Shown piece after piece: positions 1-64,000 of a stretch of 64,000 nt of DNA (positions within the stretch are counted from its first letter, which is position 1; every line of letters starts with the position of its first letter). The notes beneath the pieces are model-generated. The model was not told the DNA's origin. It made no database searches and saw only the letters and a list, made by a program, of their open reading frames with translations. Origin of the DNA: Mucilaginibacter xinganensis (GTDB lineage: Bacteria; Bacteroidota; Bacteroidia; Sphingobacteriales; Sphingobacteriaceae); contig JAMFSA010000105.1 of assembly GCA_026225055.1 (NCBI GenBank), forward strand, positions 25,981 through 89,980, read 5' to 3'. The translations under genes and the position numbers were made by a program.

Positions 1-1
1 C

Positions 2-556
2 TTACGTATAAAACCATTACCGGCATACAAATTACTTGCTTTCACAGGCCAGCATGTAAGCGATGGCAATCAGTTAAACTGGAAAACCGCTAATGAGAAT
101 TATTACACCACATTCCAGCTACAAAAAAGCCTGGATGAAGGTAAAACCTTCACCTCTATTAGTACAATTCAATCTGATAGCTCAGGTGCCTATACTTATA
201 CTGATAAAGCTGCAGGTAAGGATACATCAATGTACCGCTTAATGCAATCTGATGTTAATGATAATATTACTTATTCATCAATCGTAATTATATCAACTAC
301 AGGTAGCCTGGTTCAATTCAAGGTATATCCAAACCCGGCTTCGTCTTATATCCAGTTCCAGGCCAATAGTGTAGTTACCCCCCCATTAAAATTAAATATC
401 TATAATTCTATTGGTAGTATTGTTAAAACCACTACATTTAGTGCTAATACAGGTACTCAGGATCTGTCAGGCTTAATAAATGGCACTTATATTTTGGAAC
501 TGATTGATGTAAATACCAAGAAGAGTTTAGGTACAGCTAAATTTTCTAAATTTTAA
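2..556 (+). CDS. C-terminal part of a secreted protein with a type IX secretion (Por/T9SS type A) sorting domain, truncated by the window edge
   Basis: Frame 2 is open from base 2 through the listed ORF at 230; C-terminus VYPNPASSYIQFQ...LNIYNSIGSIVKT...GTYILELID matches the T9SS CTD pattern. Confidence 0.85.
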   Translation, partial: LRIKPLPAYKLLAFTGQHVSDGNQLNWKTANENYYTTFQLQKSLDEGKTFTSISTIQSDSSGAYTYTDKAAGKDTSMYRLMQSDVNDNITYSSIVIISTTGSLVQFKVYPNPASSYIQFQANSVVTPPLKLNIYNSIGSIVKTTTFSANTGTQDLSGLINGTYILELIDVNTKKSLGTAKFSKF

Positions 557-569
557 AAGATAAACAGCA

Positions 570-797
570 ATGAAAAAAATAACAAAAAGTGCAGCGATAT
601 TAGTACTGTTAAATATATTAATGGTAACGTCAACGTTTGCGGATGATATTTATCCGTGTGATGGAGATCCCGATGGCGGAGGATACACCGGTAACAATTG
701 CCCAATTGATACCTACGTGTGGGTACTGGCCATTGCTGCACTTGTATTCGGCGCGGTATACCTGCACCGCCAACAAAAAGTACAAAGCAGGGCTTAA
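570..797 (+). CDS. Small exported protein with PID-CTERM-like sorting tail
   Basis: Signal peptide, then CPID followed by a TM helix (VWVLAIAALVFGAVYL) and basic tail HRQQK. Confidence 0.65.
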   Translation: MKKITKSAAILVLLNILMVTSTFADDIYPCDGDPDGGGYTGNNCPIDTYVWVLAIAALVFGAVYLHRQQKVQSRA

Positions 798-979
798 TAC
801 CCTAAATAATAGGGCTATTATGTTTTAGATAAATAGCCGGCGTTGCCTTAGTTTATTTTTTACAATTTGGTAAATGATAAGCTAAGGCAATTTGCATTTT
901 AATAATAATCAATAAAACATATTAAACTCAAAACAAAACCAGCTTTTTGCGGTTCTATTAATAACATTAACTGTTCTTT

Positions 980-1195
980 ATGGAAGATTTATTAATATTT
1001 CGCATCTTTTTAGCCTTCCCACTAATAGGGTTGTTCATTCCTGATGCTGGCATGCTACTATCAGATGTTAAGCACCCCATATCAGCCAATCATACCATTA
1101 TTGAAATAACACTGCTTACCAGCATAATCGTATGCTCAATAGGTATCAATTATTTCAAACGGAAAATAAATAATGATTCGCTTATCAGCGCTTAA
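980..1195 (+). CDS. Small membrane protein, unknown
   Basis: 71 aa ORF with two hydrophobic segments. Confidence 0.4.
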   Translation: MEDLLIFRIFLAFPLIGLFIPDAGMLLSDVKHPISANHTIIEITLLTSIIVCSIGINYFKRKINNDSLISA

Positions 1196-1218
1196 TGATT
1201 AGTTGTTCCTGTTAAGGG

Positions 1219-1602
1219 TTATCCGGCTTTTTGCTGCTTAATATTAAAGCTATCTTTCAGCTCCTTCATTTCTATCTCATATGCGCGCATACGTGCATGT
1301 AAAATATCAACCTCAGTGCGCAGCATCTGTATCTCAGTAATAAGTTTGGCCGATTCCGGTTTGTTAATGATCTTTTCGCCTGTACCGAGTATGAGCCACT
1401 CCGGCGAGTATTTGAGTTGAAAACAAAGTTTACGGATAAGATAATAACTCATCTCCTGCTTTCTGTTAATAACTTTGCTGATAAAGCCCTGGTCAACGCC
1501 AATAGTATGCGCAAGGCCGAGCTGTCCGCCATGCTCTTTTACAATTACCTTTAATCGTTTAATTATTGCTTCGTCAGACATTGTGGTTGCAATAATAAAC
1601 AA
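1219..1602 (-). CDS. XRE-like helix-turn-helix regulator with C-terminal coiled coil
   Basis: LAHTIGVDQGFISKVINRKQEMSYYLIRKLC HTH pattern; helical C-terminus. Confidence 0.6.
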   Translation of the reverse strand: MFIIATTMSDEAIIKRLKVIVKEHGGQLGLAHTIGVDQGFISKVINRKQEMSYYLIRKLCFQLKYSPEWLILGTGEKIINKPESAKLITEIQMLRTEVDILHARMRAYEIEMKELKDSFNIKQQKAG

Positions 1603-1663
1603 ACTCAGTATAAAAGCAAATAAATGGTTTAAAATGAGATATAATTTACCCGGGCGGGTAGTA

Positions 1664-2056
1664 TTATTTTATTTGTTCAAAGTTTAACACCTTAACCTTA
1701 TTTATGGTAGCAAGCAATTCATTAAGGCCTGTATGGTACTCTTTAAGGCTTATTCTTCCATGCTCGTAGTCACTGGTAAGCGTATTAAGCTGCGATATTA
1801 TAATTTGCCTGGCACCTTCGTTAATATTAATACGGCCTTGCGCTATCGTTCTTCCGTCATCGGTAATTGTTATATTACCGTATAATAACGTATTTAACCG
1901 CTGTAGCTTTTGCTCAGCCGATCGCATTAGAAATAAAGGTTGTATACCTCTGGCTTTTCTTAAGATTTTCTCTAATCCACTAGTTTGCTGATCATCTATC
2001 AATAACAAACTTGCCGCCACTATCCCTATCACTAAAAAACAAAAAACAAACCCCAT
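1664..2056 (-). CDS. Small membrane-anchored protein, SHOCT-like C-terminus
   Basis: N-terminal TM; C-terminal SDYEHGRISLKEYHTGLNELL. Confidence 0.5.
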   Translation of the reverse strand: MGFVFCFLVIGIVAASLLLIDDQQTSGLEKILRKARGIQPLFLMRSAEQKLQRLNTLLYGNITITDDGRTIAQGRININEGARQIIISQLNTLTSDYEHGRISLKEYHTGLNELLATINKVKVLNFEQIK

Positions 2057-2208
2057 ATACCCGTAAATTAATTCTTAATAAATAATTCCGTTAATAATTG
2101 CTACGGCCCTTTTTGATATAACGTAAATTTCTGCATTATTGTTTACAATGCAGTATTTTTTTTAACATTTATCCTTTTTTTACATTAATAATATATAATA
2201 ATACAAAA

Positions 2209-2234
2209 AAAAGCGACTACCAGGAGTCGCTTTT
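2209..2234 (-). terminator. Hairpin terminator downstream of the 2257-2565 gene
   Basis: AAAAGCGACT...AGTCGCTTTT inverted repeat flanked by A/T runs. Confidence 0.7.
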
Positions 2235-2256
2235 CTGTAATATTTTAAAAACACAA

Positions 2257-2565
2257 TCAATTTAATTTATTCATCAGCTGGTCCATCTGCGTCTGAAAGC
2301 TCTCCTGTGATATTTCAGCCTTTTCATAACTGCTTATAAGTTGTGTTAACTCACTGGTAAGTAATTGCGGGTCGGTATCATGAGCATTCTCAGCATTACC
2401 GTACTTATAATCAAGCACAGTTATAGTAAGCAACTGCTTTAAATTATCGCCGTGCAAATTAACAGTTATCCTGTCTTTTTGTCGTTTATAAATATCAACT
2501 ACAATTACCAACGCAATAATTGTAACAATAACCGAAATTGTCACTGAATCCATATAAAAATACAT
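2257..2565 (-). CDS. Small membrane-anchored protein, apparent paralogue of the neighbouring 130-aa protein
   Basis: N-terminal TM; LISSYEKAEISQESFQTQMDQLMNKL resembles the C-terminus of 1664-2056. Confidence 0.5.
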   Translation of the reverse strand: MYFYMDSVTISVIVTIIALVIVVDIYKRQKDRITVNLHGDNLKQLLTITVLDYKYGNAENAHDTDPQLLTSELTQLISSYEKAEISQESFQTQMDQLMNKLN

Positions 2566-2911
2566 TAGGTTTATGCCCTTGGTAAGGCGTTTATCTATTA
2601 GTTAATAAACGAAATTTATGGTTTTTTAATTTCGAAAACTATATAAAAATCGTTTTTATAAATAATTTTTCGTTTTAGCGCAAAAATTAAGAAATCTATA
2701 CCATTTGAGTTAATTCTTTGTTAAAACCATGTAGTATTTATCATAACTAAAAGAGTAAAACCAGTTAACTTTAACTATAGCCGTCCTATCTAATAGCAAA
2801 AACAATCTATTTTCTGCTTAAAAAGCCTAAAAGCATCTTGTTGCCCAATTGTAACGATCATAATTTGACGCGATAAATGATTTACTATATATTTATAGAA
2901 ATAACAGGTAA

Positions 2912-3406
2912 ATGAAAAAAGCTTTAATTCCATCAGCGCTTTTACTAATATTATTTAGTTTGATATTAATTTCCTTTCAACCAAATACCCTCCCAAACTT
3001 ACAGGGCAGCTATACAGTAAACTATGCAAAGAAAACAACCGCGTACCAACAATTAGCTATTCATTACACCCACACCGGAAAGATCTTATTTTATTTCGAA
3101 GGCAGCACAGGCAAACCTGCGTATAATACCGGATCTGAATATGGCTGGTTATCTTTTAATAAAAAAACCGGAAACTACGAATACATGCCTAAAGACACCG
3201 TTGAAGATTGCAACCTTGAATTTGTAAAAAATGGCGATAAGCTAATCATCAAAACCTTGCACGGCGATTGCGGCTTTGGGCACGGCGTATATGCCGACGG
3301 CACCTATCAGCAAGCAAGCAAAAACAATCCCCAATCATTCACAACCCGAACCGGCAAAAAGGTTTACTTTGATAAAACATCTCCCGAAACCCTAACAGAT
3401 TACTAA
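2912..3406 (+). CDS. Secreted hypothetical protein
   Basis: 164 aa ORF with signal peptide. Confidence 0.6.
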   Translation: MKKALIPSALLLILFSLILISFQPNTLPNLQGSYTVNYAKKTTAYQQLAIHYTHTGKILFYFEGSTGKPAYNTGSEYGWLSFNKKTGNYEYMPKDTVEDCNLEFVKNGDKLIIKTLHGDCGFGHGVYADGTYQQASKNNPQSFTTRTGKKVYFDKTSPETLTDY

Positions 3407-3418
3407 CCTACTCATATC

Positions 3419-3946
3419 TCACTGCCCCAACACCTTTTCATAGCAGTAAAAGCGAAGGTTTGGCCTGAACTTAAATCCCGTTTCGCCGGTAAACTCATAC
3501 CCTAATTTCGGGAACAATTTTCTGGTAGCCTTATTATTGCTATTCGTATCAATACGTAAAATATCAATCCCACTATTTCGTGCCACAACTTCTGCCTGCT
3601 TAAGCAGTGCTTCAGCAATATGCAAACCCCTGTAATCAAGGCCTACAGCAAGACGATGAGTAACAATAGCAGTTTGAGTGATATCCATGCCCGCATGTCT
3701 ATATTCATCCTCCTGATCGGTGGTAATAGCAGCTATACCTGCAACCATACCATCAACTTCCGTAACCCAAAGTTGCTCCTGCGCTATATCGTTTCTAAAG
3801 ACTTCGGCACTAGGATAAGTGCTATCCCACTGAAAATTACCCGACGCATTCATAACAGGCACAACCTGGGCAATAAGCTGCATTATTGCGTCAATATCAT
3901 TTAGTGTAGCAAGGCGGATGATCATATATTGGAATTGAGGTTCCAA
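3419..3946 (-). CDS. GNAT family N-acetyltransferase
   Basis: LAVGLDYRGLHIAEALLKQAE...LRIDTNSNNKATRKLFPKLGYEFTGE is a GNAT acetyl-CoA binding pattern. Confidence 0.85.
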   Translation of the reverse strand: MEPQFQYMIIRLATLNDIDAIMQLIAQVVPVMNASGNFQWDSTYPSAEVFRNDIAQEQLWVTEVDGMVAGIAAITTDQEDEYRHAGMDITQTAIVTHRLAVGLDYRGLHIAEALLKQAEVVARNSGIDILRIDTNSNNKATRKLFPKLGYEFTGETGFKFRPNLRFYCYEKVLGQ

Positions 3947-4003
3947 AAATAAAAATTCCGGAGGTTCAAATTAAACTTTCAAAGATTTTTCTAATCATTA
4001 ATC

Positions 4004-4516
4004 TCAGTCTTCTCTTATAATGCCCTCAACCTCGTCAAAGTAAGCCAACACAGTGCTATACACTTCATTTTGATTCCCTTCAACCCATCGTAATGATATA
4101 GCCACGGTTTTACCAAAGTCCGATTCAAATTTCAGCTCGAATATCAGCATAGCACTGCTCCTGCCCGGCTTCAGGGCTATATCTTCCACATCTTTCCAAT
4201 CCAGTATAATATTGCGGATATAATCCTTAACACCGTTCTCGTCCAGTTCCAACGCTACCTCGCCCTTAAAGGCAGGCATCAACCTGGTAACAATCATCAG
4301 GCCCATCACTGCCATAAACAACAATGCGAACACGCCAAATATCACAGTACCCAATATATCATGCGCCAGGTAGTTTCTGATAGTAGTAGTCAGCAGCAGG
4401 CAAATAAAAATAAGCAGCACAGCCATGCCTGTAAAACCGGCTTTCTTACTATAACGGAATTGAATTATCTCTGACATGATCAAGATTGGATTTATGATAT
4501 AATTTAAAGATAGCAA
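4004..4516 (-). CDS. Membrane protein, two TM helices plus soluble C-terminus
   Basis: 170 aa ORF with two hydrophobic helices. Confidence 0.55.
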   Translation of the reverse strand: MLSLNYIINPILIMSEIIQFRYSKKAGFTGMAVLLIFICLLLTTTIRNYLAHDILGTVIFGVFALLFMAVMGLMIVTRLMPAFKGEVALELDENGVKDYIRNIILDWKDVEDIALKPGRSSAMLIFELKFESDFGKTVAISLRWVEGNQNEVYSTVLAYFDEVEGIIRED

Positions 4517-4670
4517 TTCATCTATAATAATCAGAAATCACGATATCTTATATAACTATAAAGAATTGCGTCCGAGACTATTTCTCGCGTCAGAGAACAG
4601 CTTCGGGCGAAATCAGGCAAAACGATGGTGGCCTTATGTTGTAGTATTTCCAACAAAGACGCAGCATCCC

Positions 4671-4985
4671 CGTCAGTAGAACAGCTTCGGGCGAAATCAG
4701 GCAAAACAATGGTGGCCTTGTGCGCAATGGCAGGGCATAGGAAATTTTTGCAGTGCATAGGGCACTGTGCGTAAATGGCCGCAAACTTTTCCAGCCCAGG
4801 TTTTGCCTGATTTGCGGGGAAGGCCTTGTGCGGCAAAGAAGCATTTCTACTGACTAGCCTTTTTGGTCCTTTTGTGGCGAAGACAAAAGGACTAAGCCTC
4901 CGCGGCTATGAGCGGCTTCACAAGACATTTACGCATTGCATATTCGTCCTACACAGTCGGGGATTGCTTCGTCCCTCGCAATGAC
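4671..4985. repeat. Dispersed structured repeat, copy 1 (5' module also duplicated at about 4587-4637)
   Basis: Shares the ordered motifs CGTCAG..GCTTCGG..GAAATCAGGCAAAAC..TGGTGGC..GGCAGGGCATA..AGCCCAGGTTTTGCCTGATTTG..CAAAGAAGC..TCCGCGGC.ATGA.CGGC with copies 2-4. Confidence 0.85.
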
Positions 4986-4999
4986 TCTTAATTAACTCC

Positions 5000-5701
5000 C
5001 TAATGATTATGCTTCTTATGAATATCCTTCACCAAACACAACTTCTTAATATCCGCAATCTTCACCACAAACGGCGCGTATTTCAGCCTGTTACCTATCA
5101 TCTCCGTAACATTATCCGAGTGCGCTATCACCTCATCCGGCTTATCCCCCGCCAGCAATCGTTTGTACATGCGGTAATCGCCCCATTCAATATAATACAC
5201 CTCGCCAGGTAATATTTTCATATCATGTATCACCTTCAGTGCCACCCAGCAGCCATTCTCAAGGTACGGGTACATCGAGTGCCCCCAAACCGGCAGCGCG
5301 AAATCACACTCCTCAATTCCCGGAAAGTTCATTCTACCTACACTCTGCGTATCATTAATATCGTTATAAACCTCCACGCCCGATGCCGTGGCAATTATTT
5401 CATACATGGGTATCCCATCCTCCAACTTTTTAATTACAGTATTTTCTGGTTGTTTTCTATTTTCCAGATAATCCCTGTATTTATCTTTAAATATCTGTAA
5501 CTTTTCAGGATCAATATTCTGCCTGCTCTTTATAATCTCTGTAATTGAACTGGCCGAATTAAACCCGAGCACTTCCGCCAATTGTGCATTTCCGTTAAAA
5601 GCCTTTCCTTTAAGCTGATTATACAATATAATAAACTCCAGTGTCTCAGGCCTCACTCTCTTTATTTTAGCAGATTTTGATTCGTCTTCCATGATATGCA
5701 A
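5000..5701 (-). CDS. XRE HTH / S24-type (CI/LexA-like) transcriptional regulator
   Basis: N-terminal HTH, C-terminal VWGHSMYPYLENGCWVALK and VYYIEWGDYRMYKRL S24 Ser/Lys motifs. Confidence 0.8.
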   Translation of the reverse strand: MHIMEDESKSAKIKRVRPETLEFIILYNQLKGKAFNGNAQLAEVLGFNSASSITEIIKSRQNIDPEKLQIFKDKYRDYLENRKQPENTVIKKLEDGIPMYEIIATASGVEVYNDINDTQSVGRMNFPGIEECDFALPVWGHSMYPYLENGCWVALKVIHDMKILPGEVYYIEWGDYRMYKRLLAGDKPDEVIAHSDNVTEMIGNRLKYAPFVVKIADIKKLCLVKDIHKKHNH

Positions 5702-5938
5702 AATAAGTTTTCAACAATTCTTTAATTAAATCAAGATATTTCTTTATATTTGTATTGTCAATGGCGCTAAACTATAACAATTAAATATAATATCCAAATG
5801 AAAAATACAGAATATAAAGAAGTTATAATACAGAAATTACACTCCCACTATCGTATAATGCATCCTGTATAAAACAACGTACAATACCAGCAAAAAAGAG
5901 AGAATGAAAAGATGAAGAGATTTAAAACCTGAACCACC

Positions 5939-6124
5939 ATGTATATTGCCTACTCCGCGCTGCAAACCATTGCACAGCCAACCGAAACTAAAACCACCGA
6001 AAACCATTTCACCAACGAATTAATTTTACGCTACCAGGCCTACCAAACCATCTGCAGCAAATACACGCGCGAAATCGCCGCAATCCAAAAATACCTGCCC
6101 GATTGGCAACCAGCATTTAAATAA
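5939..6124 (+). CDS. Small hypothetical protein divergent from the S24 regulator
   Basis: 61 aa ORF downstream of a TATATTTG -7-like element. Confidence 0.4.
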   Translation: MYIAYSALQTIAQPTETKTTENHFTNELILRYQAYQTICSKYTREIAAIQKYLPDWQPAFK

Positions 6125-6130
6125 TTCTTT

Positions 6131-6259
6131 AGTATCAAGTAGCTGGTATCAGGTATCAAGACAATCTTTCACTCTTGATTCTTGACTCTCATCTCTCGGT
6201 TCTATACTGAATTAAACCCAACAGAGGTACTTGATACCTGATACTAACTACTTGATACC
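6131..6259. repeat. Long inverted repeat built from CTTGATACC/T units
   Basis: 6131-6160 AGTATCAAGTAGCTGGTATCAGGTATCAAG vs reverse complement of 6230-6259: 27/30 matches. Confidence 0.85.
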
Positions 6260-6271
6260 AACTAAACGTAC

Positions 6272-6721
6272 TTGATACTAACAAAAATTATGATAAAAAT
6301 CACCCAAAAACTAAAAAACCACCTTTGGTGGCTCATCATCAATGTTGACTATGATTACAGCCGCATTGCCATTGCCGATCACGAAATTAATGGCGACATC
6401 CTAACCTTTTGGCTCGAAGACAAGCACGACTTCAAAAACTCCCTCGACGAGTGCCTACAAGTCGACCTCCCCCTCAAACAGTTCTCCAAAGTAATAAAAG
6501 CTGAAAACCTTAACAGTTATGAAGGCATTAAAATGCACCCGAAAAAGAATTTCACCTACAAGGCCCGCATCGAGATCAACGAACCCATCAAATGGTACCT
6601 TGAAGATGCCAGTCCCAGCGATCAACAATGGGCCCGCGAAGTTATGCTCAAAACCCTCCTAACCCAACTCGTAGAAACCGAGGTATATGATGAAAGCAAT
6701 AATGACCAGCTATTTTTATAA
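6272..6721 (+). CDS. Hypothetical protein
   Basis: 149 aa ORF; possible start at the internal ATG near 6290. Confidence 0.5.
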   Translation: MILTKIMIKITQKLKNHLWWLIINVDYDYSRIAIADHEINGDILTFWLEDKHDFKNSLDECLQVDLPLKQFSKVIKAENLNSYEGIKMHPKKNFTYKARIEINEPIKWYLEDASPSDQQWAREVMLKTLLTQLVETEVYDESNNDQLFL

Positions 6722-6809
6722 CAAACATATGCCAATTAGCATATATAACATAATTAAAATACTTGCATACTGTCCCATAAGTCTTGTAATCATGTAATAA
6801 TTCTTTCCC

Positions 6810-7130
6810 CGTCAGTAGAACAGCTTCGGATGAAATCAGGCAAAACGATGGTGGCTATGTGCGCAATGGCAGGGCATAACAGATTTTTACAGAAGGGTAA
6901 AGGCAAGGTATGTAGCAACAGCAGCATAAAAATATAGCAGCCCAGGTTTTGTCTGATTTGCAGGGTGGGCCTTGTGCGGCAAAGAAGCATTTCGACTGAC
7001 TTGATTTTTTGCTACCTTTTGTATCAAGACAAAAGTAGTAGCCCCCGCGGCAATGAACGGCTGCGAGCGACATTTACACCTTGCATATTCGCTCTGCACA
7101 GTCGGGGATTGCTTCATACCTCGCAATAAC
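6810..7130. repeat. Dispersed structured repeat, copy 2
   Basis: Same ordered motif string as copy 1, including terminal GTCGGGGATTGCTTC..CCTCGCAAT. Confidence 0.85.
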
Positions 7131-7231
7131 ACCTGAAGAATAAGCATTAACGACGATGAGCGATACCACGAGCCAAGCAACTACGCCGCAAATCAAACCA
7201 TAAAAAATAAAATCCTAATTTAGCCCCCAAT

Positions 7232-8386
7232 ATGTCCAATCAACCCAAATCCCCAAAAACATCAAGAATAGCCGCAGCTATCTTCTTCTTTATCTCGGGT
7301 TTTGGCTACACCACCTGGGCATCCCGTATCCCCTCCATCCAGCGCGATCTGCATTTAAACGAAGCGCAATTAGGCATTGCCCTATTTGCTCTCCCAGTAG
7401 GTCTATTGGCAACTATGCCATTAACCGGCAAACTGCTCAGCCGCTTTAGTAGTAGCGCTATCATGCTGTTTGGCGCGGTATTTTTCAATCTCTGCCTGGC
7501 ACTATTAGGTTACGCCACACAGTTTTGGCAATTCCTGCTTATACTGTTCTTTTTCGGTTCATCACGCAACCTGTTCAATCTCTCAACCAACACCGAGGCG
7601 GTGGGCGTACAAACCATGTACAGCAAATCCATCATGACAACCTTCCATGGCATCTGGAGCATGGCAGGTTTTGGCGGTGCAGCACTCGGCTATTTAATGG
7701 TAGCCAACCACATAAAGCCCGCATATCACTTACTATTAGTAAGTATTATATTAACAGTGATAGCATTTTGCTGTTCACCATTCCTGCTGCATCAGAAACC
7801 AGTTCAACAGCCCGATAAGCCTATTTTCTCTCTGCCCGATAAAACGTTACTCAAATTAGCATTCATCTGCTTCGCCTCCATGGCCTGCGAAAATATAATG
7901 TATGATTGGAGCGGAATCTATATGGATAAAGCCGTGCACACCTCGCATGCAATAGCCATAACAGGTTTCATTGCCTTTATGTCCACACTTACCTTTGCCC
8001 GCTTTGCCGGCGATAAAGTAGTTACCCGCTACGGTGTTAAACCGCTCATGCAATACAGTGGTATACTCATCATATCAGGCTTTATGCTCTCGGTTATATT
8101 CCCCTACCTGCCAACAGCCATAATAGGTTTTGCACTGGTAGGCATAGGCACCTCATGCATAGTCCCGCTGGTTTACCGCGAGGCAGGCAAATCAAAAACC
8201 ATGATCAACGGCCTGGGCATTGCAGCAGTATCAACAGTAGGTTACTTAGGTTTTTTAATAGTGCCGCCATTAGTTGGCTTTGTGGCACAAGCCTCCAACC
8301 TGCGCTGGTCATTCGCCATCATATCCACACTGGGTTTAATTATCGTGTGGATGTCATCAAAATTAACATCAGAGGCGTCTCAATGA
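7232..8386 (+). CDS. MFS transporter
   Basis: 384 aa, about 12 hydrophobic helices, FGYTTWASRIPSIQRDLHLNEAQLGIALFALPVG. Confidence 0.85.
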   Translation: MSNQPKSPKTSRIAAAIFFFISGFGYTTWASRIPSIQRDLHLNEAQLGIALFALPVGLLATMPLTGKLLSRFSSSAIMLFGAVFFNLCLALLGYATQFWQFLLILFFFGSSRNLFNLSTNTEAVGVQTMYSKSIMTTFHGIWSMAGFGGAALGYLMVANHIKPAYHLLLVSIILTVIAFCCSPFLLHQKPVQQPDKPIFSLPDKTLLKLAFICFASMACENIMYDWSGIYMDKAVHTSHAIAITGFIAFMSTLTFARFAGDKVVTRYGVKPLMQYSGILIISGFMLSVIFPYLPTAIIGFALVGIGTSCIVPLVYREAGKSKTMINGLGIAAVSTVGYLGFLIVPPLVGFVAQASNLRWSFAIISTLGLIIVWMSSKLTSEASQ

Positions 8387-8423
8387 CCAAAGATCTGCCG
8401 TCGGCAGAAAATATTGGTAGAAA

Positions 8424-8452
8424 ATAAAAAAAGCCGGGATGTGCCCGGCTCA
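8424..8452 (-). terminator. Rho-independent terminator of the RRM gene
   Basis: On the minus strand AGCCGGG-CACAT-CCCGGCT followed by T run. Confidence 0.75.
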
Positions 8453-8481
8453 AAGTCTATTCGAATAAAAATTATAGGCTG

Positions 8482-8772
8482 TTAATTGTGTCTAAAACCA
8501 CCTTTATTACCACCACCACCATTAAAGCCTTTGTCCTCTGCCACGTTCACTGTTATCCTTCTGCCATAATAGCTGGCACCATTCATACACCTAATAGCTT
8601 CTTTAGCCTCGTCTTCGTTCACCATCTCAACAAACCCAAAACCCTTACTCTCTTTTGTTTCACGATCTTTAATGATCCTGAGTGATTTTACCGGCCCAAA
8701 ATCACCAAAAACGGCTGTTAATTCGGCCTCATCCACCTCAAGTGGCAAGCCTGCAATAAATACTTTCATCAA
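8482..8772 (-). CDS. RRM-type RNA-binding protein
   Basis: KVFIAGLPLEVDEAELTAVFGDFGPVKSLRIIKDRETKESKGFGFVEM contains RNP2/RNP1; Gly-rich tail. Confidence 0.9.
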   Translation of the reverse strand: MMKVFIAGLPLEVDEAELTAVFGDFGPVKSLRIIKDRETKESKGFGFVEMVNEDEAKEAIRCMNGASYYGRRITVNVAEDKGFNGGGGNKGGFRHN

Positions 8773-8968
8773 TGTCTTTAAAATTTGTTAAAGGTACTAA
8801 AAAAAGGCCACATTTGGCTACCCTAACTCCGAAAAGCCCACTCTGTAAGTGCTTTTTTACTTAACGGTTACTATACCGCTAATAATTAAAAGTTAAATAG
8901 AAATAATTATGATAGCCCCACATAACTAATGCCCCAATGACAGCGAAGCGAAATGACTTAATGACAAC

Positions 8969-9547
8969 TTACTTAAGTTGCAGGCTAAAAGTGCCCTTAA
9001 CCTTGTAAAAAGGCGCATTAGGCTTAGCATCCTTCGCCAGGAAGGTATAAAACGTACCCTTGGCAAGTGTACTATCCTGTTTGTATGAAGTGATATTTAT
9101 TTTCCCAAAGTCCTCGGTGTTCACGTATTTAGTTAACGCATATTCAATATTAGGCATCTTATCATGACTCAGTAAAAACTGGCTTCCTGCTACCGTGCTA
9201 GTTAAATTACTAAGCGCCTTCCCTGCCGAACTGATCCCAAAGCTCATGTTGTGCTCCTTATTAATAGCCGTTATCCCAAAATACTGGTCGTTACCCGAGC
9301 TAACCGTAACAAAAGCTATTGAATCCTTAGCGGCGTCAAAAGTATAGGTCGAATCCAGTATGGTTAGTTTAAGCGTTCCTTTCACTGCAAGATTGTTCCC
9401 GGGTGAGTTCAGTGTTAATGAGCTGTCAGCTTTAGTATTTACAGATGTTTCATCCCCTTCAACCTGATCTTTTTGGCACGATACAATCATACCCGAAAGC
9501 AGCAGTAAAAAAACGATGAAAAATTTAGTAAAAATTTTATTGCCCAT
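8969..9547 (-). CDS. Lipoprotein, unknown
   Basis: Lipobox LLLSGMIVSC. Confidence 0.65.
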   Translation of the reverse strand: MGNKIFTKFFIVFLLLLSGMIVSCQKDQVEGDETSVNTKADSSLTLNSPGNNLAVKGTLKLTILDSTYTFDAAKDSIAFVTVSSGNDQYFGITAINKEHNMSFGISSAGKALSNLTSTVAGSQFLLSHDKMPNIEYALTKYVNTEDFGKINITSYKQDSTLAKGTFYTFLAKDAKPNAPFYKVKGTFSLQLK

Positions 9548-9774
9548 TAGTAAAAATAATACACTGTTTCTATAATTGGATACGTAAAAATAGTTAAAAA
9601 GGTTGTGCCGATTGGCATTCGTAACAAAAATTTAACAATTATTAACTGCCCTTATTAAAAACAACAAAAAAACTGCCAAAAAACGCTGAATCGGCCCATT
9701 TTTATAAATTTATTTTACCCTTAATACCGCATGATGATGAATACGGCACCATCTCTCATTATTAACAAAATCAC

Positions 9775-9805
9775 TTGTAAATACTAATTAATTTAGCTAT
9801 CTTTG
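9775..9805 (+). promoter_or_regulatory. Bacteroidota sigma-A-type promoter upstream of the terminase small subunit
   Basis: TTG (9775-9777), N20, TATCTTTG (9798-9805). Confidence 0.55.
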
Positions 9806-9815
9806 AATACACTTT

Positions 9816-10307
9816 ATGCCATTTGGCATTTCAATCATAATGAAACTTACGCACCCCAAATTTACAGCTATAGGGCTAAACCAGCTCATTGATGATTATT
9901 TCATACACATCGAAGGTAAATACCATCTCGAAGAAGAATTAACACAACCCAAAAGCACTAAAAAAACAATCGGCACAAAGATCTGGGATCGCCCGCCCGA
10001 ACCAGCAACCATAACCGGATTAGCTTTCTTCCTCGGTTTCAGCAGTCGACAGTTATTTGATGATTATGAAACCTCAGGTAAGCACGCCCACATCCTGAAA
10101 CGCGGCCAGTTGCGTATCGAAGCCGAATACGAAAAGAAACTCCACCAGCAACCCGCCAGCGGCGCCATATTCGCCCTCCGTAGCATGGGCTGGAACGAAA
10201 AACCAGAAGAAAGGCCACCATCCGATCTCTCCTCAAAAACCCTCAAAGTAAAGATCCTCGAAACCGGCCCAACACCAGCCTCCAACGAAAAGGAAGTATC
10301 ACTCTAA
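9816..10307 (+). CDS. Phage terminase small subunit-like (gp3-type) protein
   Basis: TITGLAFFLGFSSRQLFDDYE...LRIEAEYEKKLHQQPASGAIFALRSMGWNEK resembles terminase small subunits; lies upstream of terL. Confidence 0.65.
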   Translation: MPFGISIIMKLTHPKFTAIGLNQLIDDYFIHIEGKYHLEEELTQPKSTKKTIGTKIWDRPPEPATITGLAFFLGFSSRQLFDDYETSGKHAHILKRGQLRIEAEYEKKLHQQPASGAIFALRSMGWNEKPEERPPSDLSSKTLKVKILETGPTPASNEKEVSL

Positions 10308-10311
10308 CAAC

Positions 10312-10353
10312 CAGTGAGCAGTGAGCAGTGAGCAGTGAGCAGTGAGCAGTGAG
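10312..10353. repeat. Heptanucleotide tandem repeat (CAGTGAG)x6
   Basis: Six consecutive perfect 7-bp units. Confidence 0.95.
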
Positions 10354-10471
10354 CCCCCCGCGCCGGTTCAAGCGTCCACGCTTGAACCAAACCCATACAT
10401 AAGCGTCCATGCTTATGAACCAAAACAACTAATGACTCAATGACAAATGACCTAATGACATTCTTCAAACC

Positions 10472-10735
10472 CGTCAGCAAAAAAGCTTCGGCCGAAATCA
10501 GGCAAAACAATGGTGGCCAAAAGCGTGGCAGGGCATAGCAGATTTTTACGGAAGCGTAAAGGCAGGTAGCGATAGTAGGGTAAAAATATAGCAGCCCAGG
10601 TTTTGCCTGCTTTGTAGCGCTGGCCCTGTGCGACAAAGAAGCCTCTTTGCTGACTTGATTTTTTGCTACTTTTTAATCAAGAAAAAAGTAGTAGCCTCCG
10701 CGGCAATGAGCGGCTTCATGCGATAAATGTCAAGG
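10472..10735. repeat. Dispersed structured repeat, copy 3
   Basis: Same ordered motif string; lies between the terminase subunit genes. Confidence 0.85.
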
Positions 10736-10809
10736 CGACAAACAGCGATATCACACAACAAATAACCAATCCCCACCAAACACCAATGAATTAATGAACC
10801 ATTGAACAA

Positions 10810-12033
10810 ATGAACCAACAAAATGAAGCATCCATCCTATTCAAACAAAACTACACCGCAGCAGCCAGTGTAATAGTAAACCAGGGCGGCACAAGTTCCG
10901 GCAAAACCTACGCAATCGAGCAGGTACTCTTCTGCCTCGCTTGCGAAACGCCCAAACAAATAATAACCGTAGTGGGGCAGGATATCCCAAACCTTAAAGC
11001 CGGTGCCCTGCGCGATGCATTAAACATCTACAACAACTCCGATCAAATAAAAGCCATGGTAAAAAGCTATAACAAGTCCGATAGAGTGTTCGAGTTCCAT
11101 AACGGTACACTCATCGAATTTAAAAGCTACGATAATGCCCAGGATGCCAAATCAGGCAAGCGCGATTACCTGTTCATCAACGAAGCCAACGGCATCACTT
11201 ATGATATCTATACCGAGCTCGCCCTTCGCACCCGCGAACGCGTGTTTATCGATTATAACCCCAACTACAATTTCTGGGTGCACGATCATGTAATAGGCAA
11301 ACCCGGTGTACAATTAATCATCTCCGATCATCGCCACAATCCCTTTATCAAGCAAACCATGCGCGATAAAGTTGAGTCGCTAAAAGCGGTAGACATCGAA
11401 CTCTGGAAAGTCTATGCCCGCGGACTAACCGGCAAAGTAAGCGGACTGGTATTCGATAACTGGCACATCTGCAATGATATCCCCCCGGATGCAAAACGCA
11501 TAGCCGCCGGCCTCGATTTTGGCTTCACCAACGATGAAACCGGATGCTTGCAGGTGTACACTCAACACGGCGAACTATGGGTCGATGAAATGTTCTACGA
11601 AACCGGCCTTACCAATACCGATATCGCGGCCCGCCTCACCAGCGCAGGCATCAGCAAAAGCACCGAGATCATCGCCGATAGCGCCGAACCAAAATCCATC
11701 GAAGAACTCAAACGCCTCGGCTGGAACATCAAAGGAGCGAAAAAGGGCCCCGACAGCATAAAAAACTCTATCGATATCCTCCGCCGCCACAAAATAAATA
11801 TCACAAGACGCAGCGTAAATCTTCGAAACGAAATAGCCCGCTATAAATGGCGTGTCGACCGTTCCGGAAAAACGATCAATGAACCCGTCGATGCCTTTAA
11901 TCATTTAATAGATCCACTCAGATATATTGCGCTCAACAAACTAAAAATCAATACATTTACATCAATAAAGTCGCACATGCCTTATAAAAACAACACCTGG
12001 CACAATCCTATTGTAAACCTGATAACCATATGA
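10810..12033 (+). CDS. terL: Phage terminase large subunit (PBSX/Terminase_3-like)
   Basis: NQGGTSSGKTYAIEQVL Walker A-like; DYLFINEANGI Walker B; AGLDFGFTNDETG nuclease domain motif. Confidence 0.9.
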   Translation: MNQQNEASILFKQNYTAAASVIVNQGGTSSGKTYAIEQVLFCLACETPKQIITVVGQDIPNLKAGALRDALNIYNNSDQIKAMVKSYNKSDRVFEFHNGTLIEFKSYDNAQDAKSGKRDYLFINEANGITYDIYTELALRTRERVFIDYNPNYNFWVHDHVIGKPGVQLIISDHRHNPFIKQTMRDKVESLKAVDIELWKVYARGLTGKVSGLVFDNWHICNDIPPDAKRIAAGLDFGFTNDETGCLQVYTQHGELWVDEMFYETGLTNTDIAARLTSAGISKSTEIIADSAEPKSIEELKRLGWNIKGAKKGPDSIKNSIDILRRHKINITRRSVNLRNEIARYKWRVDRSGKTINEPVDAFNHLIDPLRYIALNKLKINTFTSIKSHMPYKNNTWHNPIVNLITI

Positions 12034-12731
12034 TAGAAAAAACACTAAAAACCACCGAAGGAAAACTGCTGGTAAAAATACCAACCGCCCTTAACGAAGT
12101 TACTTTGGGCCAGATGATGGAGATGCAGGAAAAGCATTACCTTAATGATATGGAAGCCATCAGTATTCTATCAGGCATTCCGGTTAAAGAGCTGCATAAT
12201 GTCACCAACGCAAATGATTTTCAGGTATTTGGCAACTCCGTACATGCGCTTTCCGGCCAGATCAAGTACCTCTACAATAGCGATGCAATCCCACACAAAG
12301 TAAATTTCATGCTCGGCAAGCGAAAAGTAACCGTAAACGTAATCCGCAACCTATCGGTCGAGCCTGCCGGTGCATTCATGGCCGCTCGCGACATCATTGC
12401 CGATGAAATAAACGAAACCATCAAACTGCATGGCGAAGAACACTGGCAGGAACATTTCCATCCCTCGTTAAAAGCATGTTGTCATCTGCTGGCACACTAT
12501 TTCTTTTGCCGTGCAACAGGCAAAAAATACGATGAATACGAAGCCGAAGAATTTTGTAACGAAGTAAAAAAACTCAGGGTAACGGAGGCGCTGCCCATAG
12601 CAAAACATTTTTTTTCCTGTTATCCCAACTTATTGAAACAGAAAATAGGCTTCTTTCAGCGCCTGCATCAATATTGGAGAAGAAGGCAGGTATTCAAGCG
12701 TTTGAAAAATTTAAATACATCAACACCATAA
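12030..12731 (+). CDS. Phage tail assembly chaperone-like protein (frame 0 product)
   Basis: ATGA overlap with terL; followed by overlapping -1 ORF; size and layout resemble G/GT chaperones. Confidence 0.45.
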   Translation: MIEKTLKTTEGKLLVKIPTALNEVTLGQMMEMQEKHYLNDMEAISILSGIPVKELHNVTNANDFQVFGNSVHALSGQIKYLYNSDAIPHKVNFMLGKRKVTVNVIRNLSVEPAGAFMAARDIIADEINETIKLHGEEHWQEHFHPSLKACCHLLAHYFFCRATGKKYDEYEAEEFCNEVKKLRVTEALPIAKHFFSCYPNLLKQKIGFFQRLHQYWRRRQVFKRLKNLNTSTP

Positions 12732-12874
12732 ACTCATTAGCCGCTGGCGACATCACCAAGTGGGACACCATCCTCAACATGCCCTACGAACGTATCCTAA
12801 CCAAACTCCTGCTCAACAAAACCGAATCCGAATATCAAAAACGTTACTCAGATCTAATAAACGCCCAACGATAA
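12674..12874 (+). CDS. Overlapping -1 frame ORF, candidate frameshift extension of the tail chaperone
   Basis: Frame is -1 relative to 12030 ORF; slippery A_AAT_TTA at 12707-12713 inside the overlap. Confidence 0.5.
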   Translation: MEKKAGIQAFEKFKYINTINSLAAGDITKWDTILNMPYERILTKLLLNKTESEYQKRYSDLINAQR

Positions 12875-13067
12875 GGATTCCCCTCTTGAGAGGTGCCAAG
12901 GGTGTGTCCATTTCCAAGCGTCATTGCGAGGAACGAAGCAATCTCTATACTATACAGAGCAATTAGAAAAGCAATCCACCCTCAACCGCCAGTTCAAGCG
13001 TCTCCGCTTATGAACCAAAACAACCAATGACTCAGTGACTAATGACCCAATGACATTCTTCCACCCC

Positions 13068-13325
13068 CGTCAGCAAAAACGCTTCGACCGAAATCAGGCA
13101 AAATAATGGTGGCCAAAAGCGTGGCAGGGCATAGGAAATTTTTGCAGAAGCAATGGCTATGAGGGAGGCGATAGCAGGGCAAACTTTTCCAGCCCAGGTT
13201 TTGCCTGATTTGCAGCGTAGTACCCGTGCGGCAAAGAAGCCTCTTTGCTGACTTGATTTTTTGGTTCTTTTGTATCAAGACAAAAGAACTAGCCTCCGCG
13301 GCAATGAGCGGCCTCATGCGATAAG
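13068..13325. repeat. Dispersed structured repeat, copy 4
   Basis: Same ordered motif string; flanks also resemble copy 3 (AATGACTCA-type and AATGAACC-type strings). Confidence 0.85.
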
Positions 13326-13380
13326 TAACACGTTATGCATACCCGCCAACCACCAATGAACCATTAAACTAATGAACCAA

Positions 13381-13518
13381 TATGATCCGCAACCAAATAC
13401 AATCCATAACCCAAACCCTCAGCAGCGCCCCCACATTCATATACGGCACCCAAAATGAGCAGAGTGGTATTACCAAAACGAATATAAAGCAACTACCTAA
13501 TATTTATGAAATACATTA
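13381..13518 (+). pseudogene. Truncated N-terminus of a probable phage gene
   Basis: ATG ORF MIRNQIQSITQTLSSAPTFIYGTQNEQSG... ends after 45 codons, directly after repeat copy 4. Confidence 0.4.
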
Positions 13519-14553
13519 AAAGTTCAATATATTTTTCAATCTTAAAAACGGTTTCTCTATTAATATAAAGCTTAAAAAAGACACCACCGCAGTTATAAGT
13601 AGTGTGATTATTAAAAAGGCCCAAACATTTAAATACGCTCCCCAAAGCTTATATACCATCTGCTCAATAGGGAAAGCATAAATATATAAACCATAAGAAA
13701 TATCATATTTAAACTTGACTTTAAATTTAGAGAACAACGATATGCAGAGTATTGAAATTAATATGGGAGCTGCAATATTATAGCCCCCGAACTTTAAAAG
13801 CAGTATTGTAATTGCCGTTATAATTATAAGCCCTTTATTATTGAATTGCAGCTTTTCACGATACATGTAAAACAATGCGCCTAAAACAAAGCAGGTATAT
13901 AGTTTTAAAGCATTTGATAATATAAGAAAGGTAGGCCCATAACTGATGTTAAAGAGGAATTTTAAGCCATAAAATAGATACACTAAAGTAGTTATTATTA
14001 GAAACGGCAATTTGTTATCATTGAAAATCCCGCCTAAGCCTATCAGCATAATAAAAATATAGCAATAAAATTCAGGTCTAAGACTCCACAGGCTACCGTT
14101 AAGTGATAACTTATAAGCGCTATTCTTTAAGATATCGCCAATGCTCCATTGGTTCACTTCTAAAAGGAAATTTCTATAAAGAAACGAAAACGAACTATTC
14201 TCACCTGTAAATGGGAAATTAGAAATTGTATGATGATCTGAATAATAAATGACTGGGGCAATCACAAAACTGGTTACCAATAAGCAAAACCAAAAACCGG
14301 GGAATATTCTTACAATCCTATGCCATAAAAAGATATAGACACTTTCACTACGTTCATAGCTACCCGCGATTAAATACCCACTTAAAGAGAAAAAACCCAT
14401 AACTCCAAATTCAGCAATATAGGTTTGATTTTTAACCAGGTTAACAAATGGTTCCTGTCCATAGCCTCCAATTAAATATGCATGTGAAAACAAAACCGAC
14501 AGAGCAAGTATAACTCTCAATAAATCGAATGCATTGTTTTTATTCATTAGCAA
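13516..14553 (-). CDS. Acyltransferase family (OafA/YrhL-like) membrane protein
   Basis: NAFDLLRVILALSVLFSHAYLIGG...GFFSLSGYLIAGSYERSESVYIFLWHRIVRIFPGFW pattern. Confidence 0.85.
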   Translation of the reverse strand: MLMNKNNAFDLLRVILALSVLFSHAYLIGGYGQEPFVNLVKNQTYIAEFGVMGFFSLSGYLIAGSYERSESVYIFLWHRIVRIFPGFWFCLLVTSFVIAPVIYYSDHHTISNFPFTGENSSFSFLYRNFLLEVNQWSIGDILKNSAYKLSLNGSLWSLRPEFYCYIFIMLIGLGGIFNDNKLPFLIITTLVYLFYGLKFLFNISYGPTFLILSNALKLYTCFVLGALFYMYREKLQFNNKGLIIITAITILLLKFGGYNIAAPILISILCISLFSKFKVKFKYDISYGLYIYAFPIEQMVYKLWGAYLNVWAFLIITLLITAVVSFLSFILIEKPFLRLKNILNF

Positions 14554-14862
14554 ATTATAGGGATAAATATTCTTATCAAGTATAATGATTTAATTGATTT
14601 TATAGACAATCCTTTTTAAAAGTCATGAATGCCTGAAGGTTTTCACTTAGGCAATTCCTTTCAAGATATTAAGGAAAGATTTTAAAACTTTAATTTTCTT
14701 ATGTCATTGAAATTTACTAAAATTATCAATTCCTCAGTTCTTCTTATGTTTTTTGTAAAAGAGGTGTTATAATAATAGAGTTTGGATAACTCTGACTGAC
14801 TTTAAAGTTCTTATTACATTTCCAAACAGTGGTCTGTTGATTTTAGCTTGTAATAAAAAATG

Positions 14863-14946
14863 TGCCCGGAACGAGATTCGAACTCGTACATCCTTGCGAA
14901 TGCCACCCCCTCAAGATGGTGCGTCTACCAATTTCGCCACCCGGGC
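14863..14946 (-). tRNA. tRNA-Leu (anticodon GAG)
   Basis: Cloverleaf folds by hand: acceptor GCCCGGG/TCCGGGC, anticodon loop TTGAGGG, T-loop TTCGAAT. Confidence 0.92.
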
Positions 14947-15035
14947 TTGTTACTAAAAAAAGTCTTTAGTCTGTAGTTCTGGTCTATTCAACACTGAACT
15001 TAAGACTAAAGACTTTTTACTTTAAGAAAAGGATG

Positions 15036-15119
15036 TGCCCGAAGAGAGACTCGAACTCTCAAGAGACAATTCTCAACGGCTTCTGAGACCGCAACGTTTA
15101 CCAATTTCGCCATCCGGGC
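15036..15119 (-). tRNA. tRNA-Leu (anticodon CAG)
   Basis: Cloverleaf folds by hand: acceptor pair, anticodon loop CTCAGAA, T-loop TTCGAGT. Confidence 0.92.
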
Positions 15120-15276
15120 ATTAAAGTACACCTTATATACTCGCCAATTTTATAACTGCAAGTATACGGGGCTGCAAATATACTTTTTTCAGCTAAAAAG
15201 CATCTAAATAAATATAAAAATTGATCATGCCTTGCAATTTGCCTTGGTAAAGGATAAATTCGGATAAAACACACGA

Positions 15277-16287
15277 ATGAGAAGCCATACATCTGGTATT
15301 ACTATCCTTTTATTACTCTTTATTTTTTTTACAAACGAAGCTATCGCACAGCACATTGTTCTTTTACAACAAGGTAAACCAACAAGTATCCGCGGCTTGT
15401 CAGTGGTCAATGATAAAACTGCATGGATAAGCGGTAGTAATGGGTATATCGCCATAACTAGTGATGGGGGTAAAACCTGGCAGTGGCGGCAAATAAAAGG
15501 TTTCGAACAAGCCGACTTCAGAGATATTGAAGCATTTTCCAATAAAGAAGCCGTGATCATGAGTTCCGGCACACCCGCTCTAATATTAAAAACCATTGAT
15601 GGAGGTGTAAACTGGCAAGTAAAATACCGCAATACTGATACTGCTTATTTTTTAGATGCAATGGATTTTGACAATCCCTCACATGGCTTCATCCTCGGCG
15701 ATCCTATAAAAAATAGATTTCTGTTACTCGAAACTAAAAATAGCGGCAATACCTGGAATAATTATAATAACAGCCCTGTTGCCTCAGCCAATGAAGCAGC
15801 GTTTGCCGCCAGTGGAACTTGCTTGCGCACAATAAATCATACTAATATTATTGTAACGGGCGGCGCGGTTTCCAATATTTTTGTTCAGGTGCCAAATAAA
15901 GACTGGTATAAAACTGCCATTCCTATTACACATGGAAAAAGCAGTCAGGGAGCTTTTTCAATAGCTAAAGGTAAAAACCAACTGGTTATTGTTGGCGGCA
16001 ACTATCAGCATGATAGACGTACCGATTCCACTGTCTGTTACTCTAATAATAGAACGAACTGGAAATTAGCGCATACCCCTCCATCCGGTTACCAATCATG
16101 TGTAGAATATATTAATGCCGACACCTACCTTTCAACCGGCACGCCCGGAACAAATATCTCAACCGATGGTGGCAAGAATTGGAAGCAAACAGATACACTC
16201 AATTTTAACGTTTGCAGGAAAGCAAAGCATGGAAATCTGGTTTTATTAGCTGGCAGCAATGGTAAAATAGCAGTTTTTAAACTATAG
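15277..16287 (+). CDS. YCF48/photosynthesis-system-II-assembly-factor-like beta-propeller, secreted
   Basis: AITSDGGKTWQWRQI, LKTIDGGVNWQVKY, ISTDGGKNWKQTD repeats. Confidence 0.8.
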   Translation: MRSHTSGITILLLLFIFFTNEAIAQHIVLLQQGKPTSIRGLSVVNDKTAWISGSNGYIAITSDGGKTWQWRQIKGFEQADFRDIEAFSNKEAVIMSSGTPALILKTIDGGVNWQVKYRNTDTAYFLDAMDFDNPSHGFILGDPIKNRFLLLETKNSGNTWNNYNNSPVASANEAAFAASGTCLRTINHTNIIVTGGAVSNIFVQVPNKDWYKTAIPITHGKSSQGAFSIAKGKNQLVIVGGNYQHDRRTDSTVCYSNNRTNWKLAHTPPSGYQSCVEYINADTYLSTGTPGTNISTDGGKNWKQTDTLNFNVCRKAKHGNLVLLAGSNGKIAVFKL

Positions 16288-16340
16288 ACAATTGACAATG
16301 AAGCGCTTATTATATACTTTAAAATAAATTAAAATAACAC

Positions 16341-16371
16341 TTGCACACAAAGCTCAATAGTCCTATATTTG
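16341..16371 (+). promoter_or_regulatory. Promoter of tRNA-Lys
   Basis: TTG-N20-TATATTTG located 26 bp upstream of the tRNA. Confidence 0.6.
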
Positions 16372-16396
16372 CACCACTTTAATCGGAGACGATAAT

Positions 16397-16469
16397 GATT
16401 CCGTAGCTCAGCTGGTAGAGCATAACACTTTTAATGTTGGGGTCCTGGGTTCGAATCCCAGCGGGATCA
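16397..16469 (+). tRNA. tRNA-Lys (anticodon TTT)
   Basis: GATTCCG/CGGGATC acceptor; anticodon loop CTTTTAA; T-loop TTCGAAT. Confidence 0.95.
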
Positions 16470-16476
16470 CGAATGT

Positions 16477-16509
16477 AACACCCTGTAAATCAAGCATTTA
16501 CAGGGTGTT
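16477..16509 (+). terminator. Terminator after tRNA-Lys
   Basis: AACACCCTGTAAAT-CAAGC-ATTTACAGGGTGTT perfect 14-bp stem followed by T-rich tract. Confidence 0.85.
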
Positions 16510-16934
16510 TTCGTTTAAACTCACCACTAATAAACGCCCTTATTATTGCTCAATAAATCCATTTTTACCTTCAAATAGTCGCTTTTTAAACAAAAAAAAG
16601 CGTGATCCCAGCCATTTTTAACCTTCTTTCAAATAGATTTCAAAAACTATTTAAATAGCTAAAAATCAAATACTTATTTCAACAAATCTGATTGTTTATT
16701 TATGATCCCGTGTGATCCCGGTGGGATCACGTCCTTTCAAAAAAAGACTGTCCAAAACGGTGCTTTTTTGTCCAAAATATAATCTTCAAAAAGTCAAATC
16801 TGACTAAATCGGGTCAAATCAATTTTTATCCATTTTGTTGAGTATAAATCTTCATCACTTTTGGGCACCAGTTAAGTAAAAAGTGGTTATGAAGTGATAG
16901 TTACTACAATAATTATCTCCCCTATTTACCGAAT

Positions 16935-17234
16935 TTGTTGATTATGACAATCTCTCAAATTAGCACAGGGCAACGTTCCGCTTTGGCGCTTTCGATATTC
17001 TTATGCCTAAATAAAAAACTGCGGAACGGTCCCGATATTATTCTTTTTGATGATCCGGTATCATTTATTGATGACTTTAACGCATTGTCGTTTTTAGATT
17101 ATCTGCGAAAAGATATGTTGTCTGCAGGCAAACAGGTATTTTTCGCAACTGCTAATACACGGCTGGCAAGTTTATTTGAGAAGAAATTTTCATTTCTGGA
17201 TAAGGATTTTAAACAATGGGAATTTACACGGTGA
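16935..17234 (+). pseudogene. C-terminal remnant of an SMC/RecF-like AAA ATPase
   Basis: STGQRSALALSIFLCLN (ABC signature) and IILFDDPVSFIDDFNALSFLDYL (Walker B/D-loop) with no N-terminal half upstream. Confidence 0.65.
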
Positions 17235-17409
17235 AAGCAGGAAAATAACCTATTTGATGCTTAATGGAGTAAATAGTGATTTGTTTCGTGGATTGGCGTA
17301 TTGCTTAATTGGAGCATGTTTCAGTTCCCATAATACTCGTTTTTTCGTACTTTAGTCTATCCAAAACGGATACGTAGTCCCTTACGGCTTACCTCTTGAA
17401 TGACTGTTT

Positions 17410-18366
17410 ATGGCGAAAGACGCAAAGTATATACCCTTTCCTTTATACCTTATTTCAGGCCTTCCCGGTAACCTGGACGAGATATTTGATTACGGTATTT
17501 CTAAATTTGCCAAAATGGTAGAATATACCGACTTGTCAACAGTCTACCGGCAGGTGCTCTATACCTATTATCGCGGCAACCTGCCTGCATCCTTACTCCG
17601 CAAAATTAATTTCCTGGCTGAAGAAGAAGCTTTTATTCCTGACGAGGATTATAACGGGTTTACCGGGGACGGACAGGAATTCAACCCGGAAACGGGTATG
17701 GATGAATTTACGCAGGCGGGTGAACAGGATGAGGATTTCCGGCAAGCTTGTATCGATTACTGGCAGATGCAGCAGGCGATGAAGATATTGAATCTGAACG
17801 GCGGTGATATTGATACCATGATGGTCTCTGCCGCAAAAACGCAACGGGCCATTGATGACTGGGAGAAAAAGGGCGGCCGTGATGTCACCGTGATGATGAG
17901 CATCAATATGATGTTTGAGTTTTACCACAAAACCAAGACGCCCTATGAGATTGACCTTTTAAGAGCATTCCTAAGCATCAAAAGCATCATCGGCAATAAG
18001 GAGCTGGTGGGTACTACCAAGGATTATATTTTAACCCGAATGACCGGAGCGCGCAAAAAAGACCTGCTGCCACAAACGCTCAAAAAGGCTGGTATCAAAG
18101 CCATGTATGATACCTATAGCAAACGTTATCAGATTGATAAGCTGCTCAGCGAATTATTGGCCAGGGGTTTTATTACCGGTAAACTCGCTCATAATCGCCG
18201 GATCTATGTGTCAACCCACTACACAACAGCGGAACTTCCGGAAGCCGTACATCAATTGTTGCTCAGGAATAATACCAAGATCAAAAGGGATCGGAATGCA
18301 GTGATTGAACAGGATGCGCGGGCAAAGTTGAAAGCGCTGATCAAAGCGAGCGTAACAGCACCTTAA
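17410..18366 (+). CDS. Conserved-looking hypothetical protein of the island
   Basis: 318 aa uninterrupted ORF. Confidence 0.6.
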   Translation: MAKDAKYIPFPLYLISGLPGNLDEIFDYGISKFAKMVEYTDLSTVYRQVLYTYYRGNLPASLLRKINFLAEEEAFIPDEDYNGFTGDGQEFNPETGMDEFTQAGEQDEDFRQACIDYWQMQQAMKILNLNGGDIDTMMVSAAKTQRAIDDWEKKGGRDVTVMMSINMMFEFYHKTKTPYEIDLLRAFLSIKSIIGNKELVGTTKDYILTRMTGARKKDLLPQTLKKAGIKAMYDTYSKRYQIDKLLSELLARGFITGKLAHNRRIYVSTHYTTAELPEAVHQLLLRNNTKIKRDRNAVIEQDARAKLKALIKASVTAP

Positions 18367-18424
18367 TAAAGGAATCATTAGGTCTGCATTACTACAGCAT
18401 TACTTTGACAACAACTCGACTGCT

Positions 18425-18471
18425 TTAATAATATCATTAATAATATCATTAATAATATAGTAGTAATAATA
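18425..18471. repeat. AT-rich tandem repeat, 12-bp unit TTAATAATATCA
   Basis: Three consecutive units in TTAATAATATCATTAATAATATCATTAATAATAT, then a degenerate copy. Confidence 0.85.
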
Positions 18472-18556
18472 TCCTTATAAAATATAAGATACCGTACAGG
18501 CATTTATCAATACCTGATACTTATTAATTATATGTCAAGTATTCCGTGCGATTTAC

Positions 18557-18586
18557 TTGACATTTGAAAAATAAAAAGTAACTTTG
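18557..18586 (+). promoter_or_regulatory. Promoter of the AbiE-type operon
   Basis: TTG (18557-18559), N19, TAACTTTG (18579-18586). Confidence 0.55.
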
Positions 18587-18606
18587 ATCTGCGAGATTTT
18601 AAAAAA

Positions 18607-19326
18607 ATGAAAGTAGCAGAAAAAATTGCAGAAAAAATTGCGGGAATGCCGGAGGGCAGCATTTTTCGCTACCAGGAGCTAAGTATAGAGCGTGAAGAAT
18701 ACACTGCAGCAACGAAAGCTATTGAACGCATGTTAAAAAATGGGCTGATCACCCGCGCTTCTACCGGCCTGTTTTATAAAGCCAAACGAACCGCATTCGG
18801 TATCCTGCAACCCGATGAGCAGGAATTGCTGAAGCCTTATTTGTTTTCAGCCGGGAAAAGGATCGCCTATATTACCGGGACGATGTTGTATAACCGGATG
18901 GGGCTAACCACGCAGGTGCCTAAAAACATTAAAATTGCTACCCGCGATAAACGGCTGGAGTTGACACTGGGTAACCAAAAGGTGACATCCATCAAAAGCT
19001 ACGCAGACATCAATGATGACAATTACCGCTACCTCGAATACCTCGACGCCATCAAAGACTTTAAAACGATACCCGACCTCAACAAGGAAGCAGCAGTCCG
19101 GCTATTGAAGGATGGCATCGGCAAACTGGAAGACCGGCAGCTTTTTAAGAAGCTTGCCTTAAAATATCCACCCCGCGTAAGGGCCTTGGCAGGGGCTTTG
19201 ATGGAGCTTGTTAGCCCTACGGAAGACCTTAATGCCCTGCGCAAGAGCCTTAACCCGCTCAGTACTTTTGAATTCGGACTGAACACGAACCTATTGCCGA
19301 ACAGCACCACCTGGAATATCGCCTGA
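18607..19326 (+). CDS. AbiEi/DUF6088-type antitoxin
   Basis: Winged-helix N-terminus (EGSIFRYQELSI...ATKAIERMLKNGLITRASTGLFYKA), followed by AbiEii-like NTase. Confidence 0.75.
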   Translation: MKVAEKIAEKIAGMPEGSIFRYQELSIEREEYTAATKAIERMLKNGLITRASTGLFYKAKRTAFGILQPDEQELLKPYLFSAGKRIAYITGTMLYNRMGLTTQVPKNIKIATRDKRLELTLGNQKVTSIKSYADINDDNYRYLEYLDAIKDFKTIPDLNKEAAVRLLKDGIGKLEDRQLFKKLALKYPPRVRALAGALMELVSPTEDLNALRKSLNPLSTFEFGLNTNLLPNSTTWNIA

Positions 19327-19328
19327 CC

Positions 19329-20298
19329 ATGACCTTGCACAACAACCCGGAACTGTTTAAAGACGCGATCACCGCGACCGCCCAGCAAATGAAAATTGCC
19401 GAGATCTATGTCGAAAAGGATTACTGGGTCACGCTGGCGTTAAAAACCATTTTTGAATCTGAAATCGGAAAGGAAGCCGTATTTAAAGGTGGAACTGCAC
19501 TGTCCAAATGCTATAAGTTGATCGAACGGTTTTCCGAGGACATCGATCTGGTCGTATTGCGGCGTGAAGGAGAAAGTGATAACCAGCTAAAAACAAAGAT
19601 CAGGAATCTGACCAACCTGGTAGGCACCGTCATGCCCGAGATTGAAGTAGAGGGGGTTGGGTATGAACCGCAAAACGGCACATACGTATGCCAGGGGGGA
19701 ATTCAAAGGTGAATTTGGGCAGATCCGCGAACACATCGTTGTCGAAGCCACCTGGCTGGGTAACTTCGAGCCTTATACCACTGCTGAAGTAAGCAGCTTT
19801 ATTGCCGAAATGATGCGAAGCAATGGACAGCAGGCATTGCTCGAGGAATATGGCTTGCAAGCCTTCACTGTCAGGGTGCTGACCAAAGAGCGCACGATTT
19901 GTGAAAAGATCATGAGCCTGGTCAGGTTCTCTTACACCGAAGAACCTTATGAAGATCTCGCCAAAAAGATCAGGCACGTTTATGATATATATATGTTGCT
20001 GAAAGATGCCGAAGTGGCCGCCTTTTTTGATTCGCAGGAGTTTGATAAATTGTTAAATATGGTCGGTAAGGATGATATTTTGACATATAAGAATAATAAC
20101 GGCTGGCTAAGCGCGCCGCCGCAAAATGCAATTATCTACGCAGAACCGGAAGCAACCTGGGCAGCAATCCGCCAACCCTACCGTACCACATTTAGAGATT
20201 TGGTGACAGGTAATCTGCCGGAAGAATCGGAATTGATCAATACCTTAAAACGTGTTTCCAAAAGACTTCAATCGGTGCCGTGGCAGGTCGGCGGATGA
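19329..20298 (+). pseudogene. AbiEii-type nucleotidyltransferase toxin, frameshifted
   Basis: VFKGGTALSKCYKLIERFSEDIDLVVLR NTase motif in frame 0, remainder in +1 frame; joining at GGGGG 19652-19656 restores the protein. Confidence 0.8.
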
Positions 20299-20393
20299 GA
20301 AGCATTAGACACCTTTATTTATTATGAAATCATAATAAGTTCGGCCGCGATTCAACAGGAGATGTCATCATCAGAGATTGTTGGTGACCTGGA

Positions 20394-23300
20394 TCAGACC
20401 GCATCGAGGATGCGTTCAGCTCTATTACGAAAACGGTAATCGGACAACACGTTATCAAAGGACATCAATAGCTTGGTCCGGTATTTTATGCTTTTGCTAT
20501 CATTGCCCTTAATGGCGCTGAAACCTGCAATGATAAACTGGGTGGCATGGTCATTGTCGCGAAGATGATCGTTTTTGGTAGGGTCTTTCTTTTTACTGAT
20601 GGCCTTGGAAAACAGGTTCACACAATCAAACGGTTCATCTTTGCAGGATATGGTCAGATATTTGGTCAGGTCCTCCGTTAAACGGAATGCATTTGAATTT
20701 ATATAAGCTTCGAGGAGTCCTTTCACATCTGCAAATTTGATGTTCTCCAGTTTGTAAAGCTGGAAGTTCAAGTCTTTAGAAGCCTCAGTGGGCTTGGAAA
20801 TTTTCAGTAAGAAAAATAATATCTCCAGGCATTTTTGTGGTGAGTCATCAAAGAGATAGAAATGCTCAAATGCTTCGTGTATCGCCCAGAAATGAGTTTC
20901 TTCACTGAACATCAGAAAGTCTGTAAAAAGTTTCTTTGCACTTGCTTTTCCTTTGAGATAGGAAATAAACAGGATGGTTGATACACCCCGCCTGTCGTCG
21001 TCACCGAGGTTCTTAACATGGATCAATTTGTCAAATATGGGCTGCAAGCGGTCAAAATCATAATTGGCCAGGTATTGCAGCGACCAAATGGCTGATGCTA
21101 GTACTTCGTTGCTCTCTTCCCTTATTAAGTGTTTTACAAACAATGTAAATGCCCGCTCACTATCCACGCGCATCAAGAACGCATACCGGTAATAAATCAC
21201 TGCACGGACCTGCGGTGATTCTTTTTGCAGCAAAATATCTATGATCTCAAAAACCTTGTCTTCATATTTTTTTTCATTGATATATACCAAATATTCGGCT
21301 GCTTTTCCCTTGCTGCTGTTAATGGCTGCCGTAACCAGTCCGTTAACCGATGTTTTATCCTGACGTTCCTTTTCTGCCCAATGCTTTGGCGTTTCTCCGT
21401 TCAAAGCCTCGTCAATAGCGAAATTTACAAGGTTGTCATTATAACAGTCACAATTAAAAAGATAGCCTATTGATGACAAGAAAAGTGATTGATCTGTCCG
21501 GAATTGATTTTTTTCAATGCCCCTCTCAATAAGTGGCAGTAAGCTACCTGCATCAACATTTGCTTCAGTCAAGCCATATATCGCGCGGACCTTGTATGTC
21601 GGATTGATATCATCATCCTCAACTAATGTTGCTACAAGGTCAATGTTCTCTTTTGTCGGATTCTTACTTAAATACTCTTTAAATGCCCAGGAATGTTCGT
21701 GTAATCCCCCTTTAAGAAAGCTCTCATCCCAGTTACGGTCATCGCTGTCGTATTTTTTAAATGAACTTATCCAGTGGCTGGGTCTCATTTTCGTGTAGGC
21801 TTGCTGCGACAATGGCCTTCCTACCGCTTGGGCGATGTTGGACTGTGAACTTAATTGGTCTACTTTATCCTTGAATTTGCGCGCGAGTTCCTGGTATTCC
21901 GTTTTTAATTCTTTCTGCTTTTCAAGAACTTCCTTGGGTAAACGCTTCATGAAAAAGTACTTAGTTAAGCCTATGGTCAAATAATGTCTTTTTTTGTCTG
22001 CCCGCTGATAAACGTGAATTTCATCTTTAACGGTTAGGTGCTTGATTAGTTCTAAGGCCTGCTGCTTATTTGGGGCGCTGAAATAAGGGAATGCTTTTTC
22101 AAAAAGTATCCGGAACTCGACATTCAGCCTGCCTTCATGATGGAGCATTTCATTTCTGTTCAAATGATGTAAAAGGCCGGAAACTTCAGCTGTATATAAT
22201 TCTACGTTAATGTCGTAAGCAAAGATCAATAAGCGCAAGTAGCTGTGATTAATATTATCTTTATAGTCAGCTATGAATTTTTTAAATATGTCATTGTTTT
22301 CGGCTGCTGCTTTTCTTAAACAAGAGGCCAATAACTTATAAAGCAATCCCGGGTTATCGATATCCGTATCGTCTTTCAGGTATACGTCCTTGTATTTGAA
22401 ATCACCATTAAAACCGAGATCTTTATACCGGGGATTGTTGATTTGCGCGTCCAGGTTATGTAATAACTGACCGATCACGACAAATGGAATTTTGTCAGTC
22501 AGATCCTTAATCAGGTTTTTCTCCGAGTGGTGGTCGCTGTTGCGTTCACCGTCAAAATAGTCCTCTGTAAAAAGCAGCTCTCTTATTTGCTCAAAAGCAA
22601 AGTTCGGTATATCACTGAGCATGTTTTCCAGCGCATTGAAATAACCGAAGGGGTCTGTGTCCCTGAAGTTTTCACATTTGGTAAAAAGTTCCAATACTTT
22701 CGGATTACTCCAGTCATTTAGGGTAAAGGAAAGCCAACGGAGCAAGCTTTGATCCCTAATTTTGTTCACGAAATCTAAAACTGTTTCATTGGGTTCAGAC
22801 AACTGGTTCCGAAGATACTGGGTGCTGACATGCCGAAGGTACTCGCCGGCATTGTTTCCTGATCGCCGGTCCGTGGGAAGATACTTTAAATACAGCTTCC
22901 ACATCAACGATGGCTTTTTTTGTGCAGGCTGATCTATCAGAAAATCCATGATCCCATTTTTAAAAACAGTTTCCGTCCAACCTTTGCCATAGGCATGTTC
23001 AAAGAAAACCGTTTTCAGGTTTAGCGAATTGCTGATATACTTTTTAAATAACTGTATTTCCTGTTCTGTAGGACTATCGATGACAGAAAACATGGAGATC
23101 AACAGGTGCTTGATATGGAAATATATGTTTTGTGATTTAAGGAGCTCGATAAGTTCTCTAATGTATCTTGCGTGGTCAAAATCTCGCAGGTAATTAACAA
23201 TCATTTTTACGGCCGACCGGATAAGGATCGACTGCTTCTGACTTTGGATATACTGGGTTAAAGAACGGTTGCCTTCTACAAAATCTTTAGCAAATACATA

Positions 23301-24981
23301 ATCATAAAATGACTGGTGGAAGAACTGTATCTGTTGCCGTCAACTTTTAATATGCGTTCACTTTCCAGGTAGGCGATCTCCTTATGATCGCCCTCAAATT
23401 GTTGCCGGCTGACCGAGATCCTTTGTTCGGCAAACATTTTTGATGCGATCCGGTAAAGCACCGATCTTAGTTTTTCTGATATGATCCCGGAGTTTGCGGT
23501 ATTAACGATCTTTTGCAACCAAAGCTCCGAATAAAGTTCCTGAATGCTGGAAAAGCCAGCCAGTGGCGCTGTCCTTTTTGCGTAGACAATGGAAAAAATA
23601 TTCAAATTGTTAGGTGTCCTTAACAGTAATAGCAACTTAGGCGATAGGGCATCATTCGGAAATTTGATTTTAACAAGCTGAGCCTTAACTTCTGCTTCGG
23701 AGAGCAAACCAACCTTGATCTTTTTAATCTCTTTATATATTTTTAAAGACGGGTCATATTCCAGGTCAAAGGTCCTGACGGATATAATGATCCGGACATT
23801 ACTATCATAGGTGAAATTATCAATCAATTGGCGGAAAACGTGCAGGTAATTCCGATCGGATGACATGGATTGAGATAGGGCATCTATCTGATCAATGAGA
23901 ATAACGGTAGTATTAAATTGCTGTTTACATTGCTCAATAAAATCAAATACGGGTATGGACAGATTAATCTTGGCCTGCAGGTCTTGCATGTTGGCGGGAT
24001 ATAACCTATCTGCTTTTAATGCAAGGACGGGGATGTCTTTTTTGGCCAGTTCATCATAGAGATCTTTGAGAATTACCGTCTTGCCAATCCCTGCATCACC
24101 GGCAAGCAGGCAGATATTTTTTTCTCTCCCGGCTTTATTTTTTTCAAGATCCGCGAAAACCCATTGAATTAACTGGCCTGTTTCCGAACGTTCAATATGT
24201 GAATCAGGTATTTCTTCTATCTCGTTATTTTGAAACCTTTTAAAAGCTCTGATTCGATTTCCTGTTTTTGCAGTACTTTATTAGCAAAACGTTGAAAATC
24301 ATTTTTGAGTTCTATAATATGACTGTTATCCGTTACAGTACGGACTTTAAAGAACAGGGGCGTAATATGTGCTATGGCGGGTTCATAGAGCAAACTATCC
24401 AGGTCCGCCGGCAAAATCTTTTTTACTTTGATCGCCGATAAAATATCAATTACCTGGAATGTTGGATCATTTATCTTTAGGGGTGCCAGTGTCGGGAAAT
24501 TAAGATTTTCTTTTATCAAGCTATCCAACTTTGGTTCAGTGGCTATCTTGTGCTTAAATTGGTCAATAAAATTTGAACATTCATTGGCTAAGCCGCCCGA
24601 GATGGCAATGTAATATTCGAATTGGGAACGATCATGGATCAGCGTGGGATCTAATAAGCTGTATAAAACAAATTTCGTGATCTCCTTGCCCAGCATGTCC
24701 TTGCTTAAGCTTTTATCATACTTTTTACATTGGATCAATCCATAGTTTTTGCCATCTTTTATTAACGCGCAGTCACGTCCCTGATCCCGAACGCCATTCA
24801 TCAAGCTGATCGTGTCATATGGCAAGAATTCGGAACGGACTATTTTTATCTTGTAAATACTGTAGATCAGTTCCTCGAAACGCCGATGGTCAGAAACCAT
24901 ATTATACGGAAAGGATTTACCCTCGTAAGAAACGGGATCACTTTTTATATCTTCCGGCTGTTCATAGCTGATCATTGACAT
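20394..24981 (-). pseudogene. Avs-like antiphage STAND NTPase: N-terminal PD-(D/E)xK-like nuclease, nSTAND ATPase, long C-terminal repeat region; two frameshifts
   Basis: GVRDQGRDCALIKDGKNYGLIQCKKY nuclease-like motif; CLLAGDAGIGKTVIL Walker A (minus strand around 24080-24120); TVILIDQIDALSQS Walker B; QFFHQSFYDYVFA motif spans a frameshift; C-terminal ORF of 936 aa. Confidence 0.75.
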
Positions 24982-25004
24982 TTGTTAAAATTAACCCGAT
25001 TCTT

Positions 25005-25786
25005 TCAATTTAATGAGCTTGTTGAGAAATCGATAAGTACAGCTAAATCAGATGGTGAAACTTTCTCAAATAAATATCTTTCTTTTAATACGTTACATAT
25101 TTTATCATTGAAAACGGATTGACCCGCATTCGCGCCTTTATCAAATGTGCAGAAATAATCTATTTCGTAGGTGATATGCAATGCTACTGAATCACCATCG
25201 CTGCGTTCGCTTAAGGCTGCACTCAATTTTTTATACTACCGGCATACAAGGAGATCGCTGTAAATATTGGCAAATGACCTAAGTCATTAGAATTAATGAG
25301 GTTCTTAAACTGGATATAACCTACGTTTAGTTCTTCCAGCAGTTTCAATATCGCGCTGTATCTGTCACTCCTGATAAAATAATCCTCATCAGGAACGTAG
25401 TACCATTCTTTTTTTACATGCGGATTTATCAACTTTCCAAATCTCCTGTCAGGTAAAATTTTAAAGCCCATGCCTATCGCTTTAGGAAGATAAATATCCT
25501 CGTAAGTAGAATTGCCGGGATGGATGCCGGGATTAGAAAAAATGGAGATAGTTCCTTCACTTCCACTTACCAATATCGGTTGCGGATGTGATAGGATTGA
25601 TTGCCGCTGATCTTTTTTTAGCACCTCATAAGTAAGGATCGTTTCGGAAATAAAAGGAATTATTTTTCCTTTCAATATTGCCTCATGAATTTTTCGGTAA
25701 TCCTCACGGGCGGAGGAATTAATGTTTGCTGGTTTTTCGGGATCAACCACAAATTCATAAACATTTTTATCAAAAGTTACTCTCAT
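25005..25786 (-). pseudogene. PIN-domain-like protein split by a frameshift
   Basis: MRVTFDKNVYEFVVDP and SDGDSVALHITYEIDYFCTFDKGAN; one extra A in the A6 run joins the two ORFs as SIKKLSAALSERSDGD. Confidence 0.6.
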
Positions 25787-25858
25787 CCTAAATGATTAAG
25801 TTAAAAAATAATACGATGTTTCACACCGTCAAAATAAACGCCATCGACGCGAGTTTTC

Positions 25859-27556
25859 TCAACCCTCATCAACATTCACATTAATTGTAGTATTCGTCAA
25901 ATGCACAGGCGACTGCGGTCCTTCCCAGACGCTACCGTTAACAAGATATAACTCGTAATAAACCAACCATTCCGCGACCCAAGGAATAGTGAGTTCAGCC
26001 ACCCGGCTAGATTCGGTCCATTTCAGATCTGGCGGGAAACTAAGACACAAGCTATGGTCTTTATACATGTGGATTTTATGGGATGTCTCAATTTCTGGGT
26101 GGAGTACCGTTGTTTTTGGCTCCTTCCCTACCACATATTCGATCAGAATCTTGTAAGCCCGAGTTCCCCCTGTCGGGGTAATCCAGCCGGTACATTTTAA
26201 TACCTTATTTTCAATCCTACATTTCAAAAAGGAGAATTTTTTTTCAATAAGAGTTTGCTGAAATTTAAGGGCGCCAAACTTATGGTCGCGCCTTTTGGGA
26301 ATATACGGCGGATGTGAAAAATGAAAGCGGTGAGGCTGGTTTTGGACAACAGCCGGGTCTTTAGTAATATGTCCGAATTCGTTTGTGCCTGCCGCTCCTG
26401 TTGCCAGTAAAGTCGCAGCCTGTCGCAATGGTGATGATGAAGCCGGATTTTGCAGCACTGAACCTGGGCTGAAAGCCCTGTTTACCGTACGGTCTCCGAA
26501 CGATTGCTTTAATGTCATGGTATAGTCGTCGTGGCCTTTTGAAAGTTTATCGTTTCGCAATAAAGCCAGGAAAGCGGAGTGCCATTCATTGAAGGTCTTT
26601 TTTAGTCGGCTGTCAACGGCCCATTTATCTGCAAAATTTTCATTGGGGTTTACCGGGTTAGCGATCCATTTGATGCCGTTCCGGTTTTCAATGTATGCGG
26701 GCATTTTCTCTACAATACCGTAAATTATATCGAAAAATAAATTTGACGGCGTATTCCTGATTACCTCAGTATAAGATAATGCAGCAAGTGTTGTTATTAT
26801 AACAGAAATAGGCCGCAGGTCGTCATCCCCATACATTTGATCCCTATGCCGCTTCATTAATTGTATACCACGCTGTAACGGTGTCCTGACCTTATATTCC
26901 GGGATTTTATCCATGCTCATTTTCAGTTCTGCTGAAAGCATATTTCGGATTTGGTCAGCCTGAAATTTCATAACTTCGAGGAACCATAGCGCATAGCCTT
27001 CGGGGTTACTTCCCATCCATTCACTGGTATAAGTATGATATTGCGGATGGCGGTCATCGGTAATCTTGATCGCATGCATTGCATATTTTTCAGGGACGCC
27101 GAGCGTGACGAATTGCATATAGTTATCAGCAACTGCAGGAACAATGTCAAGATGAAAGCGTGTGGCCTCGCTGTAAATTAATCGCCAGCACCTGTGCTTC
27201 TCCCGTAACATCCGTTGGTAATTCGAATCTTTGTTTAGCCTGTAAGCAATTAATTGCTTAATCCGGTACTGGCTGTCCGGCAAATTAATCATCAGCCAGC
27301 AAGTGGTATCCACGTCGAACTCGCATTCTTCATGATCCGGCCGTACTACTGTGCCAATCCTAAAAGAACCCTGGGGTACGAGCTTTGGTTTATAAATGGC
27401 AAGGCTCCCCAGTGGGTCTGCCAAGAAACGACCGACCGCTTCATAGCGTTCAATCGCGTCCTGGTATTGCCTGTCTGTCAGGTCGATTGACTTGGCTAAT
27501 TTTTCCAGGTTTGCTCCCGCCTGTTGCCGGTGGGATAAACTTAATGTGTTGATCAT
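25859..27556 (-). CDS. CBASS CD-NTase (SMODS nucleotidyltransferase) with C-terminal E2-like/AGS-C-like domain
   Basis: QGSFRIGTVVRPDHEECEFDVDTTC and FHLDIVP catalytic motifs; C-terminus HKIHMYKDHSLCLSFPPDLKW...TIPWVAEWLVYYELYL. Confidence 0.85.
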   Translation of the reverse strand: MINTLSLSHRQQAGANLEKLAKSIDLTDRQYQDAIERYEAVGRFLADPLGSLAIYKPKLVPQGSFRIGTVVRPDHEECEFDVDTTCWLMINLPDSQYRIKQLIAYRLNKDSNYQRMLREKHRCWRLIYSEATRFHLDIVPAVADNYMQFVTLGVPEKYAMHAIKITDDRHPQYHTYTSEWMGSNPEGYALWFLEVMKFQADQIRNMLSAELKMSMDKIPEYKVRTPLQRGIQLMKRHRDQMYGDDDLRPISVIITTLAALSYTEVIRNTPSNLFFDIIYGIVEKMPAYIENRNGIKWIANPVNPNENFADKWAVDSRLKKTFNEWHSAFLALLRNDKLSKGHDDYTMTLKQSFGDRTVNRAFSPGSVLQNPASSSPLRQAATLLATGAAGTNEFGHITKDPAVVQNQPHRFHFSHPPYIPKRRDHKFGALKFQQTLIEKKFSFLKCRIENKVLKCTGWITPTGGTRAYKILIEYVVGKEPKTTVLHPEIETSHKIHMYKDHSLCLSFPPDLKWTESSRVAELTIPWVAEWLVYYELYLVNGSVWEGPQSPVHLTNTTINVNVDEG

Positions 27557-27557
27557 C

Positions 27558-28682
27558 TTATATTATTTTAATAGTGGGTACAAAACTGTTGTTAACTTTA
27601 TTTTGGTCGTAGATAAGCAAATTGAGGTCTGCTTTAGGCATCCATGTACGGCCAAATTCTACTGCTGCCGAAACCGGCATTGCAGGAAAGACGTGCAACG
27701 TGTTTTGTTGCCCATGTCTTAATTTGATCTCATCATAAATTTTACGGCAAATTTGCCTGAACTCAATTAGTAATTCTTTACTGCGCATGAAATCATTATT
27801 CGGATCATTTACAGCAATTTCCCAAACGGCATGCGGCTCGCTGATAACCTGGCTAATTCGTTCATCGGTAATATGCCTGCTTAGGGATATCTTTAATACA
27901 GGGGTTCCTGTAAAACTTTCAGGACGTATTATACTAAAAACATGCTTATGGATATGAGTCTGCCACTCCCAACTTGCAGGTTCGCGATGCCGCTGGTAAA
28001 CATCCGCCGGAAAAATATCGGACAATAAAGTTCCGAACTTTATAAGCAGGGGCATCGGTGCCAACCCAAATACGGAAAAATGTTGAACGGGGTGATTGCC
28101 TTTCAAGGGGAGCATATGCTGGGCGAACATATCGGTCAGCTGCTTTTCTTGCAAATTCCAATACCCTGGGGTGTGATCGTTGAATGATAAATTCTTAATG
28201 CCCAATTCTATTGGCCGTATGGAAACGGGATATCGATAGGGCAGCATAGCGTAAGCAGCATCCCGATAATTGAGCGGCACCTGCTCTTGCCCAATGTTCG
28301 CACCAAACAAAACGACATGGCTTTGTTTTTCAGCTGTGAGCCCGGTTAATATACTGATTCGTTGTTCATGTCTGGCCTTCATCTCGATCAACCTCCGCGC
28401 AGGATGTTCCGATTCCTGCTCTCGATCCACGAGTCGGTGGTGCCGGTCGCAGAGCAACATAAGATTGGAAAGATCCCTTTTCAGCAATGAAGAAAATACC
28501 GGGTCGTACCTAGGCCCGCCTATGCTATCGGCATAGATATGCGCGATATAGGCGCTGTTAAATTCCGCCTTTGTCAATTCATCATAAAACAAGGGCTCAT
28601 TACAGTCTTCGTACTGACAACGTCCTGCTGACATTCCCCAAAGCCTTAATTTAACCGACTCCGGTATTTTCGTTACAGACAT
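27558..28682 (-). CDS. cap5: CBASS effector, HNH endonuclease-SAVED (Cap5-like)
   Basis: AHIYADSIGG...RDLSNLMLLCDRHHRLVDRE HNH motif; SAVED-like C-terminus; adjacent to CD-NTase. Start chosen at MSVTKIP (TAA-A-ATG with the upstream small ORF). Confidence 0.85.
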   Translation of the reverse strand: MSVTKIPESVKLRLWGMSAGRCQYEDCNEPLFYDELTKAEFNSAYIAHIYADSIGGPRYDPVFSSLLKRDLSNLMLLCDRHHRLVDREQESEHPARRLIEMKARHEQRISILTGLTAEKQSHVVLFGANIGQEQVPLNYRDAAYAMLPYRYPVSIRPIELGIKNLSFNDHTPGYWNLQEKQLTDMFAQHMLPLKGNHPVQHFSVFGLAPMPLLIKFGTLLSDIFPADVYQRHREPASWEWQTHIHKHVFSIIRPESFTGTPVLKISLSRHITDERISQVISEPHAVWEIAVNDPNNDFMRSKELLIEFRQICRKIYDEIKLRHGQQNTLHVFPAMPVSAAVEFGRTWMPKADLNLLIYDQNKVNNSFVPTIKII

Positions 28683-28683
28683 T

Positions 28684-28857
28684 TTACTTCTCCTTTCGCA
28701 CACCTTTAAAAGGATCGCCGTCTTTTTTTACGTCCATAAATCTGCCTGTTTCTGTGTCTCTTTTTACCCACTGTTCTGTTTGCGGATTATAAGTTTGACT
28801 GCGCTCTCTTACTGCGCCATTGCGATGTCCATCGCTTGGTTTACCATTTGTCGCCAT
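28684..28857 (-). CDS. 57-aa small protein preceding Cap5 (not in the supplied ORF track)
   Basis: MATNGKPSDGHRNGAVRERSQTYNPQTEQWVKRDTETGRFMDVKKDGDPFKGVRKEK*, stop codon 1 nt from cap5 ATG. Confidence 0.75.
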   Translation of the reverse strand: MATNGKPSDGHRNGAVRERSQTYNPQTEQWVKRDTETGRFMDVKKDGDPFKGVRKEK

Positions 28858-29070
28858 CTCGTTTTATTTAAGGATGAAACATTCATAAAACTACCATGCG
28901 TCACGTGCCAGGTAGCATTTTCCGGTATCAGGAATAAGAAATATGGAGAGAATAACGGCGGGCTGTTTGGAAAAATATAAAACTTTCCTACTTTAGGTGC
29001 TGTTAAGAAAATAACATGTCATACAAGTGCATCACCGGCGCAAGCCGGCCTGATTAGCTTTGAAACACTT

Positions 29071-29106
29071 AGCCTGATTTTGGACTCGTACTCCTGATCA
29101 GGCTTT
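29071..29106 (+). terminator. Hairpin, possible terminator/insulator between divergent units
   Basis: AGCCTGAT...ATCAGGCT followed by TTCTTATTTAT. Confidence 0.45.
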
Positions 29107-29291
29107 CTTATTTATATAAAGAACAATTCTTTTAAGAATAACTAAATTTACGCGTTTTCTACAGAAATATTCATTTTATAAATGATTTAATTACTAACAC
29201 TGCGTTATTTTGTCCACAATAGCCCAAATTTTAAAACAAATGGTGTTTTTAACTAAAATTTAATACCTTAGTTGATGTTACTGCCTGGCAT

Positions 29292-30581
29292 ATGTTAATA
29301 AAATTTACCGTAAAGAACTTCCTTTCATTTATGGACGAGGCGACTTTAGACCTCGAAGCGGGCTCAATACGTGAATTTCCTAAAAATATTTTTGGTGCGC
29401 GAAAAGGGACGCAGGAAATTAAACTATTGAAAAATGTTACTCTTTTCGGTGCCAACTCTTCTGGCAAAACCAATTTCTTAAAAGCTTTCTCAATGATGCG
29501 CTATTGGGTGCTGCGTGGTTATAGTGATACGACCGAAGGGAAGAAGATACCCGTAAAGCCATTTGTACTTAATACATCGACCGAAAATGGTCCAACTCAT
29601 TTCGAGGTACATTTTTTGATAGAACGCACTGGTTACCGCTATGGTTATTTAGCGGATAAGGAGCGCATACATGAAGAATGGTTGTTTACGACAACCAAGC
29701 GAAAAGAGGAATTGATATTTACCCGCAGCGGTGATGAATATAGGATCGAACGGGGCTTCCAAGCGGAACAGAAACAACGTGTGAAGATGTTCCAGGAGTT
29801 CACCAAATCCCCCGTTTTATTTTTGACAGTACTGGCGCAATGGAATATCGGATTTGCGCAGACTATTGTGAATTGGTTTCTCAGGCATCGTTTATACCTA
29901 AACAATGAATTGGACGATGATATTAATATCACTGCAGACTTATTACTTCACCCATCTTACCGAGCAATAATATATGAAATCATCAAACAGTCCGACCTTG
30001 GCTTTGCAACAATAAAGGAGGAACTTGATGATACAAACAAGATGCCGAAAAAGCATCTGGCAGCTTATTACGCACTTAACGAGGAAATACTAAAAAAATA
30101 TAAGATTAAAACCCGGCATGAACGGTTCAATGCGGCGTGGGAGGCGAAAGGATTTGTATACTTCGACCTAGAGGAAGAAGAATCTGCAGGTGCTAGGAAG
30201 TTTGTTGCTCTGCTCGGACCTATCGTAAGAGCACTGGTTGATGGGGAAATTATCTGGATCGATGAACTTGATGCCCGTTTGCACACTATGCTGGTAAATT
30301 TGCTTGTTTTAATGATCAATTCTCCGAAATATAATCAACGCGGCGCGCAGGCGGTGATCACCACGCATAATGTCCAATTGTTTAAAAAATTAAGGCGGGA
30401 TCAGATGTTTTTGCTAGAAAAAAATAAATATGGTATTTCTGCGATGTCAAGTGTCTACACCGGCAAGCCACATATCCGCGGCGACGCGATCTTAGACAAG
30501 GAATATTTGAACGCGCAGCTTGGGGGAGTTCCCAGCATTAGCGAGCAATTGTTCATCGACTTTAATAAAGATCCTGAATAA
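29292..30581 (+). CDS. AAA15/AAA21 ATPase (RloA/AbiLi-like)
   Basis: MLIKFTVKNFLSFMDEATLDLEAG, NVTLFGANSSGKTNFLKAF Walker A, IIWIDELDARLH Walker B. Confidence 0.8.
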   Translation: MLIKFTVKNFLSFMDEATLDLEAGSIREFPKNIFGARKGTQEIKLLKNVTLFGANSSGKTNFLKAFSMMRYWVLRGYSDTTEGKKIPVKPFVLNTSTENGPTHFEVHFLIERTGYRYGYLADKERIHEEWLFTTTKRKEELIFTRSGDEYRIERGFQAEQKQRVKMFQEFTKSPVLFLTVLAQWNIGFAQTIVNWFLRHRLYLNNELDDDINITADLLLHPSYRAIIYEIIKQSDLGFATIKEELDDTNKMPKKHLAAYYALNEEILKKYKIKTRHERFNAAWEAKGFVYFDLEEEESAGARKFVALLGPIVRALVDGEIIWIDELDARLHTMLVNLLVLMINSPKYNQRGAQAVITTHNVQLFKKLRRDQMFLLEKNKYGISAMSSVYTGKPHIRGDAILDKEYLNAQLGGVPSISEQLFIDFNKDPE

Positions 30582-30650
30582 AAAGAAGTTATCCTCTTCA
30601 GTCCGACTTGCTAAAAAAAGTTCATCTTTTAGCTATTTTGTTAACGTTCG

Positions 30651-30681
30651 TTTGAAGTTCGAAATCGTTTGATTATCTTTG
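30651..30681 (+). promoter_or_regulatory. Promoter pointing into the right attachment site
   Basis: TTTG-N19-TATCTTTG. Confidence 0.45.
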
Positions 30682-30833
30682 AAATGGGATAACCGAATGT
30701 TCTTAAATTGCATCAAACCGAGTCAATATAGCTGGTGCCCAAAATGATGCCCTATTTTGATGAAAAAATGATTAAAGTGCATTTAAAGCACCTAATGGCA
30801 TATAAAATTGAGTCAGTTAGGGTCCAAAAGGAC

Positions 30834-30847
30834 CCCAGCGGGATCAC
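30834..30847. other. Right attachment-site core
   Basis: CCCAGCGGGATCAC identical to the tRNA-Lys 3' end. Confidence 0.8.
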
Positions 30848-30880
30848 AGAGAGGTCACCAAACCATCTCAAAGTAACTAA

Positions 30881-30905
30881 AGCCACTTGAAAAAGTGGCT
30901 TTTTT
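30881..30905 (+). terminator. Hairpin terminator after the right attachment site
   Basis: AGCCACTT-GAAA-AAGTGGCT-TTTTT. Confidence 0.8.
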
Positions 30906-31063
30906 CGTTTAAAGGCATTTTTCATAACTCAATACAGATCAATGTAACACAAAGTAATCGGTAACCTATTCCTTTTGCCGAAATTAGGTTACCGAATTTA
31001 TCCCGGTTTTAGTTATACCTCTTTGATTTTCAGCGCGAAGAACCATGGTTTAACTTAAAAAAA

Positions 31064-32294
31064 ATGGTTATGAAAGTAAATAAATATCTTTCAATTTTAT
31101 TCTGGCTATGGCGTCAAAAAGCCAGCAAGGACGGCCTTGCTCCTATTTATGTACGTATCACTGTAAAAGGTGACCGGGATGGTTTTCATCCGGCAAAAAA
31201 ATCCATCCTGATTTCTGGGACGAAGAAACCTCAAGCGCGAACAGAGTGTGCCCCGACAGCAAATTCATTAACAGCTATATAACAAAAACAAAGGCTGAAT
31301 TGGAGCGACATTACAACCAGCTTGCATCCTTTAATGAAAAGGTAACCGCAGCAATGTTGAAAGAAGCGTATATGCCGAAACAAGTGTTGCAAAAAACATT
31401 GATGCAGGCTTTTAAGTTGCATAATAATAAATTTGCAGAACGCGTCAGCAAGAATAAAGGCAGCGATGGAACATTGTCGAGATATGAACGGCTAAAAGAC
31501 AAAGTCGAAGCTTTCCTTAAAAAGAAATACAAGATTGCTGATATTGCATTGGAAGATATTGAGATGGCGCTCGCCATTAATTTCTTTCACTACCTGACGA
31601 TGGAAAATATTGGAGATAATACAGCAATGAAGTATGTGAAAACTTTAAAGCAGATTATTGATCGCGCTATTGGTGAGGGTTGGATTAAACACAATGCAAT
31701 CACCGGCTTTAAATGCACTTACGTTGACCCGGACAGGGAAACGTTGGAACAGCACGAAATACTGAAAATGTATACCGGTAAAGCGCCTTGAAGAAGTACG
31801 TGACGTCTATGTATTTTGCTGTTTTACAGGATATGCTTACGAAACAGTTTATAACCTAGAACCGGAAAATATTTTTACAGGGTTGGATGGCAAGCTATGG
31901 ATCACAAAAGACCGGCGTAGAGGAAACAGTACCCTTATTACCCGTTGCGCTGGAAATTATTAAAAAGTATAACGACCATCCCTATTGTCTTGCAGAAAAT
32001 AAGCTATTGCCAGTTAACAGTAATTTCAGGTACAACGCCTACCTGAAAGAGTTGGCGGTAATCTGTGGGATCAGCAAGGACCTGACCACGCATACCGCCC
32101 GGCACACCTTTGCTACAACCATTACCCTCGAAAATGATGTACCTATCGAAACGATTGGCAAAATGTTGGGGCATAAAGATTTGCGGTCCACACAGAAATA
32201 CGCAAAAATAACCAAACATAAAATAAGTAATAAGATGAAGTCGCTGGAGAACAAATTATTTAATGCCGACGGATTATTAAAAGCAACCTGTTAA
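31064..32294 (+). pseudogene. Tyrosine recombinase (Bacteroidota phage integrase type), multiple frameshifts
   Basis: Arm-binding N-term (LSILFWLWRQKASKDGLAPIYVRITVKGDR), SAM-like core, catalytic HTARHTFATTITLENDVPIETIGKMLGHKDLRSTQKYAKI in three frames. Confidence 0.85.
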
Positions 32295-32299
32295 ATCCC

Positions 32300-32328
32300 A
32301 TTTGACATCACAAATTGTGATGTCAAAT
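32300..32328. repeat. Perfect palindrome P1
   Basis: ATTTGACATCACAA-A-TTGTGATGTCAAAT, 14-bp arms. Confidence 0.95.
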
Positions 32329-32363
32329 TTACAATGATAACAGAACAAAAGAATAATTATAAA

Positions 32364-32391
32364 ATTGGAGGTAACAATTGTAACCTCCAAT
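32364..32391. repeat. Near-perfect palindrome P2
   Basis: ATTGGAGGT-A-ACAATTGT-A-ACCTCCAAT. Confidence 0.9.
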
Positions 32392-32424
32392 CTATCGAAC
32401 GACTAACGTTAATATTTAATATCA

Positions 32425-32964
32425 TGGAACAACCAATAATAATACCGGATGAAATTGTAATAAGCAAAATCTATTTTGTTCGCAACCAAAAAGTTATGAT
32501 TGACAGTGATCTGGCAGAATTATACAGTGTAGAGACAAAAAGACACATAGAGCAGGTCAACAGAAACATTTACAGATTTCCTGAAGATTTCATGTTTCAA
32601 CTTACTGAAAACTAAATTTGAGACTTTGAGGTCGCAAATTGCGACCTCAAAAAGAGGTGGCCGCAGGTATGCTCCGTATGTATTTACAGAACATGGCGTA
32701 TTAATGTTATCAAGCGTATTAAACGGTAAACAGGCGATCGAAGTAAACATTCAAATCATGCGTATTTTTACACGAGTTCGCCAAATGTTTTTAGACAACA
32801 CAGAGCTTCGCCTCGAAATTGAAAAAATCAAAAGCAAACTGGATAACCAGGATAAAAACATGGAGATAGTTTTTCGATATCTCGATGAATTAATAACAAC
32901 AAAAGAAAGTGCAAAATCACGTAAAAGAATCGGTTATAAGCCTGACGAACTTCAAGAAGAGTAA
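32425..32964 (+). pseudogene. ORF6N-domain protein, frameshifted
   Basis: IYFVRNQKVMIDSDLAELYSVETKRHIEQVNRNIYRFPEDFMFQLTEN + LRSQIATSKRGGRRYAPYVFTEHGVLMLSSVL in two frames. Confidence 0.85.
32625..32651. repeat. Perfect palindrome P3, inside the ORF6N coding sequence
   Basis: TTTGAGGTCGCAA-A-TTGCGACCTCAAA, 13-bp arms. Confidence 0.95.
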
Positions 32965-32965
32965 C

Positions 32966-33140
32966 GGCAACGATTAAAAATGATATGCATATTGAAACAG
33001 CAGGTAAAATGTCGGGGCATAAAGATCTGCGTTCTACCCATAAAATACGTCAAAATCACCAGACGAAAATAAGCAATAGCATGAAATCGCCCTCGTGTAA
33101 ATTGTTTGATGCTGATGGACTGGCAATAGCTACCTGTTAA
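32966..33140 (+). pseudogene. Second integrase 3'-end fragment
   Basis: Encodes NDMHIETAGKMSGHKDLRST...SNSMKSPSCKLFDADGLAIATC*, parallel to the C-terminus at 32134-32294. Confidence 0.8.
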
Positions 33141-33144
33141 ATTG

Positions 33145-33175
33145 AACTTGAAGTCGCAAATTGCGACTTCAAGTT
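33145..33175. repeat. Perfect palindrome P4
   Basis: AACTTGAAGTCGCAA-A-TTGCGACTTCAAGTT, 15-bp arms. Confidence 0.95.
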
Positions 33176-33244
33176 ATTTAAATCATTATTGCAAAATATC
33201 AAGAATTAATGGGAAAATCAATAACTAAAACCGAACACCCTATC

Positions 33245-34606
33245 TTATGATTGAAAATCTTCAATCTTATATTCCTCTATTTTTCGATACAATGTAGCCG
33301 AACTGATATTGAGCAATTTAGCGGCCTGGGTTTTATTCCCTTTTGTATATTGCAATACACGATGGATGTGTAAGCGCTCAACACTGGAAAGATCAAATGC
33401 AGATAGTGTGTTTGATTTTAGTGCCGTACTATATTGCAACTCAACCGGCAAATTATCTACACTTAATTCAGTCCCCTGGCAAACGATCAACGATCGTTCA
33501 ATTACATTTCTTAATTCCCGGATATTGCCCCGCCATTCATTTTTTTGAAGGCGTTCAACAAAAGCATTTGTCATACCCTTTACTTGCTGATAAGCATCCT
33601 TAGTCAGTTTTTTTACAAAGTAGTCGGCGAGTAAAGGAATATCATCCTGCCGTTCTCTTAATGGAGGTAGGCTTATAGTGACTAAATTCAACCGATAAAA
33701 CAAGTCCTCCCTGAACTTCCCATTGCTGATCTCCTGTTGAATATCTCGGTTGGTTGCCGCGATGATTCTGATATTAACCTTAACCTGTTTGGTATCCCCA
33801 ACCTTAATAAATTCGCTTGTTTCCAGTACACGCAACAGCTTTGCCTGTAAATCTAAAGGCATCTCACCAATTTCATCTAAAAATAACGTGCCTTCATTGG
33901 CTTCCTCAATTAATCCTTTCTTGTCTTTATTCGCCCCGGTAAAAGCACCCGCCTTATGTCCGAAAAGTTCACTTTCTAAAATATCCTTGCCAAAAGCGCT
34001 GCAATTCAAACCCAGGAAAGTTTTGGTGCTTCTTTTACTTGCCGAATGGATCGCCTGCGCAAAAACCTCTTTCCCGGTGCCTGTTTCCCCTAAAAGTAAT
34101 ACGGGCGCATCAGTTGGTGCCGCCATTTGTGCCAGTGTTTTTGCCTGTATAATGGAAAACGACTGACCAATAATGGAATCAAAATTGGCATAGCGGTCTG
34201 CTGCTTGTTTTTCTAACTGGGCAACCCTTTTTTCCAGTTTAACTTTTTCTAGGGCGCGATATAGTAATGGCAGAATACGCTGATTATCGTTGGCTTTGGT
34301 AATATAATCAAAGGCGCCGTTCTTAATAGCCTGTACACTGTCGGGGATATTTCCATAAGCTGTTAGCACAATTATTTCAATATAAGGGTGAGTGGCTTTA
34401 ATCTTACTGATAAACTCCACCCCATTGCCATCGGGCAATTTAACATCGCATAATACCAGGTCTATACTTTCATGATTCAATTGCTTCGACGCTTCTTTGA
34501 TGTTTTCGGCCTCAAAAACTACAAAGCCTTCCAGGGAAAGCACCCGTTTTAATAGCAGCCTAACATCATGCTCATCTTCAACCAATAATATATTTGCTAT
34601 CGTCAT
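33245..34606 (-). CDS. NtrC-family sigma54-dependent response regulator
   Basis: Receiver + AAA+ (GETGTGKEVFAQAIH, ESELFGHKAGAFTGA) + Fis HTH. Confidence 0.93.
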   Translation of the reverse strand: MTIANILLVEDEHDVRLLLKRVLSLEGFVVFEAENIKEASKQLNHESIDLVLCDVKLPDGNGVEFISKIKATHPYIEIIVLTAYGNIPDSVQAIKNGAFDYITKANDNQRILPLLYRALEKVKLEKRVAQLEKQAADRYANFDSIIGQSFSIIQAKTLAQMAAPTDAPVLLLGETGTGKEVFAQAIHSASKRSTKTFLGLNCSAFGKDILESELFGHKAGAFTGANKDKKGLIEEANEGTLFLDEIGEMPLDLQAKLLRVLETSEFIKVGDTKQVKVNIRIIAATNRDIQQEISNGKFREDLFYRLNLVTISLPPLRERQDDIPLLADYFVKKLTKDAYQQVKGMTNAFVERLQKNEWRGNIRELRNVIERSLIVCQGTELSVDNLPVELQYSTALKSNTLSAFDLSSVERLHIHRVLQYTKGNKTQAAKLLNISSATLYRKIEEYKIEDFQS

Positions 34607-34615
34607 ACACTAATT

Positions 34616-36322
34616 TTATGTTAACGGGTTAACTAAAATGTTAAACCCAAAGGTACTGCCTTCGCCGTAATTGCTGTTTACCCATATTTTTCCGCCTTGT
34701 GCTTCAATAAATTCTTTGGAGATCGATAATCCCAATCCCGTACCCGACCTTTCCGTTGTTCCCGGAACCTGGAAATATTTATCGAATACACGATCCACAT
34801 ACTGCTCCTCAATTCCTTTACCATGATCAGCCACCCAAAATTGTATGATTTCTTTTTCTCTCTTTACACGCACCTCAACCACTCCATTTTCTGAAGAATA
34901 TTTAATGGCATTATTTAAGAAATTAATCAGTACCCAAATCGTTTTTTCTTCATCCAGATCAACAAGCGGCAAATCTTTTTCTATATTTTCTTTTAATGAT
35001 ACACCAAACTGGGCTGCCTGCTGCTGAACGGCCTGCATTGCCCTTAATACCATTACCTCAGGCTTTACAGGTTCTATCTTTAACTGTATCCGCCCCGTTT
35101 CTATTTGCGACATATTCAGCAGTTCGCCGGTAATTTTTAATAAACGTTCCGCATTGGCTTTTATAGTCCCCAATACCTCCGTTTGATCCTTATTCATTTC
35201 ACCCATCCGTTTGTCTTCCAGTAGTTGGGTGCTCATATTGATGGCAAATAAAGGAATCTTCAACTCATGTGATATGGTGGCAATAAAATTGGTTTTGGCG
35301 GCATCCAGTTCTTTAAATGGTGTGATATTCCGTAAGATGATTACCCGACCACCAACAACATTATCGGCCTGTATCAGGATAGATTCCTGCACAAAAAAGC
35401 TTTCCTTATTATCTAAAAATATTTTAAGCTGCTTGCTGGTTTCATTTTGCAGAACGGTACGGAGCAGATCATTTTGAATGGCAATATCGGCCGCGTAAAG
35501 CCCTATAATGTCCTTTTCTTTTAGTCCAAAAAGACTTTCCGCTGCGGAATTAAAAAACAGGATTTCGTTTTTATCATTCAGCCCGATGATGCCGTCATTC
35601 ATTTTATTGATGATCGCCTCAATTCGCCCTTTTTCAGCTTTGATCTCCGCCAGGTTGCTGTGTTCATATTCATCCAGTTTCCCCGCCATTGTATTAAAGG
35701 TATCAGCCAGCGTACCAAATTCATCTTTTTGTTCCAGGTGTATGCGTTTGCTGTAATTTTTGTTGGCGATTTCTTTGATCCCTTCTGTCAGCTCCCGAAT
35801 AGGTTTTGCAATTACCGAAGGAAAGTTAATTACAAAGGTAAAAGCCACTAAACTTAAAACAGTTACAATACCGGTAAGCCACAGCGTAGCCTGCGTAGCA
35901 TAACGGGAGGCTCGTGCATTTTTATGAATAATGGCGATTTCATTAACATCATCAATTTTGAAAATGGCCTTGTGCATTTCCTTTATTTTATCGAACCCGA
36001 CGGGATCTTTTTTTAGCTGTTCAAATAAATACCGTACTTCCGCAGTAGCCTCAAATTCACCTGGTTCCGTGATGTTATTTTCTTCCAGTTTAAGGTTTTT
36101 TTCAAAAACAGCGATCTTCGAGGAATCTCCGGGTATTTCATCAAGCGCCTTGAGCATCTGGCTGCAATATTCCACACTGATCTGGTTGTCTTTTAAGATT
36201 TTACTGGCATCGTTGCTTAGGCGGTTAACATAGTAGATACCCAATACTCCAAAGCAGATAATTACAACAAACAGGAAAAGCAGGCCAAACGTAAGTTTGG
36301 TTTTAATATTCATTCTCATCAT
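34616..36322 (-). CDS. Sensor histidine kinase (HAMP-PAS-HisKA-HATPase)
   Basis: FIATISHELKIPLFAINMSTQLL H-box; ATPase motifs N/G1/G2. Confidence 0.92.
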   Translation of the reverse strand: MMRMNIKTKLTFGLLFLFVVIICFGVLGIYYVNRLSNDASKILKDNQISVEYCSQMLKALDEIPGDSSKIAVFEKNLKLEENNITEPGEFEATAEVRYLFEQLKKDPVGFDKIKEMHKAIFKIDDVNEIAIIHKNARASRYATQATLWLTGIVTVLSLVAFTFVINFPSVIAKPIRELTEGIKEIANKNYSKRIHLEQKDEFGTLADTFNTMAGKLDEYEHSNLAEIKAEKGRIEAIINKMNDGIIGLNDKNEILFFNSAAESLFGLKEKDIIGLYAADIAIQNDLLRTVLQNETSKQLKIFLDNKESFFVQESILIQADNVVGGRVIILRNITPFKELDAAKTNFIATISHELKIPLFAINMSTQLLEDKRMGEMNKDQTEVLGTIKANAERLLKITGELLNMSQIETGRIQLKIEPVKPEVMVLRAMQAVQQQAAQFGVSLKENIEKDLPLVDLDEEKTIWVLINFLNNAIKYSSENGVVEVRVKREKEIIQFWVADHGKGIEEQYVDRVFDKYFQVPGTTERSGTGLGLSISKEFIEAQGGKIWVNSNYGEGSTFGFNILVNPLT

Positions 36323-37452
36323 GATAATATTACTAAATCTACGTCTAATTTGCTCAGCGTTTTCAACAGCTCATTAAAAGTGGCTGTCTTTAAAATAATA
36401 CTGAGCAAAGATAAGTGAGGTTTGCCCATACAAAGCGTAGTGATCTTTTTATCAACAACCGCTTTAAGCATACCACTGGCTACTACCTTACTTTTAACGC
36501 GCACCACCTCGGCTCCCATTTGGGTGGCTAACTTAAAATTATTAATAAGATGCCGCTGATCAGCCAGTCCGATCCGGTCTGCGCTTTCTTTAGGGGTTTG
36601 GATGTAAACCACAAACCATTTGGCATTGTAATAAGTGGCCAGGCGGGCTGTTTTCCGGATGATTAGCTTTGCTGTATCATTGTTAGTGCTGATGCTGCAC
36701 ATTAAGCGTTCACGCCTGGCCTGCAATAAGCCAGGCACCTCAGTTTGAATCTTTCTTTCTACCTGGATGGCTACTTCCTTTAACGCCAGTTCCCGTAATT
36801 GTAAAATTCTTTCACTCTGGAAGAAGTTTTTCAGCGCAAAGGCGATCTTATCATTAGTATATATCTTTCCTTCCCTTAAACGGGCAACCAGTTCGTCGGC
36901 AGTCAGGTCGATATTAACTACTTCGTCGGCCTGCCGCAATACATTATCCGGTACCCGTTCGTTAACCTCTATACCAGTAATGCTTTTTACATCTTCATAC
37001 AGGCTCTCAATATGCTGAATATTCATGGCGCTGATCACGTTGATCCCGGCATCCAGGATCTCCACCACATCCTGCCAGCGCTTTTCATTTTTACTGCCCT
37101 CAATATTAGTATGGGCCAATTCATCCACAATAACAATCTCGGGGCGTAAAGATAAAATAGCCTGTAGGTCCATTTCCTGTAACTGCTTTCCTTTATAAAA
37201 CAGGTCGCGGCGCGGTATAACCGGAAGGCCCTCTATCAGGTCTTGTGTTTCCTTACGCATATGGGTTTCAATATAACCGATCTTCACATCTATGCCATTG
37301 CGCAACAAAGCATGTGCTTCCTGTAGCATACGAAAGGTTTTCCCCACACCGGCGCTCATGCCGATATAGATCTTAAACTTACCACGCCTGGAGCGTTTGA
37401 TCAGTTCCAGGAAATCCTCAACCGACTGCTCTTTAGTTTCTTCCTCCATCAT
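36319..37452 (-). CDS. kdpD: KdpD N-terminal sensor domain plus universal stress domain, no kinase
   Basis: KIYIGMSAGVGKTFRMLQEAHALLRNGIDVKIGYIETHMRKET; IVIVDELAHTN. Confidence 0.9.
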   Translation of the reverse strand: MMEEETKEQSVEDFLELIKRSRRGKFKIYIGMSAGVGKTFRMLQEAHALLRNGIDVKIGYIETHMRKETQDLIEGLPVIPRRDLFYKGKQLQEMDLQAILSLRPEIVIVDELAHTNIEGSKNEKRWQDVVEILDAGINVISAMNIQHIESLYEDVKSITGIEVNERVPDNVLRQADEVVNIDLTADELVARLREGKIYTNDKIAFALKNFFQSERILQLRELALKEVAIQVERKIQTEVPGLLQARRERLMCSISTNNDTAKLIIRKTARLATYYNAKWFVVYIQTPKESADRIGLADQRHLINNFKLATQMGAEVVRVKSKVVASGMLKAVVDKKITTLCMGKPHLSLLSIILKTATFNELLKTLSKLDVDLVILS

Positions 37453-37611
37453 TTAATTGCTGTAATGCCTTATTAAACTCATTTTTTTTAACCTGTAAAA
37501 GGGGACGCTTTTACATCCCCCTTTTGCATGAACTTTAACCGGCCTGACTAACTCACCAACCAACAAACCGATTGAGCAAGTACATGCTTATCTTATAATA
37601 CTTATGTTTAA

Positions 37612-38670
37612 TTAGAAAGAATAAACAGCCGCTAATACAAATTGCGATGCAGATTTAGTAGCCGCGGCATTGCTATCCATAAACATATCTTTTGATCCGT
37701 TATCCAGTCTCACTTCCGGAATTAAAGTTAAAGGGCCAGCCTTAATATTTGCCGTTAATGTTAACCCAGTCACTGACTCACCGGCAGCCGGCCCGGCCGA
37801 CTGATAAGTACCTGCTTTGTTTTTAAAATACTCGCCCCTTAATCCTAAAGTAACTACACGGGATACCGCTAATTGTGGATATAAGGCTACTCCCTCAAAG
37901 CCCCCTGTTCCGGCCCCATTGGTTGCCGAATAATCTGCTGCATTTAATCCCAATTTAAAAGCATTTGTAAGCTGGTAAGCGGTTGTTAAATCAATTTCTG
38001 TCCCGGATGTTGGAGTGCTGTTATTGGCGGTAAGCAGGTTAATATAGGCGGTCCATCCTTTCGCCGGCGACAGAAATAATTGTGCGCCAAAGGCATCTAC
38101 ATTATGGGCCGACTTATATACATTCCATTCATCATTGAAGATGCCGGCCATCAAACTTACCTTATCAGAAAAAGCATAAGTTGCCTTAACACCCGCATTC
38201 TGGAACGGGCCATTGGTGAAAAGGTAGGATGTGGAATAGTTAAAGTTACCTGCCGGGCTGATTACTTCATAACCAATAAAGGTTGACATATAACCACCTG
38301 TAAGGTTTAATTTATCCGTTACATCATAAGAAACATATAAGTTTTGAATGTGATAATTTGTATTGTCCGTTGGAAGTGATTGATCACTTCGCGGCCCGAA
38401 AGATACTTCACCTACAAATGAGGCTTTGCCTACTTTTTTCTTTAAACCCAGATCTATCATACCGATAGAAAGAGAATTTTGGTCACCGGCAAAGCTGGTA
38501 GGTATATTTTTATGGCCCGAAAAATCATATTTATAGTAGGCATCTACAGAGCCCGATATTGTTAAAGGCGTATCTCCGGCTATTTTAGTAGTATCCAAAT
38601 TATTTACAGTAGCTTTAGCGGTACACGTTGCAACTGCAAAAAGAGCAAGCAATATTAATTTTTTATTCAT
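37612..38670 (-). CDS. Outer membrane beta-barrel porin
   Basis: Signal peptide, alternating beta-strand pattern, C-terminal aromatic (FVLAAVYSF). Confidence 0.8.
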   Translation of the reverse strand: MNKKLILLALFAVATCTAKATVNNLDTTKIAGDTPLTISGSVDAYYKYDFSGHKNIPTSFAGDQNSLSIGMIDLGLKKKVGKASFVGEVSFGPRSDQSLPTDNTNYHIQNLYVSYDVTDKLNLTGGYMSTFIGYEVISPAGNFNYSTSYLFTNGPFQNAGVKATYAFSDKVSLMAGIFNDEWNVYKSAHNVDAFGAQLFLSPAKGWTAYINLLTANNSTPTSGTEIDLTTAYQLTNAFKLGLNAADYSATNGAGTGGFEGVALYPQLAVSRVVTLGLRGEYFKNKAGTYQSAGPAAGESVTGLTLTANIKAGPLTLIPEVRLDNGSKDMFMDSNAAATKSASQFVLAAVYSF

Positions 38671-38757
38671 TATATATATTATTAGTGTTTTTGTGGGATA
38701 AAACTTCCCTGTAGATCTTCCCCCCGCAATAAAATTATACGGGGGAAGATTTGGGGT

Positions 38758-39324
38758 CTATTTCTTTAGTTCATCAAGTGCCACATTTAATTTTAGCACG
38801 TTTACTTTGGCCGGGCCGAACATACCCAGCAATGGTCTTTCTATAGTAGCATCTATAATGCTGTTGATTTTCTCAGCAGAGATTCCTCTTATGCGGGCAA
38901 TTCGTGCCACCTGCACCTTTGCACCGGCAGGTGACAGGTCAGGATCGAGGCCACTGCCGGAAGCGGTAACCAATTCTGCGGGAATTTGCTCACGGGTTAC
39001 ACCCGGATTATGTTTTAAGAATGTATCAATCCTGGCATTCACATCCTTTAAATAATCTGGATTTGAAGGGCCTTTGTTTGAGCCACCTGAACCATCGGCT
39101 GCGTAATTGACAGCGGAGGGGCGTGACCAGAAATATTCGTCTTTGGTGAATTTTTGCCCAATGTTGGCATAACCAACAGTACGGCCTTTATATTGAATGG
39201 TTTCACCATCGCCGTGCCCGGGTGTTAGTTTACCAACGGCTGCTATAGCCAAGGGGTATATTCCTCCCAGGATCACCAGTAAGATGACGGTTAGTTTTAG
39301 GGATGGCAATAAATACGTTTTCAT
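38758..39324 (-). CDS. kdpC: Potassium-transporting ATPase subunit C
   Basis: SRPSAVNYAADGSGGSNKGPSNPDYL; LVTASGSGLDPDLSPAGAKVQVARIA. Confidence 0.95.
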   Translation of the reverse strand: MKTYLLPSLKLTVILLVILGGIYPLAIAAVGKLTPGHGDGETIQYKGRTVGYANIGQKFTKDEYFWSRPSAVNYAADGSGGSNKGPSNPDYLKDVNARIDTFLKHNPGVTREQIPAELVTASGSGLDPDLSPAGAKVQVARIARIRGISAEKINSIIDATIERPLLGMFGPAKVNVLKLNVALDELKK

Positions 39325-39358
39325 AATTATATCTTTTAATTTTTATTTCGATTGAGGG

Positions 39359-41386
39359 TTATATGAATATTGCTACCAGAATATCAATTAGTTTGATGCC
39401 GATGAACGGAATGATCACACCGCCTAAACCATAGATCAACAGGTTGCGGCGCAATAGCGCGCTTGCGCCTATCGGTTTATACTCTACGCCTCTTAAAGCC
39501 AATGGTATCAATAAGGGAATAATGATCGCGTTAAAGATCACTGCCGATAATATGGCTGATTGCGGGCTATGCAGATCCATGATGTTCAGTGCCTTTAAAG
39601 CTGGTATAGATACCATGAATAGAGCCGGAACAATAGCGAAATACTTGGCCACGTCGTTAGCGATAGAGAATGTGGTAAGCGTTCCCCGTGTCATTAGCAA
39701 TTGCTTACCGATCTCTACGATCTCAATCAGTTTGGTAGGATCATTATCCAGGTCGACCATGTTGCCGGCTTCTTTGGCTGCTTGTGTTCCACTGTTCATA
39801 GCAACACCAACATCTGCTTGTGCTAAAGCGGGCGCATCATTTGTACCATCGCCCATCATGGCTACCAATTTACCTTGCTGTTGTTCAAGTTTTATGTAGT
39901 TCATTTTATCTTCGGGCTTTGCTTCAGCGATAAAATCATCTACACCGGCTTTTTCAGCAATAAATTTGGCGGTAAGCGGGTTGTCACCGGTCACCATTAC
40001 GGTTTTAACGCCCATTTTACGCAGACGCTCAAAACGTTCGGCTATACCTGGTTTAATGATGTCTTGTAATTCGATCACGCCCAGGATCTGTTCGTTTTGT
40101 GATACCACCAGTGGCGTACCTCCATTTGATGAGATCTTTTTCACATTGTCTTCTACCTCAGCAGGGAACTTGTGGCCGGCTTTGATAGCCATTGTACGGA
40201 TGGAATCAAAAGCGCCTTTACGAACACGCAGTCCATCAGGGGTATCTAAACCACTTGAGCGGGTCTCCGCAGTAAATTTGATGAATACCGAATCTTTGGG
40301 TGCTATTATTGACGGAACATTTTTGTTTTGGTTTGCCAATTCAACAATAGATTTACCCTCTGGTGTTTCATCTGCCAGCGAGCTCAGCACACAAGCAATT
40401 ACAAAGCTTTCTTCACTGATTCCTTTGGCAGGATAAAAGTTGGTTGCCTTACGGTTACCGATGGTGATGGTGCCTGTTTTATCAAGCAAAAGCACATCAA
40501 GGTCGCCTGCGGTTTCAACAGCTTTACCCGATTTGGTGATCACGTTCGCACGTAACGCCCTGTCCATGCCGGCGATACCGATGGCCGACAAAAGGCCACC
40601 GATAGTCGTCGGAATCAAACAAACAAAAAGTGAGATAAATGCGGCAATAGTGATGGGGGTATTGGCATAATCCGCAAAAGGTTTAAGCGTAACACATACG
40701 ATCACAAATATCAGTGTGAAACCGGCCAATAAAATTGTCAAGGCTATTTCGTTTGGAGTTTTTTGGCGAGAAGCACCTTCAACCAACGCAATCATCTTGT
40801 CCAGGAAACTTTCGCCCGGCTGGGTAGTTACCTGTACTTTTATTCTGTCGGATAATACTTTGGTACCACCGGTTACCGATGATTTATCGCCACCTGACTC
40901 CCGGATAACCGGGGCTGATTCGCCTGTGATAGCTGATTCGTCAATCGTCGCGATACCTTCAATGATCTCGCCGTCAGTAGGAATATTATCTCCTGTTTCG
41001 CAGATAAATACATCGCCTTTTTTAAGCAGCGACGACATTACTATTTGTTCTTTGCCGTTCACCAATAAACGGGCAGGCGTTTCTTCACGGGTTTTGCGCA
41101 AGCTTTCAGCTTGTGCTTTACCGCGTGCCTCAGCGATGGCTTCAGCAAAATTGGCAAACAGCACGGTAAGCAGTAGTACAATAAAGACTGTAAAGTTATA
41201 GCCAAAGCTGCCCTGGCTTTTATTTGTAAAAGAGTAAATGCTAACGATCAGCATTACAAAGGTGCCAATCTCCACGGTAAACATAACCGGGTTACGGATT
41301 AGCTGGCGCGGGTCAAGCTTGATAAATGATTGCTTTAGAGCTACACTTACCTGCTCACCCTGGAATAATGTATTTGGAGTTCTCAT
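39359..41386 (-). CDS. kdpB: Potassium-transporting ATPase subunit B
   Basis: [11 protein letters not shown] phosphorylation motif, [37 protein letters not shown]. Confidence 0.97.
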
Positions 41387-41388
41387 GA

Positions 41389-43104
41389 TTATTTTAAAGA
41401 AAAGTGTTCAGCAATAGGACCTAAAGCCAGGGCGGGGAAAAATGATAATGCGGCAACGATAAGAATTACAGCAAATACCATAATACCAAAGGTTGATGTA
41501 TCGCTTTTTAATGTTCCGGCAGACTCTGGTGTAAACTTTTTGTTAGCCAGAATACCGGCAATGGCAACAGGGCCAATTATTGGTAAAAAACGCCCAAGCA
41601 GCAGTACAAAACCCGCGCTTACGTTCCAAAAGATGTTATTATCGCCCAACCCTTCAAAGCCGGACCCGTTGTTGGCGGCAGAAGAGGTGTATTGATACAG
41701 CATCTCCGAAAAACCATGGAAGCTTGGATTATTGAGCCATGCGGATGGCTTAACTGCCCAATTGGCATTTGGCATATGTACCAGCACATATGCTGATACA
41801 GCTGTGCCCACCAATATAATAAAAGGGTGCAACAAGGCGATGATGGATGCGATCTTCATTTCGCGGGCCTCTATCTTTCGCCCAAAAAATTCCGGCGTTC
41901 GCCCAACCATCAACCCGGATATAAATACCGCGATGATAATGAAAATATAGAAGTTCAGTATCCCCACACCGCAGCCGCCATAAAAGCAATTGGTCATCAT
42001 CGCCATCATCATCATAAAACCGGATACCGGCATAGCACTATCATGCATGGAGTTGACCGATCCTGTAGAAATAACAGTAGTTATGATATTCCAGTATGCG
42101 GTATTGGCCGGGCCAAATCTTACTTCTTTGCCCTCCATTGCCCCGGTGGGCTGGCTGATCCCCATCCTGGTTATGGCCGGGTTGCCGTTGATCTCCGCAT
42201 TCATAGTAGGGATGAGCAGCATGAGCATGCCCATCGTCATTACACCGAACATTACATAGGCAAACTTTTTCTTTTTGAGATAAAAGCCCAAAGCAAATAC
42301 CAATGCTATCGGGATAATGGTTTGCGCTACCAGCTCAACAGTATTAGTTAAGTAATTGGGGTTCTCCAGTGGGTGAGCTGAGTTTGCGCCGAACCAGCCA
42401 CCACCGTTAGTACCTAAATGTTTAATGGCGATCATGGCCGCTGCCGGGCCCCTTGATACATGCACGGTATCGCCCTGTATAGTGACAATAGTGTCTTTGC
42501 CTTTATAGCTGGTTGGAGTACCATTAAAAGCCAGAACAATTGCCATTACAACTGATAATGGTAATAGGATACGGGTAATGCTTTTTATAAAGAAGTCCCA
42601 AAAGTTGCCCAGCTTATCGGTTACTTTATCACGGAATGCCTTAAATAAAATAAACAATGCGGCGATACCTGTAGCTGCTGATACGAACTGTAGGAACATG
42701 ATTACAAAGTGCTGGGTGAAATATGTAGCACCACTTTCGCCCGAGTAATCCTGTAAATTACAGTTCACCACAAAACTGATGGCGGTATTAAACGCCAGGT
42801 CGGGTGTTTGGTTAGGGTTTCCATCGGGATTTAAAGGCAAATGCGCCTGGAACAATAAGCAGAAAAAAGCGTAGAATAACCACACACTGTTAATGGTCAG
42901 CAATACTAACATGTGCTGTTTCCAGTTCATTTCTTTTTTGGGGTCGACACCACTGAAACGGAAAATGAAACGTTCAAGAGGAGCCATGAAATCGAGCCAG
43001 GTTTTTTGGCCCCCAAACATGCGGGCTATGTAAATACCAAGCGGGATAGCTATGGCCAGAGTAAGCAGGTAAGTAAAAATTACGCCTGAGATTTCGGTGT
43101 TCAT
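41389..43104 (-). CDS. kdpA: Potassium-transporting ATPase subunit A
   Basis: [20 protein letters not shown] and NNGSGFEGL selectivity-filter regions. Confidence 0.97.
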
Positions 43105-43116
43105 AGTTTTAAATAA

Positions 43117-43194
43117 TTAGAATTTTTCGGGGTTAAGCAGCACATATACCATGTAGACAAACACGGCTATGGCGACGATGAATAACGCGGTCAT
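43117..43194 (-). CDS. kdpF: KdpF-like small subunit
   Basis: MTALFIVAIAVFVYMVYVLLNPEKF*, immediately upstream of kdpA (below the ORF track size cutoff). Confidence 0.85.
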   Translation of the reverse strand: MTALFIVAIAVFVYMVYVLLNPEKF

Positions 43195-43200
43195 AGAGAA

Positions 43201-43284
43201 TTAAATTTTTTCGAAATAGTTAACGGATTTGAAAAACAGCCAAAAAAAGGCGACGAAGAGCAGAACATAGATTACAGTTAGCAT
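43201..43284 (-). CDS. 27-aa single-TM protein in the kdp operon
   Basis: MLTVIYVLLFVAFFWLFFKSVNYFEKI*. Confidence 0.55.
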   Translation of the reverse strand: MLTVIYVLLFVAFFWLFFKSVNYFEKI

Positions 43285-43300
43285 TTTATGATTATTAAAT

Positions 43301-43471
43301 TTAGTGGTGCAGGAAAAGACTGATTTTCAGGTAGCAGATATAGACCAGCGACAGGGCGATCAGCCATGCAAAAACAATAACCATTACATCTTTAAAAGTG
43401 TATTTATCTTCTTTTCCCTTAGATGCGGCATCTGTGTCGTTATCAGGGTGGTAAATTCGTTTCTGCATCAT
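43301..43471 (-). CDS. 56-aa single-TM protein heading the kdp operon
   Basis: MMQKRIYHPDNDTDAASKGKEDKYTFKDVMVIVFAWLIALSLVYICYLKISLFLHH*. Confidence 0.6.
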   Translation of the reverse strand: MMQKRIYHPDNDTDAASKGKEDKYTFKDVMVIVFAWLIALSLVYICYLKISLFLHH

Positions 43472-44090
43472 TGATTGCTCTTATTGCAGCAGCATGCCAA
43501 AACGAGAGCCAAAAAATGAAAAGATTTAACTCATCAAACCAATGCACTGTAACAGAGTTATTTGCGTTATAATAAGGCAAGCTTTAGCATCACTGTAAAA
43601 TGGTCAAAAGTCTCTTATTTTGAGAGAGTATATCAGGATTAAACGATTATTAAAATGCAGTCTATGTGCTAATCAAACATTTTTCAAAATCGCTTGTGAT
43701 TCATTAATTTATTTTAAATCCACTTCGCTGTTTGTTAAAGGGCTGGAAGCCTTTAGGCGTATTTCAGTAATTCTTACATCCTATTCGACCTTTGAAAATA
43801 GCTGGCCCCACTAATCGATCCCTGAGTTTATGGCGACAAGGCATATGTTGGATTTGATGTCATAACCTATTCCGTCACCCGGTAAGATTTCTCTTGCCAG
43901 AATGGTTTTTTCAGCTTCTCACTTTGAGATGGTTTTTTTTTAAGAATTTCTCTTTTCAAAAAATGAGCTTATTTAAAGTTTAAACATACTTTTTAAGAGA
44001 TTAAAATTTTGGGCATGAGAATAGCATAAATTGTGTTAAATGCATCCGATAGCAGATAATTTAGCGGATACGCAATAAATTTTTAGAATT

Positions 44091-44474
44091 ATGAATATGA
44101 AACCTTCCTTGTTACTTGTTGAAGACGAAAGAAGATCCGGTGGTTGGTTGAACCGCTTCTCGCAACATGCAGCTTATAGATGCTATCAGGCCGATAGCGG
44201 CTTAGCGGGCATACACTTATTAGAAAAGGAAAAAATACAGGTCGTTATTAGTGATGTGGTACTTCCGGATATGGATTTTACAGATTATGTAAAAACGGTA
44301 AAAAGTAAAAAACCTTACGTAGAGGTTATTTTCCTTGCCGCTCATGGTAGTATTTACCCAGCCATCAGTGCCATAAAAAGCGGCACTTTCAATTACCTGG
44401 TCAGGGGCAGAAATGATGAAGTGCTTTTGCCTTTGCTTGCTGAGGCCAATGAGCATGCCTGTACACACGATTAA
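44091..44474 (+). CDS. Orphan receiver-domain response regulator, diverged
   Basis: PSLLLVEDERRSG...VVISDVVLPDMDF; no output domain. Confidence 0.7.
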   Translation: MNMKPSLLLVEDERRSGGWLNRFSQHAAYRCYQADSGLAGIHLLEKEKIQVVISDVVLPDMDFTDYVKTVKSKKPYVEVIFLAAHGSIYPAISAIKSGTFNYLVRGRNDEVLLPLLAEANEHACTHD

Positions 44475-44718
44475 TTATTACTTCATTGTAATTACCTTCG
44501 ATCAAGCGAAATGACCGGCATCTCCTTTTCAGGATGTTGAAAATTATACAAATCAATACCAGTGATCATTTGATTGGCCGTTTCCGGGGCAAGGTCAAGC
44601 TTGTCGAATACATCTCCTGCATTTTCATGACGTCTTATTTTACAAAAAAAATAGTCAACAGAGCGCCTGGAGATTCTGATGGTATCAATGGCGATTGCTA
44701 TGTTTGTACAACTAATAG

Positions 44719-44970
44719 TTGTTTATGCCATCTGAACTCGTATTATTAGTTTCTGAACACATTAAACTATCGGAGGGACGAAAAGTGCTGAAAGGAAATT
44801 GCCCCTTTCACAATGATCAATCCGAATCGTTTATGATTTATCCTGTAAAAGAGATTTTCAAGTGCTTTGGCTGCGGTTTGGAAGGAGGATTGAGTGAGTT
44901 CAATGAGGGCAATAAAGGAACGCAGATAGTGCTATATAATAGCTCGTTTTCCGAGGTTTTATTATTCTAA
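44719..44970 (+). pseudogene. CHC2 zinc-finger (DnaG-type primase) fragment
   Basis: GNCPFHNDQSESFMIYPVKEIFKCFGCG; stops after the zinc finger. Confidence 0.7.
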
Positions 44971-44999
44971 AAATTTCATATCCGCGTCAGTTAAGCCGG

Positions 45000-45550
45000 C
45001 TAATCCTTGGCCAAGGCAACGGGTATGGTAAAAAAGAAAGTACTACCTACATTTTCCTCGCTTTCGACCCAAAGCTGCCCTCCATGTTTGAGAACAAAGT
45101 CATGACAGAGGTTGAGCCCCAGGCCGGTTCCTTTTTCTCCCGCGGTGCCATAAGTCGTGTAATTATTATACTTGTTAAAAAGTTCGCCGATCTTTTCGTT
45201 GGGTATCCCCTTGCCATTGTCATGCACTTAAAACCGGGTTTCCACGTCACTTGCGGCAACGCTAATGATCACGGTCTTCCAGTAGGTTGTTCGCATTGGA
45301 CAACTCCTCCTTCATCAGGAATAAATAGACATGTACTTCATCGGCTGTGCTGGACGCATAGTCGGTCAGCGTATGATCCAGCAGTTGCAGGCTGCCCGAT
45401 ATCGGGTTTCGTAGGTCATGGCCGATGATGGACAGCAGGTTGTTTTTTTGTTCGTTAGATGCCGTTAGTTCGGTATTCAGGGCTTTCAGGGCATTTTCGT
45501 GAAACTTACGGATGGTTCCACTTTTCGGAAATAGCCAGGTACTGCATCGC
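45000..45550 (-). pseudogene. Decayed histidine kinase
   Basis: HATPase end (NGKGIPNEKIGELFNKYN...GTGLGLNLCHDFVLKHGG) in one frame; H-box-like LLSIIGHDLRNPISG upstream in another. Confidence 0.75.
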
Positions 45551-45656
45551 TGTGTCCACGATAGCCATGGGTAAAGGAGCGACCGCTATCATATTTTCAA
45601 AAGATGGTGAAAGATTATTCATCCTGTCAGAATAGGTGGAGATTTTTAGATATCCG

Positions 45657-45818
45657 CTATCGAGGCACAAATATCATTCCCAAATGGGATAAGACCTCAT
45701 AAACACTTCTGCAGCCTGAATAACAAAAGTCTTTTTCCGCACTGCAGTAACAGCCTGCCACACAATCGTCGCCGCAATGATAGCAGGTCGTTTTATCAAG
45801 AATGGTGCTTTGAGCCAT
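45657..45818 (-). CDS. 53-aa cysteine-rich protein resembling the metal-binding domain of P-type ATPases
   Basis: MAQSTILDKTTCYHCGDDCVAGCYCSAEKDFCYSGCRSVYEVLSHLGMIFVPR*. Confidence 0.55.
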   Translation of the reverse strand: MAQSTILDKTTCYHCGDDCVAGCYCSAEKDFCYSGCRSVYEVLSHLGMIFVPR

Positions 45819-45977
45819 ATCGTTTACTTATCCTCCAAAAGTGCTCGATTTCCGGGATGAAAAGAGTGATTTAAAATATCTTAAAAAGTGATCTTCATCA
45901 GTTTTTATACCAGATTGAGTTGATAGGTTTGCGTTTTAAGAAGACAACAAACTCACAGTTTTATTAAATTATGTACT

Positions 45978-47759
45978 ATGAAACATACCTTTCATATTCC
46001 CGTATTAGGATTAGGTTACTCTATCGATACACCGCTTAAAGTGGCCCGATTTGGCATTTCTTCGGTTGTTTCCATCGTTGACGACGAGCTGATTGAACGA
46101 ATGCGCGAATACCATTCCGGAAAAAACAACGAGGCTTACGAGGCCATTAACAAATCAGCGCCGGATAGCCGTTCCCGCCGGATCACGGCTTACCTTAACC
46201 AGATGGCGGCGACTGTTAACCGGCAATTTGAGCAATTGAAAAGCCAGGCATTTGAAGCGGGAACTGATCTGTGCCGCTATTTTGAATTAATGCCAGAAGG
46301 GTCACAATTGAAGCAGGGGTTCGACCTGATGATGGAATACCCGAACAATGAACGGAAAACGATCTTTCAGAATATCCTTCGCCGGCGAATGACCATGGGC
46401 GCCATAGATGTCAACATCATGTCAAAGGTGGATAAAATGAATTTTAATGCAGAGGGTGAGTACACCGGAAATGAAAATACGGACGCGCTTGCCGCATTAA
46501 GGGGGTTTGCAGAAAGCAACCTGGAATCTTCTGTTATTTTATCGGCAGGCATGAACCCTCGATTATACAGTTACCTGGAAGCGTTCCCTGATTTTTTCCC
46601 TGATGAAAATGGTACGTTACGGAAAAGAATTGTTTTAAAGGTCAGCGACTACCGGTCGGCTTTTATCCAGGCAAAGTTCCTGGCTAAAAAGGGATTGTGG
46701 GTTTCCGAGTTCCGGGTGGAATCAGGCTTAAATTGCGGAGGCCACGCGTTTGCGACAGAAGGCTATTTAATGGGGCCGATATTAGAAGAGTTTAAGCAAA
46801 ATAGGCATGAAATGCTGGCTACGCTATCGGAGAGCTATCAATCAGCACTTATCGCGAAGGGCCTGATTTACAAATCCGTTCCCCGGCAAAAAGTTAGCGC
46901 CCAGGGAGGGATAGGAACCGCGGATGAGCATAACTTCCTGTTAAGCCATTATAACCTGGATGCGACCGGCTGGGGAAGCCCTTTCTTATTGGTGCCCGAA
47001 GTAACCAATGTAGATGAACAAACGCTGAGCCAGCTAACCGCAGCAAAAGAAGAGGAGTTTTATCTGAGCGGATCATCCCCTTTGGGCATTTTGTTCAATA
47101 ATTTCAGAAACAGCACCGCGGAACAGCAACGGATCAAGCGCCTACAAAAAGGGCACCCTGGCAGTCCGTGTACAAAGAAATACTTATGTACCAATACTGA
47201 ATTTACCGAACAGCCCATTTGCACAGCTTCGCGGGAATATCAGCATTTAAAAATCCAACAAGTACAATCCCTGGATTTGCCTGCTGCCGAATATCAAAAG
47301 GAGTTTGATACCATCACGGAAAAAATATGCCTGTGTGAGGGCCTCTGTTCCTCCACTTATATCAAATATGCGATCAGCAAGCCGAGAGAAAATACAGCCG
47401 TGGCGATTTGTCCGGGGCCAAACCTCGCCTACTTTTCACGCATTTACTCCCTTGATGAGATGGTCAGCCATATTTATGGTGCTGGCAATCTGTTGGATAA
47501 AGTCAAACGGCCCAATATGTTTATCAAGGAATTAAACCTTTACATCGATTATCTACAGGCAGATCTTCAGGCGCAATTCAAAAATCTGAATGATAAAAAG
47601 GTCAAACAGCTAAATAAATTCAAATTACAGCTACAGGAGGGCATTTGTTATTACAAAGGTCTCTTTGCGGATTCAGCTATTCAGACATCTTTGGTACTGC
47701 AGGATTGGATTAATGAACTAATGCTATCGGAAAAGCAATTAAACTCGATCACGATATAA
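45978..47759 (+). CDS. 593-aa protein with flavin/TIM-barrel-like motifs and Cys clusters, function unclear
   Basis: AQGGIGTADEHNFLLSHYNLDATGWGSPFLLVPEV; GLNCGGHAFATEG; ICLCEGLCSS. Confidence 0.6.
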   Translation: MKHTFHIPVLGLGYSIDTPLKVARFGISSVVSIVDDELIERMREYHSGKNNEAYEAINKSAPDSRSRRITAYLNQMAATVNRQFEQLKSQAFEAGTDLCRYFELMPEGSQLKQGFDLMMEYPNNERKTIFQNILRRRMTMGAIDVNIMSKVDKMNFNAEGEYTGNENTDALAALRGFAESNLESSVILSAGMNPRLYSYLEAFPDFFPDENGTLRKRIVLKVSDYRSAFIQAKFLAKKGLWVSEFRVESGLNCGGHAFATEGYLMGPILEEFKQNRHEMLATLSESYQSALIAKGLIYKSVPRQKVSAQGGIGTADEHNFLLSHYNLDATGWGSPFLLVPEVTNVDEQTLSQLTAAKEEEFYLSGSSPLGILFNNFRNSTAEQQRIKRLQKGHPGSPCTKKYLCTNTEFTEQPICTASREYQHLKIQQVQSLDLPAAEYQKEFDTITEKICLCEGLCSSTYIKYAISKPRENTAVAICPGPNLAYFSRIYSLDEMVSHIYGAGNLLDKVKRPNMFIKELNLYIDYLQADLQAQFKNLNDKKVKQLNKFKLQLQEGICYYKGLFADSAIQTSLVLQDWINELMLSEKQLNSITI

Positions 47760-47976
47760 CCTTATCTTCAAATTTTAACGGCAAAGAAGGCAGCCTGCAA
47801 CATTATGCAGACTGCCTTTTCCATGATCTGCTTTATGGCTTATTGAAGTACCATCACCGGTATAATGAGTTGCGCTGAAAAAGCTGTGTTTCCCGTTTAC
47901 CTCATTGATGTTGTGACATGATTTAATTTTTAAATGATTATTGAATTGCGCTCAATTGAATATTATGTTATCCGGC

Positions 47977-48354
47977 TTAAAATGGCAGATCATCATCAGG
48001 TGAGTTGTCCTTGCTCTTTTCCGGTTTTGTGGTAGCGGCATTGTTGCCTGATCCGCCTAAGAATTTAAGGCCCGAGATATTGCAGGTCAGGGAGCTTTTG
48101 GCATCGCCGTCCTTATTCAGCCATGCTCGGCTTCCCATGCGCCCGCCTAATTGTACCAATAAGCCTTTTTTGAGATACTGCCCTACTTTGGCGTTCATCC
48201 AGTAGGCACATTCTACGTAGGTGGTCAGTTCCACCCGTTCCCCGTCTTTGGGTTTGTAGCTGTTATTGATAGCGATGTTAAAATTCACCACTTTTTTTCC
48301 TCCCTTAACCTCGCTAACCTTAGCGTCTGCGGTTAATCTTCCTGTTAGTTCCAT
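47977..48354 (-). CDS. ssb: Single-stranded DNA-binding protein
   Basis: ELTGRLTADAKVSEVKGGKKVVNFNIAINNSYK OB fold; acidic C-terminal DDDLPF. Confidence 0.92.
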   Translation of the reverse strand: MELTGRLTADAKVSEVKGGKKVVNFNIAINNSYKPKDGERVELTTYVECAYWMNAKVGQYLKKGLLVQLGGRMGSRAWLNKDGDAKSSLTCNISGLKFLGGSGNNAATTKPEKSKDNSPDDDLPF

Positions 48355-48812
48355 TGCGTTTTAATTTTTTCGTTTGTTAATCTGTTCTTTAGTGGCACTC
48401 AAGAGGGCTCCGCCGTTTTATTATTTGTTGAAAAATCTGTTCATCAAGACCAATTCGGCAAAACCCTCATTTGGCCTTTGATAGAGGCAGAATACTTGCG
48501 CGGGGGGCGAGCGGAACAAGGCTGACGCAAAAAAATACTACCCGGAGTGCAGCGGAGGTGTGGAGATTTTTTTAATGGCACTCGCATGGCCTTGACCGCT
48601 GAAGAGGGGTAAATTTGGGGCGATAATTTGTTGCAATCATTAAAACTTTGTTGTGCGACAAAACTTTTTTTGATAATGTTATTCGTAAATAATCATCCAA
48701 CGGCAGATAAAAAACTGATTGCTAAAATGCATCTCATTGCAGTATACGAGCAGGGTTCGATGTCTCCAATGGCTACTTTGAGGGGAAAGGTGTTTCAAAT
48801 AAAAGTCAATTT

Positions 48813-49208
48813 CTATTTGACGCGAATTAATGGCCCATCCCCCCATGCGAGAGTCCGCTCATCGCAGGGATCTGAAAGGTTGCTTATGAATAGTTTGTCA
48901 CCCATAATAAGATATTTAACTTTAAATACATCATCCACGTTACACGGGCTGTGTCCACTGGTTTTTTTCATGGTTATTACGCTGTCCTTAACAGAGTAAG
49001 TCATTGTTTCGCCAACAAGCCCCTCATCAACGATTATCATGTCAACCGTATCCTTTTTAAAATCCAGGATGACATTTGTTCCGTCGGGCACGTTCAATTC
49101 GCCTTCCCATTTCGTATCTTTTAATTGGGCTTTTGCAATCGTTGCTGTTAGAGTCAACACGATTAAGAAATAAAATGCTTTCATTAGGTTAATTTTAATA
49201 TTATTCAT
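48813..49208 (-). CDS. Secreted hypothetical protein
   Basis: Signal peptide; start likely at MKAFYFL. Confidence 0.55.
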   Translation of the reverse strand: MNNIKINLMKAFYFLIVLTLTATIAKAQLKDTKWEGELNVPDGTNVILDFKKDTVDMIIVDEGLVGETMTYSVKDSVITMKKTSGHSPCNVDDVFKVKYLIMGDKLFISNLSDPCDERTLAWGDGPLIRVK

Positions 49209-49445
49209 TTTGATTTATTATTTATAGACTGCGCTTATTTGCTGAGATAGATAACATCGCTTTCGCTAGGTATTTTTAAGCTCAGGATAAGTGTGCTTGC
49301 TGTAATAGCCAGGATGGTATAAATTTGTTTTAATATTATTTATTAAGAACATCTTATGAATTTCGCCTCTGTCAAAGCCGCCCTGACGAACCGCCAATTT
49401 ACCGACAAACGACAGGTGGTATCAGGATGCGCGCAACTCAACGCA

Positions 49446-49886
49446 TCATTTGGTTAGCCAGGCATCTTCATGCGTGTTGGCGGAATTGTTCCACCGTAAC
49501 CCCAACGAGCTTTTTGTAATATTGTAGATCGACAAGGTTTCAGAACCAGCCACACCACTGCTGGAATTGGGTACTGTTAAAACCAGCGTCCCGTTGTTAA
49601 TTGTATAATTGAAAACTTCTTCCGAAACTTCACCGTCAGTGCCGGCATTGCCTATAATGCCTGTGCCGCCATTGTTAAATTGAAAATAAGAACCTTCGCT
49701 TACCGGGATAATGCTGCTTTGACCGCTCGTGTTAGAAAATAGAGTATCTGCCGTTTCATTCCATTTGCCAACAATATCAGCTGCTTTGGCAGTGACCGGG
49801 GTAAGCGGAGCAGGATCATTCTTTTTTGAGCAGCCGAACCAAACTGAAGACGCGGCGACCAGTAAGATAAATGTTATTTTTTTCAT
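49446..49886 (-). CDS. Lipocalin-like lipoprotein, paralogue of 60559-60984
   Basis: Lipobox plus near-identical C-terminal half. Confidence 0.75.
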   Translation of the reverse strand: MKKITFILLVAASSVWFGCSKKNDPAPLTPVTAKAADIVGKWNETADTLFSNTSGQSSIIPVSEGSYFQFNNGGTGIIGNAGTDGEVSEEVFNYTINNGTLVLTVPNSSSGVAGSETLSIYNITKSSLGLRWNNSANTHEDAWLTK

Positions 49887-49987
49887 AGGTTAATTTGCTT
49901 TGATGAACCTAAACCTATGAAGTAAAAAACACGAAATAAAATATAACCGACAAACAACCGCTTAAATAGACGAACGACAAAAGGGTG

Positions 49988-51985
49988 CTAAGAAAACTTA
50001 AGCTGCAGTTCCACGCCGCTGCCTTGATTTAGGTTGACCAATAATTGGCATCCTATGGCTTTAGCCAGGTCACGGACGATATGCAAGCCCAGCCCACTTT
50101 TAATACCGATCGGGGCGGCGTCATCGTAAAGCGCCCTAAAGGCTTCCTGCGTGGCGCCTGGCCCGTTGTCAGTGATCGACAGGTATTTTTGCGGCCCCTC
50201 TTCCCAGGCTCGCCAGGTTATTAGCCCCCCGGCGCTGGTTCCTAGCGCTTTTATCGCATTATTGGTGAGATTATAGATAATTGTTTTGAGGTAATGCGCA
50301 TCAACGTTTAATTGCATGCCGTGCTGCTGCTCAAAAAATAGCTGGATATTGTCCGGTGGATTTAAAGAGGTTCTGAGGTCGGCGAAAATTTCTTCGACCT
50401 TCATCATGTGATTGCTCGGTTTGAAATTTTCCATTTGCCCCTTGCTCCATAACAACAAGTCTTCCATGGTATGAAGTAAGTTCTCGGCAGCCAGGGTCGC
50501 TTTTTTTGAATAGGTCTGGCCAGCCGGACCTTCTACCAGGTCGGGGGCATTTTCCTGTAAATGTAAAAAGTTAACAAAGCTGGCAATCGGACTCCGCAGG
50601 TCATGATTTAAAATACTAAAAAACTTCGTTTTGATCTTGTTGGCCTCATCAAGCTCATTATTTAGAAAAAGCAAGGTGGTATTCGTTTTTTTGCGCTGAA
50701 GGCTTTGAAAGTAGATCAGACCGGCGATCAAAAGCAAGGCCAGCAGGCCGGCGACCAGGAACCATTGTTGTTTTTTCTGGTTGGCAATCTCCAGTTTATT
50801 GATCTGGATCTCTTTTTCCTTTAGGGCTATATCATGTTTCCCTTCAAGTGCGGCTATTTTGTTTTTACTATCCTGAGAATAAATGGAATCAGAAAGCTGA
50901 TCGTGGGATACCAGGTTGGTATAGGCATCTTTATACTTTCCCCTTTCAGCATTAATTACAGCAAGGCTATCAGTAAAAAAAATAATATTTTGTTTTGAAT
51001 CGGCGAGCTTTGCTACATCAATTGCTTTTAAAAGATAGCTTTCGGCCTTATTATACAAACTGTTTTTGATTTGATTATTCGCCTTTTGCTGCCGGGCCAT
51101 TGCCGCGTAAGTTGACCCCAGGTTGCCAAGGTTACTGATTGCATATAAATTCTGAGGGCCTTGTTTATCCCATATTGCCTGCGCTTTCAAGCCGTATTCC
51201 AACTGTTTTGCGGGGTTTGCTGGATAGGTGCTTGCCAATAATGTGTACATTATTCCAACGCCGTTATCATCATTATTTTTCTGGTATATTTTCAAGCCAT
51301 TTAAATAACAATCCTGTGCAGCCGCGTATTTGCCCTTTTTAAGATTAGAGCTGCCAATAAGTTCATAAGCCTTAGCCTGTACGTTATACGTGTTTACTTT
51401 AAGTGTTTTGCAAACCTCCTGTGCTTTTTTTGAATAAAAAATAGTTTTATCAAAGTTGTCCTGATTAAAAAAATTGGAGCTGATATTCACATAACAAATA
51501 CTCATCAACAGCCGGTTTTTAATGGCTTCGGCAAATGTTAGCGCCCGGAAAAAGTAATCCTGCGATTTGGGGTAATCTGCATGCATCTGGTAGGCCAGGC
51601 CAATGTCTGATGAGGCCAGGGATTCAACAGTCTCGTAATTGTTTTTTTTGGCCAATGCAAATTCCTGGCTGCATACCAGTATACCATTTTTTATATCACC
51701 CGCATAAATATATGTTTCGCCAAGGTAGCCGTAAAACATACAGAGATCTGAATCCCGTTTGAGTTTTCGCGCAAGCGTAAGACCAAGATTTTCGTACTTG
51801 ATGGCTAATTTAGGATCGGCTGTCTGGTAGTAATCACTTAAGTGTGAAAGGGCATTTAATTTAACGATGCCGTCGCCTGTCTTAGCCAGCTTTTTTTCAA
51901 GTGTATCCACAAAGGCAGGTTTGGCCGTTTGCGCGTTAGCCGTAAAAAACCAAAGCAGGCAAGTACAAACTAACAATAATTTCAT
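49988..51985 (-). CDS. TPR-repeat sensor histidine kinase
   Basis: TPR N-terminus, TM, FFSILNHDLRSPIASFVNFL H-box, SGLGLHIVRDLAKAIG. Confidence 0.9.
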   Translation of the reverse strand: MKLLLVCTCLLWFFTANAQTAKPAFVDTLEKKLAKTGDGIVKLNALSHLSDYYQTADPKLAIKYENLGLTLARKLKRDSDLCMFYGYLGETYIYAGDIKNGILVCSQEFALAKKNNYETVESLASSDIGLAYQMHADYPKSQDYFFRALTFAEAIKNRLLMSICYVNISSNFFNQDNFDKTIFYSKKAQEVCKTLKVNTYNVQAKAYELIGSSNLKKGKYAAAQDCYLNGLKIYQKNNDDNGVGIMYTLLASTYPANPAKQLEYGLKAQAIWDKQGPQNLYAISNLGNLGSTYAAMARQQKANNQIKNSLYNKAESYLLKAIDVAKLADSKQNIIFFTDSLAVINAERGKYKDAYTNLVSHDQLSDSIYSQDSKNKIAALEGKHDIALKEKEIQINKLEIANQKKQQWFLVAGLLALLLIAGLIYFQSLQRKKTNTTLLFLNNELDEANKIKTKFFSILNHDLRSPIASFVNFLHLQENAPDLVEGPAGQTYSKKATLAAENLLHTMEDLLLWSKGQMENFKPSNHMMKVEEIFADLRTSLNPPDNIQLFFEQQHGMQLNVDAHYLKTIIYNLTNNAIKALGTSAGGLITWRAWEEGPQKYLSITDNGPGATQEAFRALYDDAAPIGIKSGLGLHIVRDLAKAIGCQLLVNLNQGSGVELQLKFS

Positions 51986-52284
51986 ATTTTAAAAGCGTGA
52001 TAGACCCAAATATAAATGTAAATCCGGCAATATTCACTCTTATTTTATTATCAGTAATAAAACAGTTTTTTTTTAATACTCTGTTTTATAGCATGCTAAG
52101 GAAAGGTTAACGCGCTTGCCCTGAAGTTAAGATTAAATTGATATAACCTAAAAATATCTTGTCACCAATTTAAATCAAAAAAAGCCTCGCGGCAGGCGAA
52201 GCTCTCTTCTCTTAAAATAAGGTTAAGAGCATGGGTGGTAACTTTTTACCGTCACTTTTACCCCGTTTATAAAATTGCCGTAAG

Positions 52285-52776
52285 CTATTGCTCTGTCAAT
52301 GTGCCTGAACAGGTTCCGGTGCTGGTAAAATTAAAAGTGCCATTATTGTTTGTGGTGGATAGCGTACCTACGGCAATGTTTTTAAACGAAGCTGATATTT
52401 TACCGTTTGAAACGGTTACCGCTACTGTTCCGCCATTGGTAGATACATAAGTGGGCGATCCTGTAGTATTCGAGGATAGGATGGAACACTGATTGTTACC
52501 AACCGTAGCGTTATATTGGTTAACAAGCGTGTAATTACCTGCAACGGGCCTGCTATTAAATTGAATACCAATATCGGGATCTGAACTTATTTTTTGATCA
52601 ATTCCTAAGAGTTCGTTATTGGTAAATACCGTGGTGCTGGAATTATAAGTGGTGTTTGCAATAGTCCAGGATGAAGATGAGCTACCGGACGGTGACGTGT
52701 CACTTTTTTTCGAACAACTGAAAAAAGCTACTGAGATAATAGTGGAGCAGATGAGGATTTTGTTAAATGTTTTCAT
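52285..52776 (-). CDS. Lipoprotein, unknown
   Basis: MKTFNKILICSTIISVAFFSCSKK lipobox. Confidence 0.65.
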   Translation of the reverse strand: MKTFNKILICSTIISVAFFSCSKKSDTSPSGSSSSSWTIANTTYNSSTTVFTNNELLGIDQKISSDPDIGIQFNSRPVAGNYTLVNQYNATVGNNQCSILSSNTTGSPTYVSTNGGTVAVTVSNGKISASFKNIAVGTLSTTNNNGTFNFTSTGTCSGTLTEQ

Positions 52777-52970
52777 AATATGTGAGTGTTTGTTAATGTT
52801 TGCACAAACATACCCCACCTATTATTGCCGGGAAACACGTTTTCGACAGGCGACATTTTAAATCGCCTAACGACAAATAAATAAAAAACGGTATTGCAGG
52901 CACATTATAATTTAACGCAAAGAAAGTGGTTTTAAACTTTCTTAATGATGTTGCCTGTAAAGGATTATCA

Positions 52971-53675
52971 TCAAGATTTTATATCCCGCAGGTTATCTTT
53001 ATACATACGGCCGATAGGGATGGCAATGTTGTTGACCATTAACTGGCTGGGTGAGAACTTGTTAATAAGATGTTTTTGCACCGCATAACTGCGGTGTACC
53101 CGTACAAAGCTGCGGAAATTACTGTCTTTTAATAAACTGCTGATCGGCGACAGTACGCAGTGCTTTTTTTCCGCGGTAAACAGCAGGGTATAATCCTTTA
53201 AAGCCTCCAAATACAGAATGTCATGAAGTTTCACCTTTACCTGGGCATGTCCGTCCTTGATAAAAATGGTATCACCGCCCAGGCTGTGTTCATACAGGCT
53301 CGCCTTTTGCCTGGATTCCAGGTAATCGTGGATACGCACCACGGTCTTTGCAAAGCGGTCGGCTTTAATGGGCTTAACCAAAAAATCAAGGGTCGAAAGC
53401 TCGAAGCTTTCGGCGGCCATATCGGCAAAAGAGGTAATAAATATACACACCGGTATAGCCATCATACTGCGACGAAACTCAAAACCGTCGATATCGGGCA
53501 TATCAATATCAGAAAAGAGTATCTGGATATCTTCTTTTTCGATAATTTTCATGGCTTCTGCAACCGACGAACAAACCCCGCAAACATTCAGTTCGGAATA
53601 CTTGCGAACAAATGAAAGCGTAGTTAGCCTATCAATTTCTTCATCGTCAATAATTAAACAGTTGTATTTAATCAT
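52971..53675 (-). CDS. LytTR-family response regulator
   Basis: Receiver (ILFSDIDMPDIDGFEF) + LytTR (ILYLEALKDYTLLFT, FVRVHRSYAV). Confidence 0.92.
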   Translation of the reverse strand: MIKYNCLIIDDEEIDRLTTLSFVRKYSELNVCGVCSSVAEAMKIIEKEDIQILFSDIDMPDIDGFEFRRSMMAIPVCIFITSFADMAAESFELSTLDFLVKPIKADRFAKTVVRIHDYLESRQKASLYEHSLGGDTIFIKDGHAQVKVKLHDILYLEALKDYTLLFTAEKKHCVLSPISSLLKDSNFRSFVRVHRSYAVQKHLINKFSPSQLMVNNIAIPIGRMYKDNLRDIKS

Positions 53676-53820
53676 AGGTCATTCACTATCAATGGCAATA
53701 TAACAAAAATGAACGAGCTATGTTGCTGGTCGATTTAAAATGTAGTTGGTCTATTCGTGATTTTTTGACAAACGTACGGTGCATAACTTTGGTGACAATA
53801 AACATTTAAACCATCAAAAT

Positions 53821-54384
53821 ATGAAAAAGTTATTCCTATTACTTTTGATCTTCCTATCGACTGCTGCCCTAAACGCACAGGTAAAGAAAAAGCCGGTGAA
53901 ACCTGCTCCAAAAAATCATTTGCCAAAAACAGACGGGTTCAGTGTCATGAATAAAAACTTTCTTGACCCGGGAATCGGCCTTGGCACTTATTACAAGGGC
54001 CTGCCGTTTGGCGTGTCTTACGAGCATGGTTTTACCGATGAGATCAGCGCGGGGCCGTTTTTGAATTATTCTTCCTACAGCGATAACGGTTTGTATAATT
54101 ATAGCCTGCACCTGTTGTATGTTGGCGTACGCGGGTCATATCACCTGGCTAAGCTTTTAAATGTATCCAATCCAAAATTTGATCCCTATGCGGGTGTTTC
54201 ATTGGGCTATTATTCCGCGAGCTATGACTATGCGGGCGATCCGTTGCCGGGCGCTTATGGCAACACGGTCTTTTTAGGTGTGCATGCCGGTGCCAGGTAT
54301 ATGTTCAGTGATCACATTGGCGGTTTTGCAGAGGTGGGATATGGCGTGGCCGCTTTACAGGTAGGCGTGTCATTTAAGTTTTAA
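53821..54384 (+). CDS. Outer-membrane beta-barrel protein
   Basis: Signal peptide, DPGIGLGTYYKGLPFGVSYEHGF...FAEVGYGVAALQVGVSFKF. Confidence 0.75.
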   Translation: MKKLFLLLLIFLSTAALNAQVKKKPVKPAPKNHLPKTDGFSVMNKNFLDPGIGLGTYYKGLPFGVSYEHGFTDEISAGPFLNYSSYSDNGLYNYSLHLLYVGVRGSYHLAKLLNVSNPKFDPYAGVSLGYYSASYDYAGDPLPGAYGNTVFLGVHAGARYMFSDHIGGFAEVGYGVAALQVGVSFKF

Positions 54385-54479
54385 TGCCTGCTAACAGAGG
54401 TTATACACTGTTAAAGCGGCAACACAACTTCCGGAAAATAACATTAAAACAAATCTATTTAAACTAACAGATCACTAAG

Positions 54480-55208
54480 ATGAAAGCAGCACTTTATTCA
54501 GTAGCAGGGCTAATAATAATAAGCATCATGCTATCATGCGGTAAAAGCAACAATAGTGTAACCAACGCCAATATTAAAGAAACCGTGGAAACTAAGAACG
54601 GTATCACTTACAAATCATTCGTGGCCAATGGAGCGAGCAACTTTAAAGGCATATTGGTGATGGGAAGCGGTAACGACGAAAATAACCCCACCGTCGGTGG
54701 CCTTGACGAAAGCACTGACATTGATCTTTGCACCAAAGCGGCACAGAATGGTTATGTGGCTGCCATAGTGCAATACCGCAAAACTCCAGGCCTGGCCGAT
54801 TGGAATACCAGCGCCCAGGAAATTGGTGAAGATTATAATAGTTGTATTATGGCTTTATCAACCGAGTTTGGTGTAGATAAAAGTAAATCGGTTGTAGGCG
54901 GCTATTCTTATGCAAGCTTTATGCTGCTTACCAACAGCGCTTATTACAACGACCTTAATTACTGCAAAGGGCTGCTTGCCCCATGCGGAGGCACTGCAGC
55001 TACCAACTTTAAGATACCCATTTTTGCCATAGCCTGCAGTGGCAACAACGAAGGTGATTATTCAGGAGCAGATTTGTATAATCATATCGATGCTAATTCG
55101 CCCATAAAGGCGGCAAGCAGTGGCGTTACCGATAATAGTTGCAGTACACATTGCGGCGGGATGTGGACAGATCAACTTTACGCCAAAATGGTATCGTGGA
55201 TGCCATGA
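54480..55208 (+). CDS. Lipoprotein alpha/beta-hydrolase-like
   Basis: Lipobox; VVGGYSYASFM nucleophile-elbow-like motif. Confidence 0.6.
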   Translation: MKAALYSVAGLIIISIMLSCGKSNNSVTNANIKETVETKNGITYKSFVANGASNFKGILVMGSGNDENNPTVGGLDESTDIDLCTKAAQNGYVAAIVQYRKTPGLADWNTSAQEIGEDYNSCIMALSTEFGVDKSKSVVGGYSYASFMLLTNSAYYNDLNYCKGLLAPCGGTAATNFKIPIFAIACSGNNEGDYSGADLYNHIDANSPIKAASSGVTDNSCSTHCGGMWTDQLYAKMVSWMP

Positions 55209-55267
55209 TTTATATCATAACACCATAACTGGACTCGCGGATTTTACCCTATTAAAAATGATAAATG

Positions 55268-55945
55268 ATGAAAATTAAAACACTGATAATAGCAATTACC
55301 GGGGCTGTTATGATGTTGCTCACCGGCTGTAGTAAAAGTAATGATGCAACCGTTAACGCGACCGATTTTTCACAATACTATATTGCAGGGCATTACAGCC
55401 AAGACTTATCGCCAACGCTAACTAACATACCGGTGCCTTATGCTATAATTTTCAAATCCAGTTCGAAATGCGCTTTTGTTGATGCAGTGTTTGGGGTTAA
55501 CAACGGTAGTTATACTTATGCCAACGGCCACCTGGTGATGAACTTTACCAATAATTTGGTGGCGAACTTTGATTTTACGATGGCTAATAATCAAATCACC
55601 ACAGTCTCGGCAGATGGCCTGGGACTGCTGACTTACAACCTTGAAAAAATACCGGCTACTAATGCCTTTATTAATGGGGAGTACACTGGCACCGTAACTT
55701 CGCCGGGTACCGTTGCCCTGGCTTATGTTGCGTTTTCGGCCAATCAATATAGTATTGGTCTATCGGGTTACAAAACACCTAATATGGCCTACACGTTGCA
55801 AAACAACGCGGTGGCAACAGCGGTGTTAAACGAGAATAGTAGTGTATTTGTATACGATAACGGGGCGGTAATGATGCTGAATTATATACCGCCGGCTGTT
55901 GTCAACGGCCCTTCGGATTACCAATACGGCACGCTTACTAAATGA
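55268..55945 (+). CDS. Lipoprotein, unknown
   Basis: LLTGCSKS lipobox. Confidence 0.65.
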   Translation: MKIKTLIIAITGAVMMLLTGCSKSNDATVNATDFSQYYIAGHYSQDLSPTLTNIPVPYAIIFKSSSKCAFVDAVFGVNNGSYTYANGHLVMNFTNNLVANFDFTMANNQITTVSADGLGLLTYNLEKIPATNAFINGEYTGTVTSPGTVALAYVAFSANQYSIGLSGYKTPNMAYTLQNNAVATAVLNENSSVFVYDNGAVMMLNYIPPAVVNGPSDYQYGTLTK

Positions 55946-56037
55946 CGTTGTTATTATAATATGGTTTGTAATACATATTAATAAGTCTATAAATCACTAT
56001 TATTGTACATATCTCGTCGCTACGTACCCAATCTTAT

Positions 56038-57036
56038 TTATAGTTTATCCAGCCAGTCTTTCTTCTTTGCATCAAACTCTTCCTGGGTAATTATTTTTTC
56101 GTCAAGCAATTGCTTTAACTTATGTAATTGGAGTATTGGGTCATCCATTTTGGTGCCCTGTTGCACTTCCTGCTGATCGTTAAAAATTTTACTTAATGCT
56201 AGCCCTGCTCCTAATTGTAACGCTGCCCCAGAAATGCCTCCCTGGTTTTTGGCAGCATCCCGCAGGGCCTTTAACTTCTCCATATCCACAAAATCCAGGC
56301 TTCCGGTTTTAGCAGCTTCGGTTTCAGCAACTACATCCGCTATGCTATTGATCCTTTCTTGTGTCCCCTTATCAAAAATAGTCCCGTTTATCCTAAAATC
56401 ATTTAACAACAGGCCAACAAGGTTAAATTCGGCAGACAGCGCTTCTTTTAGCCGGTCAGAAAGGAGCTCGAGCTGTGCATCAATTTGCTGGTAAGAAAAT
56501 TGTGCCGTTGCTAATTGTGTTGCCAGAATTTGCGTAATACGGCTTTGCATTAGGGCTTTGGCTTGTATGGTTGTATATAAATCACTTAAGCCGGCTGTTT
56601 CTGCAAAAAAGAGTTTTGGGCTTGTTATCCGGTAAGAAAAATTACCATTAGCTCCCAGCTCAACAGGAAACTTATAAACCGGATCTACATATTTAATGGC
56701 ATTTGCGGTACCCCAGTTTTGATTGGTAATATCAGCCGTTCGGAAAAAATATATCTTTAGCTTATGCTCACTTTCAAAAGCGGTACGCAGCTTCAATAAT
56801 GTTGTAACAAAGGGATGGTTATCAGTTTCAAGCGTGTAAATACCTTCATCAGCAAGTACATCGGTTATTAAACCTTCATACACCAGTATAACTCCCTGGC
56901 CTGGCCCAATAATAAGCTTGCTGGCATTTTTTATCTCGTCATTAACTGAGGGGAATTTATAGAGCAGCTCATACAATTGCGAATTGGTCCATTCTATAAC
57001 TGATGCCAGCTGATTTTTAAAAAAACTTAAATTCAT
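56038..57036 (-). CDS. SPFH-domain protein with SHOCT C-terminus
   Basis: IIGPGQGVILVYEGLITDVLADEGIYTLETDNHPF; C-term LHKLKQLLDEKIITQEEFDAKKKDWL. Confidence 0.85.
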   Translation of the reverse strand: MNLSFFKNQLASVIEWTNSQLYELLYKFPSVNDEIKNASKLIIGPGQGVILVYEGLITDVLADEGIYTLETDNHPFVTTLLKLRTAFESEHKLKIYFFRTADITNQNWGTANAIKYVDPVYKFPVELGANGNFSYRITSPKLFFAETAGLSDLYTTIQAKALMQSRITQILATQLATAQFSYQQIDAQLELLSDRLKEALSAEFNLVGLLLNDFRINGTIFDKGTQERINSIADVVAETEAAKTGSLDFVDMEKLKALRDAAKNQGGISGAALQLGAGLALSKIFNDQQEVQQGTKMDDPILQLHKLKQLLDEKIITQEEFDAKKKDWLDKL

Positions 57037-58352
57037 AATTCATTGCTTTTGTACATACCGGGTATATATTTAGTGACTTTACCTTTAAAATTTACCTTGT
57101 AGGTATTTCCCGCATCAACCATTGCAAACCCGTCCTTGTAGCGTACACACTTATCCGGCGGATACAGCTCTTTTAAAGGAGAGGTAAAGATGATGGCAGC
57201 CGTATGCGCGTCAAGACATTGAAGGTAACGCAATGCATTTCCGGCCGGGCTTTGCTTTAAACAAATCAGTACATATTCATCGTCAAAGTACAGCAACCGC
57301 TGTTCAAAATAGATTCTTCCCGGCGTAAAATCCTTGTGAGATAAAACCCCTTCGCTTTTAAGTTCTTCTTCACTATTCCATGAGAATGGCGAATACAAAG
57401 GCACAGGAGCTATACCGGCATTTTTATCGCCCATATATTGATAAATGATCAACTTTGCACTGATCTCCGGTCGGTCATAATCACTGGGAGTACTAAAATC
57501 ATACGCCGTTTTTTTAAAATTACCTTGTGAAAGTGTTTTAACCGGGCTTTCTAAACGATCCAGCGCCTCTTTGGTGCATAACTGATCTGTTAGCGGAAAA
57601 TAGAAATAGTTTTTGCCATCATTTGTAAACACATTGAAGCCATTGCCATGAGCATAATCGTTATCAACAAATTCTACTTTAGCCACGCCGCTGCTTATTT
57701 CAGGATGATTTTCAAAAAGTGTTTTGGTAACGTCCTTTACAGACAGTGAAGATTTTGTCACCTTTGATATTACCAGGTTATCAGCAATGATATACATATC
57801 CCCATTTGAAAATTCACGGACATCAAAGTCGCTTCCCCCATGTTCATGTGCCATTGATGAGGCGCCCGGCATTGGCAGCAATTTAAGTTCACTATCTAAA
57901 CCCAGGTCATAAAAAGCGATATAATCTTTTAGTCGAGATTTATCACCACCATAAGTTTTGGTACCTATGGTAAATAATATGGGCCTTTTATCGGTTGAAA
58001 GATATAGATCCTGGCCAGCCCAGGAAATATCCCAGGTATAAGTGTTATCACTGCTCAAATTACCTTGGTTAGAAGTTGTGGTTGAATCACTTGTTAAATA
58101 ATTGATAGCAGCAATTACAATAACCATAACTATAAGAAGTAAAATAATTAAACCGGCAATTGAGCGTACTGGTTTAGTAGTTGTTACCTGACCGGGTTGT
58201 TGTAATGGCGTTGAAAAATTAACGGTACCATTATCCAAAAAATATTCGGTTCCACAAGCTACACAACGATAATCCCCCGGTCTTACCTCATATTTTTGGG
58301 TGCTGCCGCACTTTGGGCACGCTATTGCTTTTATTTCTGTTCCCATCAACAA
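57033..58352 (-). CDS. Zinc-ribbon membrane protein with C-terminal beta-propeller-like region
   Basis: IACPKCGSTQKYEVRPGDYRCVACGTEYFLD then TM helix. Confidence 0.7.
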   Translation of the reverse strand: MLMGTEIKAIACPKCGSTQKYEVRPGDYRCVACGTEYFLDNGTVNFSTPLQQPGQVTTTKPVRSIAGLIILLLIVMVIVIAAINYLTSDSTTTSNQGNLSSDNTYTWDISWAGQDLYLSTDKRPILFTIGTKTYGGDKSRLKDYIAFYDLGLDSELKLLPMPGASSMAHEHGGSDFDVREFSNGDMYIIADNLVISKVTKSSLSVKDVTKTLFENHPEISSGVAKVEFVDNDYAHGNGFNVFTNDGKNYFYFPLTDQLCTKEALDRLESPVKTLSQGNFKKTAYDFSTPSDYDRPEISAKLIIYQYMGDKNAGIAPVPLYSPFSWNSEEELKSEGVLSHKDFTPGRIYFEQRLLYFDDEYVLICLKQSPAGNALRYLQCLDAHTAAIIFTSPLKELYPPDKCVRYKDGFAMVDAGNTYKVNFKGKVTKYIPGMYKSNEL

Positions 58353-58361
58353 TTAGCAAAG

Positions 58362-59072
58362 CTATTGAAGCGGCTTGCCTGCATTTTGTACCACTTGCCT
58401 GAAGGTTTCAAAAGGGTGTTCTTTACCCACTTCAACTATCATAATAGATTGGTACCAGGTATAAGCCGCACCACCGGGCAGCTTTTGATAATTATCTTTT
58501 AAATATTGCGCTTTATCCTGCCCCGCAGGAACCGGGCTTGGGGAATGTTCGATAACACCGTTGAAAAATTTCAGCATTAGCTGGTAAAATTGTGGATCGT
58601 GTTCATTCCAATAAGCGGAGGCAATTCGGTTAGCCGCTTTTTCATTCTCATAGGGATCGGCCGTAATGTTCTGACAGGCACGCCACCAATGCCCTAATTC
58701 ATGAATAAATATCCATTGATGCACACTTATTTCAAAAAATTGCTCCCCTGTTAAAGCGGGATGAATATTTTTGCCAAACGCATCAAATAGTTGATGCATT
58801 TGCACCGGGAGTGTATTCCAGTCGCAGGTATGTAAAATATTCTTTTCATCATCATAATTACCAAATGATCTCGGGTTATCTAAAACAATTACCGGCGGGG
58901 CGAGGCTTGGGTTGAAGCCAAATGATTTTATTTCACTGATATAAGAATCCCTTAACACAGTAAGTTTTTTTATCAGCGTATCGTTTTGCTGCGCTGAAGC
59001 GGTATTTATAATTAAGACAAGCAAAATAAGTACCCTTATTTTAACCGATCTGAGTATTCGTATCAAATACAT
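58362..59072 (-). CDS. DUF4344-like putative metallopeptidase
   Basis: WIFIHELGHWW HExxH motif; signal peptide. Confidence 0.7.
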   Translation of the reverse strand: MYLIRILRSVKIRVLILLVLIINTASAQQNDTLIKKLTVLRDSYISEIKSFGFNPSLAPPVIVLDNPRSFGNYDDEKNILHTCDWNTLPVQMHQLFDAFGKNIHPALTGEQFFEISVHQWIFIHELGHWWRACQNITADPYENEKAANRIASAYWNEHDPQFYQLMLKFFNGVIEHSPSPVPAGQDKAQYLKDNYQKLPGGAAYTWYQSIMIVEVGKEHPFETFRQVVQNAGKPLQ

Positions 59073-59137
59073 ATTTTAATAATTAAGCTGATAGTTTGAA
59101 CGATGTTGATTTACAGATACTTGCAAAACGCATTACA

Positions 59138-60355
59138 TTAATGTTTTACAATAAATATACCATTACCTTTTGAATATGTTGTTGTAGAAGGTAACGTAAC
59201 TTCGGTGCCGTTTTTCCAATAGCAAGCCGTGTATGATTCCTGAGGGCTATCCTTATAATCGGTTCCTACCATGTATACATCACCGCCTGAAACGGAAATA
59301 GCGTTTCCATCCGAGTAATCCCCTTGCCTGGGCATGAAAGTTGCTGAAACGTCATTTTTCCAATAGCAGGCAGAATAGTTAGTACCTTGATATGCTCTGC
59401 CCCCCATATACACGTCGCTGCCTGATAAACAAATACTTGTACCCGTCCCTAAGGGATAGGTTTGTATATTGTTACCCACCGTTTGCTCACCTGGCATATG
59501 AGGCGTTCCGTTTACCCAATAGGCCGGGTAATTAGCGAAATTGCCTTCATTATCATTTGGATAGGAAGCACCTACACCTCCTGCCACATACACATTATTA
59601 CCGGATACGGCAATTGCATTTGCAGTTGAGTTTATAACGTCAGTAGTGGTTAATGCAATGTTATTCATATAAGACGTGAAAGGCAATTGTACCAGGTTGC
59701 CATTTTTCCAGTAACAAGCTTGGGGGAGATCGTATTCTGCACCAAAATCAGTCCCTCCTCTTTGTCCAAAACTGCCCGAAGTATAAACATCTGTGCCGGA
59801 AACAGAAATGCCGGATGCTTGTACCTGAGCCTCATAGATTACTGAAATGCCATATCCTTGCTGGCCTTTTGGGGTAACTATAACATATTCAGCAGGGTGT
59901 ATTTTTTGAGATTCATACATTAATGGCTGGCTAATACCCACATATACATTACCGTTAGCAACATAAATAGAGGTGGCCTGTAAAGTATCCAATTCACTCG
60001 GCAATCCAACTATAACGCCATTTTTCCAATAGCAGGCCTGGGTGCCAATAGCGCCGGCTACATATACATCATTCCCGGAAACAAAGACGGCCCTGGCCAG
60101 GCATTTAGTTGCTTGCCCGCTTGGCAATTTTACTTCGGTGCCGTTCTTCCAGTAAACAGCTACAAGCTGGTTCTGTGCATTTACATCATATCCGGCTACA
60201 TAAACATCAGTCGTTCCCGGTGTACCGGTGGTAGTTCCTGTTTTAGTACTGGTAGTATCAGTTGGCTTTTTTGGGGGAATGTCCGATTTTTTGCAGGAAG
60301 TAACAGCGGTAAGTATGCAAAAGCAAACTATAAGGAGTGGGATGAAGTGTTTCAT
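59138..60355 (-). CDS. Repeat-containing lipoprotein (xYWKNGT beta-propeller-like repeats)
   Basis: Repeated VSGxDVYxxG...ACYWKNG units; lipobox. Confidence 0.7.
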   Translation of the reverse strand: MKHFIPLLIVCFCILTAVTSCKKSDIPPKKPTDTTSTKTGTTTGTPGTTDVYVAGYDVNAQNQLVAVYWKNGTEVKLPSGQATKCLARAVFVSGNDVYVAGAIGTQACYWKNGVIVGLPSELDTLQATSIYVANGNVYVGISQPLMYESQKIHPAEYVIVTPKGQQGYGISVIYEAQVQASGISVSGTDVYTSGSFGQRGGTDFGAEYDLPQACYWKNGNLVQLPFTSYMNNIALTTTDVINSTANAIAVSGNNVYVAGGVGASYPNDNEGNFANYPAYWVNGTPHMPGEQTVGNNIQTYPLGTGTSICLSGSDVYMGGRAYQGTNYSACYWKNDVSATFMPRQGDYSDGNAISVSGGDVYMVGTDYKDSPQESYTACYWKNGTEVTLPSTTTYSKGNGIFIVKH

Positions 60356-60558
60356 GGTGAGCTATTTTTTCTCAAACTTAGTCCGGTTTTTTGGGGCTGA
60401 GAAATGCTATTAGATCAACGACATTTTAAATCGACAAACGACCATGTTTCATATTCCATATGTTGTTTGTCGATTAAATTGGCGGTTCGTCAAGACCAGC
60501 TTTTATAGATGCAAAATTCACAAGATGTTTGTGGTAAATAATATTAAAATAAATTTTT

Positions 60559-60984
60559 ATGAAAAGATACATCCTATTAATTCCGGCGGTAATCATCATG
60601 GCCGCCTGTTCAAAAAAGAATAATCCTGCTCCGCTTACCCCAGCAACAGCCAAAGCAACTGATCTTGTTGGCAAATGGACTATAACTGCAGACACATTAT
60701 TTTTGAACGGGAGCAATCAATTCAGCGTCAACCCGGTAAACGGCGGCCCTTATTTCCAATTTAATGATGACGGTACAGCCACTTCGGGCACTGCTGGCGG
60801 CGGCGTGCAAGGTGTTTACAATTATACCGTTAACAATGGAACGCTGGTTTTAACAATACCCAATTCCGGTAGTGTGGCTGGTTCTGAAGAAACCTTGTCG
60901 ATCTACAATATTACAAAAAGCTCGTTGGGGTTACGGAGCAACAATAATAATAACACGTATGAAGATGCCTGGCTAACCAAGTAA
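60559..60984 (+). CDS. Lipocalin-like lipoprotein, paralogue of 49446-49886
   Basis: Lipobox; paralogous sequence. Confidence 0.75.
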   Translation: MKRYILLIPAVIIMAACSKKNNPAPLTPATAKATDLVGKWTITADTLFLNGSNQFSVNPVNGGPYFQFNDDGTATSGTAGGGVQGVYNYTVNNGTLVLTIPNSGSVAGSEETLSIYNITKSSLGLRSNNNNNTYEDAWLTK

Positions 60985-61112
60985 TCAGGCAAGTTACGAT
61001 TCCATTTTAGGCCGGAGAATTCATATAAATCATCGAAAGGCAATTTGTGCGGAACAGCACGCACAAATCTTTTTTTGAAAATCTTTTGGTTAAAATAAAT
61101 ATATTTAATATC

Positions 61113-61475
61113 ATGAAAAATAAGTTAACCCTGCTGTTACTAACAGCTGCTTTTTGCCTGATGGCATTTTCACAAATAAATCTTACCGGCAAATGGGTTG
61201 GTTATCTTATTCGCCCGCACAGCACAGATTCGGCAAAGTTTGTTTACAATTTGCAGCAAACAAATAATACGCTCACAGGTGCCGTTATCGGTCCGGATGG
61301 TGGCAGTGTGGACATAGATAGTGGTAAGGTTGCCGGCAATAACTTTTCTTTTATAATTACAGAGGCTTACGGGCAGGCAAAAATAACCGGCACTTATTAT
61401 ACTGATTCGCTAAGTTCAAATGTTGCATTACCTAACGGCCACCTATTGCACCTTAAAATGTTGCGCTCAAAGTAG
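61113..61475 (+). CDS. Secreted hypothetical protein
   Basis: MKNKLTLLLLTAAFCLMAFSQ signal peptide. Confidence 0.6.
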   Translation: MKNKLTLLLLTAAFCLMAFSQINLTGKWVGYLIRPHSTDSAKFVYNLQQTNNTLTGAVIGPDGGSVDIDSGKVAGNNFSFIITEAYGQAKITGTYYTDSLSSNVALPNGHLLHLKMLRSK

Positions 61476-61509
61476 TTAGTTTAGCCAATGGTTTTCAAAA
61501 TCCGCCAAT

Positions 61510-62949
61510 ATGCAAAAGCTGCTTAAGATTATCACGACTCTTATTGTATGTGTTGGATGTATTGGTATGGCTTCCAAGCTTTATGCGCAGTCCGCTTATC
61601 CTTTTTCCGCCCAGGCTTATATTTCTTACACACAGGATACCATTGCACTAACCCATTGCTATTTTGCAGATGTTGTTAATAAAACCGTTTTAAGCGATGA
61701 AACGATTATAATATCACATGGAATTATCGCCAAAACAGGCAAAACAAAAGAGGTAAGTATTCCTACGGGTGCTACGGTGATAGACTGCACTGGTAAAACT
61801 GTATTGCCAGGGTACGTGTTGCTGCACGAACACATGTTTTACCCTGCCGCCAGCGTATCACCGTATTATGTTCATTATAAACAATTGCCGGTAACCTTTC
61901 CCAGGCTATATCTTGCATGTGGCGTTACCACTTTACGCACGGCGGGTAGCGTTGAGCCTTACTCGGATCTTTCATTAAAAAAAGAAATTGATGCTCATCA
62001 AATTATTGGTCCCAATATGTATGTTACCGCTCCTTATATGGAAGGTGCGGGTGGTTTTGCACCGCAAATGCACGAAATAACCACAACAGAAGAGGCAAGA
62101 AGATTTGTAAACTTTTGGGCTGATGAGGGCTTTACTTCTTTTAAAGCATACATGAATCTCCCCCGGTCTGTATTGAAAGCTGCCATTGATGCAGCGCATG
62201 CAAGAGGGCTAAAAGTCACCGCCCATTTATGCGCGGTTACTTATCGCGAAGCGGCAGAGATGGGAATAGACCAATTGGAACATGGCTTTTTTGCTGCCAC
62301 TGATTTTATACCCGGCAAAGAAGAAGATGCCTGCGTTTCTGAACTAAATCCCTTCAAACATATAGATCCACGTGGTACAGAAGTAAAAAACCTCATAAAT
62401 ATATTAGTTAAAAACAAGGTGATTCTTACTTCAACACTTGCTGTTTTTGAAGGATTGTGCAAACAGGATACAATACCGGCGCAGCAAGTACTCGATGCAA
62501 TGTCTACAGATACCAGGGATATGTACTTAAAGTATTACATCCACGAAAAAAGCACTGATATGGATAGTGCGATGAAAAAGGAGTTTATTATGGAAAAAGA
62601 GTTTGTTGATGCCGGTGGGCTGCTTACTGCGGGAACAGACCCGACAGGTAACGGAAATGTACTTGCGGGCTATGGAAGCTTACGTGCTATTGAACTGTTA
62701 ACAAAGGAGGGTTTTACGCCCGTTGAGGCCATACGCATAGCTACGTATAACGGGGCGATTGCATTGCAGACACAGGCAACTATTGGTTCTCTTGAAGTAG
62801 GCAAGCATGCTGATCTTGTTGTGATTGATGGAAACGTAGCAGATAATATTAATAACATTGAAAAAGTACAGTGGGTTTTTAAAGATGGTGTGGGCTTTAA
62901 TTCGCAGAAGATCCTTCAGCAGCTTAAAGGTCAGGTTGGGAAATATTAA
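61510..62949 (+). CDS. Amidohydrolase family protein (imidazolonepropionase-like)
   Basis: VIDCTGKTVLPGYVLLHEHMF, KVTAHLCAVTYREAAEMGIDQLEHG, LLTAGTDPTG. Confidence 0.88.
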   Translation: MQKLLKIITTLIVCVGCIGMASKLYAQSAYPFSAQAYISYTQDTIALTHCYFADVVNKTVLSDETIIISHGIIAKTGKTKEVSIPTGATVIDCTGKTVLPGYVLLHEHMFYPAASVSPYYVHYKQLPVTFPRLYLACGVTTLRTAGSVEPYSDLSLKKEIDAHQIIGPNMYVTAPYMEGAGGFAPQMHEITTTEEARRFVNFWADEGFTSFKAYMNLPRSVLKAAIDAAHARGLKVTAHLCAVTYREAAEMGIDQLEHGFFAATDFIPGKEEDACVSELNPFKHIDPRGTEVKNLINILVKNKVILTSTLAVFEGLCKQDTIPAQQVLDAMSTDTRDMYLKYYIHEKSTDMDSAMKKEFIMEKEFVDAGGLLTAGTDPTGNGNVLAGYGSLRAIELLTKEGFTPVEAIRIATYNGAIALQTQATIGSLEVGKHADLVVIDGNVADNINNIEKVQWVFKDGVGFNSQKILQQLKGQVGKY

Positions 62950-63244
62950 AATACTTTTTATTTGTGCCCATTTCTATTAGAAATTATTTTCAAATACGGG
63001 ATCGATTCTTTTGTTATGCTGATCAATCTGGTTTAAATGGACGAACTTTCCGATAAAACTGGGCTCAACCCTTTACATTAAACTGGCTATCTCTTTCAAA
63101 CTCCCCAGAAAATGGTTCGAAAAAAGATCCAATAGGGATCTATACCCCACTCCCGCAAGTTTGCAACCCGTGGTACACATGCCTGCGGTTTCCAACCGCC
63201 CAAAGCTAACGTACCCGAAACGGGGTATGAACCATTGGAATATG

Positions 63245-63290
63245 GAGGAAATACCCAAAGAGAATTCGAGTCTCTCTTCGGGTATTATTT
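63245..63290 (+). terminator. Hairpin, probable terminator
   Basis: AATACCC-AAAGAGA ... TCTCTTC-GGGTATT stem. Confidence 0.5.
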
Positions 63291-63415
63291 AAAGCATCAC
63301 TCATCATTCCAGCCTCATTTTGTTTTATTCTTTAAATGATTTGCATAGCCCGCGTAAAACACACGGCTGTAAAATATAAGCAAACACTATTTCTTATATT
63401 TGTTATTACACAGCT

Positions 63416-64000
63416 ATGCCTCAACCAACTATGAAATATATTGCTACGGTAATTTTATTGCTATGCCTGTTTCCCGCATTTGCCCAGAAAAAACCTTCGG
63501 CCAACCCGGACTCAGTAAAGTTAGGATCGCTGCAAAAACTGGTTGATCAGTTCAAATACAAATCGCCCGCTAAAGCCACAGCCTATGCACAGCAAGGGCT
63601 GACGCTGGCCGTTAAAACCAACAATAAACCGGCAATCGGCAAGTTTTACGGATTTCTTGGCGATATCAGCTCCGGTCAGCAAAAGTTTGCCAAAGCTATA
63701 GCATACTACAGGCGGGACCTTGACCTGGCCAGGGAACAGTATGATTCGGTGCGGATGGTGAGTACCTATAGTGCTATTGGGCTCACCTATGAGTACCAGG
63801 CAGATTTTTTATCATCCATGAGATTTTTTTTCAGTGCCCTTTCGATATCCGAAAGCATGAAAAAACACCCCCTTATTGACCTTATTTATGTAGATATAGC
63901 CACTGTTTTTCTCAACGAGAATAACAGTGCCAAGACTGTGGAATATATCAATAAAGCATTGAAGATGGGCAGCATCAGCTATATTGCAAAGGCCAAGGCC
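63416..64000 (+). CDS. TPR-repeat sensor kinase-like protein, truncated by the window edge
   Basis: Signal peptide and TPR helices resembling the N-terminus of 49988-51985. Confidence 0.65.
   Translation, partial: MPQPTMKYIATVILLLCLFPAFAQKKPSANPDSVKLGSLQKLVDQFKYKSPAKATAYAQQGLTLAVKTNNKPAIGKFYGFLGDISSGQQKFAKAIAYYRRDLDLAREQYDSVRMVSTYSAIGLTYEYQADFLSSMRFFFSALSISESMKKHPLIDLIYVDIATVFLNENNSAKTVEYINKALKMGSISYIAKAKA

Follow-up and report, generated by a model that had tools for sequence, protein, structure and literature searches.

Nearly all genes of the ORF6N family contain, within their own coding sequence, a 25-bp dyad-symmetric DNA site that is kept beyond coding need, and the bases of this site track the residues of the predicted DNA-recognition helix in the protein encoded by the same gene. 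We interpret these palindromes as binding sites of ORF6N proteins, with the internal site probably serving for autoregulation of the gene in which it resides, a reading to which we assign a probability of about 0.7. The family corresponds to Pfam PF10543, to the PADLOC candidate defense system PDC-S05, and to PHROG families labeled 'anti-repressor'; the gene described below and all the relatives used for comparison are members.

Palindromes and genes of the window locus

In the window, that is, the entire 64-kb stretch of DNA that was analyzed, three perfect 25-bp palindromes with a 1-nt center, P1 (32302-32326), P3 (32626-32650), and P4 (33148-33172), were identified, with full extents of 29, 27, and 31 bp, respectively (Table 1). 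These are the only 25-mers in the whole window with at least 11 of the 12 possible pairs, compared with a Markov-1 expectation of 0.25 per 64 kb at this threshold and none at 12 of 12, and a search for the common layout pattern that allows for 3 mismatches at most retrieves exactly these three, with no matches in 100 shuffled versions of the window. Chance origin of P1, P3, and P4 is thus excluded, in agreement with the sequence-only reading, which had described a family of covarying palindromes at this locus and judged it unlikely to be fortuitous. The peptide LRSQIATS that it assigned to P3 was likewise borne out by translation. Its further claim, that four elements share one layout, stands for these three palindromes but not for P2 (32364-32391), which is of even length, lacks the center base, and includes an A/A mismatch; P2 is a degenerate relative of the family rather than a perfect member. 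When the host genome was searched by sequence pattern, the core RTCRCAANTTGYGAY was found four times in 6.64 Mb, three of the occurrences being P1, P3, and P4. The fourth (C95:92862-92886; L416, approximately 1496-1520) lies inside a palindrome of roughly 41 bp, directly 3' of another integrase, and no ORF6N gene was noticed alongside.

Table 1. Positions of the palindromes and genes at the ORF6N locus of the 64-kb window
Feature	Position	Strand	Description and basis
Tyrosine integrase, frameshifted into pieces	31064..32294	+	Pfam Phage_int_SAM_5 and Phage_integrase on pieces
P1	32300..32328	none	Perfect palindrome, half-site CATCACA
P2	32364..32391	none	Degenerate upstream site, -60 to -33 from the ORF6N start
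ORF6N gene, 5' part	32424..32615	+	63 aa, includes the helix-turn-helix; translation; Pfam ORF6N profile 1-50/86, E 1e-19
Predicted recognition helix codons	32535..32567	+	TKRHIEQVNRN; AlphaFold2 helix 41-50
ORF6N gene, 3' part	32617..32964	+	Other frame (FETLRSQIATSKRGG...); Pfam ORF6N profile 53-86/86, E 1.5e-8
P3	32625..32651	none	Internal ORF6N site, half-site GGTCGCA
Integrase 3' end, second copy (fragment)	32977..33140	+	Ahead of P4; direct repeats D1 and D2
P4	33145..33175	none	31-bp perfect palindrome behind the duplicated integrase 3' end, half-site AGTCGCA

The locus consists of a broken tyrosine integrase, P1, P2, a split ORF6N gene with P3 inside, a second copy of the integrase 3' end, and P4. 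Both halves of the ORF6N gene score above the 27.8-bit cut-off of the PF10543 profile (71 and 35.2 bits), and the PADLOC PDC-S05 models match them at E-values of 4e-27 and 3e-32 (3e-69 for the reference relative, L009). The 5' part ends early via a frameshift just ahead of P3, whereas the relatives are intact, so that the window copy probably makes no working protein. The integrase is 66% identical to an intact homolog (L039) and contains 4 internal stops. A direct repeat (32220-32329 and 33066-33175, 71% identical) spans the integrase 3' end before P1 and before P4, and these two palindromes have a common flank because each follows a copy of the same integrase end. P1 is located 7 bp past the integrase stop and 122 bp ahead of the ORF6N start, and its 25-mer is identical to the internal site of an ORF6N gene with the residues R42/V43/Q46 (L046). 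P2 is placed where related ORF6N genes have their upstream sites, and P3 occupies the gene position typical of the family (see below). In the integrases nearest to that of the window (L039/L449, L451), a dyad of the ORF6N type is found 7-8 bp past the stop, with no ORF6N gene after it. The single other ORF6N gene of the host genome (L004, contig C93) also lies behind an integrase and has a related dyad, TTAAGGTCACAAAATGTGACCTCAT, in its upstream region; comparison with relatives indicates that its internal palindrome appears to have been half removed by an in-frame deletion. With the window copy frameshifted, both ORF6N copies of this genome thus seem to be damaged. The locus adjoins defense genes (27561-30581), namely, a SAVED-HNH CBASS effector on the minus strand and an AbiLi-like AAA ATPase.

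A dyad inside and upstream of ORF6N genes

For the survey of the family, ORF6N genes were picked according to their profile scores, without regard to the palindrome, from the same order, then the phylum, and then other phyla and viral contigs; a minority came via loci retrieved with the palindrome pattern. A 25-bp palindrome that forms 10-12 of the 12 possible pairs was found at a constant gene position in 96% of 280 distinct ORF6N genes, which represent many phyla. At least 10 of 12 pairs are reached by 1.1% in a control stretch taken from these genes, and random synonymous recoding of the same peptides yields a mean of 7.2 of 12 pairs. The region encodes a flexible loop of the ORF6N domain itself and is read in two frames: 244 genes translate it as L-x-S-Q-x-x-x-S or a variant thereof, and 35 genes, with the frame shifted by one, as E-x-V-T-N-C-D-x-L or a variant. 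Given that the two peptides are unrelated, it is the nucleotide dyad that is conserved, not the peptide; the frame of the site switched about 19 times on the tree. Most of the variable pairs change on both arms, as illustrated by pair 9-17, which among 160 distinct 25-mers is AT in 70, GC in 50, CG in 34, TA in 2, and unpaired in 4.

The genomic settings of ORF6N genes vary, as in the case of one located between recG and rplM (L007; gene names from sequence reading). Two tiny plasmids of Segatella copri (L403, 4.1 kb, and L404, 3.0 kb) have no annotated genes apart from one for replication and one for ORF6N; a Treponema plasmid has an ORF6N gene within a type I restriction operon (L408), a Parabacteroides plasmid has three in tandem (L410), and a Bacteroides plasmid has one flanked by DUF3990 and Fic genes (L413). 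More than one palindrome occurs in the coding sequence of several genes (L103, L108, L169, L173, L188, L191, L332), which have two or three different ones arranged in tandem; in L169, one of these matches the class of the gene itself and one does not. In ORF6N proteins of about 300 aa (L163 and others), the C terminus is extended, and the extension, which has no Pfam identification, includes an HDRFMIID motif reminiscent of a phospholipase-D-like active site.

Apart from the internal site, at least one dyad is present within 200 bp before the start in 66 of 328 ORF6N genes (about 20%). Of the 77 upstream sites, 32 match the code of their own gene, described below, on both arms, compared with 20.5 after shuffling (P 0.0006), and 37, including P1, match it on neither arm; the latter look like sites of other ORF6N classes or chance matches. 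The internal site is truly lost in two genes (L119 and L346), both of which have a perfect upstream site of their own code. In one locus (L207; G280:C160, approximately 1795-1945), four different dyads, one for each of the classes E, K/L, Q, and R, are arrayed with an exact spacing of 34 bp, flanked by one truncated and one intact ORF6N gene. A small number of sites stand alone, at a distance from all ORF6N genes. The Bacteroidetes-type promoter consensus was not consistently found upstream of ORF6N genes.

The palindrome is not a general property of KilA-N genes, a possibility that was rejected with no such palindrome in 21 of 23 KilA-N loci, and the profile of the Rha family (PF09669) yielded just six matches, one of them above the cut-off. 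A fold search of the PDB gave no significant match, the best hits (E 0.27) being MerR-type DNA-bound regulators, and a sequence search for solved structures recovered only coiled coils and designed helical proteins, none of them close.

Predicted recognition helix and half-site bases

When sequences are weighted and the background is corrected for, the mutual information between the site bases and the protein columns that lie outside the palindrome is highest for base 9 with residues 46 and 43; residue 46 with base 8 and residue 42 with base 6 come next. Residues 42, 43, and 46 all belong to a helix (41-50) in the AlphaFold2 model (pLDDT above 90), which, in this model, looks like the second helix of a helix-turn-helix. 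The codons of this predicted recognition helix lie about 20 codons upstream of the palindrome, a distance of about 75 bp between helix and site. The correspondence is nearly deterministic at several positions: E at residue 46 goes with CG at bases 8-9 in 88 of 88 cases, Q with CA in 116 of 120, and K with TC in 28 of 29, whereas R goes mostly with C at base 9; at bases 10-11, R at residue 50 goes with CA in 258 of 259 cases and N or S with AA in 8 of 8; and K at residue 42 goes with G at base 6 in 172 of 174. These relations are consistent with the textbook contacts of Gln with A, Glu with C, and Lys or Arg with G. The code is equal in both reading frames of the site (E with CG, 76 of 76 and 12 of 12; Q with CA, 101 of 103 and 15 of 17). 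Bases 1-5 covary with residues 66-78, which adjoin the palindrome, and this may reflect wing contacts or plain linkage.

The window locus can be read with the same rules. The K, R, E, and R of the helix peptide correspond to residues 42, 43, 46, and 50 in the numbering of L009, so that the predicted half-site is xGTCGCA; P3, which agrees with all three rules predicted from K42/E46/R50, and P4 fit this prediction, whereas P1, with a half-site of the R42/Q46 class, does not.

The helix and the site also change together. In 130 pairs of sister genes, joint changes were found in 49, a change in the bases only in 1, a change in the residue only in 19, and no change in 61 (Fisher test, 7e-19). On a tree built without the helix and palindrome columns and analyzed by parsimony, 56 of 78 base-pair changes fall on the same branch as a change of residue 46 (expected 16, maximum 28 in 5000), with about 80 specificity switches in total. 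With only about 75 bp between the helix and the site, recombination can transfer both at once, which inflates the number of joint changes but leaves the code itself unexplained. Template-switch mutation alone was rejected, given that it offers no account of a correlation that reaches a helix about 20 codons from the site. Among genes fetched after the rule was fixed, 45 of 46 obey it at residue 46 and 47 of 47 at residue 50; this test set includes plasmids of Sulfuricurvum, Haliovirga, Butyrivibrio, and Segatella, along with a few near-duplicates (L364/L366/L371, L396/L397), and 40 of the fetched loci come from the phylum that dominates the training set. Since the bases of the site track the residues of the predicted recognition helix, ORF6N proteins very probably bind the dyad inside their own gene. 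The suggestion of the sequence-only reading that the palindromes are targets of the ORF6N DNA-binding protein thereby gains strong support.

Interpretation of the sites and related systems

Several other interpretations of the palindromes have to be weighed against protein binding. A stem of 10-12 bp, as deduced from the sequence, could form in RNA, so that the palindrome might act in the ORF6N mRNA as a hairpin, be it a terminator, an attenuator, or a processing site. G-U should be acceptable in such a stem, yet G-U combinations show a depletion no weaker than that of other mismatches (23 observed vs 145 expected under column independence, with 47 vs 163 for A-C), and the synonymous change of TCA to TCG, which would yield G-U at pair 9-17, accounts for no cases at all. 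This depletion points to a protein-bound DNA dyad. In addition, the site is located within an open reading frame and its bases follow the residues of a predicted DNA-recognition helix, and the RNA hairpin or terminator was rejected as extremely improbable. Even less credible is the proposal, made from the sequence alone, that the palindromes are recombination sites, which would be those of the neighboring tyrosine integrase. P1 and P4 do come after integrase ends, and an ORF6N gene lies directly behind such an integrase in 41 of 355 cases. However, among 30 related integrases, 23 have no such palindrome and no ORF6N gene in their vicinity and only 4 have a site-like palindrome past the stop, and most ORF6N genes that contain the site have no adjoining integrase; with no regular association with integrases, a tyrosine recombinase core site was discarded.

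The third proposal of that reading, mobile palindromes seeded from the gene, here taken to include seeding into it and a likeness to Rickettsia palindromic elements, fares slightly better but is still very unlikely. Several genes have two or three different in-frame tandem sites, the frame of the site changed repeatedly on the tree, and a few solitary copies exist, all of which would be compatible with mobility. Nevertheless, 24 of 29 sampled loci found with the pattern are in or beside ORF6N genes, the host genome has only 4 core sites over its 6.6 Mb, with three belonging to the window locus, and mobility predicts no helix-base code. The whole-genome pattern search did not reveal many copies across unrelated genes and thus lends no support to scattered mobile elements, which could account for a minor part of the sites at best. 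That search also addressed genome-wide occurrence of the palindromes without ORF6N association, and it leaves the interpretation of the palindromes as ORF6N targets standing.

Whereas the position, dyad symmetry, frame independence, and helix-base code of the sites are evident from the sequences, physical binding, dimerization, and repression by ORF6N proteins are inferred. The second helix of the helix-turn-helix (residues 41-50) would read both half-sites of the 25-bp dyad, presumably in a dimer, with residue 42 corresponding to base 6, residue 46 to bases 8-9, and residue 50 to bases 10-11. Nearly every ORF6N gene would then hold the site of its own protein in the coding sequence, with the site and the helix changing together, and the protein bound to the internal site, as well as to the upstream site in about 20% of the genes, would block transcription of its own gene. 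Such autoregulation would be independent of the promoter, the internal site being able to work behind any promoter, which would suit genes that move horizontally and come to lie behind promoters unrelated to them. At the window locus, P3 would be the internal site, P2 and P1 upstream sites between the integrase and the ORF6N gene, and P4 a site behind the decayed second copy of the integrase end. Autorepression appears to be the likeliest use of the internal site, and the upstream sites, together with the pattern of loss in L119 and L346, are suggestive in this regard.

Less probably, although this alternative is likelier than those above, the internal site is bound for a different purpose, namely, exclusion, whereby incoming copies of the gene or element are silenced or attacked, or an anti-phage function. 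ORF6N genes are patchily distributed by horizontal transfer (142 of the 201 sampled genomes of the order, with 1-9 copies each), often lie beside integrases and, in single cases, beside Fic, RhuM, abortive-infection, or type I restriction genes, and sites of several specificity classes can occur together, as in the L207 array. PADLOC files ORF6N as a candidate defense system, although most of these candidates are without experimental validation (PMC12988326). There is, however, no sign of a nuclease or of an effect in trans, and the operator-like upstream sites fit plain autoregulation.

If the internal sites indeed serve autoregulation, they have precedents. In lac O2, an auxiliary operator located within lacZ, and other intragenic operators, a dyad of the repressor type is embedded in coding sequence, sometimes with an upstream partner, as in ORF6N. 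Unlike lac O2, the ORF6N site is located in the gene of the regulator itself, is present in nearly all members of the family across phyla and in two frames, and co-evolves with the recognition helix. Intragenic operators as such are therefore already known; what is new is a family-wide, frame-independent site in the regulator's own gene that co-evolves with the helix. Rickettsia palindromic elements and PARCELs are likewise palindromes within protein-coding genes, but are repeats distributed among different genes or tandem tracts and have no known reader (PMC2996958), in contrast to ORF6N genes, with usually one site per gene, a fixed place, and a likely reader identified. The mitochondria of nematomorphs show perfect inverted repeats kept despite coding constraint, too; these are long, up to 284 bp, and lie in mitochondrial protein-coding genes, and the abstract mentions no protein-DNA code (PMC6649704). 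Among the open-access literature, we found no paper tying ORF6N to palindromes, a binding site, or a recognition code, and subscription papers could hold one.

On a more tentative note, ORF6N might represent a self-addressed class of regulators, with an obligate operator in the coding sequence and with paralogs (E, Q, K, R, or L at residue 46) forming a network in which residents silence incoming copies. We regard this extension as possible but doubtful. If it is true, a moving copy carries an address known to its own protein and to related ones, and the recognition network is recorded in arrays such as that of L207, with one site for each of four classes.

Taken together, these observations provide ORF6N, a very common family without an assigned function that is listed among candidate anti-phage genes, with a concrete putative target and an amino-acid-to-base code. 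They indicate that a probable regulatory site can persist within coding sequence and stay there even when the reading frame changes. With the protein and its site in the same gene, the family amounts to a natural record of protein-DNA specificity switching, and the long-standing question of how a regulator can switch specificity and yet retain its sites becomes directly testable in ORF6N.
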